NCBI GenBank assembly: GCA_029907255.1
Contig: JARYMF010000002.1
Span: forward strand, 1 to 64,000
Length of the DNA: 64,000 nt
Reading direction: 5' to 3'
Source of the DNA: Armatimonadota bacterium
GTDB lineage: Bacteria > Armatimonadota > UBA5829 > DTJY01
Below are positions 1 through 64,000 of the stretch, piece by piece. Under the pieces are notes generated by a model. The model had not been told where the DNA came from. It ran no database searches and saw only the letters and a program-made list of their open reading frames with translations. The translations under genes were made by a program, and so were the position numbers. How positions within the stretch are numbered: position 1 is the first letter of the stretch; each line of letters starts with the position of its first letter.

Positions 1-3000
1 CTGTGAAAGGAGCAACTATTGATTCCGCGCATGAGAAGAAAGTTCGGCATGGGCATATATCCACACTTCACACCTGGCCTGCGAGACTGCCGCTGGCTGC
101 TTGTCGAGCGGCGCTTATCGCCACCCTTCTCCCGGATCCACGCAGCAGCTATGGGCGACGTTTGCTGTGCATAAACATCGGCGGCGTAGCCGACAAAAAA
201 ACCAAACAAAAAAAACTCCCAAACGGCCGGGTCGAGAGCGTCGAAGTCGAGGAAACAGTCGGCGGCATTCTGCATTGGGGGCGCAAACCCAACCCTGAAC
301 TCCCTGACATCAGGGAGTTCAGCAAGAAGATACACAAGGCTTTCGGCAGGCGCATGCCGAAGGTTCTGGACCCGTTCGCAGGAGGCGGCGCTATTCCTCT
401 CGAGGCGATGAGGCTGGGATGCGAGGCGACTGCTATAGACATCAACCCAGTTGCGTGGTTCATTCTCAAATGCACGCTGGAGTACCCGGAGAAGCTTGCG
501 TATAAGAAGCTGCCGCTGCCGGACTTCGTGCTCAAAGACCGGGAGTTCATGGAGTCGTTCTTCAAAGCACAGGGTGCCAACCGAGAGCGCGTGAAGTCAC
601 AGCTTGCCGAGCTGGGGTTGGACGGCAGGAACAAAGTGCAGTCGGAACCGCTGGGGATAGAAAGATCTTCTTTAGATGCCAACCTGGCATGGCAGGTTCG
701 TGCTTGGGGGCAGTGGGTTCTGGAGCAGGCGCGGAAAGAGCTTGCGCGGTTCTACCCCACCTATGCTGAGTTCGAGCCGCTTAAGAAGGTCGGCAGTTGG
801 GAAAAGCGGCCGATGAAGCTTGTGCCGCTTGACGAAAACGGCAAGCCGGATATTGACTCGCTCAATGCGGAGTTCGACAAGCAGTATCTAAGAGATATTA
901 CAAAACCTCGCTGGATAGCCAAGCCGACGGTCGCCTATCTGTGGGCGAGAACAGTAACTTGCAAGAAATGCCGAGCGACAATTCCGCTGCTCAAGACTCG
1001 TTGGCTGTGCAAGAAGGGTGGGAAGCGGGTGCTCCTCACCATGGAGCCAAATGCAGACGGTACGGGAGTAGTGTTCGGGATACAGAACAACGTGCCGGTG
1101 GTCGGAAATAACGCCGCTCGGCGCCGCAGGCATGACAAGCGAATCGGACGAGGAACCATGAGACTCAACGGCGCGTGGTGTCCCTGCTGTGGCAATCCGA
1201 AAACCGTGGCGATGACGATGGAGGACATCCGCCTTGAGGGCCAGGCAGGGCGCATGGGTGCCGTGATGACGGCGGTCGTTGTGGACCCAATCAAGCCGAG
1301 GTTCAAGCGCAAGTCTGGCGACGAGAGCATTGTCGGCAAGGAATACCGCCTGCCCACGGAGGAAGAGATTCGCCTGGCAAATGAAGCGGCAAACGAAATC
1401 GAGCGCGTGTTCGCGGAAATACCCTTCGGAGTACCTGAGGAGCCTACGCCTACACCAGGTTTAGGCGCCTCGTCTGCGTTCTCTGCTCCCCTCTACGGCT
1501 TCGACAAATGGTATAAGCTTTTCACCCCGCGGCAGTTGGTTGCGCTGGGGGTGTTCGCCAAGTGGACCAGGAAGGTTCGCGAGCTCCTGCAAAGCAACGG
1601 GGCGGATGCTGTCTGGGGAGAGGCTGTTGTGTCCTATCTTGCGGCTGTGCTGGATAAAATTGCCGACTATAATTCCACGATTTGCGTATGGAATCCGACA
1701 AGAGAGCTTATTCGCCATACATTCGCGCGTTTTGCACTACCCATCACCTGGGATTTCGTCGAGCTAGCAGTAACTAACGATGTCAGCGGAGCTTATGTAT
1801 CTCAGCTGGATAGCATTACACCGTGTCTGGAACATCTTCTTCAGGCAGGGATAGGCGCTTCCCAACCGCTGATAAGGAATGGGTCTGCTGTAAAGCTCGA
1901 TTCAGAGCAATACGATGTGATAATAACCAGTCCGCCGTGCTATGATGAAATCCCCTCCATCAAGTTGATGGACTTCTTCTACGTTTGGTTGCGGCGGACG
2001 CTTTATGGTACAAGCCAGGATTTTGACTCGGTTTTCACCAGTGAGCTTTCGCCTAAGTGGGACCATGGAGCTAGTGATGGAGAGTTGGTTGACAACCCTA
2101 GCCACCTCGAAGGAGACGAGCAGAAGTTAAAGGCCGCTTATGAAAAGAGCATCGTAAACTCATTCAAGGCATGTTATCAAGCACTTAATCAGGATGGTCG
2201 ACTCGTTGTAATATTCGAAAATAAGCATCCGGATATTTGTAAAACGCTGATTTCGACAATCTCCAAAGTAGGATTTGTCTTCCAGAGAATGTGGCCAACT
2301 AATAATGATAGTGAGTCGGACGACCTCCTACAAGCCTTGATTTCGACGACTTCGTCTCCCTACTGCTGGGTGGTCTTCAAGAAAACGAACGAAACAACTC
2401 ACTCCAGTGGGGCCAACGTAAGTGAAATACAACTAACAAAAGAGCCTCGACCAAGTGTAGCAAAGGAGGCAAAACCAAGTGAGATAAGAGAACGACGAAG
2501 ACCTGAAGATAGAGGAGGCGGTCCGCGACTTTCTATCCAAAAGCACAAGGAAGCACCAGTTACGGAAGCCAAAAAACGTGAATCGAAGCCTGAAATAGTT
2601 TGTTGGAAGCTAGGGCGTCAATGGAAATTGGCGGTACAAGTGCCGGAGGAAATTGCTGGAAATTCCAACGTGAAAGTATTTCAAAAGGGAAAAGAGCTTG
2701 ATGAATTCGATGGAGAAAATTGGCTCCTTAAAGCAGTTTCGGGCAAAATTTTGGTCCAATGCAATAAAGATAAGAAATTTAAGATAGCCCTTGAAAAGGA
2801 CTATCTTTTGTTTAAGCTAAATAAAGAAAATCAAGGGCGACGCATTAAGTTACCTTCTTATGGCTCCTATTTAGCAGTGGTTCCAAAGGACTGGGAGCGT
2901 GATGAGACGCTCTCGGGGGAGCCTTATGTGGCGCCGGAGCCAACATCTCTGAATGATTATCAGGCTCATTTCTTCCACCTTGAAAAAGATGAAGACAGAA

Positions 3001-4361
3001 GAATTGCGTTCAGCAACCCGCGCATTGTGATTGAGCCATTAAACGTTGAACTTAGCGGCAACTGCTTGAAAGATGCAAACGCGGAAATGGGACCGCTCTT
3101 CGGCAGTGACCCCCCAAAAATCTGTGTTAAGCAGGACAGCACTTGGAAAACCATAAAAACAATCGTTATCGGTGAAGAAGGACGTGGATCAAACAAATGG
3201 CGGATGAGCTTCACTCCTACTTCATCCGGCCTGGAGCAATATCTACCTAATGAGGTTAAATATAGAAGCGCTGGCTGGTACTTTCTTAGATTTTATGATT
3301 TAAACGACGAACTTGTAGAAAGCATGGACTTTAGATTTATCTCGCCTCTAAAGGAGATAAAAATCCCCGAGCAGTCTCCTTTCCCGACCGAAGACGGCCA
3401 TGTGCAGCTATCTGTCGAATTTATCCATGACGAGGACCTTGTTCTTAATCCAGCCGATGAACAAACCAGCATCAAGGTTGAGGAAGCAAAAGGCCGAACA
3501 ATCCTTAAGATACCGCCAAATCTTGCCTGCGATGAGAGCCGCTGGTTTGTGGGTCGTGTAGATGGGCCTCAGGTGGAAGTAGTGGTCTTGGCGGAAAGGG
3601 TTTGGTGGGCGATAAGTGAAGAGGGCGAAGAACCTTCGGAATGGAAGGACCGATGTCTAGAACTTTCTCGCGACGACTTTGCCGCTACTTCCAAAAAGGC
3701 TCTGTGGCTGCGATTCCCCAGGTGCCGATGGGTGGACAAAATCCGTGTTGGATTCGAACAATCAAATGCTAGGCCATATAAGGTAAGGGTAAAAGAGAGG
3801 ACAGTTGCTATTCCGCTCCGTGATTTCTATGATGCTTTGCCCTTCGGAAATAGGGATTTTTCGCTTAAATTGTGGGTTAATATCGGAGGAGTAACTTACG
3901 AAGGGAACCCCTGTGAATGTAAGGCAAGATTTAGATGTAAGAAATGTGAATTTTCCGCTTTCACAGAAGAAGACATGCATGACCATATCCAAAAGAAGCA
4001 TCTAGATGAGTTCTTTATCCATGTGCCTTATGACGAGCTGCGTAGACGAGATCCCTCACTTCCTAAGGAGATATATAAGTGCAGTTATTGTGGTCATTAT
4101 GTTCCATCTAGCGATGCTGGGTCTCTCACGAGTGCCATTTATAAGCATATTGAGAGGGAATGTCAAAAAGCCGAAAGAGAAATGGGAATTGTAAAACCTA
4201 GGTTTCGTGTAATTACCGACTCTAATGAAATCAGAGAGAATGTAATTTCTAACTTGCCACGTCTCTATAGATGCAAATTGTGTGGAAACAACTCGAGGAA
4301 TTTTGACGAAGGAAATAGGTTAAACCACTTGATTAAAAATCATAAGAGCGAACTTTACTAG
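1..4361 (+). CDS. DUF1156-type DNA methyltransferase with C-terminal zinc fingers (5' end cut by window)
   Basis: Predicted DNA base methyltransferase. The first visible residues match the DUF1156 block (AHEKKVRHGHISTLHTWPAR), which in this family usually follows about 15-20 further residues, so the true start probably lies upstream and the GTG at 3 is likely an internal valine. Numbering from that codon, the AdoMet motif DPFAGGG is near residue 123 and the catalytic motif reads TSPPCY at 642-647, where relatives more often have DPPY or SPPY. Between them is a zinc-ribbon-like insert (CKKC near 320, CPCC near 394). A charged linker (about 795-870) leads to a region I do not recognise and to three Cys/His clusters near 1310, 1359 and 1423. 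DNA is GC-rich up to about 1900 and clearly AT-richer after about 2140, as if two sources were joined. The helicase gene follows 20 bp downstream. Family assignment is solid; target base and biological role are inferred. Confidence 0.85.
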   Translation, partial: VKGATIDSAHEKKVRHGHISTLHTWPARLPLAACRAALIATLLPDPRSSYGRRLLCINIGGVADKKTKQKKLPNGRVESVEVEETVGGILHWGRKPNPELPDIREFSKKIHKAFGRRMPKVLDPFAGGGAIPLEAMRLGCEATAIDINPVAWFILKCTLEYPEKLAYKKLPLPDFVLKDREFMESFFKAQGANRERVKSQLAELGLDGRNKVQSEPLGIERSSLDANLAWQVRAWGQWVLEQARKELARFYPTYAEFEPLKKVGSWEKRPMKLVPLDENGKPDIDSLNAEFDKQYLRDITKPRWIAKPTVAYLWARTVTCKKCRATIPLLKTRWLCKKGGKRVLLTMEPNADGTGVVFGIQNNVPVVGNNAARRRRHDKRIGRGTMRLNGAWCPCCGNPKTVAMTMEDIRLEGQAGRMGAVMTAVVVDPIKPRFKRKSGDESIVGKEYRLPTEEEIRLANEAANEIERVFAEIPFGVPEEPTPTPGLGASSAFSAPLYGFDKWYKLFTPRQLVALGVFAKWTRKVRELLQSNGADAVWGEAVVSYLAAVLDKIADYNSTICVWNPTRELIRHTFARFALPITWDFVELAVTNDVSGAYVSQLDSITPCLEHLLQAGIGASQPLIRNGSAVKLDSEQYDVIITSPPCYDEIPSIKLMDFFYVWLRRTLYGTSQDFDSVFTSELSPKWDHGASDGELVDNPSHLEGDEQKLKAAYEKSIVNSFKACYQALNQDGRLVVIFENKHPDICKTLISTISKVGFVFQRMWPTNNDSESDDLLQALISTTSSPYCWVVFKKTNETTHSSGANVSEIQLTKEPRPSVAKEAKPSEIRERRRPEDRGGGPRLSIQKHKEAPVTEAKKRESKPEIVCWKLGRQWKLAVQVPEEIAGNSNVKVFQKGKELDEFDGENWLLKAVSGKILVQCNKDKKFKIALEKDYLLFKLNKENQGRRIKLPSYGSYLAVVPKDWERDETLSGEPYVAPEPTSLNDYQAHFFHLEKDEDRRIAFSNPRIVIEPLNVELSGNCLKDANAEMGPLFGSDPPKICVKQDSTWKTIKTIVIGEEGRGSNKWRMSFTPTSSGLEQYLPNEVKYRSAGWYFLRFYDLNDELVESMDFRFISPLKEIKIPEQSPFPTEDGHVQLSVEFIHDEDLVLNPADEQTSIKVEEAKGRTILKIPPNLACDESRWFVGRVDGPQVEVVVLAERVWWAISEEGEEPSEWKDRCLELSRDDFAATSKKALWLRFPRCRWVDKIRVGFEQSNARPYKVRVKERTVAIPLRDFYDALPFGNRDFSLKLWVNIGGVTYEGNPCECKARFRCKKCEFSAFTEEDMHDHIQKKHLDEFFIHVPYDELRRRDPSLPKEIYKCSYCGHYVPSSDAGSLTSAIYKHIERECQKAEREMGIVKPRFRVITDSNEIRENVISNLPRLYRCKLCGNNSRNFDEGNRLNHLIKNHKSELY

Positions 4362-4381
4362 TTCTGGTGGGGTAAGCGTCT

Positions 4382-7300
4382 ATGAATCTGAAAAAGCTTT
4401 CGGAACAAGTGGAAGAAGGATATCGGCGGTACCTAAAAACCACTTTTTACTTCAAGGACCCAGACCTTCGTGCATCGTTTGAAGAAGCGTTGAACTCAGG
4501 ACATCTGAGTAAGGGACCGTTTATTGAGGCAACGCCAGTGTTCAGGCGTGGTCAAAAGCCGCGCAGCTTGTTCGAGGACATCCTTGGATTTGAGCCTGAC
4601 GAGGGATTTTTGAAAGCTGTGCACGATAACAGGTTGCTCTACCAACACCAAGAACAAGCAATCCGCAAAGTGGCTGATGGACGCAATGTGATTGTTGCCA
4701 CAGGAACAGGAAGTGGCAAGACCGAAGCTTTTATTTATCCAATATTGCTTCATCTCTACAAGGAGTTCAGAGCGGGCAAATTGTGCCCTGGAGTGCGTGC
4801 GTTAATCCTCTATCCAATGAACGCTCTGGCTAATGACCAACGTGAACGTCTCGGGGAAATCTGCAAACGGCTTAAAGAAGAGCGTTCACCCTTTCGCTTT
4901 ACTTTTGGGCAGTACATCGGAGAAACGCCGGAAGATGAAAATGACTCCCAACGTAAAGCGCAAGACCACCTTTCAGAGCGAAGCAGGAGCGGTTATTCAA
5001 TAATCGAAAACGGGCAGGTCGTGCATGGAGAGCTTGTTCTTCGGCAAGAGATGCGAACAGCACCTCCTCACATATTATTGACCAATTACTCAATGCTAGA
5101 ATATCTACTTCTCCGCCCTGCCGACAGTCCGCTCTTTGACAACGGGCAAGCTCGATGGTGGACGTTTCTTGTGCTTGACGAGGCACATCAGTACAGAGGT
5201 TCCACGGGAATCGAAATGGCGATGCTCCTGCGGCGTCTCAAGCAAAGGTTAAGGGAGGGTGGACGCAGCGAGCCATTCCGTTGCATAGCCACCAGCGCCA
5301 CGTTGGTTAGCAAGGATGATGGCAAAGATGCCGTAGCAAAGTTTGCCGCCAATCTGTTTGGCGAGGAGTTCCAAAAGGATGATGTGATTCTTGGCGAAAC
5401 TGAACCAATCCCCGAACCTGGAACGTACAAGCTTCAACCAAACGATTATCGGCTCCTCAAAGAGGCTCTGCAGGAGAAAAGCGCGGAAGGCGAGAGGCGC
5501 CTGCGTGAAATAGCGGCGAAAATTGGCATTATGCTTCCAGCTGACGAAGACCTTCAAAAGGCTGTCGGGAGACTTTTGCAGAGCGACAAACGCGCAGTGG
5601 ACCTGCGCCGCCGCATCACAGGAGAGCCCGCTGAGGTCCAAGAAGTCGCTAATCAAGTTTTTGAAGACCTGCCAGAAGAGGAGCGAGTTTCCTCTCTATT
5701 AAATTTGGTTGAACTTCTATTGCAGGCGAAGGACCCCTCCTCCGATGCACCTCTTTTATCTGCACGGTATCACCTATTTCTGAGGTCGCTTGAAGGCGCT
5801 TTTGTCTCGTATTGGCCCGAGAAAAAAGTCTTTCTCGACCGCAAGTCGGTTGGTAAAGAGAGTACGGCATTCGAAGTTGCCATCTGCCGAGAATGCGGTC
5901 AGCATTATTTTGTTGGACAGATCGTGCAGGGAATATTAGTAGAGGCGATACGCGATCCAAGTGATGATAGGTTTGGAGCCACCTACTTTCGGCCTCTTGA
6001 GAATGGCGAAGATTTAGCTGAGGAAGATAACAATGGCAAGGTCAAGAGCAGTCGGATATTTCACCTATGCGTGCGCTGCCGCAAAATTCAGCAATTCAAG
6101 CCGCAGTGTGGGCATGACACCATAATCCAGGTGGTAAGGGAAGAGTCTCCGAAGGATGAAGATAGGGCAGACCAACTGGTAAGATGCGGTGCCTGCGGAT
6201 ACACGGCTTCCGGTCGCGACCCCGTGCGTGAGGTTATACACGGCACAGATGGTCCCCACACCGTGATAGCTACGACTCTTTACAAAACCCTCCCAGAAGG
6301 GCGAAAAAAGGTGCTAGCCTTTGCCGACGGGCGCCAGGAAGCGGCTTTCTTCGCTTGGTACCTTGAGGACTCGTATAACGACGTTCTATATCGAAATATG
6401 ATACTCAAGGTGGTTCGGCCGCAGAATGTTCACTCTCAAGGTGCTTTGTCTTTGCGGGATTTGGCGAAGGGTCTAGAAAACCTTTTCCGCGAAAAACGGG
6501 TTCTTCCTGCTTCTATAAGCGACGACGAGCGACGCCGCGAAGCTTGGCGTAGAGTCTATCGCGAGTTCCTTACCGATGAGTCAAGAATTTCCCTCGAAGG
6601 CGTCGGGCTGATACGGTGGCAGATTAAGTGGCCAGACGGGTTTAGGGTCCCCGAAGTCCTCACAAACCCTCCCTGGTTGCTAACTGAACAAGAAGCACGG
6701 GACGTTGTATTCATATTGCTGGACACGATGAGAACGGATAGAGCCGTTGAGATGCGGACCGACTGCCGTATCCAACCGAGCTGGAACGACCTCGAGCTCC
6801 CCTCACAGCAGAAATTTCGCATTGGCGATCCCAAAGGGAAGAAGGACGTACGCAGTTGGGATGGCGAGAGGGGGAAACGTGCTCGATTCCTTGTGAAACT
6901 TCTGATGAGGCTGCAGAGCGGCGTTTCGAAGCAAGAAGCCCTTGAGAAAGCTGTGGAGGCTTTGCGCTCGATATGGGAGACACTGCGTCAGTGCGATGAA
7001 GATGCCTCTCCCAAAGACCGCCTACTGCTCCCTGTGGATGATGCTCGCAGGCTGAATCCTGACTGGTGGAGAATCTCTAGCATCGCAGATAACGACACAA
7101 TCTATCAATGCGACACTTGCGGCCGCCTTCAAGCGGTCTCTGTTCGCGGCGTCTGTCAGCGACACAGCTGTCCGGGCACTCTCAAGGCTGTGCATCTGGC
7201 AGATTTGGAACCGAACCACTATCGTCTCCTCTATGAGGAAGATTTGCCTGGGCTTTTGCGGGTGGAGGAACATACGGCACAGCTTGACAAGGAAAAGGCG

Positions 7301-9073
7301 CGGGAATTTCAGCAGGAATTCAAGCAAGGCAAAATCCATGTACTGAGTTGCTCGACGACCTTTGAATTGGGTGTGGACCTGGGGGACTTGGATATCATCT
7401 TCCTTCGCAACATTCCCCCGGAAGCCTTCAACTATGCTCAGCGCGTGGGCCGAGCTGGGCGGCGAAGTGGATATCCTGGCTTTGCCATTACCTTTTGCAG
7501 GCGTAATCCCCATGACATTTATCACTTTATAGAACCTCAGCAAATGCTGAGAGGCATGGTTCGGCCTCCTGTCCTGAGCATACGGAACGAAAAAATTATT
7601 ATCCGCCATATTGTAGCAACGACCTTGTCGTCCTTTTTACGAGCCTTTCCAGAGAGGTTTAATAACGTGCAGGCTCTATTCAAAGACTTGGAGCATCCGT
7701 CTGGCGTTGCCGATTTCAAAGCGTTTCTAAATGAGCACCAAACTGAACTGGAAGAATCTCTGCGCGCCATTGTTCCTCCCGATGTTATGGATCAAATTGG
7801 GCTCAATGATGGGAAGTGGATTGAAAATATTACTAATAAGGATGGCCGCTTTGCTTTAGCAGAAGCAGAGGTCTCAAGCGACTATCGGACTGTCAAGAAC
7901 CTTGAGGAGATGGCTGGGAGTAAGGGAGATTACGACGGTGCTAAATGGGCTAAGGCACGGGCGGATACAATTGCTGAGGAAGACGTGCTTTCGTTCCTCT
8001 CCCGCAAAGCTGTGATTCCGAAGTACGGCTTCCCGGTGGATGTAGTTGAACTGGATACCCAAAGGACGCAGCAAAGCCAAGAGGCATCTGAAGTCCTGCT
8101 CCAAAGAGACCTAAGTATCGCAATTTCTGAATTCGCCCCGACGAGCAAGTTGATTGCGAACAAGAAAGAGTGGACCTCTTATGGGCTCAAGAAGGTGGCT
8201 GAGAGGGAGTGGCCATTGAAGTTCTACAAGCGATGTCCCCGGCACAATGTTTTCCTTCAATGGGAAAAAGGACAACCAGAGCCTGAGACTCCATGCGGTG
8301 ATAATTTGGCGGTGTCAAAATATGTTATTCCGCTTTTTGGGTTCGTAACTAATCGTGATAAGCCAAATGAGCCAAAATCACGGACTGCGAGACTATTTAC
8401 GACGCACCCTTATTTTGCAGGTTCGCTCGGCTCCGAACCTGACATCATTGATATACCGCCGAATAATCCGATGATTAAGATGAAGAAAGCATCTCCTGGT
8501 TTGATGGTTGTGTTGTGCGAAGGCATACGTGGAGATGGATTCTATATCTGCCAAGAATGCGGTGCAGGATTTAGAAAGTGCGAAAAGACTCATAAAACTC
8601 CCTATGGTCAGAATTGTGATGGAATGCTTGAACAGGTTTCTCTCGGGCACGAGTTTATAACCGACGTGGTTCAGCTTCAGTTTTGTTCGGAAGCCCCTAA
8701 CGACATCGGACCTGTTTGGTTCGCCTACTCGCTGGCATACGCATTGGTTGAGGGAGCCGCAGAAGTCTTAGAAGTGCCGCCAAACGACCTTAATGCAACT
8801 GTTGCCTCAAATAGCCAATTAACTATTCCTCCGATTGTTATTTATGACGACGTCCCTGGGGGAGCAGGCCTTGTGGCTCGGCTCGAAGATAAGGATATAC
8901 TCAAGGAGTGCTTGCAGTTAGCGAGGGAAAGAGTCAGCGGTAGGTGTGGGTGTGATGAAGGGACAAGTTGTTATGGGTGTCTGAGAAGTTTTAGGAACCA
9001 ATTTGCCCATCAATTTCTTCAGCGAGGGCCAGTAAAGCATTATATCGAGAATCTTCTCAGCAAGTGGCAGTAA
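4382..9073 (+). CDS. Large DEAD/DEAH-box helicase with DUF1998-type C-terminal domain
   Basis: Superfamily 2 ATP-dependent helicase of 1563 residues. Visible motifs are Walker A ATGTGSGKTEAF (about 105-116), DEAH in LVLDEAHQYRGS (about 262-273), TSATL (about 304), and motif VI QRVGRAGRRSGYPG (about 1020). Three Cys clusters lie between (CRECGQHY near 503, CVRC near 563, CGACGY near 602). The C-terminus has VIYDDVPGGAGLV (about 1487) and a four-Cys cluster CGCDEGTSCYGC (about 1522), typical of the DUF1998/MZB domain found in MrfA/YprA-type repair helicases and in DISARM and Druantia defence proteins. It starts 20 bp after the methyltransferase stop, so the two are probably co-transcribed. The length is closer to defence helicases (DruE-like) than to the ~750-residue MrfA. 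Helicase identity is clear; a role in defence is inferred from size and partner. Confidence 0.9.
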   Translation: MNLKKLSEQVEEGYRRYLKTTFYFKDPDLRASFEEALNSGHLSKGPFIEATPVFRRGQKPRSLFEDILGFEPDEGFLKAVHDNRLLYQHQEQAIRKVADGRNVIVATGTGSGKTEAFIYPILLHLYKEFRAGKLCPGVRALILYPMNALANDQRERLGEICKRLKEERSPFRFTFGQYIGETPEDENDSQRKAQDHLSERSRSGYSIIENGQVVHGELVLRQEMRTAPPHILLTNYSMLEYLLLRPADSPLFDNGQARWWTFLVLDEAHQYRGSTGIEMAMLLRRLKQRLREGGRSEPFRCIATSATLVSKDDGKDAVAKFAANLFGEEFQKDDVILGETEPIPEPGTYKLQPNDYRLLKEALQEKSAEGERRLREIAAKIGIMLPADEDLQKAVGRLLQSDKRAVDLRRRITGEPAEVQEVANQVFEDLPEEERVSSLLNLVELLLQAKDPSSDAPLLSARYHLFLRSLEGAFVSYWPEKKVFLDRKSVGKESTAFEVAICRECGQHYFVGQIVQGILVEAIRDPSDDRFGATYFRPLENGEDLAEEDNNGKVKSSRIFHLCVRCRKIQQFKPQCGHDTIIQVVREESPKDEDRADQLVRCGACGYTASGRDPVREVIHGTDGPHTVIATTLYKTLPEGRKKVLAFADGRQEAAFFAWYLEDSYNDVLYRNMILKVVRPQNVHSQGALSLRDLAKGLENLFREKRVLPASISDDERRREAWRRVYREFLTDESRISLEGVGLIRWQIKWPDGFRVPEVLTNPPWLLTEQEARDVVFILLDTMRTDRAVEMRTDCRIQPSWNDLELPSQQKFRIGDPKGKKDVRSWDGERGKRARFLVKLLMRLQSGVSKQEALEKAVEALRSIWETLRQCDEDASPKDRLLLPVDDARRLNPDWWRISSIADNDTIYQCDTCGRLQAVSVRGVCQRHSCPGTLKAVHLADLEPNHYRLLYEEDLPGLLRVEEHTAQLDKEKAREFQQEFKQGKIHVLSCSTTFELGVDLGDLDIIFLRNIPPEAFNYAQRVGRAGRRSGYPGFAITFCRRNPHDIYHFIEPQQMLRGMVRPPVLSIRNEKIIIRHIVATTLSSFLRAFPERFNNVQALFKDLEHPSGVADFKAFLNEHQTELEESLRAIVPPDVMDQIGLNDGKWIENITNKDGRFALAEAEVSSDYRTVKNLEEMAGSKGDYDGAKWAKARADTIAEEDVLSFLSRKAVIPKYGFPVDVVELDTQRTQQSQEASEVLLQRDLSIAISEFAPTSKLIANKKEWTSYGLKKVAEREWPLKFYKRCPRHNVFLQWEKGQPEPETPCGDNLAVSKYVIPLFGFVTNRDKPNEPKSRTARLFTTHPYFAGSLGSEPDIIDIPPNNPMIKMKKASPGLMVVLCEGIRGDGFYICQECGAGFRKCEKTHKTPYGQNCDGMLEQVSLGHEFITDVVQLQFCSEAPNDIGPVWFAYSLAYALVEGAAEVLEVPPNDLNATVASNSQLTIPPIVIYDDVPGGAGLVARLEDKDILKECLQLARERVSGRCGCDEGTSCYGCLRSFRNQFAHQFLQRGPVKHYIENLLSKWQ

Positions 9074-9132
9074 ACCGCACCCCATCGCACGGAATTACTT
9101 CTGTAAGGTTAGTTATATGAAGGAGATTAGAT

Positions 9133-9636
9133 ATGAGAATCATGCTATTATGTAGGGAAGCACCTGAACTATCAGCTCGATCTTTGGCAGAGTTCATTTT
9201 TGACCTGACAATGCTTTGGGACCGTTTAGTGATTTCTTTTGAGGAACCTTATAATCCAATTCTGTATTCGCCATATTTCTACACGCGTCAACGGCGGCTA
9301 GAGTCGCAATTGGAGCTGAAAATCGGAAAGTTATCCAAAGAATCCCCACTGCAGATTGAGCTTATCATTGGAACAGCTGCCGCTGCCATAAGGGCGGCAA
9401 AAATCTTCGCCGAGATTCTTCGTCTCCTAATCAAATTGCCCTTAGAGGTAGAGAGTCAACGGCTTAAAAATGCTGAGTTAAGGTTAAGATTGCTCGAGAG
9501 GGTTAATGAACTTTCGAGACGGGTTCACCCTGAGCACCGTGAGGTCATCCAAAAACTTTTAGAACAGGATAAAGATTTGCGGCGATTGCTAAAAAACGAG
9601 ATTCGGATTATTAACGTAGAAGAGAAGCCAGACTAA
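9133..9636 (+). CDS. Hypothetical helical protein downstream of the methyltransferase-helicase pair
   Basis: Protein of 167 residues that I do not recognise. An AAGGAG site lies 7 nt before the ATG. The N-terminal 65 residues look mixed alpha/beta; residues about 72-103 form a hydrophobic Ala/Ile/Leu-rich helix (IELIIGTAAAAIRAAK and following) and the rest is a charged helical, possibly coiled-coil, tail ending in acidic residues. The hydrophobic stretch could be a membrane-associated or packing helix. It follows the helicase by 59 bp in the same direction and shares its lower-GC style, so it may be a third member of the same unit. It has no catalytic motif that I can see. Confidence 0.7.
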   Translation: MRIMLLCREAPELSARSLAEFIFDLTMLWDRLVISFEEPYNPILYSPYFYTRQRRLESQLELKIGKLSKESPLQIELIIGTAAAAIRAAKIFAEILRLLIKLPLEVESQRLKNAELRLRLLERVNELSRRVHPEHREVIQKLLEQDKDLRRLLKNEIRIINVEEKPD

Positions 9637-9639
9637 AGC

Positions 9640-9717
9640 ATGGGCGAGGGGGAGGCGGTGTATGAGGCGGTGGTGGAGCTGGTGCGGGCGCGGCTGGAGA
9701 AGGCGAGGAGCGTATAG
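9640..9717 (+). CDS. Very short GC-rich ORF, possible gene relic
   Basis: ATG to TAG, 25 codons, encoding a helical peptide (MGEGEAVYEAVVELVRARLE and five more residues). Its strongly GC-rich codons (GCG, GAG, CTG, CGG) contrast with the AT-richer gene ending 3 bp upstream and resemble the primase gene near 20 kb. It has no convincing ribosome binding site. It is probably the 3' remnant of a lost GC-rich gene rather than an expressed peptide. Confidence 0.25.
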   Translation: MGEGEAVYEAVVELVRARLEKARSV

Positions 9718-9843
9718 GCATTTCGTACGTCTGCGCCACCGCCACTGCCAATCAATCTACTTCAGTGCCCAGAGCATAAGCGCTGATGCCCATTGGCTTG
9801 AAAAACCGTAAGGTATTGAGAAATGATCATGCATAAAGGCACT

Positions 9844-10185
9844 TCATGGGGAAAAGCTTGTCCTGCTGGCCCTGATTGCCAAACTGTGTGCCGTTCCTGC
9901 GGCTATAGCCACAAAGTCTTTGTTTGGCTTAGGAACATCGCACTGACCATCATCGTTATTTCCCCAAGCGACGACAGAACCATCTTTTCGAAGTGCTAAA
10001 CTGTGGTCCCCTCCTCCGTCTATCTGCACAAACGGACCGTTTAGGTCAACTCCTACAACCTGAATACCCCGGCCGACAATCGAACCTGCCTTCGAACCAG
10101 TAAACTGCGGCACAACGGTAAACCACAACACAACAGCAGTAATACCTACTATCACAGCAAACAGTACAAGAAGCCTTGTTCTCAT
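9844..10185 (-). pseudogene. Collapsed duplicate of the RCC1-repeat protein
   Basis: An intact 113-residue ORF, but its first about 90 residues match the N-terminus of the neighbouring 551-residue RCC1 protein (signal anchor, then VPQFTGSKAGSIVG and the first repeat) and its last about 35 match that protein's C-terminus (AAGTAHSLAIR, then RTS). The eleven repeats between are missing. Flanks on both sides are also duplicated. The simplest reading is duplication of the whole gene followed by recombination between near-identical repeats. With one and a half repeats it cannot form a propeller, so it is probably non-functional although it could still be translated. Confidence 0.7.
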
Positions 10186-10478
10186 TGCAATTTCACCTCG
10201 TTTGGCATTATTGAACCACTGTGGCGTTCAGAGGTTCTTCGCTTGCCAGCTGGCATTGCGAAAATTATACGTCAAGATTTACATTTGTCAAGGGATTTCT
10301 CCTTTAATTGTGGAGTATTAAGTAACCATGTAGATTCGAAAGAGGGAGCATCCTTTCAGGTAAGTATTGGTGTGACATAGCATAGACACGTCACTGCAGT
10401 GTCTACAGCATAAGCGCTGATGCCCATTGGCTTGCAAAACCGTAAGGTATTGAGAAATGACTCATGTATAAAGGTGCT

Positions 10479-12134
10479 TCATGGTGAAGAGCTTGTTCTG
10501 CTGATCCTGATTGCCAAACTGTGTGCCGTTCCTGCGGCTATAGCCACAAAGTCTTTGTTTGGCTTGGGTACATTGCACTGACCATACCTGTTATCTCCCC
10601 AAGCGACGACAGAGCCATCTTTCCTAAGTGCCAAACTGTGTAACCTTCCTGCGGCTACAGCCACAAAGTTCTTGTTTGGCTTGGGTACATTGCACTGACC
10701 ATACTGTACATTATCGTACTGAAGATCCTCTTTGGCCCCCCAAGCAACGACAGAGCCATCTTTCCTAAGTGCCAAACTGTGGTACGCTCCTGCTGCTACA
10801 GCCACAAAGTCTTTGTTTGGCTTGGGTACATCGCAGTCACCATCACCGATAAACCCCCAGGCAACGATAGAGCCATCTTTCCTAAGTGCCAAACTGTGAA
10901 ATCCTCCTGCTGCTACGGCCACAAAGTCTTTGTTCGGTTTGGGTACATCACACTGACCATACTCGTTATCCCCCCAGGCTACGACAGAGCCATCTTTCCT
11001 AAGTGCCAAACTGTGGTCCCATCCTGCAGCTACAGCCACAAAGTCTTTATTTGGCTTGGGTACATCGCACTGACCATACGCGCCACTCCCCCAAGCGACG
11101 ACAGAACCATCTTTCCGGAGTGCCAAACTGTGGTAGCCTCCTGCGGCTACAGCCACAAAGTTCTTGTTTGGGCTGGGTACGTTACACTGACCACACCAGT
11201 TGTTCCCCCAAGCTACGACAGAGCCATCTTTACGAAGTGCCAAACTGTGGTCCCATCCTGCTGCTACAACCACAAAGTCTTTGTTTGACTTGGGCACATC
11301 GCACTCGCCATACGCGTTACACCCCCAAGCAACGACAGAGCCATCTTTTCGAAGTGTTAAACTGTAGTAGTCTCCTGCGGCTACAGCCACAAAGTCTTTG
11401 TTGGGCTTTGGCACATTACACTGACCATAGTTGTTCGAACCCCAGGCTACGACAGAGCCATCTTTTCGAAGTGCCAGACTGTGGTACTCTCCTGCCGCTA
11501 TGGCCACAAAGTCTTTATTTGGCTTGGGTACGTTGCACTGACCATACCAGTTGTTCCCCCAAGCAACGATAGAGCCATCTTTCCTAAGTGCCAAACTGTG
11601 GTGCCATCCTGCTGCTACAGCCACAAAGTCTTTGTTTGGCTTGGGTACATTACACTGACCATACTCGTTATTTCCCCAGGCTACGACAGAACCATCTTTT
11701 CGAAGTGCCAGACTGTGGTACTCTCCTGCCGCTATGGCCACAAAGTCTTTATTTGGCTTGGGTACCCGGCACAGACCATACTTCTTCTTCCAGCCCCAAG
11801 CTGCGACAGAGCCATCTTTTCGAAGTGCCAGACTGTGGTAGTATCCTGCTGCTACAGCCACAAAGTCTTTGTTTGGCCTGGGCACATCGCACTGACCAAC
11901 ATAGTTACTTCCCCAAGCAACGATAGAACCATCTTTTCGAAGTGCTAAACTGTGGTCCCCTCCTCCGTCTATCTGCACAAACGGACCGTTTAGGTCAACT
12001 CCTACAACCTGACCACCCCAGCCGACAATCGAACCTGCCTTCGAACCAGTAAACTGCGGCACAACGGTAAACCACAACACAACAGCAGTAATACCTACTA
12101 TCACAGCAAACAGCACAAGAAGCCTTTTTCTCAT
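10479..12134 (-). CDS. RCC1-repeat beta-propeller protein, membrane-anchored or secreted
   Basis: Protein of 551 residues. Residues about 4-25 form a hydrophobic signal anchor (LLVLFAVIVGITAVVLWF), so the rest should lie outside the cytoplasmic membrane. The remainder is a chain of twelve full RCC1-type repeats of 38-39 residues plus a partial thirteenth, each with the pattern YGQC(N/D)VPKPNKDFVAVAAG followed by HSLALRKDGSVVAWG. One repeat carries a longer insert (AKEDLQYDNVQ). RCC1 repeats fold as seven-bladed propellers, so twelve repeats would make more than one. The repeats are nearly identical at DNA level, indicating recent expansion or homogenisation. The start is supported by GAGGTG 7-8 nt upstream. 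The partner or ligand is unknown. Confidence 0.85.
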   Translation of the reverse strand: MRKRLLVLFAVIVGITAVVLWFTVVPQFTGSKAGSIVGWGGQVVGVDLNGPFVQIDGGGDHSLALRKDGSIVAWGSNYVGQCDVPRPNKDFVAVAAGYYHSLALRKDGSVAAWGWKKKYGLCRVPKPNKDFVAIAAGEYHSLALRKDGSVVAWGNNEYGQCNVPKPNKDFVAVAAGWHHSLALRKDGSIVAWGNNWYGQCNVPKPNKDFVAIAAGEYHSLALRKDGSVVAWGSNNYGQCNVPKPNKDFVAVAAGDYYSLTLRKDGSVVAWGCNAYGECDVPKSNKDFVVVAAGWDHSLALRKDGSVVAWGNNWCGQCNVPSPNKNFVAVAAGGYHSLALRKDGSVVAWGSGAYGQCDVPKPNKDFVAVAAGWDHSLALRKDGSVVAWGDNEYGQCDVPKPNKDFVAVAAGGFHSLALRKDGSIVAWGFIGDGDCDVPKPNKDFVAVAAGAYHSLALRKDGSVVAWGAKEDLQYDNVQYGQCNVPKPNKNFVAVAAGRLHSLALRKDGSVVAWGDNRYGQCNVPKPNKDFVAIAAGTAHSLAIRISRTSSSP

Positions 12135-12226
12135 TGCAATTTCACCTCGTTTGTCATTGCTAAACCACTGGGGTTGCCATCCAGAGTATCAAATACGCTA
12201 GTAATGTTTTGACCCCTCGAATTAGT

Positions 12227-13303
12227 TTAGTCCTCTACTAAGTGAAGTTTTGCGATAGAAGAAGTCACTTCCTCCAGATTTTCGTGAGTATTCTTCACAT
12301 CGGTTATATCCCAAAAGGTGGTTGCCTTCCGGAAGTTTTCGGGCATAGCATCAATTTCTCTTCGAATTGCCGAAAGTTGTTCTTCGTCCGAAATAACAAT
12401 AAGTTTTTGAACAGTCTTATTCATCTGTGCTTTCTGTAGATTAACGATGAGAGAATCAACAGAACCTCGATCCTGAACTTCAAAAACATAAGACACTGTT
12501 CCGAGATTAGCAATTCTCGCTCGCCAGATTACATCTACTTTCGCGCCAGCGGCTATCAATTTTTCCTTCTCTACTTCAAAGCCAAGCCACGACCCAATTT
12601 CTGCTACTTTGTCTCTTATTTCATCGTGTCTAGAAAGCCCTTTCCGGGGAGTTATGATTTCTTTCTCTTGTTGAGACTTTTGAGACTTTGCGACCTTTTC
12701 CCATACCTTCCAAAGGAAATAATCAACAAAGAGCAAGTCAACATCCTGATAGTTTTCCTGAGTAAGCAACTTAGACAGTTCGATCAATGCATCATTAAAC
12801 AAGTCATATTCTTCGCCGTTGATTTCGTATTTATCACACGGAACCCCTTTTACCTCAAACCAGGCAAGCGATTTTCTTGCCACGTCATTCCAAATCCCAG
12901 CATGCTGAGGATCTGTATGGCACAGAATCTCTGTAACCATACTAGGTCCGAACCCTTTAACATTCTTCAAGAACCTTTCATACCGCTCACCAGGCGTACC
13001 TTCTTTTCTCACAAGGCGTGCGAATTCCACAGATAGTTTATCAATGCCGTTGTCGCTTATAATCTTATTTGCGAGGTACTCCTTATTGGTCCACATTCTA
13101 ACCGCCCATAGTTTCTTGATCATTTCAGAAAAATTGAATTCGTTGAGTTGCTCCTGAGCCATTCTCTGAAAGAACTGTTTTCTCTCATACCTTTCTCTCA
13201 TGTCTTCTTGAAATTCACTTTGTTTCGAATACTCTTGGAAGAACTCAATGCTTTCTTGAGTTTTTGCTCGTTTAATCCAAAATCCTCGTTCATGGTTAAA
13301 CAT
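12227..13303 (-). CDS. Helix-hairpin-helix protein with possible PD-(D/E)XK-like nuclease domain
   Basis: Protein of 358 residues. The middle part (about 90-150) resembles the helix-hairpin-helix region of DNA glycosylases: FLKNVKGFGPSMVTEIL, then HAGIWNDVARKSLAWF. The last third (about 225-320) has AGAKVDVIWRARI followed by YVFEVQDRGSVDSLIVNLQK, a spacing that recalls restriction-endonuclease folds (Asp, then Glu-x-Gln in place of Glu-x-Lys). Both reads are by eye and need structure prediction. The gene is AT-rich and stands alone on the minus strand beside the RCC1 protein, in the same island as the methyltransferase and helicase. The start ATG directly abuts an AGGGAG, so initiation spacing is poor. 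DNA binding is likely; nuclease activity is a hypothesis. Confidence 0.6.
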   Translation of the reverse strand: MFNHERGFWIKRAKTQESIEFFQEYSKQSEFQEDMRERYERKQFFQRMAQEQLNEFNFSEMIKKLWAVRMWTNKEYLANKIISDNGIDKLSVEFARLVRKEGTPGERYERFLKNVKGFGPSMVTEILCHTDPQHAGIWNDVARKSLAWFEVKGVPCDKYEINGEEYDLFNDALIELSKLLTQENYQDVDLLFVDYFLWKVWEKVAKSQKSQQEKEIITPRKGLSRHDEIRDKVAEIGSWLGFEVEKEKLIAAGAKVDVIWRARIANLGTVSYVFEVQDRGSVDSLIVNLQKAQMNKTVQKLIVISDEEQLSAIRREIDAMPENFRKATTFWDITDVKNTHENLEEVTSSIAKLHLVED

Positions 13304-13867
13304 CTCCCTCGTTCAAGTTTTTTTTTGCCTTCAACTCAAGGAATCTTTTTTCCTCAGCCTGCTCTCGGTTGAGATTTTAATATTCTCTACAAAAGCCGTC
13401 ACTGATTGAATACCTCGAAGAGCGGGATGTTTCCTGCTTCGCCAGTTTATCAATAGTCCTCCCGTCCAACTTGAGGTACTCGGCAGGCTGGTTGACAGTG
13501 ACCACCATGTCGTCCACCCCGACCGAGCTGCCGCCCAGGAGCACAGGCAGTGCACCAGACGCCGAATCCTGACAGCCAATGCCCCTGTTCTACAGCGGCT
13601 TCGGTGAAAAATCCAATGATCAGAATCCCAAAATCTTCCCGAAGGCTTTTCGCGGCAGGTGTATTCGACTCGCAGAACTATTTCTTCTTATCGCCTGGGC
13701 TCTGTTGCGGCTCGCTTTATCGGCTGTGATGGTTTGTTATCCGGTTTTCCTCTGCAGAACCATTCTGGGGTGGCAGTGGTCCTGATTACGGAAGTTAGGG
13801 CCAGGCTCTTTTAGTAAATCTCCGGCCCTGTGAGATTTCATCTGTTCTAAGTTCTTGTGGTCGCACA
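13304..13867. other. Gene-poor stretch with mobile-element remains
   Basis: This 564-bp stretch lies between two minus-strand genes and has no convincing intact gene. Part of it holds a broken excisionase-type reading frame (13399-13570, annotated separately). Longer open frames at 13331-13579 (minus) and 13579-13785 (plus) encode basic, Trp/Arg/Ser-rich sequences typical of out-of-frame reading. It looks like eroded mobile-element DNA. Confidence 0.5.
13399..13570 (-). pseudogene. Frameshifted excisionase-family HTH relic
   Basis: On the minus strand one frame reads MVVTVNQPAEYLKLDGRTID then KLAKQ, which fits the MerR-like helix-turn-helix of excisionases (usual pattern: hTVxEhAxYLxhSxRThYxLhxxGxIP). 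After KLAKQ the frame is lost. Supplying one base around 13428-13434 restores KLAKQGNIPLFEVFNQ before a stop at 13399, matching the rest of the motif. So this is a decayed or truncated DNA-binding gene of the kind carried by integrative elements. The open frame extends upstream of the ATG (13508) to about 13570 without further recognisable sequence. Confidence 0.5.
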
Positions 13868-14326
13868 TTATTGTGCCATAATTATTGCTGTTAACTCGAG
13901 GGCAGCTAAAAGGGTCATAAGAATGAATGCCAATGTAAAGAGTGATTTGGCATACTCTACGTGTTTTCGGTCGCGTTGAGCGCGTGCTCTGGCTTTGTTG
14001 TACTTCTCATCATCGTTATCTTCTAAATACTCCATCAAGAGTCTATGTGCTTCTATATTATGCAGACGTATGGTCATCAGTATGTTTATGACTGCCACAA
14101 ACAGCGCACATGTTATAATACACAGCGCCGATTCAACTATGAGTAGCCACGTTGGACGAGGAAAGTTACTTGGAGGGTTTATGGGAGAAAAAAGAATCCA
14201 TGGTGTCCATAGAAACGCAGCGACCCAAAGCATCATATATGAATAAGAACCCCAAAAACCCCCGGGTTCTGCGACAACGACTTGATATAATTTTTGTTTT
14301 AGTTCCTCCTTATTGTCTTTGCTCAT
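13868..14326 (-). CDS. Small integral membrane protein, function unknown
   Basis: Protein of 152 residues with three predicted membrane segments: about 28-46 (MMLWVAAFLWTPWILF), about 62-86 (LLIVESALCIITCALFVAVI) and about 130-150 (LFTLAFILMTLLAALELTAI). A charged cytosolic-type loop (YLEDNDDEKYNKARARAQRD) separates the second and third. The ATG at 14326 is chosen because GGAGGA lies 4-5 nt upstream; a TTG one codon earlier is less likely. A good sigma-70-type promoter is present upstream. I do not recognise a family. Confidence 0.75.
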   Translation of the reverse strand: MSKDNKEELKQKLYQVVVAEPGGFWGSYSYMMLWVAAFLWTPWILFSPINPPSNFPRPTWLLIVESALCIITCALFVAVINILMTIRLHNIEAHRLLMEYLEDNDDEKYNKARARAQRDRKHVEYAKSLFTLAFILMTLLAALELTAIIMAQ

Positions 14327-14356
14327 CAATTCCTCCTACAAACAGGTTCGGTTATG

Positions 14357-14385
14357 ACACTAGCAAACAGAGCCAAAATTGTCAA
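14357..14385 (-). promoter_or_regulatory. Sigma-70-type promoter for the small membrane protein
   Basis: Reading on the minus strand: TTGACA (14385-14380), a 17-bp spacer and TAGTGT (14362-14357). The predicted transcription start lies about 25 bp before the GGAGGA-ATG of the membrane-protein gene. Confidence 0.6.
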
Positions 14386-14576
14386 GCGGTTTATTGTTTG
14401 AGTATGTTGTTTCTCGGCTATTGCAGGGTGTCTAAAGTGGCGGTGGTGCACTTCATCAGCGTTATCTGCCGAGGAAAGTTCGCTTGCGAGCGGTAAGAGC
14501 GGCCAAAGCTGAAAAATGACAGCAAGCCACCCGATGAATTAAAATAGAAATACTTATTCAACCTATGGAGGGAAAA

Positions 14577-17500
14577 GTGTCTCTACGTAAGTTTGGTCTC
14601 CTTTGCATTGCCATCACTTTGACAGTTTCCGTCGTTTCCCCCAGCGCATGTTTAGCCGAGAGGGTAAGGCGCATGCCTGCACCATCCAGCGGCTCCGAGA
14701 GCACCGATGTTATTCGAGAGGAGCGGATTAGAGCGAGGATGGAGGCGGCTGTCCCGTGGCTGGGAATCGCATTCAAAGAGACTGCCGCTGATTCTAGGGC
14801 GGGTGGTCTGGAAGTTGAGTCAGTAGCCGCTGGTTCTCCGGCAGAACAGGCGGGCGTCCGAAGCGGCGACATCATCAGTCAAATAGGTGGCAAGACGGTA
14901 ACGAATGCAAAAGATTTTATGCAGTTGGTTCTTGGGCTTAAGATTGGGACGGATTACCCGCTAACGGTTATTCGGGATGGCAAAACGCTTGAGCTGACAA
15001 TTCGCCCTGCGAGCCGTCCTGCGGGGCGGTTTGGTTCGGCTTCGACAGCGAACACCGAGGATGTTTCCGATAAGCCGGCGCCGAGGAAGGGACTGCTCGA
15101 TATAAATGTCTTAAAGTATGCATTCATTGACCCCAAGACGCGCGCTGTAACCTTCGTTGGCAAGTATGACCCCACCTATAATACCGGCCCGATACCATAT
15201 GCCGACTATCTCAAGGTGGCGCTGGAAAACCCGTATCCGTCGTTTTCTCTCGACCCGCCCCAGGAAACTGCCGAGGCGCTGAAGACAGCCGCGAAGGTTC
15301 TGGATGCGGAGATAGCAAGGATGGACGATTTGGAATACGCCAGCCAGTGGGCTCAGAAGGTCTCTAATCTGCTTTTAGAAGATCCTTCGCTTGAGGTAGA
15401 TAGAGCAAGATTCTTCAAACACTGTGCCGAGGTGCTGGGGATAACGGGCGACGAACTCAGGCGCATGCACGATGCCGCAACTGGTAAGATAGACATTCCC
15501 GGTACGGAGTTCATGGGCTTGGCGTCGAAGATGATACGCGGCATCGGACTCCCCAAGGCAGGCGACGCTTTGGGTGTGCTTGCCGCCGGCGGTACTCCTG
15601 AGGAACTGCTGTTCAAAATGGCAGAGAAACTTGGGCTTTCTGACCAATACACCGCTCTTGTCATGAAAGGCTTGCCGCCGGAGGAGTTTCGGAAGGAGGA
15701 GATTATTCTCTGCATATCCGAAATATGCCGCCAGTTTGAAGCGCCGGAAAGCGAAATCAACAGCATTGTGGCATCCATTCGCGGTGGGCAGTCAGCCGAC
15801 TTGATAATCAACTACATGGGCAAACAGCTCAGCAATTACATCACCAAGAAATCCGGCAGAAAAATGATAAACGGGTTGATTCTCGGACCGGCGGTTTTGG
15901 CGAGGCTCTACAATCTGCCAATCCCCAAGGCTGAGCTTGTTTTTAAGGGTCTGCCTGCGGATTCACTGCTCGGCGATGTGTTCTTTAAATCGGACTACAG
16001 GTTGAAGAGTTTGAGCACATACCCCGACGCCCGAGATAGGGTCGCCGCCCATCTGACGCATCAGGAGTTCATGCAGAGACATCTGCCGGCGGCTGTGCTG
16101 AAGGCACTGAGCGGTGTGGACGTCCTTGCAGGTCAGCGGCTGGTTCCTGCCGAGGTTGCTATGCATGTGTCGCCAGCTGGCGATGTTGTTGAGTTCGGCG
16201 ATTCCAAAATAAAGATTATCGGCTGGATAATTGAGATGATGCGCCCAGCCGACAAAGCAACTATTGATACTCTCAGCGACTGCATATCAAAATACTCAAA
16301 CTTCCTTGCTGAGCACTACGACGACTATGCGAGGGTCTATCCGGAGTGGCACAAGCTTTCGGAAGCGGCGAAAGTAATTGCGCTCGCAAGGTGGGCGAAA
16401 AACAATGGCTATACATTGAGGGTGATTGGCGAATCCGGTGAAAAGGTCAGCCTGCCGAAATACATCAATGGCTTTTGGAGTGCAGTTTTCGAAGTCTACG
16501 AAGACAGCCAATACCTCAACTTCATCGCTGAGGGAGGCGCTAGTTTTGCGAAGGACGAGGGAGAAGACTGGCTTAAAGTTCAGCAAGACGTATCCGTTAC
16601 ATCCAGTGTATCCAAGCAGTTGGTTGCCAGCGCAATATTTGCCGAGCAGGCTTTGGGTGCGGCTGTTTCCGGCGACCTCGAATCTGCCAGGGAGCTAGCC
16701 GAGAAGAGTGCTCGCGCAATGACCGGCGAGATTGACCTAACGAGACTGCCGCCGCTCGACAACATCCCCGTTCCTGCTGACCCCGCATCTTATGCGGCGG
16801 CGACGAGGGAAGCCATTGATGAAGCCGCGGAATGCTTTGATAAAATGATTGCGGCTGGAAAGGATATAGAAAAAGCCGAACAGCTTGCCGCAACTGCTCC
16901 AGACGAAGCCGCGAAGCTTAAAGAGCAGGCAGTCAAAGTTCGCGATGAAGCTCAAGCGAAGCTAAACCAAATCCTCGAACAGGTTAAGAACTACAAGTCC
17001 GACCCCACGCAGTCGGGAGAGGCGCTGATTGTATTGCAGAGTGATTCGGCGGTTGTTATGCCGATTGCGAGCGGCGGGTCTGCGGCATCATCCGGCACGA
17101 GTGCCCCAGGCACCACTAGCACCCCAGGCACAGGGGCACAGCCGACTGCAGCTGCTTCCACCAAGCCGACGCCTGAGGATCTCGAAAGGCTGAAGAAAGA
17201 ACTTGATGAGGTAAACAAGCAGATTGCCGCCACCAGGGAAGCCTTGCTTAGGTTGAATAAGTATATCCAGTCAAACCAGAAGCTGTTTGAGGAATGGGAG
17301 AGTTCCGCGTCGGAGGGTTTCGACAGGTGTGTTAGCATGATAGGAGACATAGCTTTGGATTTTGGCATAGGCGGGCTCTCCGAGCGGTATGAGACTATCT
17401 ATGAACTTGCCAAGAAGCTCCCAGGAAAACCAGAGGATGTAATCGAAAAATATAGATACCTTGCTTCGCTAACTCGAAGGCTGAGAGAGGCAAAGGAGGT

Positions 17501-17840
17501 CAACGATTTTGCGGGTTTGGCTGAGAGGGAGAACAAGACGGAGGCAGAGATTTGGGAGACGCTGAGGGACGGCATTGGCCAAATCTCGGGTTTATTGGGG
17601 CTTGATGATACTCTGCCGGGGAAGTGGTGGAAGTACGGCAGTTTGGCTATTGATACCGCGTATAACCTGGCTGAGCTGCGCATGACGTGGAAGAACCTAA
17701 AGGCGCTCGAGGAGAGCACCGACAGATACGCGGAAGCCGTCAGTAAATTGGCGGCGAAGATGAAAGAGCTTGTTGACCGCCAGAAGGAGATAAAGCAGAA
17801 AATAGAAGCCGGCGGCGAAGTTGAGAAGATAGCGAATTAG
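14577..17840 (+). CDS. Secreted PDZ-domain protein with long helical and coiled-coil region
   Basis: I chose the GTG at 14577 because GGAGGG lies 4 nt upstream of it, while the ATG at 14565 has no such site. This gives 1087 residues starting with a clean signal peptide (SLRKFGLLCIAITLTVSVV, cleavage after SACLA). A PDZ domain follows (about 55-145) with PWLGIAF, SPAEQAGVRSGDIISQIGG and the usual closing strand LELTIRP. The next block (about 165-230) contains LLDINVLKYAFIDPKTRAVT and IPYADYLKVALENPYPSFSL. The middle is helical and of unknown family. A Pro/Ser/Thr/Ala-rich linker (about 840-865) precedes a coiled coil (LERLKKELDEVNKQIAATRE) and a helical tail. No protease domain is visible, so it is not an HtrA protease; a periplasmic scaffold or sensor is possible. 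It appears monocistronic. Confidence 0.75.
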   Translation: MSLRKFGLLCIAITLTVSVVSPSACLAERVRRMPAPSSGSESTDVIREERIRARMEAAVPWLGIAFKETAADSRAGGLEVESVAAGSPAEQAGVRSGDIISQIGGKTVTNAKDFMQLVLGLKIGTDYPLTVIRDGKTLELTIRPASRPAGRFGSASTANTEDVSDKPAPRKGLLDINVLKYAFIDPKTRAVTFVGKYDPTYNTGPIPYADYLKVALENPYPSFSLDPPQETAEALKTAAKVLDAEIARMDDLEYASQWAQKVSNLLLEDPSLEVDRARFFKHCAEVLGITGDELRRMHDAATGKIDIPGTEFMGLASKMIRGIGLPKAGDALGVLAAGGTPEELLFKMAEKLGLSDQYTALVMKGLPPEEFRKEEIILCISEICRQFEAPESEINSIVASIRGGQSADLIINYMGKQLSNYITKKSGRKMINGLILGPAVLARLYNLPIPKAELVFKGLPADSLLGDVFFKSDYRLKSLSTYPDARDRVAAHLTHQEFMQRHLPAAVLKALSGVDVLAGQRLVPAEVAMHVSPAGDVVEFGDSKIKIIGWIIEMMRPADKATIDTLSDCISKYSNFLAEHYDDYARVYPEWHKLSEAAKVIALARWAKNNGYTLRVIGESGEKVSLPKYINGFWSAVFEVYEDSQYLNFIAEGGASFAKDEGEDWLKVQQDVSVTSSVSKQLVASAIFAEQALGAAVSGDLESARELAEKSARAMTGEIDLTRLPPLDNIPVPADPASYAAATREAIDEAAECFDKMIAAGKDIEKAEQLAATAPDEAAKLKEQAVKVRDEAQAKLNQILEQVKNYKSDPTQSGEALIVLQSDSAVVMPIASGGSAASSGTSAPGTTSTPGTGAQPTAAASTKPTPEDLERLKKELDEVNKQIAATREALLRLNKYIQSNQKLFEEWESSASEGFDRCVSMIGDIALDFGIGGLSERYETIYELAKKLPGKPEDVIEKYRYLASLTRRLREAKEVNDFAGLAERENKTEAEIWETLRDGIGQISGLLGLDDTLPGKWWKYGSLAIDTAYNLAELRMTWKNLKALEESTDRYAEAVSKLAAKMKELVDRQKEIKQKIEAGGEVEKIAN

Positions 17841-17937
17841 CAAACTCCCCGGCATGGGGGAGACTGCATGCGAATTACAGCGGCAGTAGGGGCGCTGTAT
17901 CGAGCAGAGTGAACAAAATAGAACGGGGGACACGAAA

Positions 17938-18513
17938 ATGGACGAACACGACTACAGTGGATTGACCAATGCATTCGATATGCTTTTTGAGGAGATTGAG
18001 CGCGTCATGAAGAAAGTGAATGAGTCTGGCAGCCAGGCGTTTTCCGAGGGCAGATATGACGACGCCAAACAGATGATTGCCCAAGCAAAGAGTCTGAACG
18101 ATTTACGTTTAAAAGCTATTTCGCTTGGTCAAGACTTGCAAAAGCTGTGCGCCGGTCGGAACAGAGAAGATGTCTTGAGGAGAAACCCGGGGCGCTTAGC
18201 AGAGGACTGGAAAACTAGTCACGAGTTCTTCTACATTCCCATCCTTCAAGTGTTGTGTGAGATGGGCGGTGGAGGTCGAGTGGGCGAAGTGCTGGACAGA
18301 GTCTATGACATTGTGAAGGATTCCCTTAAGCCGGCGGACATGGAGCGTCTCCCGGGCGGCAGAGACCTGCGCTGGCGCACCTCAGCGCGGGGGGCGCGGT
18401 GGTACATGGTCCAAAAAGGACTTCTTAAGGCAGATTCCCCGCGTGGTGTGTGGGAAATATCGGAGGCTGGCCGCGAATGGCTGGAGCGGCATAAAAATGT
18501 GAATGAGATTTAA
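17938..18513 (+). CDS. Mrr N-terminal-like winged-helix protein
   Basis: Protein of 191 residues. Residues about 97-180 match the Mrr N-terminal winged-helix domain: FFYIPILQVLCEMGGGGRVG, then a helix with VLDRVYDIVKDSLKPADMER, RWRTSARGARWYMVQKGLL and GVWEISEAG. In Mrr restriction enzymes this domain binds DNA and is followed by a PD-(D/E)XK nuclease; here the protein ends after the domain, so it could be a regulator or a stand-alone DNA-binding part. The N-terminal 85 residues are charged and helical, a likely dimerisation coiled coil. The ribosome site is weak (GGGGG about 8 nt before ATG). A terminator follows the gene. Confidence 0.75.
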   Translation: MDEHDYSGLTNAFDMLFEEIERVMKKVNESGSQAFSEGRYDDAKQMIAQAKSLNDLRLKAISLGQDLQKLCAGRNREDVLRRNPGRLAEDWKTSHEFFYIPILQVLCEMGGGGRVGEVLDRVYDIVKDSLKPADMERLPGGRDLRWRTSARGARWYMVQKGLLKADSPRGVWEISEAGREWLERHKNVNEI

Positions 18514-18623
18514 TCATAATAACATACTTTGTTCGCCGAATATGGGCTTTGTCGTGGTCTTATAATTATGGGAGAAAATATCAGGCGGCGCTGAACGGCG
18601 CTAGAGCAGTGTTTCCCAGGAGT

Positions 18624-18656
18624 GGGCAGGATTTCAAGTCCTGCCCCTCTTTTTTC
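18624..18656 (+). terminator. Rho-independent terminator after the Mrr-N gene
   Basis: GGGCAGGA (18624-18631), a 7-nt loop TTTCAAG, TCCTGCCC (18639-18646), then CTCTTTTTTC. The perfect 8-bp stem and T-run fit an intrinsic terminator separating the Mrr-N gene from the primase unit. Confidence 0.75.
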
Positions 18657-18694
18657 GTTTGCAACCGAACATATGTTCCCTAAAGGAGGCGACC

Positions 18695-18742
18695 GTGGGC
18701 ATCTATCATTACTTCGCGCGCGCAGATTGGAGGCTCGGCTGA
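18695..18742 (+). CDS. Possible 15-residue leader peptide coupled to the primase
   Basis: GTG start preceded by AAAGGAGG at ideal spacing (strongest ribosome site in the area), encoding MGIYHYFARADWRLG and ending in TGA that shares its A with the primase ATG (TGATG). This arrangement suggests translational coupling: ribosomes loading on the strong site would re-initiate at the primase. It could also be an accidental short frame. The first residues resemble the start of MobA/MobL relaxases, but nothing more of such a protein follows. Confidence 0.3.
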   Translation: MGIYHYFARADWRLG

Positions 18743-21396
18743 TGAACAGCGCAAAGTTCGCCAACATACCCCAGGAGCTCAAGGCACGGCGGCAGTGGGT
18801 GTGCTACCGAATCGAGTTCAGGGACGGCAGGAAAACGAAGATTCCCTACCGTACGGACAAGGCTGGGGGCGGCAGGGCTCGATCAAATGATTCTACAACC
18901 TGGCATTCGTTCGAGGAGGTGGTTTCAGCCCTCGCCAAGCCGAAGAACCGATTCGACGGCATCGGGTTTATTCTCTCGGAGAGCGACCCATACACGTTTA
19001 TTGACCTTGACCACGTGGTGAGCGGCGGCGCAGTCGAGGAATGGGCACAGGAGATTGTGGATAAAGTCAAGTCGTATACCGAGTTCAGCCAGTCGGGAGC
19101 AGGCATCCACATTTTCGCTCGTGCCAGGAAGCCTGGGCCGAGGTGCAGAACGCACAAACACCCGAAGTTTGAGATATACGACAGACTGCGGCTGGTTGTC
19201 TTTACTGGCAAGCTTTTGCCTGGGTCGCCACCGCAGATACGCGGCGCACAGAAGGTGGTTGATGAAATCTACTTTCGGATGTTCGCCGACGAGCCGCGCA
19301 GTGAGCCGAAGAAGGCAGGGCGGGAGTTTCATCCGATTCTCGCTTCGGACCGTGAGCTGGTTGATATGGCGTTGGCGGCGTCGAACGGAGGCAGGTTCCG
19401 CAGGCTTTGGAGCGGCGACACCAGCGAATACGGCGGCGACGACAGCGCGGCGGATATGGCGCTCTGCTGCAGTCTGGCGTTCTGGACCAGGAAGGATCCT
19501 GAGCGGATGGACAGGCTGTTTCGGATGTCGGGGCTGATGCGCCCGAAGTGGGATGAAAAGCGGGGAGATTGGACCTATGGCCGCAGGACCATTGATGCCG
19601 CGATAGAGCGCACCACCGAGGTGTACGACGGCAGGGGTGGCGTGCAGGCGAGGCGTGGGGCTGCGGATGAGCAGTTGACGGCGGCTCGTGCAAGAATCGC
19701 CCAGGCGCGGAACGCAGGATCGGCATCTGCGGTGTTCGAGGCAGTCGAGTCGCTCGCGCTTCTTCCGCCAGGCGAGTATGCGGATGCCGTCAAGAAGCTG
19801 AAGGAGGCTGTTCCCCAGCTCGACCTTCGCGAGTTGAAAAAAGCAGTCGCCAGGGCGCGGAAGTCGAAGTTCGCTAATGAGGGTAGCGAATATCCCCAGC
19901 TGGTAGTGAGCAACCGACAGCTGAGGGACATGGGCGACGAGGCAGTCGGCATACTGGAGCGGTCGAATGCGCCGCCGACGCTGTTCGTGCGGTCGGGCGC
20001 GCTGTGTGAGGTGGTGGAGGATGAGCGCGGGCGTCCGATAATCAGGGCGGTTACGGAGGATGTCGTGCTGGCGCGGCTAGCCAAAACGTGCAACTCCGTT
20101 GTTCAAACGGAGGATGGGCTGAAAAACGTACTGCCGCCGAGGAGCATTGCGTCGTACATCTTGGCTCAAGGACGGTGGCCATTCCCTCCGCTTGAGGCGG
20201 TAACTTGCTCGCCAACCATCAGGCAGGACGGGAGCATTGCGCAGGTGCCAGGGTATGATTCCGCGACCAGGCTCTACTACCATCGGACGTCCGATGAGCC
20301 AGTTAACGTTCCTGACAAGCCGACTAGCGAGGACGTCGTCAAGGCGCTGGGTCTGCTGGATGAACTTTTGCACGATTTCCCGTTCGACTGCCAGGCAAGC
20401 AAGGCAAATGCGATTGCTCTGCTATTGTCGCCCATAATTCAGCCGGCTGTCATGGACCTGACGCCGCTGTTCCTGATAGACGCACCGACGGCGGGCAGTG
20501 GGAAGAGCCTTCTTGCAATCACTGCGGGCATAATAAGCAGCGGCGCGGTGCCCGACTTCACGACCGCGCCATCGAAGGACGAAGAGTGGCCGAAGAAGAT
20601 TACTGCTATCCTAACTGCTGGGCCTTCGCTTGTGGTAATTGACAACGTGAAGCACACCATCCAGAGCGCTGAGCTGGCAATGCTTCTCACCACAAGGGCT
20701 TGGAAGGAGCGCGTCTTCGGAAAGAATACCGAGACCGTCATACTGCCGAATCGCGCAGTGTGGGTGGCAACGGGCAACAACATCCAGATTGGCGGCGACA
20801 TTCCGAGGCGGTGCGTGTGGATTCGCATTGACCCTCGGCAGTCGAAGCCTCACCAGCGGGAGGGATTCCTTCACCCGAACTTGATTGACTGGACGCTGGA
20901 GAACAGGGCGAGTCTGCTTGCCGCGCTCCTAGTCTTGTGTCGGGCGTGGTATGCTGATGGAAGCCCCGAGTATCCCGTTCCGGTGTTCGGCTCGTTCGAG
21001 AAGTGGACGCATACCGTCGGAGGCATTCTGGGGCATGCGGGTGTGGAAGGATTCCTGGCGAACCGAGACCAGCTGTGGGAGCAGTCGGATGCGGAGTCGG
21101 CGGAGTGGGAGGCATTCCTGTCGAAGTGGCACAAGGTGTACGGCAGTAAGCCTATTACGCCGAAGGAGCTTGTTCGCGCCGTCGAGACTGGGGAAGAGAT
21201 AGCCGATGCACTGCCTGCGGTGGTGTCGGATGCTCTTTGCGGCAAAGGCGACAGGTGCTCGCGCATAGGCAAGCAGTTTCGGGCGAGGCTGGGGAAGCGC
21301 TACGGCAAGGGCGGCTTTCGGCTGGAGCGAGGGGCAAGGAATACGGGCGGCGTTACCTGGGTTGTTGAGGCGGACGATGCCCAGTCAACAATGTAG
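18742..21396 (+). CDS. Primase/polymerase-helicase type replication protein
   Basis: Start taken at ATG 18742 (GGAGG upstream; homologous-looking sequence ELKARRQWVCYRIE begins here; an in-frame ATG at 18622 overlaps the terminator). This gives 884 residues. The N-terminal domain has the archaeo-eukaryotic-primase-like signature GIGFILS then FIDLDHVV with acidic pair D88/D90, and SGAGIHIFAR further on. The C-terminal domain has a P-loop APTAGSGKSLLA (about 581-592), a Walker-B-like LVVIDN (about 630) and WVATGNNIQIGGDIPRRCVW, as in viral/plasmid helicases of the D5/SF3 or related AAA+ type. Such fusions replicate plasmids, phages and satellites. GC-rich codon use differs from the helicase and RCC1 genes. 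It runs directly into an iteron-like repeat block. The exact family name is uncertain. Confidence 0.8.
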   Translation: MNSAKFANIPQELKARRQWVCYRIEFRDGRKTKIPYRTDKAGGGRARSNDSTTWHSFEEVVSALAKPKNRFDGIGFILSESDPYTFIDLDHVVSGGAVEEWAQEIVDKVKSYTEFSQSGAGIHIFARARKPGPRCRTHKHPKFEIYDRLRLVVFTGKLLPGSPPQIRGAQKVVDEIYFRMFADEPRSEPKKAGREFHPILASDRELVDMALAASNGGRFRRLWSGDTSEYGGDDSAADMALCCSLAFWTRKDPERMDRLFRMSGLMRPKWDEKRGDWTYGRRTIDAAIERTTEVYDGRGGVQARRGAADEQLTAARARIAQARNAGSASAVFEAVESLALLPPGEYADAVKKLKEAVPQLDLRELKKAVARARKSKFANEGSEYPQLVVSNRQLRDMGDEAVGILERSNAPPTLFVRSGALCEVVEDERGRPIIRAVTEDVVLARLAKTCNSVVQTEDGLKNVLPPRSIASYILAQGRWPFPPLEAVTCSPTIRQDGSIAQVPGYDSATRLYYHRTSDEPVNVPDKPTSEDVVKALGLLDELLHDFPFDCQASKANAIALLLSPIIQPAVMDLTPLFLIDAPTAGSGKSLLAITAGIISSGAVPDFTTAPSKDEEWPKKITAILTAGPSLVVIDNVKHTIQSAELAMLLTTRAWKERVFGKNTETVILPNRAVWVATGNNIQIGGDIPRRCVWIRIDPRQSKPHQREGFLHPNLIDWTLENRASLLAALLVLCRAWYADGSPEYPVPVFGSFEKWTHTVGGILGHAGVEGFLANRDQLWEQSDAESAEWEAFLSKWHKVYGSKPITPKELVRAVETGEEIADALPAVVSDALCGKGDRCSRIGKQFRARLGKRYGKGGFRLERGARNTGGVTWVVEADDAQSTM

Positions 21397-21602
21397 GGTG
21401 AATGTAGGGTTAGTGTAGGGTTGAAAGGTCAACCCTACATAATTTCACGGCGATTTTGAGCGTGAAAATGCGGTTAATGTAGGGTGTGTAGGGTCAAAAC
21501 ACCTCTAAACGCGGGGAAAGGGTATATATCTCCAGAAAGATAATATATATCCTTTGAAAATGGATTCGACTGCAAAACCCTACATAACCCTACATCCCTA
21601 CA
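21392..21602. repeat. Iteron-like TGTAGGG repeat cluster, candidate replication origin
   Basis: Nine copies of TGTAGGG in 211 bp. Forward copies start at 21392, 21403, 21414, 21478 and 21487; reverse copies (CCCTACA) start at 21433, 21578, 21588 and 21596. The first three are exactly 11 bp apart, so on one helix face, and the first overlaps the primase TAG stop. The third forms a perfect inverted repeat with the first reverse copy: TGTAGGGTTGA (21414-21424), AAGG, TCAACCCTACA (21429-21439). Between the inner copies is an AT-rich segment (21529-21552, ATATATC/ATATATCC). This layout is typical of initiator-bound iterons plus a DNA unwinding element. No protein gene is present in 21397-21721. 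Confidence 0.6.
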
Positions 21603-21684
21603 TACCTCAACCGACGATAGCCGCTAATCAGCTGTAATCAGCAAGTCGAATTAGGTTTGGGCTGGGGCAGGTGAAAATAGAAAT

Positions 21685-21716
21685 AGCCTCGGAAGATTCT
21701 TGTTTTTTCCGAGGCT
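21685..21716 (-). terminator. Terminator of the initiator tRNA
   Basis: Perfect 10-bp arms AGCCTCGGAA (21685-21694) and TTCCGAGGCT (21707-21716) with a 12-nt loop. On the minus strand the hairpin follows the tRNA 3' end by 5 nt and is followed by TATTTCTATTTT. An intrinsic terminator for the tRNA transcript is the best fit. Confidence 0.65.
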
Positions 21717-21721
21717 TGCTT

Positions 21722-21799
<78 letters not shown>

Positions 21800-21809
21800 T
21801 GTCGTTGAA

Positions 21810-21838
21810 ATTATACCATGCCGTTCTAGTTTTGTAAA
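21810..21838 (-). promoter_or_regulatory. Sigma-70-type promoter of tRNA-fMet
   Basis: On the minus strand TTTACA (21838-21833), a 17-bp spacer and a perfect TATAAT (21815-21810), 11 bp before the mature tRNA 5' end. Confidence 0.75.
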
Positions 21839-21933
21839 GACCATGCCCGCAGTTTTCCCAAGGTTTAATTCAATTTTTATTATTTCTCGACAAAAAGGAC
21901 ATCGCCGCCTTTGTGGTGTAACATACTCTTGAG

Positions 21934-23076
21934 ATGATTCCAAAAGAGCGCATAATAGCGGCACTGGAACACAAGCCGACTGACCGAGTGCCAATCTATC
22001 ACTGTTCGATTTCCTCGCGCATGGCGTCGCTGGTTCTTGGGCGCGAAGCATATGTTGGCGGCGGCATTCAGCAGTGGCGCGAGTCTGCGGCGATGTGGAA
22101 TGGACCGGAGGCACACAAGGAGTTCATTGAGCGCACTCGTCGGGACACGATTGACCTTGCCAAGGTGCTTGACGTTGATATGGTCCGCCCATCATATTGG
22201 CGAATGACGAGGAAGCCAACCAGGCGGCTGGATGAATATACGTTTCTCTACGGCGATCCCGACGGCTCATGGGAGGTCATGCGGTTTGACCCCGAGACCG
22301 AGCTTTACCAGACGGTTGACCGAAGCCCACGGCCCGAGCCGACCGAGTCAGACATAGAAGCTGAGGTTGAGCGCCTCGAAAGGGGTCTCGACTCCTACGA
22401 TCCCAAATGCGAAGAAATATGCGCTGATGCGATTGAGGTGCTGAAGGCATTCGGCGGCGAGCGCGCCGTCCCAGGGATGGGAGTCGGAGTTGGCGTGCCG
22501 AACCGCTCGACAATATGGTTTGAAATGATTGCCGCGAGGCCTGATTTAGTCAAGCGCTACATTGAAGTTCAGACCGAATACACCTTGAAGCGGATAAGGT
22601 GCTACAGGGAGCTGGACGTGCAGGTAATGCTTGGCGGCGGCGACATGGCATGGAACGAGGGACCAATTTATTCTCCAAAGTTTTTCCGCGAGGTCATGGC
22701 GCCGGCATTTGAGCGGCTGACCAGCGAATGCAATGCGCTGGGGAAGTACTACTTTTTCGCAAGCGACGGCAATCTTTGGCCCATTGCGGATGATGTATTT
22801 CCGATAGTTAACGGCTTCTATGAGATTGACCGCCGCGCTGGGATGGACTTGAGGAAGCTTCGCGAGCGGTATCCGCACTTAACGCTGATTGGCAACATCA
22901 GCTCCCACACACTGCACATGGGCACGAAGTACGACGTAATTGAGGAAACAAGGGACTGCCTTCAAGCGGCGAAGGAGCTGGGCGGCATAATCGTTGGAGT
23001 GTCCAACCTAATCGTTTGCCAGACTCCGCCTGAGAACTTCTTTGCTATGCTCGAGACGATTCGCAGTGAGCGGTAG
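21934..23076 (+). CDS. Uroporphyrinogen decarboxylase superfamily protein
   Basis: Protein of 380 residues starting with the typical IPKERIIAALEHKPTDRVP block of UroD/MtaA-like proteins, and with MLGGGDMAWNEGPIYSPKFF and the C-terminal LTLIGNISSHTLHMGTKYDV region. True HemE is about 350 residues and has other conserved arginines at the N-terminus; this branch is usually linked to methyl-group transfer or to unknown reactions in glycan-degrading bacteria rather than haem synthesis. It stands alone between the tRNA and the convergent minus-strand operon. The ribosome site is weak. Substrate unknown. Confidence 0.8.
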   Translation: MIPKERIIAALEHKPTDRVPIYHCSISSRMASLVLGREAYVGGGIQQWRESAAMWNGPEAHKEFIERTRRDTIDLAKVLDVDMVRPSYWRMTRKPTRRLDEYTFLYGDPDGSWEVMRFDPETELYQTVDRSPRPEPTESDIEAEVERLERGLDSYDPKCEEICADAIEVLKAFGGERAVPGMGVGVGVPNRSTIWFEMIAARPDLVKRYIEVQTEYTLKRIRCYRELDVQVMLGGGDMAWNEGPIYSPKFFREVMAPAFERLTSECNALGKYYFFASDGNLWPIADDVFPIVNGFYEIDRRAGMDLRKLRERYPHLTLIGNISSHTLHMGTKYDVIEETRDCLQAAKELGGIIVGVSNLIVCQTPPENFFAMLETIRSER

Positions 23077-23141
23077 CAGATAGAACCGCTGAGCTGATAA
23101 TGGGAAGTCGGCACATGGCATTCGAAGCTAACTTCAAGGGG

Positions 23142-24671
23142 TTATCTTTTTGGAAGGCGCACGGGCGGGCACATGCGGCTGGCGACTGCCTCGGAGCCGG
23201 CTGGCGAGAGCCTGAGTTTAATTCTGCGGCGGATGTGCTGGATGCCTAAGCCTAAGCCGACAGCCGCCGATTTTGCTAGCGACCAAAGGACTGTGCCTGC
23301 TGTTACATCCTTTGCGCCGCCCATTTTGCGGAGTATCGGTCTAGCGGCTTTGTATAAGCGGGGGTTCGCAAGTTTTAGTGCTTCTGAGTAGCAATTTGAG
23401 AAAAGGCGGGTATTTCCCTTGGCACTGTATATGCGAGCCATTGCGGAGTAGCCTTCCGACCAGAATGGGCTTCGGAAGCCGTGCAGAGGAACGCTGGCTA
23501 TAGGGTGTTCAAGCGACCTCCCGGCGTGAGCTGTTCGAAGGTACCAGCGGTACTGCCTCAGTGCTTCTTCCAAGTCTCCCTCCGATTCGGCGAGCGCCGC
23601 TAATTCTCGGTGGACCTCAGCGGGCGCATTCGGAAAAGATGCGGCTAGCGTTAGGAACTTGCGCGCGCTTTGCTTATCATTCTTCCGCATGGCGGTGCGT
23701 CCGAGACCATACCAGCCCAATGGGTCGCCATCGCTCAGCTCGGCGGCAAGGCGGTATGCCTTCTCAGCTTTGTCATATTCACCGTGTGCCTCATAAATTA
23801 AGCCGCCGAAGCCGCACGAACATTTGTATGTCAAATCAAGCTCAACTGCACGAGCCTGGGCTTCCCTGGCGGCATCAATGCTGCCCTCTGCTATAAGTGC
23901 CAGTGCGCGCCAGTGGTGGAGTGAGGCATCTTTGGGATTAAGCTTCTCGGCGGCTTCTCGAAGTTTGTTATGCAGTTCAATGTCGCCGTCAAGGAGTGCC
24001 TCAGCCATCTGCCGCTTAAGCGAGACATATTCAAGTGCCTTGTCGGGCTGGTTTGATGCAAAGATTAGAGCCAAATCGTCGCCGAGGTGTTTCCACTGGA
24101 GGGGGACGAAGCATCCTGAGATGGAGTAGCTGATTGTAACCATCTCAGCCGCCACCGCCAAATCTGACAGCAGGGGCGCAAGTTCGGATGGCCAAATCCA
24201 GGGCCGTTCAGCCATCCGATGGAGCCCGCTGAGCGGTATATCTTTAAGGAGCAGGTAGTCAACGTCAATATCTAGGAGGAGCGGCGGTTTGACTTCGGGG
24301 AGTGATTCTAGCGAGCATACCGTTACCGGTCGTCCGTAAAGTGAAAGCCCGCCTTGGCGCTTTTCTGGCTTGAACCAGTTGTCCGCTCCGCCGCTAGTAT
24401 TAGCAATTGCTTTGAGGTGGCATTGGATGACTCTGCGGCTGGTGTTCGCGTCCCAAGTATGTTTGGGTATGACCCAGTAAACCTCTCGCAGTATGCCCTC
24501 CCTCAGCGCCCACCGCAGATAGTCGGAGATTACCGGTGCGCTTGTCCCCTGGGGCTCGAATAGGTCAGGATGGGCATCAACGTGCACTACAGCCGCTTCT
24601 TTGATGCCCGCTGTCTTCCAAAGGTAGTAGGCTTTGTCGTGATTGTCGAATGTATTTATTTTCTCAGTCAT
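23142..24671 (-). CDS. UPF0489-domain protein with TPR repeats
   Basis: The N-terminal part (about 1-200) matches UPF0489: INTFDNHDKAYYLWKTAG, then AAVVHVDAHPDLF and LLLDIDVDYLL. These His/Asp clusters resemble arginase/deacetylase-type metal sites, but the biochemical role of UPF0489 is not known to me. Residues about 225-420 are tetratricopeptide repeats (for example YDKAEKAYRLAAELSDGDPL and GWYGLGRTAMRKNDKQSARK). I chose ATG 24671, which overlaps the stop of the upstream hexosaminidase by 8 nt; a TTG four codons earlier is possible. It is the last gene of the long minus-strand operon. Confidence 0.75.
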   Translation of the reverse strand: MTEKINTFDNHDKAYYLWKTAGIKEAAVVHVDAHPDLFEPQGTSAPVISDYLRWALREGILREVYWVIPKHTWDANTSRRVIQCHLKAIANTSGGADNWFKPEKRQGGLSLYGRPVTVCSLESLPEVKPPLLLDIDVDYLLLKDIPLSGLHRMAERPWIWPSELAPLLSDLAVAAEMVTISYSISGCFVPLQWKHLGDDLALIFASNQPDKALEYVSLKRQMAEALLDGDIELHNKLREAAEKLNPKDASLHHWRALALIAEGSIDAAREAQARAVELDLTYKCSCGFGGLIYEAHGEYDKAEKAYRLAAELSDGDPLGWYGLGRTAMRKNDKQSARKFLTLAASFPNAPAEVHRELAALAESEGDLEEALRQYRWYLRTAHAGRSLEHPIASVPLHGFRSPFWSEGYSAMARIYSAKGNTRLFSNCYSEALKLANPRLYKAARPILRKMGGAKDVTAGTVLWSLAKSAAVGLGLGIQHIRRRIKLRLSPAGSEAVASRMCPPVRLPKR

Positions 24672-26859
24672 TTGGCCATTCAATTGGCTTGCATTCCATG
24701 ACCTTCAGTTCGCCTTTTTGCCCCATCCGAAGCTCAGCGGCGAGGTCAACTGCAAATCGGCGCATTAGTGTAAGCTCTCTTAGCGTTTGAGGCACGAAAG
24801 GCTGGAGCCATGTCTTCTCGATTGCCAGCATTGCTTCATCGAGCTGTGCGACGGCTTTCTCGACTTCGTCTGCCGCTTTTAGAAGCCTTTCGCCATCTGC
24901 GCCACTGCGCGCCAATTTGACAGAGTTGGTCATGCATAAAAAGAGGTCGAGCACCGCCTTGATGCGCCTGCACTCGATTAGATAGAGGTTGATAAGAGCA
25001 CTCTGGCTGTTGATGGCTGACTTGCTTCTGGATTTAGAGGGTTTGCCGTCAATCATTCTTTCGAATATAGAAATTGCCTTTTGCGTCTCGGCGGACGCCT
25101 GGCTGAGAAAGCCCAATACATTCAGCGAATTGTGGAGGAGTTGTTCGATAATAGCCTGGGGATAGTTCTCGCGTATGAATGCGTCGGCTTCCCAATTGGC
25201 GTATAGGTATGGGTAGCTGAACAGCCGACTGAGCCAGTTCATCATGCCGCCGCCACCGGTAACGTTGTCGAAGTAGCAGAGCCCCCTCAGCCCTTCCTTC
25301 CATCTGCCGCCGAAGAGGAACTTCGCGTATTCTTCCCTAACCGCACCGGGGTGTGCCCAGCGTTCGGAGTTCCACGATTTCGCCGCAAGCATGATGTAGT
25401 GCTGGTGGAATGCTGGATGCCAAACTCCGTATGCTTCGACGCCTTCTGCGTTCTCCTCGACGCCCTTATCTATCGCCCAGAAAACATTGTGCAGGTGGTC
25501 GGTATAGTTAATCCAGTAGAAGTACCCCGTCATCGGCACCACCCACCGCCTAAATCCCAGCTCGGGCATAGTGGTGTCGAAGAAGTCTGAATACCGCCAC
25601 CAGTGGAGCACGACCGAATCCTTTAAGCCTTCCTCTTCGAAGCGCCTCTTAAGCTCGTCGTTCATTTTTCCGCCGCGCAGGAAGTGGTCGTGCCACATGC
25701 CGATATGGTTTATCCCTTTCTCTTTTAGGTGTTTCGCCAGGCGAACTGCGTAGTTGACGAAGCGGTCTTCGGGCGGCGTCTTTGCGCATTCGGGGCACTC
25801 GCACCAGGGGTCTATGCGCTTTAGAGGCATGTCCATATTCATCCCAACCAGCGGATATACTTCGTCCAAGCCGATGTGGAACCAGTCAATTCCGTTTGGC
25901 AGTAGATATCTGTCGCAGATTTCGTCGAAAATGTTGAACATCACCTCGAAGGTTGCCGGACTGCTCATGCAGAAGCCGTATTTTTTCGGTGTGCCGTCTG
26001 CGAACTTCGCCGATGTTTCTGGGTAGTGGCGCGGGATTTGCGTATTGTGGCCCGGAGTATTGAAGTGGGGCCTTACGATAACGCCCTTTGACTTCGCATA
26101 CTTGATAATTTCGCCGAAAAGGTCTTCTGCATATATCCGAGGCACATACTCAAGGCGTATGTCTTTTTTCTTTGACGGCGAATAGTAGTTTACAAGCTTG
26201 GGCGTCTTTAGCTTAGGATACTTTTTGATTGGTACCATCATCCATTCGGAGATTACCCCATCGTATTGGATTGGCCAGTTGTTGTATAAGCCTATGCTGA
26301 CGATATTCATGCGCATTGCGGCAAGCTCGTCTATAGCATGCTTCCATTCATCGAGCGTCATGCTGTCTGGTCCCCAGCGGCATTCGACGTAAATGCCTCG
26401 GTATGCCATATCCGGGTAGTCGAAGACGCTGACATCGGGTAGCTGGGCATTTTTGCCCTTGCCTTCAACCAGCTCGCCGAGCGTCATTGCCGCATAAACC
26501 AGCGCCTGGGGAGTGTATCCGAGAAGGACGACATCATCGCCTGTAATGGTTATTTGGTAGGCTTGGTCGCGGTTGACTGGAGTTTCGGGAAGCCTGCTAC
26601 CCTCAATCATTCGGCTGAATCGCGAAGGGCCGTTTGGGGTGCAGAGAATTATAGCGGGCGACTGCCTGCAGTCCTTGCTTTCGGGTATAATGCGGTCGCT
26701 TGGGTGGCTGATTGCCTCGCAGACTATCCGTGCGGCTTCGTGAACTACCGCATCGGCATCGTCGGCAATCACCACGTGATATGCGGGCTTCCCTCCTTTG
26801 AAGAGGGGCAGTCTTCTTTCTCTAATCTCGATTTCTTTCGGCTTAAAGAATGCGTTCAT
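24664..26859 (-). CDS. GH20-like beta-N-acetylhexosaminidase
   Basis: Protein of 731 residues from ATG 26859, which overlaps the TGA of the upstream gene (ATGA); an apparent longer frame to 27054 lies inside that gene and is not used. An N-terminal GH20b-type alpha/beta domain (about 1-125) with VLLGYTPQALVYAAMTL is followed by a TIM barrel beginning YPDMAYRGIYVECRWGPDSM. The catalytic Asp-Glu pair is D332-E333 in WFHIGLDEVYPLVG, where classical GH20 enzymes have HIGGDE. The C-terminal region is helical. GH20 enzymes remove terminal GlcNAc, GalNAc or 6-sulfo-GlcNAc. No signal peptide is seen, so it may act in the cytoplasm. Close relatives of unknown specificity are common, so the substrate is uncertain. 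Confidence 0.75.
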   Translation of the reverse strand: MNAFFKPKEIEIRERRLPLFKGGKPAYHVVIADDADAVVHEAARIVCEAISHPSDRIIPESKDCRQSPAIILCTPNGPSRFSRMIEGSRLPETPVNRDQAYQITITGDDVVLLGYTPQALVYAAMTLGELVEGKGKNAQLPDVSVFDYPDMAYRGIYVECRWGPDSMTLDEWKHAIDELAAMRMNIVSIGLYNNWPIQYDGVISEWMMVPIKKYPKLKTPKLVNYYSPSKKKDIRLEYVPRIYAEDLFGEIIKYAKSKGVIVRPHFNTPGHNTQIPRHYPETSAKFADGTPKKYGFCMSSPATFEVMFNIFDEICDRYLLPNGIDWFHIGLDEVYPLVGMNMDMPLKRIDPWCECPECAKTPPEDRFVNYAVRLAKHLKEKGINHIGMWHDHFLRGGKMNDELKRRFEEEGLKDSVVLHWWRYSDFFDTTMPELGFRRWVVPMTGYFYWINYTDHLHNVFWAIDKGVEENAEGVEAYGVWHPAFHQHYIMLAAKSWNSERWAHPGAVREEYAKFLFGGRWKEGLRGLCYFDNVTGGGGMMNWLSRLFSYPYLYANWEADAFIRENYPQAIIEQLLHNSLNVLGFLSQASAETQKAISIFERMIDGKPSKSRSKSAINSQSALINLYLIECRRIKAVLDLFLCMTNSVKLARSGADGERLLKAADEVEKAVAQLDEAMLAIEKTWLQPFVPQTLRELTLMRRFAVDLAAELRMGQKGELKVMECKPIEWPND

Positions 26860-28151
26860 TGATTCAGCAACTCCATTTCCCTTAATATGTCGCCTGCCGC
26901 ATTTGCAATGCGGACTCCTGCTGACGGCTCCAGGGTTGCCGAGAGAATCGGCATCGTTTCGTATGTGCCTGGATAGAATGCGTCTTGGGTTGGGATGTAT
27001 CCAAAGCATGCATTTGCCAGCCCGACGATGAACGTCTGCGAGAATGGCGACCATTCCTTAATGCTGAGCCCATATTCCACGAAGTATTCGCCTGGAATGC
27101 CTACAAACGCTGTATCGCCCACGCGAATTACCTGCAGTTCAACATTGGCATTCTTGCCGTCAAGCTCGTATTTCTCGATAAGCTTCGCCTGAGCAAGGTC
27201 GAACTCGCTGGGATTAGGCATACTGCGTATTTCAGCTGCCCTGCGCCGAAGCTGGTCGGTGAGCGGATGGTAGAGGATGTCGAGGATGCGCGTCTTTGCC
27301 GCCAGCACTTCGGAGCACATTGGGGTGGAAAGCTCCGATGCGGCTAGCACTTTTCCTGCGAGTACGCGGGCAATTCGCACTACCTCGTCCCACCCAGACT
27401 GCTTTCTCGGGTCTGAGACGTCGCGGTGGTTTATGTTTCCCTGCGCCCCCTGCAGGAAGATTACCAGCGGCTTGCTTTCGTAAATACTGCTTACGATGCG
27501 CGCCATCTCGCCTGGGAAGTCGGCAGATATCTCGCATCCGCCCATTACGTCAACATGCAGGGCATAGTTCGCCAGGATGGCGATCGGCTTGCCGTCTTCG
27601 CCGTCTATGCGCAGTACGTTCATCTGCGGGTCAATTGGGCCGTCGGGACCGAGTATGTTTGGGTCTTGCTTTGGGGGATTAAACCGCACGCTTCCATCCT
27701 TCATGCGATATCGGCGGTTGAAGGCTATTCGGTCCTCATATTCCTCGCCAAGCCTGAGGGTCGCTGGCTTCATGTTAGAGTGCGCCTCGATTATGGCATC
27801 GGCAATAAGCCTGGGCAGTTCTTGAACATACTTGTCGTTCGGCAGGACAAGGGGTTGATGTATGCGCGTTTCGGGTCCTGTGTGGGTGTGGGTGGTGGAG
27901 ACCATGATGTTTTCGGGCGGGATGCCGACTTCGCTGTGGACAAGCCTTCTTATTTCCGCGGTTTGGTACGACTGAATCCACAGGAGGTCGCAGACGCAGA
28001 TGGCAGTTTTCGCCGTGCCATTGTCGAGAACCACCGCCTTCGCCAGGAGGTCGTCGTGAACAGCCGTGGATTTGCGTTCGTGGAAGTACCCTGCAAGCGA
28101 AGTGCCTACAGGCGGTGTTATTACTTTTGTTCCTGTTCCAACTTTAATCAT
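26856..28151 (-). CDS. Neutral/alkaline ceramidase N-domain-like protein (copy B)
   Basis: Protein of 431 residues beginning IKVGTGTKVITPPVGTSLAG, the usual start of proteins with the neutral/alkaline non-lysosomal ceramidase N-terminal domain. Conserved features are STTHTHTGPE (metal-ligand His cluster), the second His in NYALHVDVMGG and FLQGAQGNINHRD. True ceramidases are about 650 residues and have an Ig-like C-terminal domain, absent here, so the substrate may be another amide. No signal peptide is evident. The start has GGAGGAGAAT before ATG. It is a tandem paralogue of the next upstream gene, and a central stretch is almost identical at DNA level. The stop overlaps the hexosaminidase start. 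Confidence 0.8.
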   Translation of the reverse strand: MIKVGTGTKVITPPVGTSLAGYFHERKSTAVHDDLLAKAVVLDNGTAKTAICVCDLLWIQSYQTAEIRRLVHSEVGIPPENIMVSTTHTHTGPETRIHQPLVLPNDKYVQELPRLIADAIIEAHSNMKPATLRLGEEYEDRIAFNRRYRMKDGSVRFNPPKQDPNILGPDGPIDPQMNVLRIDGEDGKPIAILANYALHVDVMGGCEISADFPGEMARIVSSIYESKPLVIFLQGAQGNINHRDVSDPRKQSGWDEVVRIARVLAGKVLAASELSTPMCSEVLAAKTRILDILYHPLTDQLRRRAAEIRSMPNPSEFDLAQAKLIEKYELDGKNANVELQVIRVGDTAFVGIPGEYFVEYGLSIKEWSPFSQTFIVGLANACFGYIPTQDAFYPGTYETMPILSATLEPSAGVRIANAAGDILREMELLNQ

Positions 28152-28172
28152 ATTCTCCTCCGTGTTTGCCGT

Positions 28173-29450
28173 TTAAGCAAGTGTTTTCAGCAGTTCGCCC
28201 GCCGCATTTGCAATTTTCACCCCAGCGGGTGGCTCGAGCATGGCGGAGACGATGGGCATTGTTTCGTAGGTCCCTGGGTAGAAAGCATCCTGGGTGGGGA
28301 TGTATCCAAACGTATTGTTCGCCAGCTCCACCACGAATGTCTGCCGAAATGGCGACCATTCTTTGATGCTGAGGCCGTACTCAACAAAGAGTTCGCCTGG
28401 GATGCCGACAACCGCCGTTTCTGCAATTCTAATCGCTTGGACTTCAACATCGGCGAGCTTCCCATCGAGGCTGTAGTTCTCAATGGCTTTTGCTTGTGCC
28501 TTGTCGAAGCTGTCTGCGCTTGGGTTTGACAGAACGGCTGACGCCTTTTCTCTCAGCGCCTTGGTCAGCGGGTGATATGGTATTTTAAGAATGGATTTGC
28601 GAACCCCCAATATGCCGTCCATTGGCTTGGAGAGCTCCGAAGCCGCAAGCACTTTGCCCGCCAGCACCCGCGCTATCCGCTTTACTTCGCCCCGCCCTGT
28701 TTGGCTGTCTGGCTTCGAAACATCCCGATGGTTGATATTCCCGCATGCGCCCTGCATGAAGACTACCAGCGGCTTGCTTTCGTAAACTGAGCTTACGATG
28801 CGCGCCATCTCGCCTGGGAAGTCGGCGGATGCTTCACAGCCACCCATAACATCGGGGTGGAGGGCATAGTTTACCAGGATGGCGGTCGGCATGCCGTCTT
28901 CGCCATCTATGCGCAGTACGTTCACCTGCGGGTCAATTGGGCCGTCGGGACCGAGTATGTTTGGGTCTTGCTTTGGGGGATTAAACCGCACGCTCCCATC
29001 CTTCATGCGATATCGGCGGTTGAAGGCAATTCGGTCTTCGTATTCTTCGCCAAGCCTGAGGATTACTGGCTGGAGATTGTCGTATGCCTGGATGATTGAG
29101 CTGGCAATCATCTCCGGCAGTTTGCTGAGATATTCCTCGCTTACTGGCACAACTCGCCCGCGTCTAACCTGGGGACCAGTATGCGTATGGGTCGCCGAAA
29201 TCATTATGTTGTCGGGCGGTATGCCGACTGCCCGAGATGCAATCTCTCGCGCCCTGCGAACCTCTTCGGCTTCGACTGCTTGGAGGTCGCATACCGTTAT
29301 GCTGACTTTCGTTGAGCCGTCGTCGAGAACGATTGACTTTGCGAGAAGGTCATCGCAGATTCCCGAGCACGGCCGCTCGTAGAAATAGCCGCCAAGTGAG
29401 ACGCCAAGCGGCGGGTTGATAATTTGTGTGCCTGTGCCTGCTCGCATCAT
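28173..29450 (-). CDS. Neutral/alkaline ceramidase N-domain-like protein (copy A)
   Basis: Protein of 425 residues of the same family as its downstream neighbour: MRAGTGTQIINPPLGVSLGG at the start, SATHTHTGPQVRRGR, NYALHPDVMGGCEASADFPG and FMQGACGNINHRD. It begins with two consecutive ATG codons 8 bp after the rhamnosidase stop and has no clear ribosome site, so it may depend on coupling. The two copies differ at their ends but share a run of more than 65 identical nucleotides in the middle. Possible deacylase or amidase; substrate unknown. Confidence 0.8.
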   Translation of the reverse strand: MMRAGTGTQIINPPLGVSLGGYFYERPCSGICDDLLAKSIVLDDGSTKVSITVCDLQAVEAEEVRRAREIASRAVGIPPDNIMISATHTHTGPQVRRGRVVPVSEEYLSKLPEMIASSIIQAYDNLQPVILRLGEEYEDRIAFNRRYRMKDGSVRFNPPKQDPNILGPDGPIDPQVNVLRIDGEDGMPTAILVNYALHPDVMGGCEASADFPGEMARIVSSVYESKPLVVFMQGACGNINHRDVSKPDSQTGRGEVKRIARVLAGKVLAASELSKPMDGILGVRKSILKIPYHPLTKALREKASAVLSNPSADSFDKAQAKAIENYSLDGKLADVEVQAIRIAETAVVGIPGELFVEYGLSIKEWSPFRQTFVVELANNTFGYIPTQDAFYPGTYETMPIVSAMLEPPAGVKIANAAGELLKTLA

Positions 29451-29458
29451 TGTTATTG

Positions 29459-32400
29459 TTAGCTACTGCTCAGTTCGAACGAGTATTTGCCGGAGCCTAC
29501 CTCGAATCTAACCCAATCTCCTTCGTCGGCCGCTGATTCTATGCCGTCGGCGCCTGGGATGAATTTGCCGCCTTTCCATACTAAGACCCCGCTTTCTTTG
29601 ACGATGGGGTTCTTTATGCCATTCTTCGGCACCCAGACGGATGCGCAGGAGTTTGCGGGAACAGTGGCATCAAGCGTCAGCTTGTCTTGAGAGCGCTTCC
29701 AGTGCGATGCGGCGGTCCCTCTGATGGTTTCAACCGAAGCCTTTGCCTCTGTCAGGTCTCCCATTACAAATGGTTTGATGTAAAAATACTCGAACCCGCC
29801 GTGCTCGAACTTCGGCGCTATGCCCGCAATCTTTCGATAGAACCAGGCGCTGATTGAGCCGAAAGCCGGATGGTTGTGTGAATTCATGCCGTTGCCGACA
29901 GCATACACCCACAGCTCCCATATAGTAGTCGCTCCATTTTCAATCATATAGCCCCACCCGGGGTAATCTTTCTGAGTTACTATAGTATAGGCGACATCCG
30001 GATGCCCTTCGTTGCAGAGGACGTCGGGAAGGTAGCGTGCCCCAAGGAATCCCACGCTCAGATGCCCCTTGTGGTTTACCATTATATCATGGACCAGGTT
30101 ATCCACAACCGCCTTTTTGTGTTCTTTGGGGACGATGCCGAGGTAGAGCGGCCAGGCATTCGAATATTGACTGCCATTTCCATACGTATTGGACTCCGGA
30201 TGGAAAAACTTGGCATTGAAGGCGTCGGCAATTTTCGAGCACAAGGCGCTGTATTCGCGAAAATCTTTGAAATGGCCTGTTTTTCGCGCTATCTGCCTCA
30301 GGATGTCGGCGACGTAGTAGAACGCCCCCGTCGAAATCAGGTCCTTCGGAGTCTCGACGACGCCCACCCAATCGCCGTAATTATTGCGGCTTAGGATGCC
30401 GTCTGGCGCCTCTTTGGCGAGCATATCCACATATCGCTTGAGGTTTTCGTAGTGTTTTTCCAAAAGTCGCTGGTCGCCGGTATGGCGGTACATGTCCCAG
30501 ACGATAACATGATAAGCCGCCGCCCACATTGGGTCCCCGGGATTCGACCCCCAAACATGGGGAACCGTATCGGGGATTCTGCCGTCTTCGCCCTGCTGGT
30601 CTTGTATGTCCTGGAGGAATTTGGAGAATGCGGCACCCATATCGAAGTTGTAGAAGCCGACCTCCGCCGCTACTCCTGCGTCGCCCATCCACCCCTGGCG
30701 TTCGTCGCGCTGGGGGCAGTCGGTTGGAATACTGTGCCAGTTGGTTTTGTAGCCCCAGACGGAGTTGTGCTGGATTTGGTTTATAAGCGCATTGGAGCAC
30801 TCAAAAGAACCTCGCTGGGGGAAATCGGTTCGAACGACACAGCCGAGCAGGGTGTCGAGGTCTGGCTCCCCAGGGAAGCCTTCCAGCTGGACGTATCGGA
30901 AGCCGTGATAGGTGAATCTTGGTTCGTAGACTTCGACGCCATCACCCTTAAGGATGTAGCGGTCGGTGGCTCTAGCGCTTCTAAGGTTTTCTTGGTTCAC
31001 CATGCCGTAGTCATAAAGCACTTCGGCATAGCGGAGGCGCACCTCTGTTCCCGCTGGACCCGACACTTTCAGGCGGCACCAGCCGGAGAAATTTTGTCCG
31101 AAGTCGTAAACCCAGATGCCTTCTTTTGGACTGGTAACTGCTTTTGGCTTGATTGTCTCACTTACCCGAATGGGTTGAATTACTTCCGCGGAAAGTTTTT
31201 GGGTTGGCGATGGGACTGTTTCCGCCGGCTCCCACTTTGAGTCGTCGAAGCCGGGAGCATCCCATCCGGGCTGTTCGAGCCGAGCGTCGTACACCTCGCC
31301 ATGGTAGAGGGAGTTCTCTAGGATTGGGCTGTTGCCGCGCTTCCAGTGGGAGTCGGTAACTATGCTTGTCCTTGTGCCGTCTTCGAACATTATGTTTAGC
31401 TGAAGGATGAATCGCGGAGACTTGCTGTACCATCCTTTGCCTAGTATTACGCCGACGGCATTTCTACCTTGCCTGAGCATTTCTGTTACATCGTATGTGC
31501 TGTAGAGCACCCGCTTGTCGAAGACCGTATATGCCGGGTCGAGGACGCGGTCGCCTACTTTCCTGCCGTTCAGGTGAAGCTCGCAGTAGCCTAGCCCTGT
31601 AACGTATGCCCGCGCCCATTTGACAGGCTTTGGCAGTTCGAACTCCCTCCGAAACAAGGGAGCAATCTTCGGCTCCTCAGCGGACCTGAGGATTCCTTCT
31701 GTAAGTTGGCTTGCAGACCATCCGCTGTCCTCAATGCTGTCGAGCGCTTTGACCTGCTTTCCAAAGGCGATGTCGGTGCCGTCTGGGCTTATGACCTGCA
31801 TTTCTGCAAGCGCTAACAGCCTCTGGCCATCCTGCCGCATCCAAAGCTTTGTAGCCGTCAGCCTGACGTAGCGCGCCTTGACGGTGTCGAATTTATGCTC
31901 AACAGGCTGTTCCTTTGGGTTCGGCTGGTCCTCGGCGGTTTTGTCAACAAGTATAGTTGGCTCCTTGAAGTCTGGTTCATTGGAAGCCTCAAGCCGATAG
32001 CGCAGAGGGAAACCAAAGCCGGGGACGTCTTCCCGCCAGTTGTAGGGCCTTGCTGGGAACAGCTTAACAGCCGAGAACTCCATTGGTTCGCCCAAATCAA
32101 CCTGCACCCACTTAACGTCCTCCGCTTTTGAGCTGAGTGCTGAGTGGTAGCCGTTGCCGCCTCCCGGAGCCGCCAGCCAGACGCCCTGCCACTCAGATTG
32201 GTCCAGCAGGGCGGTTTCAAACCACGCAGGTTCGCTGAATTCGCTTTCGACATCATTTGCGTCCCACACCTTGACACGCCACCAGTATCTCGTTCCGCTT
32301 TTCAGCCGGGGTCCAAGCGGAAGCGAAATTATATTCTTGCTTGATTCTACTTTGCCGAGGTCCCAGATATTTGCCTTGCCGCTTAGGAGTGCCTGGAGGT

Positions 32401-32635
32401 CATCTGCAATTTGAATCTGAAATGCGCTTTGCCTGCAGTTTCTTCCATCCTGAACAAACTGCCATGAGAATCTGGGTTCGACTGCATCAATGCCTAGAGG
32501 ATTCTCGCGATATTCGGTCAGAAGGCGAGTTACACGCGGCTTTGAGTCGGCACGCGCGTCGTTTGCAAGGTTGAGTATTACCCCTGCGGCGAGAATAAAC
32601 AGGAGCCAGCATGGATTTGAAATGTCAATGCTCAT
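29459..32635 (-). CDS. Alpha-L-rhamnosidase, GH78
   Basis: Protein of 1058 residues with a signal peptide (WLLFILAAGVILNL, then ANDARA). The N-terminal GH78 fibronectin-like domain has VTRLLTEYRENPLGIDAVEP and YWWRVKVWD. A discoidin-like insert (about 165-285; WVQVDLGEPMEFSAVKLFPA and ARYVRLTATKLW) is a likely carbohydrate-binding module. The family's N-terminal jelly-roll part contains ARAYVTGLGYCELHLNGRKV. The catalytic alpha/alpha barrel contains NWHSIPTDCPQRDERQGWMG (about 637-656), the GH78 signature. The enzyme would cut terminal alpha-L-rhamnose from glycans outside the cytoplasm. AAGGA lies 6 nt before the ATG. It is in the middle of the long minus-strand operon. Confidence 0.92.
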   Translation of the reverse strand: MSIDISNPCWLLFILAAGVILNLANDARADSKPRVTRLLTEYRENPLGIDAVEPRFSWQFVQDGRNCRQSAFQIQIADDLQALLSGKANIWDLGKVESSKNIISLPLGPRLKSGTRYWWRVKVWDANDVESEFSEPAWFETALLDQSEWQGVWLAAPGGGNGYHSALSSKAEDVKWVQVDLGEPMEFSAVKLFPARPYNWREDVPGFGFPLRYRLEASNEPDFKEPTILVDKTAEDQPNPKEQPVEHKFDTVKARYVRLTATKLWMRQDGQRLLALAEMQVISPDGTDIAFGKQVKALDSIEDSGWSASQLTEGILRSAEEPKIAPLFRREFELPKPVKWARAYVTGLGYCELHLNGRKVGDRVLDPAYTVFDKRVLYSTYDVTEMLRQGRNAVGVILGKGWYSKSPRFILQLNIMFEDGTRTSIVTDSHWKRGNSPILENSLYHGEVYDARLEQPGWDAPGFDDSKWEPAETVPSPTQKLSAEVIQPIRVSETIKPKAVTSPKEGIWVYDFGQNFSGWCRLKVSGPAGTEVRLRYAEVLYDYGMVNQENLRSARATDRYILKGDGVEVYEPRFTYHGFRYVQLEGFPGEPDLDTLLGCVVRTDFPQRGSFECSNALINQIQHNSVWGYKTNWHSIPTDCPQRDERQGWMGDAGVAAEVGFYNFDMGAAFSKFLQDIQDQQGEDGRIPDTVPHVWGSNPGDPMWAAAYHVIVWDMYRHTGDQRLLEKHYENLKRYVDMLAKEAPDGILSRNNYGDWVGVVETPKDLISTGAFYYVADILRQIARKTGHFKDFREYSALCSKIADAFNAKFFHPESNTYGNGSQYSNAWPLYLGIVPKEHKKAVVDNLVHDIMVNHKGHLSVGFLGARYLPDVLCNEGHPDVAYTIVTQKDYPGWGYMIENGATTIWELWVYAVGNGMNSHNHPAFGSISAWFYRKIAGIAPKFEHGGFEYFYIKPFVMGDLTEAKASVETIRGTAASHWKRSQDKLTLDATVPANSCASVWVPKNGIKNPIVKESGVLVWKGGKFIPGADGIESAADEGDWVRFEVGSGKYSFELSSS

Positions 32636-32658
32636 AAAAATCCTTCCCCCATGGTATT

Positions 32659-34455
32659 TTAATGATTAATACTTACTTTTTCTCTTACTTGCTCCACAAA
32701 TTTTGCGTCGCCTTGGAAGCCTAGCCTGCGGGCAAAGCTAATCTCGCGCCACGCCCCAGCGTAGTCTCCTTTAGCGAATAGCGCGGTCGAAAGGTTGTAA
32801 TGTATAACAGGGTTGTTTGGCGTGAGCTCAATGGCGGCGTAATAGTGTTCGACTGCCTCATCCACCTTGCCGAGCTTCATCAAGGCGTTTGCTAGGTTGT
32901 TGTGTGCCTTAGCGTCATCTGGTCTCATTTCCAAAATCTGCCGATAGCCCTCAATTGCATCTTCAATGCGGCCAGTCGAACCTAGGGCGTTTGCCATATT
33001 CCCTTGCGCCTCAATTGATTCTGGGTGAATGCGAAGCGCCGCCGCATAGTGCTTTATCGCCTCACCAATCTTTTTCTGATCTGCCAGCGCGAGACCCAAG
33101 TTGTTGTGTGCGACATCGCTCTCCACCACGGCGAGAGAGCGGCGGAAAAGGGTTAAGCTGTTCTTCCAATATCCGAGCTGGGTATATGTGCATGCGGCGA
33201 AAACAGCTATGGCGGCGCATGCCAAGAATGGAAGAATGCTTGCTGGGGTTTTTGAAAGAGGACCCCGCCTTTTCTCATTTGCCGCTTCTGGTTTGCTTTC
33301 TCTATTCGCACATCCTGCCAGTTCGGGCATCCCCCAGGCTAATATTATGAAGATTCCAATGAGTGGGATGTATGTATATCTGTCAGCCATTGCTTGCGCG
33401 CCGACCTGAACTAAGCCTATGACGGGTATAAGCGTTCCGATATACCAAAGCCAACCTACCATCAGGTAGTGCCGCCCATGCTTCGAGAGGCGGTAGACGA
33501 AAAACGATGCGCTGGCTAGGATTACCGCCGCCGTGAGAACCTTCCACTCCGGCAGGGTATCTTTGGGGTGCGGATAGAAAATAGCTAGTTTCCTAGGCCA
33601 GATGGTTTTCCAAAGGTATGTTGCATATGATACTACTGCATTGGCGGTGCGAATCCCAGGGGGCAGCATTTCCAGCGACCCAAGCGACCTGCCCTTGGCT
33701 TGCGCGAGACAGGTAACAATGCTGGATGCAAGGGAAAGGGCAAAAAGCGGCGCCTTCTCCCAGATGAGCTTCCAATAAGAGCCCTTGCTTTTCTTTTTTC
33801 TTTCAGCCGATAACTTGCTCTTTTGGTTAGCGGTGAATGGGTAAGTAATTCGGCACAGCGGCCAGAAGTCGAGGAGAAGGAGCACGAAAGGAAGAGTTAC
33901 GAGCATGGGCTTTGCCATTAAGCCTGCGGCAAACAATATCACAACAAGCATATATCTGCCGACGCTCGGATGCCGAGCATACCCAATATATGCCAGCATG
34001 GTCAGCATCCAAAACATAGTACTGAGGACGTCTTTTCTCTCGGCTACCCATGCGACGGATTCGATATGGAGTGGGTGGGTGGCGAACAGTGCCGCTACAA
34101 GACCGCTCTTCCACGGCGACCCCGTCATCCAATTGAAGGCGAGGAACAACAGCAGGACGTTCAGCAGGTGGAGCACTAAGTTAGTTAGGTGGTGCCCCAT
34201 TGGCTTAAATCCGAAGAGTTGAATATCCAATATGTGTGAGATCCAAGTCAGTGGGTGCCAGTTGGCGGCATAGAAAGAAGTAAATGCCCAGCGGATGCTC
34301 TGCCAAGTGCCTGTTCTCAAGTTATCGTTGCGGGTAATATATTTGTCATCGTCGTAGTTGATGAAGTCGTGGCTGAGCATCTGCCAATAGACGGGTAGGG
34401 TAATGGCTATCAGTATAAGAATAATTGCTAAACTTGTACCCCAGGGCTTCTTAAT
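32659..34455 (-). CDS. TMTC-like polytopic membrane protein with TPR repeats (probable AUU start)
   Basis: Multi-spanning membrane protein followed by tetratricopeptide repeats, a common bacterial family related to GT-C/TMTC proteins with possible glycosyl-transfer roles. The first ATG (34380) falls after the first membrane helix. In frame upstream are codons for KKPWGTSLAIILILIAITLP and VYWQ, starting at an ATT (34455) with GGTGAGG about 5 nt before it; an in-frame TGA lies three codons further up. The family normally has this N-terminal helix, so I start at AUU, giving 598 residues. Conserved blocks are FINYDDDKYITRNDNL, NWHPLTWISHILDIQLFG, HPLHIESVAWVAERKDVLS and GAQAMADRYTYIPLIG. TPRs occupy about 440-580. 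A role in modifying or exporting surface glycans is inferred. Confidence 0.75.
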   Translation of the reverse strand: MKKPWGTSLAIILILIAITLPVYWQMLSHDFINYDDDKYITRNDNLRTGTWQSIRWAFTSFYAANWHPLTWISHILDIQLFGFKPMGHHLTNLVLHLLNVLLLFLAFNWMTGSPWKSGLVAALFATHPLHIESVAWVAERKDVLSTMFWMLTMLAYIGYARHPSVGRYMLVVILFAAGLMAKPMLVTLPFVLLLLDFWPLCRITYPFTANQKSKLSAERKKKSKGSYWKLIWEKAPLFALSLASSIVTCLAQAKGRSLGSLEMLPPGIRTANAVVSYATYLWKTIWPRKLAIFYPHPKDTLPEWKVLTAAVILASASFFVYRLSKHGRHYLMVGWLWYIGTLIPVIGLVQVGAQAMADRYTYIPLIGIFIILAWGMPELAGCANRESKPEAANEKRRGPLSKTPASILPFLACAAIAVFAACTYTQLGYWKNSLTLFRRSLAVVESDVAHNNLGLALADQKKIGEAIKHYAAALRIHPESIEAQGNMANALGSTGRIEDAIEGYRQILEMRPDDAKAHNNLANALMKLGKVDEAVEHYYAAIELTPNNPVIHYNLSTALFAKGDYAGAWREISFARRLGFQGDAKFVEQVREKVSINH

Positions 34456-34468
34456 AGTGCCTCACCAC

Positions 34469-35341
34469 CTATCCCTTCAACCCCGACATCACAATGCCCC
34501 TCACGAAGTACTTCTGCGCCGAGAAGAATATTATCAGCACCGGCAGGAGGACCGCCACCGAAGCGGCCATCATCAGGTGGTACTCGGTCCCATGAAGAGT
34601 TTTGAACGATGCCAGTCCGAGCGCAAGCGTCTTATTCTCCATAGACTGGATGTAAATCAGCGGTCCCATGAAGTCATTCCAGTGGCTCATGAAGCTGAAT
34701 ACCGCTACTGTTGCAAGCGCTGGCTTGGAGAGTGGAATTGCCACATTCCAGTAGACTCCAAAAGGACTGCATCCGTCAATTTTTGCGGCGTCCTCCAGTT
34801 CTGTTGGGATAGTTAGAAAAAATTGCCTGAGCAGGAAGATAAAGAATGCACCGCCGCCGAAAAATGCCGGCACAATGAGCGGCTTAAGTGTGTCAATCCA
34901 CCGCAGATATGTAAATAAAATAAATGTCGGTATCTGCGTAACCTGAGCCGGAAGCATCATCGTTGAAAGCACCAGGATAAAAATCGCATCGCGCCCTGGA
35001 AACCTCATGCGCGAGAAGCCAAATGCAACAAGGGATGCGCTTAGCACTTGTCCGATTATGCAGGAGATGGTGATGATAAGCGTATTTTTTAGGAATAAGT
35101 GGAATGGCAGAACCGTCAGCGCGTCCTTGTAGTTTTTCCAGACAACAGGGTTGGGTATCCACGAGCGATTTTTTACGATGACCTTCGAAGCTTCGGTTAG
35201 CGAGGTTGAAAGCATCCAGAAGAAGGGTATGAGGAAGACGCACGACAGCCCAATTAAGACTGCGTAAGTTAGCGCAATCTTCGCATTTCTCCATGCGCGA
35301 ACTTTCGGGTTGCCAATTCGTTTTCTTGAAGCTACAGCCAT
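34469..35341 (-). CDS. Carbohydrate ABC transporter permease, MalG type
   Basis: Protein of 290 residues with six predicted membrane helices and the inner-membrane permease signature around ELEDAAKIDGCSPFGVYWNV (EAA loop, binding the ATPase). The C-terminus LIIFFSAQKYFVRGIVMSGL is typical of MalG/UgpE-like sugar permeases. It follows the MalF-type permease by 28 bp. There is no ABC ATPase gene in the operon, so a shared MsmX/UgpC-like ATPase encoded elsewhere is expected. Confidence 0.9.
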   Translation of the reverse strand: MAVASRKRIGNPKVRAWRNAKIALTYAVLIGLSCVFLIPFFWMLSTSLTEASKVIVKNRSWIPNPVVWKNYKDALTVLPFHLFLKNTLIITISCIIGQVLSASLVAFGFSRMRFPGRDAIFILVLSTMMLPAQVTQIPTFILFTYLRWIDTLKPLIVPAFFGGGAFFIFLLRQFFLTIPTELEDAAKIDGCSPFGVYWNVAIPLSKPALATVAVFSFMSHWNDFMGPLIYIQSMENKTLALGLASFKTLHGTEYHLMMAASVAVLLPVLIIFFSAQKYFVRGIVMSGLKG

Positions 35342-35369
35342 TGGTTGTTCTCGCCACTCTGCCTTTCTG

Positions 35370-36308
35370 CTACTGATAATGCACCCATCTCCTGGAAAGA
35401 CGGAATTGGATTAGCGTAAGCGTAAGTATGATGATAAACAAGAGCCACGCCATCGCCGAAGCATATCCCATTCGGAAGTACATGAACGCGTTTTGGAAAA
35501 GATAGAGCACATAGAACAGCGTTGCATTCATTGGGCCGCCGCCGGTCATGATAAATGCGGCTCCAAAGACCTGGAATGCGCCAATGATGCTCATTATTAG
35601 GTTGAAAAAGATGGTCGGGCTGAGCATTGGGATGGTAACGTAGCGGAACTTTTGGACGGTATTTGCTCCATCAATCGTTGCGGCTTCGTAAAGTTCCTCG
35701 GGAATCCCCTGCAGTCCCGCCAAATAGATGAGCATTCCGCCCCCAACGCCCCAAAGCGACATTATTATGAGCGCTGGCATTGCCCAATGGGGGTCGGCAA
35801 GCCATTTTGGGGGATTCGCCACCAGCGGCACCAATTTCCAGTTTATCCCATTTGAAAAATCAAGCCACCATACCTGATGCCTAAGCGCACGATTGAGTAG
35901 CCCAAGCTCTGGGTTGAAAATCCAGCTCCACAACAGGTAGGTTGCGACGCCTGCGGTAACCGACGGCACATAGAAAAGTGTGCGAAAGAGCCTCATGCCT
36001 TTTAGCTTTTGGTTAAGCAGAAGTGCCGTGCCGAGCGCGCCGCACATGCCTAGTGGAATTGCAAATGCCGCATAGTAGATTGTATTAAACAGCGACTTTC
36101 GAATCAGTGGGTCGCTTGCCATCTTCGCGTAATTCGCGAAGCCCACAAACTTAGGCGGCGTAAGAATGTCCCATTTGCAGAAACTGAGCGCGAGCGATGC
36201 AATCACTGGGCCCAGCGCGAATACAAGAAAGCCAATCACCCATGGAAGGATGAACAAAAAGCCTTGAAAAGCCTCTATTTTTTGCCTTTTAGTCATGCGT
36301 TGCTTCAT
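35370..36308 (-). CDS. Carbohydrate ABC transporter permease, MalF type
   Basis: Protein of 312 residues with about six membrane helices. It starts with a basic stretch and FLFILPWVIGFLVFALGPVI and carries the EAA loop IPEELYEAATIDGANTVQKF, the contact for the ATP-binding subunit. It pairs with the MalG-type permease downstream and the solute-binding protein upstream (73-bp gap). The ribosome site before the ATG is weak; a second ATG four codons later is possible. Confidence 0.9.
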   Translation of the reverse strand: MKQRMTKRQKIEAFQGFLFILPWVIGFLVFALGPVIASLALSFCKWDILTPPKFVGFANYAKMASDPLIRKSLFNTIYYAAFAIPLGMCGALGTALLLNQKLKGMRLFRTLFYVPSVTAGVATYLLWSWIFNPELGLLNRALRHQVWWLDFSNGINWKLVPLVANPPKWLADPHWAMPALIIMSLWGVGGGMLIYLAGLQGIPEELYEAATIDGANTVQKFRYVTIPMLSPTIFFNLIMSIIGAFQVFGAAFIMTGGGPMNATLFYVLYLFQNAFMYFRMGYASAMAWLLFIIILTLTLIQFRLSRRWVHYQ

Positions 36309-36381
36309 AATTTGACCATAATAGATAGTTGAATTGCAAGCATTTTGCCTGCTGTCTTATTTTTCGCAAGCGATAGCCCTT

Positions 36382-37689
36382 CTACCATACTTCACCGCTG
36401 ACAGCGGCGTTTACCTCTGCGGCGAACTCCTTGCATACCTTTTCAACTGGTTCAAAGCCGAGGAATGCCGCCTCGAATTTTGTCATCGCTTGGTTGAACT
36501 CGGTGAACTGCGGTGGGAAGGGAGCCTGCCGCCCATATTCAATTGCATCGAGGAAAATCTTGTCATTGGGCGGCGAGATTGGCGACTTCAATACCATATC
36601 GGACATTGCTACCTTTTTGAAGGCTGGGAATGCGTTTCCTGCCTTTACATTTAGGATTGCTCCCTCATAGCCCGATAGGAACTTCAGAAACTCCCATGCT
36701 TCTTTTGGATGTTTTGTCGTCTTGAGAATGCAGTTGCCGCCCCATATGAATGTTGTTGCGCGGCATGCTGGTCCCTTTGGCATATGGGCTATATCCCACC
36801 TGAAAGGCACCCCTTTGCTGAATATTTTGTAGGCATAACGGCTGTCGGCAATCATTGCCGCACGTTCGGCGATGAACATCTCTTCGAAGCTTTGGCCAAG
36901 GGTTTGCGTAGATGTTGGGGCGACATGCTCTTTGATTGAAAGGTTTACATAGAACTCCATGCCTTTAATTGACCTGGGGTCGTCCATTAGACATTTTTTC
37001 ATATCGGGAGTGAGAATGTCGCCGCCTGCCATCCAGACCCAGGCTGGCCATCGGTTGTAGGAATTGATGTTCACGAAGCCAAATTGGTCAATTGTGCCGT
37101 CGCCGTCGGTGTCGCGAGTCAGCTTCTTTGCGGCCCAGAGGAACTTATTCCAATCCCAGGTCTCGTCGGGATAGGGAACGCCGTATTTGTCGAACATATC
37201 CTTGTTGTATACAAGGGCAATGGTGGAAAAGTCGCTCGGTAAGCCGAGAAGCTTTCCTTTGAAGCGCATGCCGTCTAGTACTCGCTCGAAGTAGTCATTT
37301 AAATCAAATGTCGGGTCCTTTTTAATTAAAGGGTTGAGGTCCAGCAAAATGTCTTTTACCGCATAGAATGGAAAGTTTTGCTGAGTAACGTGAATTATAT
37401 CAGGCGGAATCTTCCCAGCAATTAGCGTAAGCAGTTTTGCATCGTATCCCGTATCGCCGAGGCTTGAGTTGAGGCGAATCTTGATATGTGGGTGGGTGCG
37501 CTCGAACTCGGGAATTAAGTATTTCTCATACAGCTCAAGGAACTCGGGAGTTGCGTAGTTGTACCATTCTATTACTACTTTGCCATTCTCGTATTCGATT
37601 CGTTCCTTGGGCTTCATCACCCAATGGACCACGGGGATTGCGATGATTATGATTGCAAGATATGTAAACGTCCTTTTCATTCCACTCAT
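36382..37689 (-). CDS. Extracellular sugar-binding protein of an ABC transporter
   Basis: Protein of 435 residues of the family 1 solute-binding proteins: VVIEWYNYATPEFLELYEKY, FERTHPHIKIRL, then LLTLIAGKIPPDIIHVTQQN and a C-terminal KHPKEAWEFLKFLSGYEG. The N-terminus is a hydrophobic anchor (FTYLAIIIIAIPVVHWVM) without a lipobox cysteine, unusual for a binding protein of this class, so it may be membrane-anchored through an uncleaved signal. The ATG overlaps the stop of the upstream amidohydrolase (ATGA). Ligand unknown, probably an oligosaccharide released by the enzymes of this operon. Confidence 0.88.
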   Translation of the reverse strand: MSGMKRTFTYLAIIIIAIPVVHWVMKPKERIEYENGKVVIEWYNYATPEFLELYEKYLIPEFERTHPHIKIRLNSSLGDTGYDAKLLTLIAGKIPPDIIHVTQQNFPFYAVKDILLDLNPLIKKDPTFDLNDYFERVLDGMRFKGKLLGLPSDFSTIALVYNKDMFDKYGVPYPDETWDWNKFLWAAKKLTRDTDGDGTIDQFGFVNINSYNRWPAWVWMAGGDILTPDMKKCLMDDPRSIKGMEFYVNLSIKEHVAPTSTQTLGQSFEEMFIAERAAMIADSRYAYKIFSKGVPFRWDIAHMPKGPACRATTFIWGGNCILKTTKHPKEAWEFLKFLSGYEGAILNVKAGNAFPAFKKVAMSDMVLKSPISPPNDKIFLDAIEYGRQAPFPPQFTEFNQAMTKFEAAFLGFEPVEKVCKEFAAEVNAAVSGEVW

Positions 37690-38501
37690 ATTCCGAAGAT
37701 TCTAGCGGCGTTTAATCCTAGTATCTTTTGCTTGTCCTCCTCGGAGATTTTCGCAAAAGCAACGCGCCCGATTTGAGGCCTGGCGTCGAGAAAAGGAATG
37801 TCGGTGCCGAAAAGCACTCGTTCAGCGCCGATTTTCTTTACCATTCGCTCAAGCGTCCCGTACACTATAACCGACCCCGTAAGTTCGAGGTTGATGTTCG
37901 GGTACTTAAGTGCCGCTTCGATTGATTGGTTTGCACCCTCTGAGCCGAAACCCGAATGCCCAAGGATAATGATGACATTTGGATACATTTCCGCAAGCTT
38001 CTCAAACGTTTTAACGGGGTTTCGCCCGCCAGTCGAGGTATGAGAAAGGAGTGGAAGTCGGCGCTCATTTGCCCATTCCCACACTGGGCGGTATTTATCA
38101 TCGTCAACATTGCACTGGTGTACGTCTGGGTGAATCTTAACGCCAACCATGCCGGCAGAGATGCATCTTTCCAGCTCGGCGATTAGTTCGGCTTCGGGAT
38201 AGTTTGGATTCACGGTGGCGTAGCCGTAAATTCGTTTTGGGTACTTAGCCATCGCGCGAAGCACTTCATCGTTCCCATAGCGGAAGTCGGGACCAATTGC
38301 CGAATGATGAGCGACGATGCACGACCTAATTCCCAAACGATCCATCATTTCAATCATTCCAGCGGCATCGCCTTTTGGGATATTGAAGTTGTGCCAGCGC
38401 CCCATATGGCAGTGAGCGTCTATTACTAGCAGGTCGTTTAGAGGTATGCCGCGGCGCACTTTATCCATCAAGCCGCCCTTAGTCTCTTTGTTCATCTCCA
38501 T
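37686..38501 (-). CDS. Amidohydrolase-family TIM-barrel protein (copy 2)
   Basis: Protein of 271 residues with the amidohydrolase_2 metal motif VIDAHCHMG near 26-34, a barrel strand VGVKIHPDVHQ, IIILGHSGFGSEG and the final VLFGTDIPF. All expected His/Asp ligands seem present, so it is probably an active metal-dependent hydrolase or decarboxylase; substrate unknown. It starts inside the end of the upstream glycosidase gene (ATG 38501, or 38495 directly overlapping the TGA) and its stop overlaps the binding-protein start. It is a distant paralogue of the amidohydrolase at 40572-41333. Confidence 0.82.
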   Translation of the reverse strand: MEMNKETKGGLMDKVRRGIPLNDLLVIDAHCHMGRWHNFNIPKGDAAGMIEMMDRLGIRSCIVAHHSAIGPDFRYGNDEVLRAMAKYPKRIYGYATVNPNYPEAELIAELERCISAGMVGVKIHPDVHQCNVDDDKYRPVWEWANERRLPLLSHTSTGGRNPVKTFEKLAEMYPNVIIILGHSGFGSEGANQSIEAALKYPNINLELTGSVIVYGTLERMVKKIGAERVLFGTDIPFLDARPQIGRVAFAKISEEDKQKILGLNAARIFGI

Positions 38502-40528
38502 TTGTATATTTCTCCATTCACCTTTTTTGCCGCCGCAATCATCTCGGGGTAGGGCGTATCGGTTACGTCTACTAAGCCTATGTTGTAGTTCTCTCCGTCG
38601 TAGACTCTGCCTGTAAGCGGCTCATCAACGTACTGAAACCAATGACAGCCGACGAACGCCGGGCATTCGATGACGCTTCGCACATATTTTACGAAGCTTT
38701 CCGCCCTCTCGCGCTGATTCGCTGTCGGCACGAGACCTTGGTGGAACATTCCTCGGTCCAATGCTCCAAAGTGGAACTCGCCGATGAGAATAGGCTTCCC
38801 AAGGTCGTTCTCGCCGGTCCAATCTGCGCAGTTTATTCCGCGGGTGTAGATGTTGAAGCTGACTACATCCGCAACATCTGCGGCGGCTCGGACTGCCTGC
38901 GGATGACTCCATGCGAACCGACAGCCTAGATAGAGATGATGCGGCGCATATTTCTTGAGTATGCTCTTGATTATTTCAAAGTAGCGGTGCGAGAATGCAT
39001 ACACCCACTCGTTTAAATCATTTTGACAAGCGGCGTTTGGCGAATCAGGGACCCTTAGCGCATCCCAGCTGGCGGCTTTTGTCTCCCAGACAGCATTTAA
39101 GGCTTCCAAAGTTCCATATTTTTCTTTGAGCCTTTTAATCATCTCAACGCGGCAGGGTTGGTCTGGCGGGCTGGCAAGCGTTCCTTTCTCGATGGCATCC
39201 CACGCCAGCTCGTTGTCAACGAAAAAGCCTATGCAGAACCTATCTGCCGCATATTTCTTAGCTACAGGTGCGATGGAGTTTTCAGCCGCGATGGCATACT
39301 CCGCGTCGAACACATCAGGCATCTTTGCCCAATACCCGCCGCCGCCTTCAATTCGTCGGAACTTCCCCGTAACATGAGCGCAGGCAACGTATGGCAGACA
39401 GCCGCTTGTCATGACGTCTTCCTGCGACCAATTGCCAATGGTGTTGAACCCCCACGCCTTCAATCGCGCGCAAGCTGTTTCTCGAAACTTCCGTTCCCAT
39501 TCGCTTCCATATTTGCGGATTAGGTTAGCACGGTAGAAGTTGATTGTTTTTCCCTTGCCGCCAATGACGTCTGCCATAGAGTGTGCTCCGCTGTAGTATC
39601 CGACAGCTGGCTTGAACTTCTCATCTTCTCCAGGCAGCCACTCGAACCATTCTTCGCGCTTTTCGGTGAAGGTGCTGTCGCCAGTTCGCACGCAGTCAAC
39701 GCCTATGGAGAAAAATAAATTGCCATCTGGGTCAACCAGCCACCATTTGCCTCCCACTTTTTGGGTTCTAAACCAGCCGGTTGCTTCTTGCTTTGGACCA
39801 TTTGCCCAGCCGCCGAATCTGTCGCGGTCTTGCCACTTGGATTCTCTTAGCGACTTCTCCTCCATCTCACGGCGTTCGGCGAGCTCCCGTTCGCTTTTTA
39901 GCTTTCCTGGCCAGTTTTCGTGCTTGTATTGGCCAAACTTGTCCACAAATGGAAGAGAAATTGTATCCGCAATCAGGCGTATATTTGCAATCAAGAGAGT
40001 ATACTCTTGACTGGGATGTGAAAGGAAGACCTGGAATCCGACAATCTTTGAGAGGTCAATGGGAGTACCCGATGCCGGCGGCCCAATAGCCGGCACTCCT
40101 CTCATCCCCCAAAATCGCTCGGGCTTGTTGGACCGAAATGCCATAGAAAGCGTAGTCCACTTCCCCGGCAGAGCGGTCGCATACCCGGTATTGCAGTGGT
40201 TCCACCCGTCGGCGCCTTCATTGTCAACGCGCACGCTGAACTGTATCGCTTGCTTTTGCGGATTGAAGACGTCCACGGCAATACCCGAGTAGGCTGACCA
40301 GTCCCAGGTGCCTTCCTTGGGCTTGAAAAAGATATTTGGCCACTCGACCTTGCCGAATTTAACCCTAAGCGCAGGCCTGCTGTCCTTAATTTCAGCCTCC
40401 GCTTTGACGCTGTTTAATACTGCGTTTTCTGGAATGGATTTTCCATCCAGCGGAATAATTATTTTCTCGGCGCTGGCTGTGCTTCCCTGAAGGACTAGCA
40501 GAGCTATTATGCTCATGGTCATCAGCAT
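38492..40528 (-). CDS. Secreted clan GH-A glycosidase, GH50-agarase-like
   Basis: I take ATG 40528 (AGAGAGG 6 nt upstream), which opens a signal peptide LMTMSIIALLVLQGSTASA; a longer frame to 40618 overlaps the preceding gene. This gives 678 residues. Residues about 25-190 form a jelly-roll, carbohydrate-binding-like domain (IIIPLDGKS, WDWSAYSGIAVDVFNPQ). The catalytic part contains WWLVDPDGNLFFSIGVDCVR, LKAWGFNTIGNWS, CIGFFVDNELAW (probable acid/base Glu in NEL) and ILIGEFHFGALDRGMFHQGL (probable nucleophile Glu). These blocks resemble GH50 beta-agarases and neighbouring GH-A families such as GH42. Family placement is by eye, so the substrate (a galactan or other) is uncertain. Confidence 0.78.
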   Translation of the reverse strand: MLMTMSIIALLVLQGSTASAEKIIIPLDGKSIPENAVLNSVKAEAEIKDSRPALRVKFGKVEWPNIFFKPKEGTWDWSAYSGIAVDVFNPQKQAIQFSVRVDNEGADGWNHCNTGYATALPGKWTTLSMAFRSNKPERFWGMRGVPAIGPPASGTPIDLSKIVGFQVFLSHPSQEYTLLIANIRLIADTISLPFVDKFGQYKHENWPGKLKSERELAERREMEEKSLRESKWQDRDRFGGWANGPKQEATGWFRTQKVGGKWWLVDPDGNLFFSIGVDCVRTGDSTFTEKREEWFEWLPGEDEKFKPAVGYYSGAHSMADVIGGKGKTINFYRANLIRKYGSEWERKFRETACARLKAWGFNTIGNWSQEDVMTSGCLPYVACAHVTGKFRRIEGGGGYWAKMPDVFDAEYAIAAENSIAPVAKKYAADRFCIGFFVDNELAWDAIEKGTLASPPDQPCRVEMIKRLKEKYGTLEALNAVWETKAASWDALRVPDSPNAACQNDLNEWVYAFSHRYFEIIKSILKKYAPHHLYLGCRFAWSHPQAVRAAADVADVVSFNIYTRGINCADWTGENDLGKPILIGEFHFGALDRGMFHQGLVPTANQRERAESFVKYVRSVIECPAFVGCHWFQYVDEPLTGRVYDGENYNIGLVDVTDTPYPEMIAAAKKVNGEIYKWR

Positions 40529-40571
40529 CTTTAGCCTCTCTAAATCTTTCTGGCTGAAAAATGATTTACAC

Positions 40572-41333
40572 CTAATATCCCACATTCTGCAATAAGTTAT
40601 GGAGGTTCTTTCCCGCAATCATTGCTTTTTCTTCGTCGGAGATGTCGGCGTAAGCGATTTGGGCAATTGAAGGACCTGCTTCCGTAAATGGAAGGCCGGT
40701 GCCGAAGAGAAGGCGGTGGGCTCCGAACCGCCTGCACACCTCCTCAATCCCGAAGTTCACCTGGTATGTTGCGGTTTCAATGCGCAAGCCTTCATATTTC
40801 TCAAACAATGGATAAATATATCGGTCAATTCGGTAGGAAGTCCGAAGAAGAATAAGGTTAATTTTCGGGTAATCGCTAAGTATTTGGGCGACGTCCTCCC
40901 AACTCGTTTGGTCCATATCGAGAAATAAGGGAATATTATTTGCCTCAATCATTTCCAGGAGCTCGCCAGAACACCACTTCGACAGGCGGAATTGGTGGAG
41001 CACAGGGAACGCACGCAGGGCGCGAACGCCTTTTTCCTTCATTTGCGCCAGAAGCTCATCCGGAGGAGGCATCTCGCCGGTGTGGTGCGGCATTACGACC
41101 CAGCAGGGGTGGAGCGGTTTCCCTTTTATCTCTTGAATCAGCATCTCATTGCCGACGGATGGCGCATATTCTTTTGCCATGGAGTGGTAAACAAGTGCCT
41201 CCGAGATGCCGATGTATTCCATCTCTTTCGTCAGTTCATCCACGGTAGTTAGTGCTTCGGGATGGCGGACGCTGTACCTCCCGATTTGCGCATTGCAGTC
41301 GAAAAAGTTCATATTCGGTTGTTGATTAACCAT
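40572..41333 (-). CDS. Amidohydrolase-family TIM-barrel protein (copy 1), metal site degraded
   Basis: Protein of 253 residues resembling amidohydrolase_2 proteins: MNFFDCNAQIGRYSVRH at the position of the usual D-H-H motif, then VRALRAFPVLHQFRLSKW, NIPLFLDMDQTSWEDV, and LLFGTGLPFTEAGPSIAQIA. The metal-binding motif expected as DAHCH reads DCNAQ, and the final FGTD reads FGTG, so the canonical ligands look lost. It may be a non-catalytic or altered relative of the intact copy at 37686-38501. A very strong site GGAGGAGG precedes the ATG. Confidence 0.75.
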   Translation of the reverse strand: MVNQQPNMNFFDCNAQIGRYSVRHPEALTTVDELTKEMEYIGISEALVYHSMAKEYAPSVGNEMLIQEIKGKPLHPCWVVMPHHTGEMPPPDELLAQMKEKGVRALRAFPVLHQFRLSKWCSGELLEMIEANNIPLFLDMDQTSWEDVAQILSDYPKINLILLRTSYRIDRYIYPLFEKYEGLRIETATYQVNFGIEEVCRRFGAHRLLFGTGLPFTEAGPSIAQIAYADISDEEKAMIAGKNLHNLLQNVGY

Positions 41334-41416
41334 TTTCCTCCTCCAAGTAGTGGCAGGACTTTAATAGCTGAAAATTCGCTCTCCAACGGGACCGATAGGA
41401 TGGCGTGATACTGAAT

Positions 41417-42511
41417 TCATTTCTGCACGTCAAGGATATTATCTTTCACAATGTGGCCAACTTTTCTATCATACACAATTGGAGTTTCCACGCAGTGGCG
41501 GATTATGTTGTCCTTAACAATCCAATTTCTGCACCCTTCGCCGAGAACCAAGCCGGATTTCATTTTGGTTGAATTGCTGTCCCAGCTGAATATTTGATTT
41601 GAGCAGAACGTTGTATCAACCGCCTTGTATGCGACAACCGCCGAATATTTCCCCGAATTGGTCTCGGAATTTGTATGTATAGTATTTCCAAGAAAAATGT
41701 TTAGCTGGCTCCACTCATCGCTCTTTGGATCGCCAATTACGATGCCGCTTTCCAAACTCTGCTCCAGCCGATTGTTTTCAATCCTATTAAAGTGGCTCCC
41801 AATTATCCTCAAGGCAACTTGATTGCCCCAGTGGTAATTCTTCGTGTAGGTTCCTGCGGATGAATGGTCGAGAAATGCGCCTGTTCGAGGAACCCTATTA
41901 GGTTGCATTCCAAACTGATTGCCGCTGATGTAAAAGTCGTTATTGTAGCGGCTGTAAAGCTGATCGCCTAGGTTGCCTACCAGCCAGCAGTTGCTCACCG
42001 TATTCGAGGAAAATGGAGCTTTGGGATTCCCCTCAAAGCGAATTCCGCTTTCGGGGAAGTTCATGATGCGGCAGTAGTCAATGTAAGCGATTCCAGACCA
42101 TTCGCCATCCTTGAATACTATGCCCGACCCGGTCTTTGCATTTGAATCTCCAGTGATTGCAAGATTGCGCACTGAGCAGTTCCAAAGGCTGCCTTGGAAT
42201 ACTAATGCATCGCCGTCGCCTTTTCGCTTGATTACGGTATTCCATCCGCTGCCGGCTAAGCACACGTCGCTCCTCCTAATTACAATCGGCTCGGTGATTG
42301 TATAGGTGCCCGGCTCAAGTATGATTGTACCTCCTTTTTCGTTTGCCTCAGCAACGGATTTTAAAAGCGCCTCGACGCTCGATACCTGCGCATAAACCGG
42401 CTTTGCAGGCGAATTATCGGCGGATGCCTTTGCCTTCGGTGCGCACATAACGATTAGAATGACTGCCGCTAAAGGGCACAGTTTCCTCGTTTTTCTTAGG
42501 CAACCTGTCAA
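41417..42511 (-). CDS. Secreted right-handed parallel beta-helix protein
   Basis: Protein of 364 residues with a signal peptide (LCPLAAVILIVMCAPKAKAS). It has AVAEANEKGGTIILEPGTYT as at the start of pectate-lyase-like proteins, then repeated NRIENN/GIRFEG/GIVIGD rungs characteristic of a right-handed beta-helix. Possible polysaccharide lyase or epimerase, or a binding protein. It uses TTG as start, overlapping the aminotransferase TGA (TTGA) with GGGGAG about 8 nt upstream. It is the second gene of the operon. Confidence 0.75.
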   Translation of the reverse strand: MTGCLRKTRKLCPLAAVILIVMCAPKAKASADNSPAKPVYAQVSSVEALLKSVAEANEKGGTIILEPGTYTITEPIVIRRSDVCLAGSGWNTVIKRKGDGDALVFQGSLWNCSVRNLAITGDSNAKTGSGIVFKDGEWSGIAYIDYCRIMNFPESGIRFEGNPKAPFSSNTVSNCWLVGNLGDQLYSRYNNDFYISGNQFGMQPNRVPRTGAFLDHSSAGTYTKNYHWGNQVALRIIGSHFNRIENNRLEQSLESGIVIGDPKSDEWSQLNIFLGNTIHTNSETNSGKYSAVVAYKAVDTTFCSNQIFSWDSNSTKMKSGLVLGEGCRNWIVKDNIIRHCVETPIVYDRKVGHIVKDNILDVQK

Positions 42512-43740
42512 TGAATCAACTCCCCGATGTTGTCTTTGATTTTTCGTATCGCGCTTACTATATCATCCATGTCTTGCTTCGTTCCAAGTAGCATGTTTTG
42601 GGTGAGCCATACGGCTTCGTTGGCGCATGCATTCTCGGCGATTGGACAGCAGACCTTCGAGTAATCCATCTCCCGCCCATAGAAAGCGCATCCGATGGGA
42701 CAGCCGTTTGGCTCGACATAGAAAAGTTGCTCTTTGTAGAGCGGCACGTAGCCCGCACTGCAAGGTATTCCTTCGGCGTTTAGTGCCTCCAAAAACTTCG
42801 CCCGCGGAACGCCTCCGAAGCCTGCGGAATCATAACGGAAAATATAGAGATGATAAGCATGAGTCGTAACCCTTTGGTCTCGTTTTAGTGGTCGAATGCC
42901 CTCAATCTTTGATAGCTCTGAGTCGAGATAGAGAGCGTTTTCCTCGCGGATTTTCATCTGCTTTTCGAGCCGCTCCATTTGCGAAAGAAGGATTGCTCCC
43001 TGAAACTCCGTCATGCGCATGTTCCAGCCTAGGATGCGGTGCTCATACCACTTTCCTTCCGGCACGCGTCCACAGTTGTGAAGCGACCATGCCGCCGAGT
43101 ACACTACGGGGTCGTTTGTAATTACTATGCCGCCTTCGCCTGCCGTCAGATTCTTGCTTGCTTGGAAGCTGAACGTTCCAGCGTCGCCAATGGCTCCGAC
43201 TCTCTGCCCTTTCCACGCCGCTCCATGCGCCTGAGCGGCGTCCTCGACAACCTTGAGGCCATGTTTTCTCGCCACCGCCATAATGCCGTCCATGTCCGCT
43301 GGCCCGCCGCCAATATGAACCGCAATTATTGCCTTTGTTTTTTCTGTTATCGCTGGTTCAATCTTATTGGGGTCGAGATTGTAGGTGTCAGGGTCAATGT
43401 CAACAAATACAGGTATGGCGTTTACTTGAAGCGCCGCGCTTGCGGAGGCAATGAACGTGTACGGCGGCACGATAACTTCGTCCCCTGGCTTAACTCCAAC
43501 TGCTCTGAGCGCAACCTCCAGCGCCGCCGTGCCGTTGGTAACGCATACCCCATATTTAGCATCGTGGAATGCCGCAAATTTCTTCTCAAACTCGGCGACC
43601 TTGCTTCCAGTTAGACAGCCCCAGTGTCCGCTTCGGACAACCTCCGCAACTGCGTTGACATCACTTTCATCAAAAACTGGCCAGCTTGGCCACCCCTTAG
43701 TCCGAACTTTGGCTCCACCATTTATAGCAAGATTTCCCAT
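42508..43740 (-). CDS. DegT/DnrJ/EryC1/StrS-family PLP aminotransferase
   Basis: Protein of 410 residues with GHWGCLTGSKVAEFEKKFAA at the start, the cofactor region VEDAAQAHGA and the PLP-binding lysine K196 in FSFQASKNLTAGEGG, followed by NMRMTEFQGAILLSQMERLE. Such enzymes convert keto sugars to amino sugars or act as related dehydratases. First gene of the minus-strand operon, 243 bp from the divergent LacI gene. GGGAGCG precedes the ATG by 6 nt. In a degradation operon it may instead act on a sugar released from the glycan; the direction is unknown. Confidence 0.9.
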   Translation of the reverse strand: MGNLAINGGAKVRTKGWPSWPVFDESDVNAVAEVVRSGHWGCLTGSKVAEFEKKFAAFHDAKYGVCVTNGTAALEVALRAVGVKPGDEVIVPPYTFIASASAALQVNAIPVFVDIDPDTYNLDPNKIEPAITEKTKAIIAVHIGGGPADMDGIMAVARKHGLKVVEDAAQAHGAAWKGQRVGAIGDAGTFSFQASKNLTAGEGGIVITNDPVVYSAAWSLHNCGRVPEGKWYEHRILGWNMRMTEFQGAILLSQMERLEKQMKIREENALYLDSELSKIEGIRPLKRDQRVTTHAYHLYIFRYDSAGFGGVPRAKFLEALNAEGIPCSAGYVPLYKEQLFYVEPNGCPIGCAFYGREMDYSKVCCPIAENACANEAVWLTQNMLLGTKQDMDDIVSAIRKIKDNIGELIH

Positions 43741-43773
43741 ATTATCGCTCCCTTTTGCGAATCTCGAAGTAGC

Positions 43774-43803
43774 AAAATATTTTGATGCCGTTTAAAGTTT
43801 CAA
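43774..43803 (-). promoter_or_regulatory. Probable promoter of the 14-gene minus-strand operon
   Basis: On the minus strand TTGAAA (43803-43798), an 18-bp spacer and TATTTT (43779-43774), 34 bp before the ATG of the aminotransferase gene. Matches to consensus are 5/6 and 4/6. The location facing away from lacI suggests control by that regulator, but I see no convincing operator palindrome here. Confidence 0.45.
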
Positions 43804-43883
43804 CATGGCTGGTCTATTTCCCTTCGCAAAAAGTAGCTAATTCCTGCTGGGGATGGTATGGACAGCGGTATAATTGCCTTCGC

Positions 43884-43912
43884 TTGACAAACGTCAGCAA
43901 AAAGAGTAGTAT
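43884..43912 (+). promoter_or_regulatory. Promoter of the LacI-family gene with possible operator
   Basis: Perfect TTGACA (43884-43889), 17-bp spacer and TAGTAT (43907-43912), about 72 bp before the GTG. A perfect inverted repeat TGAC-AAAC-GTCA (43885-43896) overlaps the -35 box and could be an autoregulatory operator; this part is weak. Confidence 0.65.
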
Positions 43913-43983
43913 GCCACTAATAATCTAATTTCATTCGAAGGGTTTTTAAAGCATTCTCCTCGAAGGAGAAGAGGTGATTTTCC

Positions 43984-44991
43984 GTGCTGCCGACTATCAA
44001 GGATGTTGCAAAGTTCGCTGGGGTGTCTACCGCCACCGTATCTCGCGTGCTTAATGGTGCGGATTCTGTTTCGGAGGAAACGCGAATTCGCGTCGAGCGC
44101 GCCATTGCCGATCTTGGATATCGCTATAATGCCCTTGCGCGCGGCTTGAAGAAGCGGCGGACAGGACTCCTTGGCCACATCGTCCCCAGTATTGCAGGAC
44201 CAGTAAGCCCCGCTCTTGCTCGGGCGGTTGAGGACCAAGCTCAAAAGTTTGGATATAATGTCATCCTCTGCAACTCGTACGACAGCATAGAAAAGGAGCG
44301 GGCATATATAGATATCCTTCTCGAGCGACGAGCCGATGGTATAGTAATGTCATCGCCAATCCTGCCAGAGCACATAACTTTTCTTCGAGAACGCGGGGTG
44401 CCTCTTGCGATTATCGAAAGAAGAATGGAGACCACCGGTTTCTATTATGTTGAGCCCGATAACCTCAAAGGCGCTCGGGGTGCCGTCGAATATCTCATCA
44501 AGCTGGGACACAGGCGCATTGCTATGATAACCGGACCCATGCACACGCTAATCTCGCGAATGAGAGTAAAGGGCTATTCAGATGCTCTCGGAGATGCAGG
44601 CATTCCAGTAGACCCCGATTTAAAAGCCGAGGGCGACTACACTAGGGCATCTGGCTTCCAAGCTATGCAGAAGTTTCTCGAAATGAAGCCAAGACCAACG
44701 GCTGTTTTTGCCGCAAACGACGCAATGGCAATTGGAGCAATGCAAGCCGCACGTCAGGCTGGTCTCAGAATACCGGAGGATATCTCATTTATCGGCTTTG
44801 ACGATACCTACGCCGAATTGACTATTCCTCAGCTCACCAGCGTTCACCAGCCGCTTTATGAGATTGGCGTCCTAGCGGCTAAGCTGGTCGTAGCTCAAAT
44901 CCAAGGGAACGCGGACCAATTCCGAATGGAAAATATCCTTCCATGCTACTTGAAAGAGCGCGAATCTTGTGCCCCAGCTCCAGAGAGTTAA
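43984..44991 (+). CDS. LacI-family transcriptional regulator
   Basis: Protein of 335 residues with the classic N-terminal HTH PTIKDVAKFAGVSTATVSRV (about 3-22) and hinge region, followed by a periplasmic-binding-protein-like sensor (GLLGHIVPS, VEYLIKLGHRRIAMITGP, AVFAANDAMAIGAMQAARQ, FIGFDDTYAE). GTG start with GAGGTG 8 nt upstream. Divergent from the minus-strand operon, so it is its likely sugar-responsive repressor; the inducer is unknown. No terminator is obvious after it. Confidence 0.92.
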   Translation: MLPTIKDVAKFAGVSTATVSRVLNGADSVSEETRIRVERAIADLGYRYNALARGLKKRRTGLLGHIVPSIAGPVSPALARAVEDQAQKFGYNVILCNSYDSIEKERAYIDILLERRADGIVMSSPILPEHITFLRERGVPLAIIERRMETTGFYYVEPDNLKGARGAVEYLIKLGHRRIAMITGPMHTLISRMRVKGYSDALGDAGIPVDPDLKAEGDYTRASGFQAMQKFLEMKPRPTAVFAANDAMAIGAMQAARQAGLRIPEDISFIGFDDTYAELTIPQLTSVHQPLYEIGVLAAKLVVAQIQGNADQFRMENILPCYLKERESCAPAPES

Positions 44992-45083
44992 AACGCTGTT
45001 GAGCTTGTATAGTTGCCATTGAGGATAGCCTATTTCCCAAGGAGAACCAATTGCTTTTCCCAGTTGGATGAGCCTCCGCGAGT

Positions 45084-45112
45084 TTCCCATCTGATGAGAA
45101 AAATGGTATAAT
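45084..45112 (+). promoter_or_regulatory. Promoter of the small zinc-ribbon gene
   Basis: TTCCCA (45084-45089), 17-bp spacer and perfect TATAAT (45107-45112), 36 bp before the ATG with GGAGG. Confidence 0.6.
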
Positions 45113-45147
45113 AAACACGCAAAAACTTTATTCACGGAGGTCTGTTT

Positions 45148-45354
45148 ATGACCAATACGGAATACGAAGGCGCGGGTGCCGAACCGCAGGAGACCCACTT
45201 CACTTCGACAAGCTACAGCAACAAAATTCGATGCGGTGCTTGCGGCTCACCTGTGCGAAATGTTCCGACGATGTACGAAAATATGAAAATTGATTGGCGC
45301 TGTGCAAAGTGCCTGCGAAAGGACAAGCCAGTTCTAGAGGACCAGATTCCCTAG
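45148..45354 (+). CDS. Small zinc-ribbon protein
   Basis: Protein of 68 residues with two CxxC pairs (CGAC and CAKC) in KIRCGACGSPVRN and WRCAKCLRKD, suggesting one zinc ribbon. The N-terminal 25 residues are acidic and probably disordered. GGAGG lies 8 nt before the ATG; own promoter and a strong terminator make it a monocistronic gene. Function unknown. Confidence 0.75.
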   Translation: MTNTEYEGAGAEPQETHFTSTSYSNKIRCGACGSPVRNVPTMYENMKIDWRCAKCLRKDKPVLEDQIP

Positions 45355-45381
45355 TGCACAATCAACAAAATAGGTTTCTTA

Positions 45382-45412
45382 GGAAAGCCGGGTTAATCCC
45401 GGCTTTCTTTTT
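45382..45412 (+). terminator. Rho-independent terminator after the zinc-ribbon gene
   Basis: AAGCCGGG, loop TTAAT, CCCGGCTT followed by TCTTTTTT. Perfect 8-bp GC-rich stem with T-run. Confidence 0.85.
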
Positions 45413-45493
45413 TGCGAAAGATGGAACAAGCCATTGCTTTAACTACGTCAGTGAAATTGTATAGTAGCTTGCCGCCGATAGACCCAGTGGTAG

Positions 45494-45522
45494 TTGACGC
45501 TAAGCGCCGTATGCGTTATACT
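45494..45522 (+). promoter_or_regulatory. Promoter of the PQQ-type propeller gene
   Basis: TTGACG (45494-45499), 17-bp spacer, TATACT (45517-45522); the start codon lies 32 bp further on. Confidence 0.65.
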
Positions 45523-45554
45523 TCTTTCGGATTGTTTTTTGAAGGAGGATGACG

Positions 45555-47375
45555 ATGCCCAGAAGGCTAATCGTCTGCGTTATAACCTTATTTGCTCTTT
45601 TATCTACGGCTGTAGCCTTTGCACAGGATAACTCACCACCGCCGCTCCCTCCGCTTCCTCCTGGACAAGGCGTTGGGGCTGATGAGGCACTTCCGCCCAT
45701 GCCACCGCCGCCTCCTCCTCCGCCCATACCCAAGCAGAAGCCGCCTGCCGATGAAGCAAAAGAGATTTTGCCAAACCCGCCAGCCGAAAATGGCAATAAT
45801 GGTTTGCCTGGTTCAACCGATGTGCAAACAGAAGATCTTGTGCCATCTTTTCCAAGCTCTGGTGCAAAGTGGCCAATGTTCAAGGGTAATGCGGCGCATA
45901 CAGGATATACCGAAGAGCAGCTTGCATTCCCGCTCAAGCTCGCCTGGCGCCATGTAACGGAGAGGTTTCTTGAAAATCCGTCTTCGCCTGCAATTGCCGA
46001 TGGCGTTGCTTATTTCTGCTCGAATGGAAGAATATACGCTGTAAATGTGGAAACCGGTTCGCTCAAATGGAGATATCCCGAGGAGAGCCTAACCGCCAGC
46101 ATAAAGACATCTCCGCTGATAGGTGATGATTTAGTCTACTTCGCCGCCGGGGATGGAAATCTTTATGCCATTGACAAAGAAACTGGTACTCTCAAGTGGA
46201 CGTTCCGCACAAAGGGAGGCATTGTTTCATCTCCCGTTCTTGTTGATGGTGTTATCTACATTGGGGCAACTGACAATAACCTTTATGCTTTGGATGCGGC
46301 TACCGGCGCACTGAAATGGCCGGGCGGTTTTCGTACGGGCGACGATGTTCTATGCTCGCCAGCAGTGGCGGAAGGGTTAGTTTATTTTGTCTCGAATGAC
46401 ATGGTACTATACGCCGCCTATACTGCTAGCGGCAAGCTCAAATGGTCGGTTAGGATAGGCAATGCAACCAGAAATTCAACGCCTGTCGTAGCCGAAAACA
46501 CTGTATATGTTGGCGGCGGTGTAATCCTCCATGCTTTCCAGGCGCAAAGTGGACGCTTGAGATGGGCGGTCAACCTCCCCGCAGACATTACGACAGTTCC
46601 TGCGTTTGCAAATGGAACCATTTATGTGGGCTGTAGGGACGGCAAAGTCTACGCGCTCACCTCGGCTGGCAAATTGAAATGGAGTGCTCCTCCCGACCTA
46701 GGTGCTCCTATTTATGGTTCTCCTATCGTAGCTGGAAACACCGTGATAGTTGGCGGGAGGAAGGGCGTTTTGGCGGCGATTGATGGAACCACAGGCGAAA
46801 TCAAGTGGAAATATATTTTGGGACCAACCATTTCGGAAACCGGCTCACTTATACAGGTGAATATAGCCGCGGCGCCTGCCGTTTGCGATGGAACACTTTA
46901 TGTTGTTGGGGATGATGGGTCTCTCAACGCATTCCGCGCTGACGCCCCTGACACCACGCCGCCGGTGGTCGAAGCCGTGAAACCTTCGCGAGACAGCGTT
47001 CTGCCCGGAATGCCGCCCGTGGAGTTTGCCGCTCTCGTTACAGACCCTGGTAGCGGGATAAACCCAAAAAGCATTTCGATGCTGCTTGATGGAGAGGCTG
47101 TTGATTATAAGTTCGCGGCAGAGCGAGGCATAATTTGGTATAAAACAGTTAGACAGCAGCCAATCACTCCTCTTAAAGATGGCCGCCATATTGTTACGCT
47201 TTCGCTTGAAGATTGGAGTGGAAACAAGACTACCGAGCAGTGGAGCTTCTTTGTAGACAACAGACTGCGTTTGGCTCCCAAGCCAAAGCCAAGTGGCACG
47301 GAGACTAGCGGAACGGGCGAAGGCCCGCCGCCGGGGGCCGCTCCCGGGGAAGGCCCGCCCCCAGGATACCGCTAG
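45555..47375 (+). CDS. Secreted PQQ-type beta-propeller protein with Pro-rich linker
   Basis: I chose ATG 45555, which has GGAGG at 6-nt spacing; the ATG at 45549 overlaps that site. This gives 606 residues. Signal peptide RRLIVCVITLFALLSTAVAFA, then a Pro-rich linker (about 25-75, including PPPPPPPP). Residues about 100-455 are eight-bladed-propeller-type repeats (GSLKWRYP, YAIDKETGTLKWTFRT, YALDAATGALKWP), as in BamB and PQQ dehydrogenases, but I see no dehydrogenase active site. Residues about 460-570 form an Ig-like domain, and the tail is Pro/Gly-rich. Probably an extracytoplasmic binding or scaffold protein. Monocistronic with its own promoter and terminator. Confidence 0.85.
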   Translation: MPRRLIVCVITLFALLSTAVAFAQDNSPPPLPPLPPGQGVGADEALPPMPPPPPPPPIPKQKPPADEAKEILPNPPAENGNNGLPGSTDVQTEDLVPSFPSSGAKWPMFKGNAAHTGYTEEQLAFPLKLAWRHVTERFLENPSSPAIADGVAYFCSNGRIYAVNVETGSLKWRYPEESLTASIKTSPLIGDDLVYFAAGDGNLYAIDKETGTLKWTFRTKGGIVSSPVLVDGVIYIGATDNNLYALDAATGALKWPGGFRTGDDVLCSPAVAEGLVYFVSNDMVLYAAYTASGKLKWSVRIGNATRNSTPVVAENTVYVGGGVILHAFQAQSGRLRWAVNLPADITTVPAFANGTIYVGCRDGKVYALTSAGKLKWSAPPDLGAPIYGSPIVAGNTVIVGGRKGVLAAIDGTTGEIKWKYILGPTISETGSLIQVNIAAAPAVCDGTLYVVGDDGSLNAFRADAPDTTPPVVEAVKPSRDSVLPGMPPVEFAALVTDPGSGINPKSISMLLDGEAVDYKFAAERGIIWYKTVRQQPITPLKDGRHIVTLSLEDWSGNKTTEQWSFFVDNRLRLAPKPKPSGTETSGTGEGPPPGAAPGEGPPPGYR

Positions 47376-47398
47376 ATTTTACTGCTCAGGGATTTCGA

Positions 47399-47436
47399 GC
47401 GGGCAGTGCGCAAAAAGCACTGCCCGATTTTATTTG
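47399..47436 (+). terminator. Rho-independent terminator after the propeller gene
   Basis: CGGGCAGTGC, loop GCAAAAA, GCACTGCCCG followed by ATTTTATTT. Perfect 10-bp stem. The remaining 200 bp to the next gene show no further gene. Confidence 0.85.
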
Positions 47437-47641
47437 CATCCAAACATTGGCAATCAGAAGGCGCCCACCCCGCTTGGCAGGGATTGGCAATGCATGCAAT
47501 AATGGATAGCGAGAAAGTGCCAAGGTTAGCAAATGAATATAACCTTGAATTCATGATGACGTGCCGCCTGGGAAGATATGCTCAAGCATATTCTAGGAGG
47601 CTATCCTATAATCGCTTAGCAAAGTATTGTGAGGTAGTACA

Positions 47642-48529
47642 GTGAGTGCAACATCGCCATTTGTGAATCCTTTCGAAAGCAACGGAAATTGGTATAAAGC
47701 CAACTTGCACACCCACACAACCACGTCGGATGGTGGATTTAGCGTGCAGGAGCGCATCCAACAGTACTACGAGAAAGGGTATTCCATCCTTGCAATCACC
47801 GACCATGACCGAACGAACGACGTCTCAGCTCTTTCGACGGATGATTTTCTCGTTATCTCCGGAACGGAGACACATCCGAATTGTCCGGGTGCTGACCCGT
47901 ATCACTTTGTTTTCTTAAACGTTCCGTACGGTTTTGATTGCTCAAGTGAACCTAATCCAAATGCTCGGATAAAAATGGCGCGCGAGGCGGGCGGAGAGGC
48001 GATTATCTGCCATCCATATTGGTGCGGCCACAATATAAACCACCTAATGAAAATTAACGGGGCAATCGCCTTGGAAGTCTATAACGCTACATGCACAAAA
48101 ATCGGCAAAGGGTTGAGCTCTGTTCAGTGGGATGACTTGCTCGACGCCGGGATTATCCTTCCTGCAGTAGCTGTTGACGATGCACACCGAGGCAGGGACA
48201 TCTTTATGGGCTGGACGTGGTTCAAGGCTGAGAATCTTACTGCCGAGGATGTTATGGAAGCACTTCGCACGGGATGCTTCTATTCCTCATGCGGTCCTGT
48301 CATAGAAGATGCTCGGGTTTGCGATGGGAAGGTGATTGTAAAGTGCTCGCCAGCCTCCGAGGTGCACTTCATTGCCCAGAGGTCACACGGCTTTAGCATC
48401 TACAGCGACGGCGAGGGACCAATCACCAGCGCGGAAATTCCTTTGCGTGACAGCTGGCGGTATCTTCGCATAGAAATCGTTGATTTACAGGGAAATCGCG
48501 CATGGACCAATCCACTTGTTGTTAGGTAG
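47642..48529 (+). CDS. PHP-domain phosphoesterase-like protein
   Basis: Protein of 295 residues with PHP metal motifs: YKANLHTHTTTSDGG (about 19-33), ILAITDHDRTND, ISGTETHPNC and ICHPYWCGHN. The family includes polymerase- and histidinol-phosphatase-type hydrolases; many stand-alone members in glycan-degrading bacteria have unknown phosphoester substrates. GTG start with GAGGT 7 nt upstream. No signal peptide. Confidence 0.85.
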   Translation: MSATSPFVNPFESNGNWYKANLHTHTTTSDGGFSVQERIQQYYEKGYSILAITDHDRTNDVSALSTDDFLVISGTETHPNCPGADPYHFVFLNVPYGFDCSSEPNPNARIKMAREAGGEAIICHPYWCGHNINHLMKINGAIALEVYNATCTKIGKGLSSVQWDDLLDAGIILPAVAVDDAHRGRDIFMGWTWFKAENLTAEDVMEALRTGCFYSSCGPVIEDARVCDGKVIVKCSPASEVHFIAQRSHGFSIYSDGEGPITSAEIPLRDSWRYLRIEIVDLQGNRAWTNPLVVR

Positions 48530-48792
48530 TAAACTTGGAGGAGCCATGGCGATTTATCATTTTGCTTGCCGTCGGCTTTCGCCGAGATTGTCAACCCACA
48601 ACGCTTCGCCTGCGATAGAATTGTAATTCCGTTTTCCAGCACCAAACGCCGCTTCTTTGGAAACGTCGCGTCCGTAGGTGGCAAACTTCTTTCCCGCCTG
48701 TTCCAGCGATTTTCCAACAAGTTCGCCAGGGATGCAGATGCGTTTGTTGCAAAAGTCATCCGACGCACCTGAGTCTGCGAAGCGCCGAAGCA
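48530..48792. other. Convergent intergenic region with ambiguous short frames
   Basis: About 260 bp between the PHP gene and the oppositely oriented GH4 gene. A minus-strand frame (48557-48793, about 78 residues, with ICIPGELVGKSLEQAGKKFA) has coding-like codon use but no ribosome site. A plus-strand frame of 26 codons starts at 48546 behind a good GGAGGAGCC-ATG and begins MAIYHFACRRLSPR. Neither is recognisable or well enough supported to be called a gene. Confidence 0.3.
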
Positions 48793-48799
48793 TCACACA

Positions 48800-50110
48800 T
48801 TAATGTTCGAGCCCCCAAAGCTCCTGCGGAAGATACTCCTTTTGAGCGGCTAAAAGCTCATCAGCTAGTTTCTCAGCCATCTCAAGCGATTTGACCGAGC
48901 CATCAAGGACAAGCGCTTGGACGAACTTTGTTCTGCTTCCTTCGAGGGCGGCTTCGACGATTGTTTCTACCCACATCAGCCTAGTAGCAAGAGTTCCAGC
49001 CAATGCAGAGGGGAGCGGCTTCTGGGGAATTGGTTTTAAGCCTGATGCGTCTGCTACCGCGGGCGACTCTATAACTGATTCCGGTGGCAGGTTTGGCACT
49101 TGTCCTCTGTTAGGCAGATTAGCGGAATAAACTCGCCCTGCATTTGTTAGGATGCTGTCAATGATTTCGATTACCTGCTCATGCTCGCCACCTATTTTCA
49201 GGAAGTATTCTTCCCTAAGAGGCTTTGACGACAGCGCATCCTCCCTCATCTCTTCAAATATCCTGTCGCCCCAGGCGATTGTCTCCTCGAAGCTGAATGC
49301 ATCTACCCCCAGTTTCTTGCCATAGTAGCTTCCGTCCGCGAAAAACTGGGTGAAAAACTCGCACACATGCCTATCTAACACGGCTGGGAATGCGCCAAAC
49401 AACCTAAGTAAATGCCAGCTGAATGGGTCGCCATCTTCAATTTTTCTAGCGGCTGCTATTTCCTGAAGCCTCGGCATCGCGTCCTTTCCGTCAACCTGGA
49501 CTTCGGTGAACCAAGTCAAATGGTTCATTCCCACTGCTGTGTAGCTCAAGCGCGAGATTTGGACGCCGAGGACGTTTGCTAAATAATGTGCCACTCCATT
49601 CACGCCGTGGCACAGCCCAACAACTTCAGCGTTGGTTGCCTTTTTCACACCTCGACATACCGGCGCCATCGGGTTGCCATAGTTAAAGAATAGAGCGTTT
49701 GGCGCAAGGTCGAGCACGTCTTTTGCGATTTCAACCATCGCTGGAATCATTCGCAGGGCACGCGAACTTCCGCCAGGCATAACGCTGTCGCCCACCGGCT
49801 GGTAAATTCCATACTTTCTAGGAATGAAAACGTCCTTTTCCCATGCCCGCCGCCCGCCAACGCCTATAGTGCAGATAACGGCAGTTGCACCAGGTAACAC
49901 ATCGCGTCGGTCGGTCGAAGCGCTGAGTTTGATTGGCGCTCTTCGAGCTTCAATCATTTTGCGAGCTAAACCCTCAGCCACTGCCAGGGCTTCGGGATTG
50001 ATATCAACAAGCCCCAGCTGGATTTCATTCCCTCGATTGATTAGGTCTGCGATGAGTCCTCTTGTAAACATGGCGCTGCCAGCACCAATGAGAACAATCT
50101 TTTCTCCCAC
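48800..50110 (-). CDS. Glycoside hydrolase family 4 (alpha-galactosidase/alpha-glucosidase type)
   Basis: Protein of 436 residues. NAD-binding motif [20 protein letters not shown] at the N-terminus, then [35 protein letters not shown] and the metal/catalytic region [13 protein letters not shown], all typical of GH4 (NAD+ and Mn2+ dependent glycosidases, cytoplasmic). The sugar (glucoside, galactoside or galacturonide) cannot be told from sequence by eye. It has its own promoter and is divergent from the plus-strand sulfatase cluster. GGGAGA precedes the ATG. Confidence 0.9.
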
Positions 50111-50142
50111 TTCTAATATCCTCGCGTTTTCGGTTTTTAAGC

Positions 50143-50172
50143 ATTCTAGTCAAGCGTTGTCTGCTGGGTCAA
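50143..50172 (-). promoter_or_regulatory. Promoter of the GH4 gene
   Basis: On the minus strand TTGACC (50172-50167), 18-bp spacer, TAGAAT (50148-50143), 32 bp before the ATG. Confidence 0.55.
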
Positions 50173-50258
50173 GTGAAAGTTATTTGCAATTTATGAGCAT
50201 GTTAAAAGGATAACGCTTTTTCACCGATGAATTGTTCATTAAAGGAGCGCTATGGCAT

Positions 50259-51266
50259 ATGGAGAAAAAAATGCGCATTTGCGGCATGATTTTCCTGCTG
50301 ACGGCGGCAGCCATTCTGGCGAATACAAATATCTCGGAGGGCGGAAAGGTGAAGATTGACAAGATTGCATACTTCAATCAACCAAATTGCTATCGGCTTT
50401 CCAATGGCACGGTAGAGGTCATCGCCACTAGCGACATCGGCCCTCGGGTCATTGCTTATCGGTTCATTGGCGGCGAAAATATCCTGGCTGAGCTTGGAAA
50501 AGGGGCGGTCGTGAAAACTGACCTCGGCGATTGGCATCCTTGGGGTGGCCATCGGCTGTGGCATGCACCAGAATCAATACCAAGAAGCTATGTTCCCGAC
50601 AATGCGCCGATTAAGGTAGAAGAGGTTGGTTCAAATGCTATCCGGCTGATTCAGCCTGTTGAAGCACCCACCGGCATCCGTAAAGAGATTTTGCTAAAGC
50701 TAGCAGATGAGGGAACTAAGGTTACATTGATTCATAAACTTACAAACGAAGGTATCTGGCCCGTCGAATTAGCTCCATGGGCACTGACTATTGTGGCGGG
50801 CGGGGGGACAACAATTATTCCGCAAGAGCCGTTTATTCCCCATGAAAAGGAACTTCTCCCAGCTCGCCCTATGGTGCTTTGGCATTATACCGACTTGAGC
50901 GATTCCAGGTGGAAGTTCCTAAAGAAATACATCTGCCTGCGGACCGACGAGAACCTGCGATACCCGCAGAAGATTGGCGTATTGAACAAGCAAGGCTGGG
51001 CTGCGTACCTCCGCAAGGACCTGCTTTTCGTTAAAAAGTTTCCTTTCGTGGAAGGCGCAGCATACCCCGACATGGGTTGCAACTGCGAGACTTACACCGA
51101 CGGCGCGTTCATGGAAGTCGAGACATTAGGTCCTATGGTCAAACTTAACCCTGGAGCGAGCACGGAGCATATAGAGGAATGGTTCCTTTTCGACGGCATT
51201 AAAGCAGAGTTCACAGACGCTTCGCTTGATGAGGTTCTCAAGCCAATAGTTGAAAAATGCAAATAA
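50259..51266 (+). CDS. Secreted DUF4380-like protein
   Basis: Protein of 335 residues from ATG 50259 (GGAG 11 nt upstream); ATG 50271 with GGAG at 6 nt is equally possible. The signal peptide is ICGMIFLLTAAAILA. The body resembles DUF4380/galactose-mutarotase-like beta-sandwich proteins: YRLSNGTVEVIATSDIGPRV, WHPWGGHRLWHAPES, LTNEGIWPVELAPWALT and NCETYTDGAFMEVETLGP. It probably binds or epimerises carbohydrate; the activity of DUF4380 is not known to me. First gene of the long plus-strand cluster. Confidence 0.75.
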   Translation: MEKKMRICGMIFLLTAAAILANTNISEGGKVKIDKIAYFNQPNCYRLSNGTVEVIATSDIGPRVIAYRFIGGENILAELGKGAVVKTDLGDWHPWGGHRLWHAPESIPRSYVPDNAPIKVEEVGSNAIRLIQPVEAPTGIRKEILLKLADEGTKVTLIHKLTNEGIWPVELAPWALTIVAGGGTTIIPQEPFIPHEKELLPARPMVLWHYTDLSDSRWKFLKKYICLRTDENLRYPQKIGVLNKQGWAAYLRKDLLFVKKFPFVEGAAYPDMGCNCETYTDGAFMEVETLGPMVKLNPGASTEHIEEWFLFDGIKAEFTDASLDEVLKPIVEKCK

Positions 51267-51311
51267 AGCGCATCAAGCGTTGTGTTTTCTATTAGATGGT
51301 AGGAAATGCCC

Positions 51312-52139
51312 ATGAAATATTATCTTTTTGCAAAATTCTTCCAGCATCTTTCCATAGATGAGTTAATGGCTCACTGCGCAGAGGCTGGCGTTGATGGCCC
51401 GACTGCCGTAATTCGTGAGGGGTATTGGCTCGAGCCTGAGTCGTACGCAGAGACTCTTCCAGGATACGTGCAGGCGGCTGAGAAAGCTGGATTAGAGGTG
51501 AAGTTTGCGGATACTAGCTTCCCGATGGGCGAGTTGGCGAGGGATAATACACCTCTGAAGGTTCTTGCAGATAATGGTATCGAGGCTGTCAGGCTGGGTT
51601 ATATTGCAAAGAACGATGCGGGACACATGCGCGACTTGGCTAACCTTGCCCGCCACCTTGCCGAGGGAGTTGCCCGTGCCGCAGAGGATGCTGGCATAAA
51701 GGCTGTTATCCAGCTTCACGGCAACTGCTATCCCCACAATGCCACTGCCGCTTGGCCCATGGTTAAAGGGCTTGATCCCAAGTATATTGGCGTAATGATT
51801 GACCCCGGCAACAACCTACACCAAGAAGGTTTTGAGCGTTGGGACTATCAAATTCAACTGCTAGGGGAGTATATCGCCGCTGTGGGTGCCAAGGATGCAG
51901 TGAAGGTACGCTCAGGGCAACTTGATTCTCCGACCAAAGGATGGGTTAGCGAGTTTGTGCCGGCATTCGAAGGCCAAGCGAATTGGGAGCAGATTTGTGC
52001 CGAGCTCCACAACATCGGCTTTTCGGGCCCCATGATATTGATGCCATTCTACGATACTGACAATTTTCCACTCATGTACAAGAAATTCAAGCAGGAGGTC
52101 GAGTATCTTAGGAGTATCGAAAAAGCAGTCACAAAGTAA
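51312..52139 (+). CDS. Xylose-isomerase-like TIM-barrel (sugar phosphate isomerase/epimerase)
   Basis: Protein of 275 residues; start at ATG 51312 gives better spacing from TAGGAA than the ATG at 51306. Fits the AP-endonuclease-2/sugar isomerase family: LSIDELMAHCAEAGVDGPT, VQLHGNCYPHNA-like barrel segment (VIQLHGNCYPHN), YIGVMIDPGNNLHQEG and IAAVGAKDAVKVRSG. Such proteins isomerise or epimerise keto sugars or inositols in the cytoplasm. Located between the DUF4380 and sulfatase genes, so a role in the same sugar pathway is likely. Confidence 0.8.
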   Translation: MKYYLFAKFFQHLSIDELMAHCAEAGVDGPTAVIREGYWLEPESYAETLPGYVQAAEKAGLEVKFADTSFPMGELARDNTPLKVLADNGIEAVRLGYIAKNDAGHMRDLANLARHLAEGVARAAEDAGIKAVIQLHGNCYPHNATAAWPMVKGLDPKYIGVMIDPGNNLHQEGFERWDYQIQLLGEYIAAVGAKDAVKVRSGQLDSPTKGWVSEFVPAFEGQANWEQICAELHNIGFSGPMILMPFYDTDNFPLMYKKFKQEVEYLRSIEKAVTK

Positions 52140-52219
52140 TTAAATGCGTTGAGGATATTTCTCAGTGCTGGCCGCCTCGAATATTATGGCCAGCAGTATG
52201 AATGGCGGAGAGACAAGCC

Positions 52220-53758
52220 ATGGAGCAAAACAATGCGATGACAAGGAGGAATTTTATCAAGGCGGCAGGCGTCCTAGCCGCCAGACTAGCGCTTGGAAGT
52301 TCTGAAGCACACTCGGAGGAAGTCATGGAGAGAAAGAGACCAAACATACTTTGGATTTGCACCGACCAACAGCGATATGACACAATTGCCGCCCTCGGGA
52401 ATCCTTATATACGCACACCAAATTTGGACAAATTGGTTTCAGAAGGCGTCGCCTTCACGCATGCCTTTGCCCAAAATCCTGTCTGCACCCCCAGCAGGGC
52501 TTCTTTTCTTACTGGGCGCTATCCTCGTACTACTGGCGCTAGGCAGAATGGCCAGGCAATTCCGCCGCATGAGGTGCTTGTCACCAAAATGCTAGCCGAT
52601 GCAGGCTATGACTGCGGCTTATCGGGCAAGTTGCACCTTGCTCCTTGCCATAAGCAAGTTGAAAAGCGGATTGACGATGGCTATAGGGTATTCAATTGGA
52701 GCCACGACCCTCACCCTCACTGGGGAAAGGACAACCAGTACACGGCTTGGCTTGAGTCCAAGGGCTATAAATGGAATGACATTTATCGTCCTCCAAAAGG
52801 CAAGCACGCCTTTGCAGGTGTGCCAGCTGAATTGCACCAGACCAAGTGGTGTACTGATAGGGCGATTGATTTTATCACCGAAAAGCGTCAGGGTCCTTGG
52901 CTGATGAGTGTAAATATCTTTGCCCCTCACCACCCATTCGACCCACCAAAAGAGTATCTTGACCGCTATGACCCCGACAAGCTTCCAGACCCAGCATATA
53001 AGCCTGGAGAACTCCACAACAAGCCAATATTTCAGCAGGTAGACCACGACGGCGCATATGGCGGAATGCTGCTGGGGTTCAGCAAGATGACTCGCAGAGA
53101 GCGGAGAGAGGTAACTGCCGCATATTACGCAATGATTGAGCAGATAGACGACAACGTAGGCCGCTTGTTGAAAGTGCTGGAGGAAACTGGCCAAAGAGAA
53201 AATACGATAGTTATCTTCATGAGCGACCACGGCGAGCTTTTAGGCGACCATGGTATGTACCTCAAAGGACCCCATATGTACGATTGCTCGCTGAGGGTGC
53301 CGCTTATTATTTCTTGGCCAGGACACTTCGTAGCTGGGCTCAAGAGTGATGCGCTGGTCGAACTTGTTGATATCGTGCCTACGCTACTTGACGCCGTTGG
53401 GATGGAGATTCCAGTTCGCGTTCAAGGCAAATCGCTCTACGGCATCTGTACCGGAAATGCAGACCCACATAATCACAAAGATTATATCTACGCAGAGTAT
53501 TACATTGGTCAGCCTTTCCATGACAACTTGAAGGAAAAGCCCCTGCTGACAACTGTGCGAACTCGCAAGCATAAGCTGACTTCTTATGCGGGCTTGGAAA
53601 TAGGCGAGTTGTATGACCTGGAAGCCGACCCTGGCGAACATGATAATCTATGGGATAGCCCTGAGCACACCTCTCTCAAGATGGAAATGCTTAAACTTTG
53701 TTTCGACGCTAGTGTGCTTACTCAAGATCCAATTCCTGTGCGCACGGCACCTTGGTAA
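52220..53758 (+). CDS. Tat-exported sulfatase (1)
   Basis: Type I sulfatase of 512 residues; ATG 52220 has GGAG about 9 nt upstream. The N-terminus TRRNFIKAAGVLAARLALG is a twin-arginine signal. NILWICTDQQRYDTIAALGN carries metal-binding Asp residues; the maturation motif CTPSR starts at C89, the cysteine that is converted to formylglycine; VIFMSDHGELLGDHGMYLKG gives the second metal site. Removes sulfate from a glycan. First of four sulfatase genes in a row. Confidence 0.92.
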   Translation: MEQNNAMTRRNFIKAAGVLAARLALGSSEAHSEEVMERKRPNILWICTDQQRYDTIAALGNPYIRTPNLDKLVSEGVAFTHAFAQNPVCTPSRASFLTGRYPRTTGARQNGQAIPPHEVLVTKMLADAGYDCGLSGKLHLAPCHKQVEKRIDDGYRVFNWSHDPHPHWGKDNQYTAWLESKGYKWNDIYRPPKGKHAFAGVPAELHQTKWCTDRAIDFITEKRQGPWLMSVNIFAPHHPFDPPKEYLDRYDPDKLPDPAYKPGELHNKPIFQQVDHDGAYGGMLLGFSKMTRRERREVTAAYYAMIEQIDDNVGRLLKVLEETGQRENTIVIFMSDHGELLGDHGMYLKGPHMYDCSLRVPLIISWPGHFVAGLKSDALVELVDIVPTLLDAVGMEIPVRVQGKSLYGICTGNADPHNHKDYIYAEYYIGQPFHDNLKEKPLLTTVRTRKHKLTSYAGLEIGELYDLEADPGEHDNLWDSPEHTSLKMEMLKLCFDASVLTQDPIPVRTAPW

Positions 53759-53799
53759 GTTATTTATTTAAAGCCTTCAAATGGCAGGGAGGGAGAAAA

Positions 53800-55290
53800 A
53801 TGAACAGTAAGCGAGCCATCACCCGGCGGGATTTTTTCAAAGCGGCGGGAGTGGCCTCGGTGGGTTTGGCATTCAATACCTTTGGCGTGATTTCTTCTGC
53901 AAAGGCGTCCGACGAACGCCCGAATATCCTATTCATGATTGCAGACGACTGGTCATTCCCGCACGCCAGCATTCTTGGCGATAGGGTAGTGAAGACCCCT
54001 ACCTTCGATAGAGTTGCGAGAGAGGGCGTACTATTCACAAATTCATTTTGTGCCGCCCCAACATGTACGCCGTCGAGGGGAGCTATATTGACTGGCCAGG
54101 CGATCCACTGCTTGGATGAAGGTGCAAACCTCTACGGCGTTTTGCCCGCCAGGTTCAAAACATTCCCTGATATCCTAGAGGAAAACGGTTACTTTATTGG
54201 ACTGAGCGGCAAAGGATGGGGACCAGGGAAGCTTGAAGGCACAGGAAGAACGCGCAACCCAGCAGGTCCGCAGTTCAAAAACTTCAAGGAGTTTTTAGAG
54301 CAAGCCCCGAAAAATAAGCCATTTTGCTTTTGGTTTGGCAGCCATTTTCCACATAGAGATTATGAATTAGGCTGTGGTGTTAATTCCGGTATGCGCCTAG
54401 AGGATGTGGAAGTTCCGCCTTTCCTGCCTGATACCCCAGAAGTGAGAAGCGATATTCTAGATTACTATTGGAACGTTGAGCAATTTGACAAGCAATGTGC
54501 CGCTGTGCTCGAAAATCTTGAATTATCCGGCCGCGCCGAAAATACCATAGTAGTCATCACAAGCGACAACGGTATGCCATTCCCAAGGGCGAAGGCAAAC
54601 CTTTATGAGGCAGGTGCGCATATGCCTCTCGCAATCCGCTGGCCAGCAAGAGTGAAGGGCGGCAGAAAGGTGGATGAGGTCGTAAGTCATACGGACTTCG
54701 CACCGACGTTCTTAGAGGCGGCTGGCATGAAGCCGCTTCCAGACATGACTGGACGCAGCCTGATTGATTTGTTGACCGAAGATAAACCAGCACGGCGCGA
54801 TGCCGTTTTTGTAGAAAAGGAGCGTCATACAAACTGTCGTGAAGGCAACTTGGGATATCCTTGCAGAGCAATACGCACTAAAGACTTCCTTTATATTCGC
54901 AACTTCCACCCGGAGCGGTGGCCCGCAGGCGACCCAAAAATGTGGGTGGCAGTTGGCGATTTTGGTGATATAGACACAAGCCCATCTAAAAAGCTCATCT
55001 TGAGCCGGCGGGATGACCCCAAAATTAAGCCATACTTCGAGCTTGCAACCGCAAAGCGGCCAGCCGAGGAACTCTATGACCTAAAGCGTGACCCATGGAC
55101 CGTTCACAACGTGGCAGACGACCCTGAATATGCCGGCATCAAGGAGAAATTAGCGCGGAGACTGCAAACCTGGATGACAAAAACAAGGGACCCACGTGCG
55201 ACTAATCCAAACGATGACCGCTGGGATAGCTATCCTTATTTCGGCAGACAGGGAGAGTGGGTTTACCCCAAGCCTAAACAAAACAAGTGA
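53800..55290 (+). CDS. Tat-exported sulfatase (2)
   Basis: Type I sulfatase of 496 residues. Start at ATG 53800 (GGGAGG upstream); a longer frame overlaps the preceding gene. Twin-arginine signal TRRDFFKAAGVASVGLAFN, metal motif NILFMIADDWSFPHASILGD, maturation motif CTPSR with C89, and VVITSDNGMPFPRAKANLYE. N-sulfoglucosamine-sulfohydrolase (heparan sulfamidase)-like sequence layout (DNGMPFPRAK, LYEAGAHMPL), so an N- or O-sulfo-hexosamine is possible. Confidence 0.92.
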   Translation: MNSKRAITRRDFFKAAGVASVGLAFNTFGVISSAKASDERPNILFMIADDWSFPHASILGDRVVKTPTFDRVAREGVLFTNSFCAAPTCTPSRGAILTGQAIHCLDEGANLYGVLPARFKTFPDILEENGYFIGLSGKGWGPGKLEGTGRTRNPAGPQFKNFKEFLEQAPKNKPFCFWFGSHFPHRDYELGCGVNSGMRLEDVEVPPFLPDTPEVRSDILDYYWNVEQFDKQCAAVLENLELSGRAENTIVVITSDNGMPFPRAKANLYEAGAHMPLAIRWPARVKGGRKVDEVVSHTDFAPTFLEAAGMKPLPDMTGRSLIDLLTEDKPARRDAVFVEKERHTNCREGNLGYPCRAIRTKDFLYIRNFHPERWPAGDPKMWVAVGDFGDIDTSPSKKLILSRRDDPKIKPYFELATAKRPAEELYDLKRDPWTVHNVADDPEYAGIKEKLARRLQTWMTKTRDPRATNPNDDRWDSYPYFGRQGEWVYPKPKQNK

Positions 55291-55317
55291 TAACCAAAAG
55301 AAAGGGAGTCGAGCGAT

Positions 55318-56865
55318 ATGAAGCAATACACGCGAAGAGATTTCTTAAAAGCGACATTAATGGCTGGTGCTTTTGCCGGGCTTTCTACCATTTCGCCGGG
55401 GCTTGCATTTGGAAAGGAAGAAGGGAAATATAATGTCCTTTTCATAGCCGTTGACGACCTTAGGCCCACTTTGGGATGCTATGGTGCACCAGTCATCAAG
55501 ACGCCGAATATTGACGCCCTCGCAGCTCGGGGCACCGTCTTCACCCGTGCTTACTGCCAGCAGGCGGTATGCAGTCCATCGCGGACCTCACTCCTTACGG
55601 GTCTTCGTCCTGACAGCACCAAGGTCTACAACCTTGAGGATCATTTCCGCAAATTCATTCCGAACGTTGTTACATTGCCAGAGTATTTTAAGAAGCATGG
55701 CTATCACACCCAGGCGATGGGAAAGATATACCATCCTGGCCTTGATGATCCCCAGTCCTGGAGTGTGCCACATTGGGCGGCTAAGGCACCAACCTACTTG
55801 AAGCCCGAGAGCTTGGCTCAGCAGAAAGAACTTAGAGAAAAGCTGGAAGCACAAGGAAGAAAGCTCAAGGACGAGGTAGTAGAAAAAGACCCCAAAACTG
55901 GATTGCCTCTCAAAATTATCCGCAGGGCATCCATTCTAAAAGGGCCAGCTTGGGAAGACCCCGATTGTCCCGATAATGCTCTTGCTGACGGAATGATCGC
56001 CGACCACGCAATCGAAACCTTGCGCGAAATCAAGGATAAAAAGTTTTTCCTTGCAGTCGGCTTCCATAAACCACACCTGCCGTTTGTTGCGCCTAAAAAG
56101 TATTTCGATATGTACGCAGGCGAAAAAGCCAAAATAGGCTTATCTCCAAATCCCTTCCCGCCAAAGGACTGCCCTGAGATTGCACTTACTACTTTTGGTG
56201 AACTGCGTTCGTACACGGATATCCCGGACGTTGGACCCATACCCGACGAAAAGGCGCTCGAGCTTCGCTATGCTTATTATGCAGCCGCAAGTTACACTGA
56301 TGCTCAGATTGGGCGGGTGCTTAATGAGTTGGATAAGCTTGGCCTTAGGGATAAAACAATCGTTGTGCTTTGGGGCGACCACGGCTGGCATCTAGGCGAC
56401 CACAGCTTGTGGTGCAAACATACCAACTTCGAGGTTGCAACTCGCTCGCCTCTCATCATAAGCGCCCCTGGACAAAAGAACAAGGGTGCAAAGACAGATG
56501 CTCTGGTGGAATTTGTTGACATTTATCCGACCCTCTGCGAGCTTGCAGGACTGCCCATACCCGACAATCTTGAGGGCACTAGCGCTGTGCCGGTGATGAA
56601 TAACCCCAAGCGCAAGTGGAAGAAGGCTGCATTCAGCCAGTATCCACGTCCGGGGAATGTGATGGGTTATTCCATGCGCACAGACCGCTATCGCTACACC
56701 GAATGGATCAAAAGGGATAGTGGCGATGTTGTTGCAGTTGAGCTTTATGACTATGAAAAAGACCCTTTGGGCAACGTAAACATTGCTGGCTTGCCAGAGA
56801 ATAAGGAACTTGTGGCTAAATTGAGCAAGCAACTTCGCGGTGGTTGGAAAGAGGCTAGACCTTAA
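55318..56865 (+). CDS. Tat-exported sulfatase (3), iduronate-2-sulfatase-like
   Basis: Type I sulfatase of 515 residues, 27 bp after the previous one. Twin-arginine signal TRRDFLKATLMAGAFAG, NVLFIAVDDLRPTLGCYGAP, CSPSR with C85 as the modified cysteine, LRPDSTKVYNLEDHFRK, and VVLWGDHGWHLGDHSLWCKH. These segments are characteristic of the iduronate-2-sulfatase-like subgroup; the real uronic or other sugar substrate cannot be inferred. Confidence 0.93.
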   Translation: MKQYTRRDFLKATLMAGAFAGLSTISPGLAFGKEEGKYNVLFIAVDDLRPTLGCYGAPVIKTPNIDALAARGTVFTRAYCQQAVCSPSRTSLLTGLRPDSTKVYNLEDHFRKFIPNVVTLPEYFKKHGYHTQAMGKIYHPGLDDPQSWSVPHWAAKAPTYLKPESLAQQKELREKLEAQGRKLKDEVVEKDPKTGLPLKIIRRASILKGPAWEDPDCPDNALADGMIADHAIETLREIKDKKFFLAVGFHKPHLPFVAPKKYFDMYAGEKAKIGLSPNPFPPKDCPEIALTTFGELRSYTDIPDVGPIPDEKALELRYAYYAAASYTDAQIGRVLNELDKLGLRDKTIVVLWGDHGWHLGDHSLWCKHTNFEVATRSPLIISAPGQKNKGAKTDALVEFVDIYPTLCELAGLPIPDNLEGTSAVPVMNNPKRKWKKAAFSQYPRPGNVMGYSMRTDRYRYTEWIKRDSGDVVAVELYDYEKDPLGNVNIAGLPENKELVAKLSKQLRGGWKEARP

Positions 56866-56888
56866 AAGCAAAGTTCAGGAGGCTTGGC

Positions 56889-58406
56889 ATGTCCGAAAAT
56901 CAACCTAAGCAAACAAGGCGGGAGTTTCTAAAGGGAGCTGGTGCAGTCGCAGCAAGTGTAGCACTAAGCGGGCGAATTCCTGCTGTATTCGCTGATGATG
57001 CGCGGAAGCCAAATGTAATATTCATTTTTGCTGACCAACTCAGAGCCTGTTCTGTGGGATGTTATGGCGACAAGCAGGCGAGGACACCAAATCTCGACAA
57101 GCTGGCGTCGGAGGGGGTGCGATTTACCAACGCCATCAGTACCTGGCCTGTTTGTTCGCCGTTCCGTGCAATGTTGATGACAGGGCGGTATCCTATGTCA
57201 AACGGCGTTGTATACAATGACTACCCAATCTGGGATGGGCTTCCGTATATTGGCACTGCGTTTAAATCACAGGGCTATGCCACAGGGTACATCGGCAAAT
57301 GGCATCTTCAGGGCAAGACTGAAGGCAAGGGTGGAGTGCCGCCAGACAGAAGGCTTGGGTTCGACTATTGGGAGCCGGTGAAGGGACCGATACTCTCAGA
57401 AGGGCCCGATGGCAAGCAAATATGGCGGCCTAACGTCCAAACCGACAAGGCAATCAGCTATATTAAAGCTAACAAGGATAGACCCTTCTGTTTATTTTTA
57501 TCTTGGAATCCACCGCATGACCCATACATCGCTCCTGACGAATACATGGCAATGTTTCCGCCGGAAACGATGGAATTGCGCCCTAACACCGCTGAAAAGG
57601 AGTTAGTGCGAATCGAACTTGAGAGGCATCCTATTCCAGCTAGCAACTCCGAAGCCGCGATGAAGCGAGCAAAATGGCGGAGGATAATAGACTCCGACGA
57701 CGGTATACGGCGGAATATGCAGGGATATTATGCTGCTACCCATGGCTTGGATGTCTGTATTGGTCGTATTATGAAGGCCCTCGACGAGGAAGGCATTGCA
57801 GAAGATACAATTCTTGTATTCAGCTCCGACCATGGCGATATGCTGGGTTCGCATCGGATGTCGCATAAGCAGGAGCCGTTCGAAGAATCCATAAATATCC
57901 CATTCATACTTCGCTACCCAAGGCGCGTTCCCAAGGGCATAACTACTGATGCGCTTTTGTCGCCAATGGATATCATGCCGACGCTTCTTAGTCTGGCGGG
58001 TCTGCCTATTCCAAAAGGCGTTCAAGGAATTAGCCTTGCAGATGCGGCACTCGGCAAGCGCTCTGACCAACGCGATGCTCTACTTATCATGAAGATGCTT
58101 CCCGGCGGCAATCCCTGGATTATAAACGCGGCAACTGAGTGGCGAGGAGTGCGCACAAAGACCCATACATACGCTCGCCTTGCGGACGGCGGCCCATGGA
58201 TACTTTATGATAACAAAAATGACCCCTACCAAATGAGGAATTTGGTAAACGACCCGGCATATAAGGAGCTTCAAACTGAAATGGAGACCAAGCTCAAACA
58301 GCTCCTCAAGGAGGCTGGCGACCCATTTGACACCGAGAAAATTGAACGGGAAATTGCTGAGAAAAGCAAGACAATGCTGAAAAGCCGAGCTGGAAAAGGC
58401 ATTTAA
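56889..58406 (+). CDS. Tat-exported sulfatase (4)
   Basis: Type I sulfatase of 505 residues, 23 bp after the previous one with CAGGAGG upstream. Twin-arginine signal TRREFLKGAGAVAASVALS, NVIFIFADQLRACSVGCYGD, CSPFR with C89 as the modified cysteine, and LVFSSDHGDMLGSHRMSHKQ. A typical arylsulfatase-like layout. No formylglycine-generating enzyme gene is visible in the window. Confidence 0.92.
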   Translation: MSENQPKQTRREFLKGAGAVAASVALSGRIPAVFADDARKPNVIFIFADQLRACSVGCYGDKQARTPNLDKLASEGVRFTNAISTWPVCSPFRAMLMTGRYPMSNGVVYNDYPIWDGLPYIGTAFKSQGYATGYIGKWHLQGKTEGKGGVPPDRRLGFDYWEPVKGPILSEGPDGKQIWRPNVQTDKAISYIKANKDRPFCLFLSWNPPHDPYIAPDEYMAMFPPETMELRPNTAEKELVRIELERHPIPASNSEAAMKRAKWRRIIDSDDGIRRNMQGYYAATHGLDVCIGRIMKALDEEGIAEDTILVFSSDHGDMLGSHRMSHKQEPFEESINIPFILRYPRRVPKGITTDALLSPMDIMPTLLSLAGLPIPKGVQGISLADAALGKRSDQRDALLIMKMLPGGNPWIINAATEWRGVRTKTHTYARLADGGPWILYDNKNDPYQMRNLVNDPAYKELQTEMETKLKQLLKEAGDPFDTEKIEREIAEKSKTMLKSRAGKGI

Positions 58407-58447
58407 CCTTTTCATTTGTCAGGATTGTTCAGCGCGCCAATTATAAA

Positions 58448-59836
58448 ATGAGCAGAAAAATTAATCGGCGGTTTTTTCTAAGGCAGCTTGGCATGTCCGC
58501 TGCTGGTCTGAAGCTGGCTCCAAGTATGTTGTTAGGCAAAGATGGAGGCGGAGAAGAGGCAATGGGTGATGTGGAAGATATCCTAAACACAGAAATTCAG
58601 CGCAGCAAGCCCGACTATATAGTGTATAAGCCCAAAAGCATTGATGGCTCAACATTTGATACTGGAAACGAACATTTCCTGGTGTTTGACGGGCCGGATG
58701 GCTCGCTGATGGCTGTGTGGACCCAGAGTAGTTACGAAGGTGCTGGGGACCACCGCATTGTTTTCTCGCGTTCTGATGATGAAGGAGCAACTTGGTCTCC
58801 ACCAAAGCGATTGGTAGGTCCCACCAAACCCGGCGATGGATATATGGCAAGCTGGTGATTCCCCGTTATCTCTAAGTCAGGGCGCATCTATGTAATTTAT
58901 AATCAATATCAAGGCATAGACGATGTCATCCACCAACATACAGGCACAATGGACTGCATCTACAGCGATGACATGGGGAAAACTTGGTCGAAGCCGCAAA
59001 CCATCCCCATGGCTCGAAGCCCCTACGACCACCCTGATTCGAAAGTGCCCTCCAATTGGATTGTCTGGCAGAAGCCAATAAAAGATTTGAAGGGCAAGTG
59101 GTTTACAGGCTTTACCCGCTGGGTCAGCAAGGCTGTGCGAACCCCTCCGCATAACAACTCTTGGACCGCATGGGAAAGCGTGGTTGAGTTCATGCGCTTT
59201 GAGAACATAGATGAAAATCCTGAGCCCAAGGATATCGAAATTACGTATTCCGCTTGGGGTAACAATGCGCTCCGAGTCCCTCATTACAGCAATCCCCTTC
59301 TAAGCATTGTCCAAGAGCCGAGTTTGGTGCGACTTCCTGATAAGCGGTTGTTTTGCACAATGCGCACAATGTCTGGTTATATTTGGTACAGCATTTCCAA
59401 CGATGACGGTTTCAATTGGTGCAATCCACGGCCACTCCTCAGGCGCGACCATGGCCTTCCGATACTCCAGCCGCTCTGTTGCTGCCCGATATACGAGTAT
59501 TCAGAAGGCAGGTACATCCTCCTTCATCACAACAACGATGGTCGTGTGGATGGCCACCAGCCTGAAGAGACGAAATTCAACCGCCGCCCCGCGTTTATCG
59601 CCCTAGGTGAGTACCGTCCAAATGCTGAACAGCCGATTTGGTTCAGCCAGTCAAAGCAGTTAATGGATAACGACGGGCATGGCATTGGCCCGCTGAACCG
59701 CCTCGATATCGGAGTCTATCCAAGTGTAACGAAACGCAATAATAACTTTGTGCTCTGGCACCCAGACCGCAAGTTTTTCTTGCTAGGCAAAAAGATAACC
59801 GATGAATGGCTGTCTGATTTGGAGGTACCTGCCTGA
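58448..59836 (+). pseudogene. Sialidase-like gene with in-frame TGA
   Basis: One reading frame of 463 codons, interrupted by TGA at 58856-58858. The first part (136 residues) has a Tat-like signal NRRFFLRQLGMSAAGLKLAP and IVFSRSDDEGATWSPPKRLV, a BNR/Asp-box. Directly after the TGA the same frame continues FPVISKSGRIYVIYNQYQG, then IYSDDMGKTWSKP (second Asp-box), IWYSISNDDGFNWCNPR and so on to 59836. No frameshift is involved, so a single nonsense change, a sequencing error or readthrough are the options. Other genes here use TGA as a normal stop. The fold is a sialidase-type six-bladed propeller; in sulfatase clusters such proteins often act on sugars other than sialic acid. Confidence 0.75.
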
Positions 59837-59837
59837 A

Positions 59838-62800
59838 TTGCTGCGTTTGACTACAGCCTTCGCCTGCTTGGTTCTAATGGCATTAACCTCATCCAAAGGA
59901 GTGTTCTCTATGGGTTATATGCTCGATGCCGTGCCGTGCGGTTATTACCTTTATGCTTATGACGATTGCGGCATCGAGGGTAGACAGCCGCATGTTAGGA
60001 TGGACGACTGCTATCTCTGGACCTTCAATACTAGCGATACAGACGCTGATTTGAAGTCTAGGTCGGCGGTCTTCAGCTACAAAAAGATAAACGCCGTATA
60101 TGAAAATCTTAATCCACAGCTTGATTATGTTGTTGCCGTAACTTATGCGAATGACCACGTATACAACCGAGTGCAAAGCATGTGGGCGGATGGCATCGAG
60201 CTCCATGGTCCATATGCGCTTCCAAAGGCGAAGGCAGTCCGTCTTATATGCAAAATACCCCCAGAGGCTACAAGTGATGGTAAGGTAACGCTGGAGTGGA
60301 GAATTCACGGCGAGGTTAACGCCACGGTCTCGATAATTGAACTTTGGGCTTCATCTCCACCGCCAGGGCCATCCATTCGCTTTGGGTCTATTTTCGGCAC
60401 TCAGACCGAGTTAATCGGCAAAATACTGAATTTGAGCTATGATGGCATTGAGGGCGTTAATGTCAAGCTGACCTCGGCTGACAAACCTAGCATAGTATTA
60501 GAAACTACCACTGGAGTTGACGGCTCTTTCAGTTTCGACCGACAGCAGGTTGAGCGATTGGAGGGGGATGTTCGCATCACGGCGAACTTTGAAGGGTCAA
60601 AGATTGAGAAGGTCTTGGCTTCTAAGGACCTATTCTTCGACCCTATTCACTTCAGGCCGATTCCCGTCAAGGTGGGCGGATTGAAAAGCAACCACCTGCT
60701 ACTTGACGGCACCTGGCGCATCAATCCCAACCCGCCTGAGGACAAGCGCCCGCTTCCAATGGACAGCACCCTTTGGGGCGATGTAAAAGTTCCTGGTCAA
60801 TGGCTCCAGCAAGGATACGATATCCCTCAGGATAAGCCGGTTGCAATGGCGCTCGAGTTTGTAATCCCACAAGAGTGGGCTGGCCATCGCATCTTTCTGC
60901 GGTTCGATGCAGTTCATGCCGGAACTGATTACTGGCTAAACGGGCGGTATTTAGGCTACAGCGAGAATCTGTTTACGCCTGTCGAATGGGAGATAACAAA
61001 ATTCGCCCATGTCGGCATGACAAACCGCCTTGACCTTCGCATGATTGTCGCAACCGTTTCTGAGGCACTTTCGTATTCTTCGGGGTATGCATTCCACAAC
61101 CTGGGCGGTATTGATCGCTCGGTGCATTTGTTTGCACTGCCGGCAGTCCATATCAGAAGCCTGCATTTGAATACAGACCTTGACAAAGATTATAAAGATG
61201 CCGACCTCAAGCTTGCTTTTTCTTTAGACGGCGCACCAAACCACGCGGGCATGGCGCTTAATATCCTTCTTTTCTCGCCCCAAGGAAAGCAAATCAACCA
61301 TTCCCTTCCAAAGCTTGACCTTGTGCCTGGGCAGACTGATTTTGAGGTGGCTACTCATGTCAAAAATCCGCTCAAATGGAGCGCCGAGAAACCCAATCTC
61401 TACCGCCTGGTGCTCGAACTCATGGATGGCGAAAATCTGGTTGAGCGGATTGAGCGCAGCGTCGGCTTTCGCAAGATTGAATGGCACGACAAACAGCTTT
61501 TCATCAATGGCAAGCGCATCAAGCTGGCTGGTGCATGCCATCATGAAGTTGACCCACTGACGGGTCGGGCGGATACCATGCGCCATGCCGAAGAGGACGT
61601 TCGCTTGCTTAAAGCAGTGAACTTGAATTATATCCGAACGTCTCATTACCCGTCGACCAACGAGCTGCTCGATGCCGCTGACCGATTGGGGATGTATGTC
61701 GAGGTGGAGGCGCCATTCTGCTGGGTAGGCCCTCGGGATGATATGGAGTGCCTGCGGCAAATACTCGTACCAACGTCAGCAATGGTTGACTACTGCCACG
61801 CACACCCCAGTGTGATTATCTGGTCGCTTGCCAATGAATCACATTTTAATGAGTTTTTTGAAGTCTCAAATAAGCTTATAAAGCATCTAGACCCTACGCG
61901 CCCCACGACATTCAACAACCCAGACCCAAAAGAAATCTGCGATATCGAGAATTACCATTACCCTCCGATGCCTTGGCATGAGCAGTTTAAAGATCGCTCA
62001 CGTCCCATCCTCTTTGGCGAGTATTGGTTTCCAGTTTGCCATGAGCAGACCGACGTCATGATCAACCCTGGCTTGCGAGAATATTTTGGCCGCGGCCATG
62101 CCGACCCCGATTCGAAGTTTGCAAGGGAAATAGCGGCAGAATATGACCTTCCGGTCATGAAGCCGTGCGCAAAGCCTGGCGCATGGAGCGGTATCTATCA
62201 CTCCGAACACATTGTAGGTGGAGCGATATGGGCTTCCCACGACGATGCCTTCTATTTCCCCGATGGAAAGCATTGCGGATATGCTTGGCATCACGGCTTT
62301 TGGGGCTTAATTGATGTCTGGCGCCGTCCGAAGCCTGAATGGTATCTTGCACGACTTATCTTCAGCCCTGTTTGTTTTCCAGCTAGTCGTGTGGACTATA
62401 TCCCTGGCGAGGAGTCTGTGTGCGTTCCAGTGGAGAATCGCTATTCTTTCACAAATTTGTCGGAACTAAAAGTAACCTGGGAAGTTTGCGGTAAATCAGG
62501 AATCATAAAAGCTAGCATTCCCCCTTCTTCGATTGGAAATATTGAGATTCCAATCCCAAAGGGAACTCCGATGGGCGAAAGTGTCATCCTGCGAGCTTGG
62601 GATAAAAATGGCAATTTGGTTAATGCCCGTTCGATTCAGCTGGGTGAAATTGAGCAAAAACCTCTGCCAAGAAGTAAGGCGGGCCCGCCGAAATGGCAGG
62701 ATGACGGGAAAACAATCGTTGTTTGGGGCAGAGGATTTTCGCTGGTTCTCGACCGCACTCTAGGTGATTTCGCAGTCAATGATAAACGGCATGATGCTCC

Positions 62801-63497
62801 TATCACTGCATTTCCTTCCATCCACCTGACTAGATATGATTTTGGGGATTTAGCAGGTCCAAACTCACCGCCCTGCGCGGTATTCCCCGACAGCAAAACC
62901 AGAGTTGTTGAGGAGGTCTCCGCCGAGGAGACGCAGGAAGGCCTAAAGCTCACTGTTCGCGACCGCTATGAAGGTTTTGCAGGTTGGACCAGCTGGCTTG
63001 TAGATAAAGAAGGCATGGGGCGAATTACTTATGACTATATCTACTTAGGCGACGAGATGAATATGCGGGAGCTAGGCGCAAAGCTTCTCCTAAAGCCTGA
63101 ATGCGACGAGATAAGATGGCGCCGATGGTCGGAGTGGGGAAATGTATTCCCCGAGGATTGCATTCTTAGACCTGAGGGTAGCGCAAGGGCCCGCCGCGAC
63201 TCAAGGTGGGGAGAGGAAGCGTGGAATAAGAAGCCAGCTTGGCCTTGGTCGCTCGACCAAACTGAGCTTGGAACTGCGGACTTCCGCTCGGTAAAGTTCG
63301 ATATATATGAAGCATCGCTAGAATCGCCGGATAGGAAAGGTATCAAAGTTCACGCCAATGCCGACGTTCATGTGCGCCCCGCACTTTCGAAAGACGGCGT
63401 CTGGATGCATATCTTGTCTCAGTGTCGTCTTGGCCAGGTTTTACTAAAAAAGGGCGACCGGCTTTCAGGCGAGTATGTTGTGGAGGTTGTGAAATGA
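59838..63497 (+). CDS. Glycoside hydrolase family 2 (beta-galactosidase/glucuronidase type), secreted
   Basis: Start inferred at TTG 59838, one base after the previous stop, with GGAGGT 11 nt upstream, giving 1219 residues; a later ATG (59877) would cut into the signal peptide LLRLTTAFACLVLMALTS. The N-terminal 170 residues form a jelly-roll-like domain, followed by a carboxypeptidase-regulatory-like segment (IEGVNVKLTSADKPS, GSFSFDRQQ). The GH2 core starts at LLDGTWRINPNP with a sugar-binding domain, Ig domain and barrel. The acid/base glutamate is E667 in WSLANESHF and the nucleophile E728 in ILFGEYWFP. The C-terminal 350 residues resemble extra beta-sandwich domains of large beta-galactosidases. 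Its stop overlaps the next ATG. Confidence 0.88.
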   Translation: MLRLTTAFACLVLMALTSSKGVFSMGYMLDAVPCGYYLYAYDDCGIEGRQPHVRMDDCYLWTFNTSDTDADLKSRSAVFSYKKINAVYENLNPQLDYVVAVTYANDHVYNRVQSMWADGIELHGPYALPKAKAVRLICKIPPEATSDGKVTLEWRIHGEVNATVSIIELWASSPPPGPSIRFGSIFGTQTELIGKILNLSYDGIEGVNVKLTSADKPSIVLETTTGVDGSFSFDRQQVERLEGDVRITANFEGSKIEKVLASKDLFFDPIHFRPIPVKVGGLKSNHLLLDGTWRINPNPPEDKRPLPMDSTLWGDVKVPGQWLQQGYDIPQDKPVAMALEFVIPQEWAGHRIFLRFDAVHAGTDYWLNGRYLGYSENLFTPVEWEITKFAHVGMTNRLDLRMIVATVSEALSYSSGYAFHNLGGIDRSVHLFALPAVHIRSLHLNTDLDKDYKDADLKLAFSLDGAPNHAGMALNILLFSPQGKQINHSLPKLDLVPGQTDFEVATHVKNPLKWSAEKPNLYRLVLELMDGENLVERIERSVGFRKIEWHDKQLFINGKRIKLAGACHHEVDPLTGRADTMRHAEEDVRLLKAVNLNYIRTSHYPSTNELLDAADRLGMYVEVEAPFCWVGPRDDMECLRQILVPTSAMVDYCHAHPSVIIWSLANESHFNEFFEVSNKLIKHLDPTRPTTFNNPDPKEICDIENYHYPPMPWHEQFKDRSRPILFGEYWFPVCHEQTDVMINPGLREYFGRGHADPDSKFAREIAAEYDLPVMKPCAKPGAWSGIYHSEHIVGGAIWASHDDAFYFPDGKHCGYAWHHGFWGLIDVWRRPKPEWYLARLIFSPVCFPASRVDYIPGEESVCVPVENRYSFTNLSELKVTWEVCGKSGIIKASIPPSSIGNIEIPIPKGTPMGESVILRAWDKNGNLVNARSIQLGEIEQKPLPRSKAGPPKWQDDGKTIVVWGRGFSLVLDRTLGDFAVNDKRHDAPITAFPSIHLTRYDFGDLAGPNSPPCAVFPDSKTRVVEEVSAEETQEGLKLTVRDRYEGFAGWTSWLVDKEGMGRITYDYIYLGDEMNMRELGAKLLLKPECDEIRWRRWSEWGNVFPEDCILRPEGSARARRDSRWGEEAWNKKPAWPWSLDQTELGTADFRSVKFDIYEASLESPDRKGIKVHANADVHVRPALSKDGVWMHILSQCRLGQVLLKKGDRLSGEYVVEVVK

Positions 63498-64000
63498 TAA
63501 AGGGGTCGGCGTTGCTAATCACATTGACCTTGCTTTTATTCCACAGTATGGGGGTTGCTGGCAATATGGAAGCTGAGATTGTTACAAAAGGCAAAACTAA
63601 CTGGCGGATAGTCAATGTGTCAGATGGCGAAGTCTGCAAGTTTGCGGCAGGCGAACTGCAGAGATATCTAAAAGAGATAAGCGGCTGTGAACTGCCGATA
63701 GGTTCGGGCGACGGTCCTGCGATTGTGCTAGGCCTCCGCACTGACCTTTCTTCGGACGATGATATGCTTCTGCCAGACCCAGCGGTTGGTTTTGATGGCT
63801 ATGCTTTGGCAATAACCTCGGACAAAATTGTTGTTGGCGGCGACAACGAACGCGGCGTTGTTTATGGCGTTTATGACCTCTTGGAGCGCATCGGTTGCCG
63901 ATGGTTTTATCCTCAGCAGGACCCCAAAGATGTTGAGGTTGTTCCTCGCCTAAGTACTGTTCGTTTGGAAGTTGGTAAAACTGCGATTGCCTCACCTATC
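63494..64000 (+). CDS. DUF4838/GH67-N-like protein, 3' end outside window
   Basis: ATG at 63494 overlaps the TGA of the GH2 gene (ATGA). The 169 visible residues start with a signal peptide (SALLITLTLLLFHSMGVAG), then EVCKFAAGELQRYLKEISGC and ERGVVYGVYDLLERIGCRWF YP, the N-terminal alpha/beta domain seen in GH20, GH67 alpha-glucuronidase and DUF4838 proteins. The frame is still open at the window end. It is probably a secreted glycoside hydrolase; family is undecidable from this part. Confidence 0.8.
   Translation, partial: MIKGSALLITLTLLLFHSMGVAGNMEAEIVTKGKTNWRIVNVSDGEVCKFAAGELQRYLKEISGCELPIGSGDGPAIVLGLRTDLSSDDDMLLPDPAVGFDGYALAITSDKIVVGGDNERGVVYGVYDLLERIGCRWFYPQQDPKDVEVVPRLSTVRLEVGKTAIASPI

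What the first reader, a model, noticed from the sequence alone, without database searches (positions are those of the whole stretch)
1..9636. Candidate two- or three-gene anti-phage system: DUF1156 methyltransferase plus DUF1998 helicase plus small helical protein
Seen: a DUF1156-type methyltransferase followed 20 bp later by a 1563-residue helicase with DUF1998 domain and a 167-residue unknown protein, all on one strand beside mobile-element remains. Established: DISARM and Druantia use DUF1998-containing helicases with methyltransferases. Inference: this is a related but distinct module, because no DrmA/DrmB split, no PLD nuclease (DrmC) and no other Druantia partner is visible downstream to 9.6 kb. 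The window starts inside the first gene, so upstream partners (for example a DUF499 ATPase) could be missing.
Basis: partly seen in the sequence, partly recalled or inferred. Interest (0 to 1): 0.7.

Follow-up and report, generated by a model that had tools for sequence, protein, structure and literature searches.

The report
Dead-methylase fusion to Druantia-like helicase module
The locus carries a rare two-gene, probably anti-phage module (a Druantia-like DNA helicase plus a new zinc-finger partner protein) that recurs in distant bacteria; here the partner's usual membrane anchor has been replaced by a methyltransferase domain whose catalytic residues have decayed while its DNA-reading part has not.

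Summary
The genes exist as described, but the unit was misread. The 1452-residue "DUF1156 methyltransferase" is a fusion: residues 1-797 are a local Hma-type methylase; residues 831-1452 are another protein ("ADP"), Ig-like domains plus three C2H2-type zinc fingers, matching no library family. ADP lies directly 5' of a DruE-like helicase in 11 genomes found here (Chloroflexota, Planctomycetota, this one), some in defence islands. These helicases form one fully supported clade, apart from Druantia I, Druantia III and MrfA, and lack a nuclease domain. Elsewhere ADP often starts with a transmembrane helix; once it is fused to a Rad50-like ATPase; here to the methylase.

The methylase half has degenerated selectively: catalytic DPPY became SPPC; 31 of 89 invariant positions changed at its two ends, against 2 of 118 in the middle. 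SAM motif I and the target-recognition region are conserved. Upstream, on another contig, lie a UvrD helicase and a 50-residue HmaA stump (a broken Hma operon). The 167-residue protein is an orphan.

Best reading: a new Druantia-related two-gene system whose partner here uses a pseudo-methylase as DNA-reading module. Function and mechanism are inferred, not shown.

The parts
1..2393 (+). DUF1156 (Hma/BREX-related) methyltransferase domain, residues 1-797 of the fusion ORF; its first 12 residues lie on contig C12
   Evidence: PF06634 E 1.8e-13; PADLOC HmaB 1.2e-73; relatives 64-49% identical over residues 2-802 only; alignment
369..389 (+). SAM-binding motif I (DPFAGGG), intact
   Evidence: alignment with 8 canonical relatives
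906..1682 (+). target-recognition-like insert, residues 302-560, conserved, not accelerated
   Evidence: about 0 of 47 invariant positions changed in residues 301-560; branch 0.17 vs 0.26 in sister G020
1923..2393 (+). catalytic end of the methylase, degenerate: motif IV DPPY to SPPC at 1929-1940
   Evidence: invariant TDPPYY in 8 relatives, TSPPCY here; 31 of 89 invariant positions changed in the two ends vs 2 of 118 in the middle, P 3e-11; branch 0.90 vs 0.09
2394..2492 (+). linker at the fusion junction, without an in-frame start codon
2493..4361 (+). ADP: new partner domain (tandem Ig-like beta-sandwiches plus 3 C2H2-type zinc fingers)
   Evidence: A1/A2 alignments; AlphaFold2 pLDDT 85.9; Foldseek hits to Ig/FnIII chains; 5' of the helicase in 11 genomes
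3936..4001 (+). zinc finger 1 (C-x2-C-x12-H-x4-H)
   Evidence: conserved columns C482/H498/H503 in A2
4080..4163 (+). zinc finger 2 (C-x2-C...H...C)
   Evidence: conserved columns C530/C533/H552
4272..4343 (+). zinc finger 3 (C-x2-C...H-x4-H)
   Evidence: conserved columns C594/H612/H617
4382..9073 (+). DruE-like YprA-family SF2 helicase ending right after its DUF1998/MZB zinc module (no nuclease domain)
   Evidence: PADLOC DruE1 2e-182; Pfam DEAD, Helicase_C, MZB; clade; Walker A 4703-4723, DEAH 5177-5188, MZB 8732-8983
9133..9636 (+). 167-aa helical orphan protein, probably accessory or unrelated
   Evidence: no family; no relative in 60 other genomes

Best explanation
The conserved unit is a two-gene module: ADP (Ig-like domains plus C2H2 zinc fingers) followed by a DruE-like ATP-dependent DNA helicase with a DUF1998 zinc module and no nuclease. 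It is a lineage of its own within the Druantia-related branch of YprA-family defence helicases, with a partner not described in the papers and libraries consulted. Proposed mechanism (inferred): ADP is the sensor/loader. Its N-terminus places it (usually at the inner membrane, through one transmembrane helix and a disordered linker), its Ig-like domains bind a partner or phage ligand, its zinc fingers bind DNA or the helicase, and it recruits the helicase to incoming or replicating phage DNA, where unwinding or translocation stops the phage. In this genome the module was acquired horizontally and fused in frame to the hmaB methylase gene of a decaying Hma operon. The methylase half has lost catalytic residues but keeps its SAM motif and target-recognition part under constraint, so it most likely serves as a non-catalytic DNA-reading module in place of the membrane anchor. 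Shown: fusion, recurrence of ADP plus helicase, clade, selective degeneration. Inferred: anti-phage function, DNA reading, helicase loading.
For: Fusion: MTase relatives match residues 1 to about 820 only and the rest matches separate proteins. Recurrence: ADP directly before the helicase in this window and in L007, L008, L009, L079-L083, L085 and L107; matches in 7 of 400 and 2 of 392 genomes of two other phyla (query genomes included) and in 1 of 291 of the own phylum. Clade: helicases of ADP loci monophyletic, support 1.0, apart from DruA-linked, DruH-linked, DrmM-like-linked and MrfA-like ones; the ADP tree also puts the window with L008. Defence context: Gabija GajA/GajB just upstream in L079, PADLOC candidates PDC-M30A/M41B just downstream in L008, E1-E2 and mad3-like genes in L081. 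Anchors: N-terminal hydrophobic helix (mean KD 1.9-2.8) followed by Arg/Lys in 5 loci, hydrophobic hairpin-like stretch in the Rad50-like fusion L007. Selective degeneration. Helicase motifs intact.
Against: No experiment; no read data to confirm the fusion junction or the C12-C2 join; the fusion is seen in one genome. No nuclease in the pair, so how it would stop a phage is open. Only 3 of 11 loci show clear defence neighbours among the genes scanned. ADP has no detectable homology to DruH or Druantia I partners. The methylase model is of low confidence, so structure does not support a folded pseudo-enzyme. Three stand-alone ADPs (L009, L085, L107) lack a clear transmembrane helix and L008's is weak.
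Confidence: 0.55

Rival explanations
1. The methylase half is only a dying remnant of the hmaB gene into which the ADP-helicase module inserted; it supplies translation start and promoter but no function, and the locus may be inactive.
For: HmaA cut to its last 50 residues, HmaC not found, a 5.3-kb insertion and a 140-bp duplication at the gene start; catalytic motif lost; fusion in one genome only.
Against: Decay is not uniform: 2 of 118 invariant positions changed in residues 36-640 against 31 of 89 at the ends (P 3e-11); residues 301-560 are not accelerated; the whole 1452-codon frame is open; ADP and helicase keep conserved motifs.
Confidence: 0.22
2. It works like a restriction-modification type system (DISARM/ARMADA/BREX-like): the methylase marks host DNA and the helicase attacks unmarked DNA.
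For: Methylase-helicase adjacency; DISARM and ARMADA combine YprA-family helicases with methylases (PMC12458937); DUF1156 methylases are N6-adenine methylases of Hma/BR systems (PMC12839542).
Against: Motif IV SPPC instead of invariant DPPY and loss of neighbouring invariants; the C-terminal HTH triad that PMC12839542 ascribes to all BR methylases is replaced; ADP-helicase pairs elsewhere carry no methylase.
Confidence: 0.1
3. MrfA/YprA-type DNA repair helicase with unrelated neighbours.
For: Shares the YprA-family core and DUF1998 module.
Against: Scores DruE1 608 bits against 124 for the best general DECH-box helicase model; far from MrfA-like sequences in the tree; constant unusual partner.
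Confidence: 0.05
4. Assembly or binning artefact: the fusion ORF joins two genes that are apart in the organism.
For: Window begins at a contig end in a duplicated stretch; draft assembly of 33 contigs; GC falls along the gene.
Against: The junction lies 2.4 kb inside a 345-kb contig; the methylase part next to the junction differs from all relatives in its catalytic residues and no separate normal copy of it exists in the genome; the frame is open across the junction.
Confidence: 0.06

Closest known systems
Druantia type III (DruH + DruE)
   Same: Two-gene layout, partner 5' of a large DruE-family helicase; partner rich in Ig-like domains (DruH has three according to PMC13192584)
   Different: Partner has no detectable homology to DruH models or to a DruH protein; helicase lacks the C-terminal PLD nuclease and falls in another clade
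Druantia type III-B of Bell et al. (PMC12458937)
   Same: DruE-like helicases of that branch most often have no nuclease domain
   Different: Its reference sequence (GIH50614.1) and partner genes were not available here; membership of this helicase clade in III-B is not excluded
Druantia type I (DruA-E) and the related cyanobacterial group
   Same: DruE-family helicase; helicase best scored by the PADLOC DruE1 model
   Different: No DruA seen; separate helicase clade; partner similarity not significant (hhalign E 0.03-0.3)
Hma / DUF499-centred BREX-related systems (HmaA-HmaB-HmaC)
   Same: N-terminal half is an HmaB-type DUF1156 methylase; HmaA stump and UvrD upstream
   Different: No HmaC, HmaA reduced to 50 residues, methylase C-terminus replaced by ADP, catalytic motif lost
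ARMADA / DISARM
   Same: Helicase of the same YprA family next to a methylase domain
   Different: No BrxHII/DrmD-like helicase, no PglX/DrmM-type methylase, no DrmA/DrmB split, no Vsr or PLD nuclease found next to it

Membership tests
Druantia III | DruE-family YprA helicase | tested here: met
   PADLOC DruE3 541 bits, DruE1 608 bits
Druantia III | DruH partner gene | tested here: not met
   no DruH model match for ADP at E 0.05; hhalign ADP profile vs DruH E 0.18; positive control L095 DruH scores 1356 bits
Druantia III | C-terminal PLD nuclease on the helicase (type III-A) | tested here: not met
   protein ends about 30 residues after the MZB domain
Druantia III | helicase groups with DruH-linked helicases | tested here: not met
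   separate clade with support 1.0
Druantia I | DruA (DUF4338) gene | tested here: not met
   no DruA match among the Pfam/PADLOC-scanned genes beside the pair; not every flanking ORF was scanned
Druantia III-B (Bell et al.) | helicase belongs to the III-B branch | not testable with these tools
   reference sequence not held; supplements not readable
Hma / BR system | DUF1156 N6-methylase with catalytic DPPY | tested here: not met
   HmaB profile 1.2e-73 but motif IV is SPPC
Hma / BR system | HmaA helicase | tested here: not met
   only its last 50 residues remain
Hma / BR system | HmaC DUF499 ATPase | tested here: not met
   tblastn of HmaC finds nothing in the window or the 20-kb end of C12
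DISARM | DrmA and DrmB as separate genes | tested here: not met
   helicase core and MZB in one ORF
DISARM | DrmA-type helicase | tested here: not met
   DrmA 67 bits vs DruE1 608
ARMADA | BrxHII-like helicase plus PglX-like methylase | tested here: not met
   methylase is DUF1156/HmaB type; no SNF2 helicase beyond the HmaA stump
ARMADA | helicase in the ARMADA clade | tested here: inconclusive
   separate from helicases next to DrmM-like methylases, but no named ARMADA reference was available
TALON | NERD nuclease, TPR-CSD, TBP genes | tested here: inconclusive
   none seen among the neighbours scanned, but not every neighbour was scanned
MrfA/YprA repair helicase | groups with MrfA | tested here: not met
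   PDB YprA 6znp 78 bits vs 238 bits for 9tu7, a 2108-aa DEAD/DEAH box helicase

The most novel reading that the evidence does not exclude
ADP plus DruE-like helicase is an undescribed defence type in which a membrane-tethered Ig/zinc-finger adaptor loads a helicase on incoming DNA, and in which the adaptor's N-terminal address can be exchanged (membrane anchor, Rad50-like ATPase, pseudo-methyltransferase); in this genome a methylase with decayed catalysis but conserved target recognition is used as a DNA sensor.
Probability: 0.3. Interest if true: 0.78.

Novelty: new variant of a known kind. Interest (0 to 1): 0.58.

Why it matters
DruE-type helicases are widespread in phage defence, and their partners are what is thought to decide where and when they act. 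A clade with a different partner, often membrane-anchored and with exchangeable N-terminal modules, gives a natural domain-swap series for asking what the partner contributes. A methylase that has lost catalytic residues while its recognition part stays constrained would be a test case for DNA reading by pseudo-methyltransferases in immunity.

Tried and rejected
DruH homology of ADP: PADLOC scan and hhalign not significant. Homology of ADP to Druantia I/cyanobacterial partners: E 0.03-0.3, similar to reversed-sequence controls (E down to 0.11), not claimed. Viral contigs: no relatives of either protein. Plasmids: no ADP; helicases at most about 30% identical. P0003 relatives: none. Recent gene conversion or mosaic origin of the methylase as the cause of the uneven conservation: synonymous sites are strongly diverged throughout (dS 0.6-2.0 or saturated against G020) and the degenerate part still groups with the same sister G020 at support 0.90. 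Separate translation of ADP from an internal start near the junction: no in-frame ATG/GTG/TTG at about 2382-2520. Structure of the methylase half: mean pLDDT 61.9, not used. A lookup of E. coli Druantia III references through the genome search was not possible; a plasmid-borne DruH/DruE pair (L095) served instead.

Full report
What is there. The three ORFs are at the stated places. The window is the first 64 kb of contig C2 of a 3.2-Mb, 33-contig genome. The last 32 bases of contig C12 overlap the window's start, and a longer stretch (140 bp in all, shared between C12's end and the window's start) duplicates the 3' end of a UvrD gene and the 5' end of the methylase gene. On C12 the order is: last 50 residues of an HmaA helicase (70-75% identical to relatives), a complete 654-aa UvrD-like helicase whose end overlaps the methylase start, then a 5.3-kb insertion with a beta-helix repeat protein gene, then the second copy of the duplicated stretch, which runs into the window. 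A same-class genome (G027) has HmaA, a 217-aa gene, UvrD (71% identical) and a DUF1156 methylase (74%) in this order. Upstream therefore lies a broken Hma operon.

The first ORF is a fusion. Canonical DUF1156 relatives, in this phylum and on plasmids, match only residues 1 to about 820. Residues 831-1452 are 45% identical to the C-terminal part of an 843-aa protein that sits immediately before the helicase in a Chloroflexota genome, 36% to the C-terminus of a 1428-aa ORF before the helicase in a Planctomycetota genome, and 23% over 438 residues to the gene before the helicase in a Thermoguttaceae genome. I call this domain ADP.

The conserved unit. Profile searches with ADP gave matches in 7 of 400 genomes of the phylum of L008, 2 of 392 of the phylum of L007 (both counts include the query genome), and 1 of 291 in the own phylum (this genome). 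In 11 loci with a substantial ADP (the window, L007, L008, L009, L079, L080, L081, L082, L083, L085, L107), the next gene on the same strand is a helicase of this family, 41-66% identical to the window's. L107 has two ADPs in a row; L081's ADP is split over two frames; one further match (L084) is a fragment with no helicase seen on the 18 kb held. In the helicase tree these proteins form one clade with support 1.0, apart from DruA-linked, DruH-linked, cyanobacterial and DrmM-like-linked helicases and from MrfA-like ones; the window's helicase is sister to that of L008. The ADP tree also pairs the window with L008. The pair seems to travel together and was probably acquired horizontally here, while the methylase half is local. 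Neighbours include a Gabija pair (L079), PADLOC candidate genes PDC-M30A/M41B (L008) and E1-E2 and mad3-like genes (L081); at the other loci no defence gene was recognised among the genes scanned.

Anatomy of ADP. The AlphaFold2 model (mean pLDDT 85.9) is a string of beta-sandwich domains ending in beta-beta-alpha units that carry three conserved Cys/His sets; Foldseek finds chains of Ig and FnIII domains, and the sequence profile weakly finds C2H2 fingers in the PDB (E 0.06 and above). Five N-termini carry a hydrophobic segment (L079, L080, L081, L082, L083; mean KD 1.9-2.8), followed by Arg/Lys and a long low-complexity linker, as in an anchored protein with its body in the cytoplasm. L007 instead carries a coiled-coil ATPase-like part (best NCBIfam match Rad50, E 2e-4) that includes a hydrophobic hairpin-like stretch, and the window carries the methylase.

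The helicase. Intact Walker A, DEAH and MZB cysteines; it ends right after MZB, so there is no nuclease domain. PADLOC: DruE1 608, DruE3 541, DrmA 67, DpdJ 86 bits; PDB: 2108-aa and 1970-aa helicases (9tu7, 9wae) rank well above YprA.

The methylase half is degenerate in one particular way. Against seven canonical relatives, 207 columns are invariant; the window departs at 2 of 118 in residues 36-640 but at 31 of 89 in residues 1-35 and 641-797 (Fisher P 3e-11), while the relatives taken one at a time do not show this pattern. Motif IV, TDPPYY in all eight relatives including a second hmaB gene of the same genome, is TSPPCY; motif I is intact. In region trees the window's branch is 0.17 (sister G020 0.26) for residues 301-560 but 0.90 (G020 0.09) for residues 641-797, still as sister of G020. 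Synonymous sites are strongly diverged throughout, so a recent conversion of the middle does not explain it. According to PMC12839542 such methylases carry a target-recognition insert in the core and end in a triad of HTH-like domains; that the conserved middle here is the insert is my inference, and the C-terminal part is here replaced by ADP. I read this as a pseudo-methylase kept for DNA recognition; altered catalysis is not excluded without assay.

Comparison. PMC12458937 describes ARMADA, BRIGADE, TALON and Druantia III-A/III-B around YprA-family helicases; its text does not mention DUF1156, DruH or a transmembrane partner. PMC13192584 gives DruH three Ig-like domains and a proposed sensor role, which is the best functional parallel for ADP, but no sequence homology was found. 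A full-text search of the held library for Druantia with DruE, zinc finger and transmembrane returned nothing; this is a limited search. Whether the clade falls inside Druantia III-B could not be tested.

Verdict. New variant of a known kind: a Druantia-related two-gene system with a new partner, seen here in an unusual fused form. Function and mechanism are inferred.

Noticed in passing
L005:14482-20000 and window 1-95: 5.3-kb insertion between UvrD and the methylase carrying a 1601-aa beta-helix repeat protein ORF (with a 100-N run inside), flanked by a 140-bp direct duplication of the UvrD end/methylase start.
   Followed up: partly
window 14361-14446 and L005:12126-12262, 14610-14770, 19647-19860: Dispersed ~150-bp repeat, 5 places in the genome, at the borders of the broken Hma operon and the insertion.
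   Followed up: partly
window 9844-12134 (- strand): RCC1-repeat gene (117-bp tandem units) with a truncated 93%-identical copy of its first part next to it; a perfect sigma-70 consensus (TTGACA-16-TATAAT) lies at 10291-10264.
   Followed up: partly
L107:1-8965: Two ADP genes in tandem before one helicase.
   Followed up: no
L007:2-4288: ADP fused to a Rad50/SMC-like coiled-coil ATPase with a hydrophobic hairpin-like stretch; in L009 a metallophosphatase gene (5814-6818) lies 1.1 kb before ADP, a possible SbcCD-like link.
   Followed up: partly
L065:142-9268 (G000 contig C4): Second Hma-like operon in the same genome: HmaA 1102 aa, HmaB 917 aa, and an 875-aa neighbour matching HmaC by tblastn, with normal TDPPYY.
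   Followed up: partly
L057:3323-6249: UvrD gene between HmaA and HmaB in an Hma operon: a variant of Hma not mentioned in PMC12839542 (no 'UvrD' in its text).
   Followed up: partly
L094:8959-20887: Pseudanabaena plasmid with two Druantia/YprA-type helicases tail to tail, from different clades.
   Followed up: no
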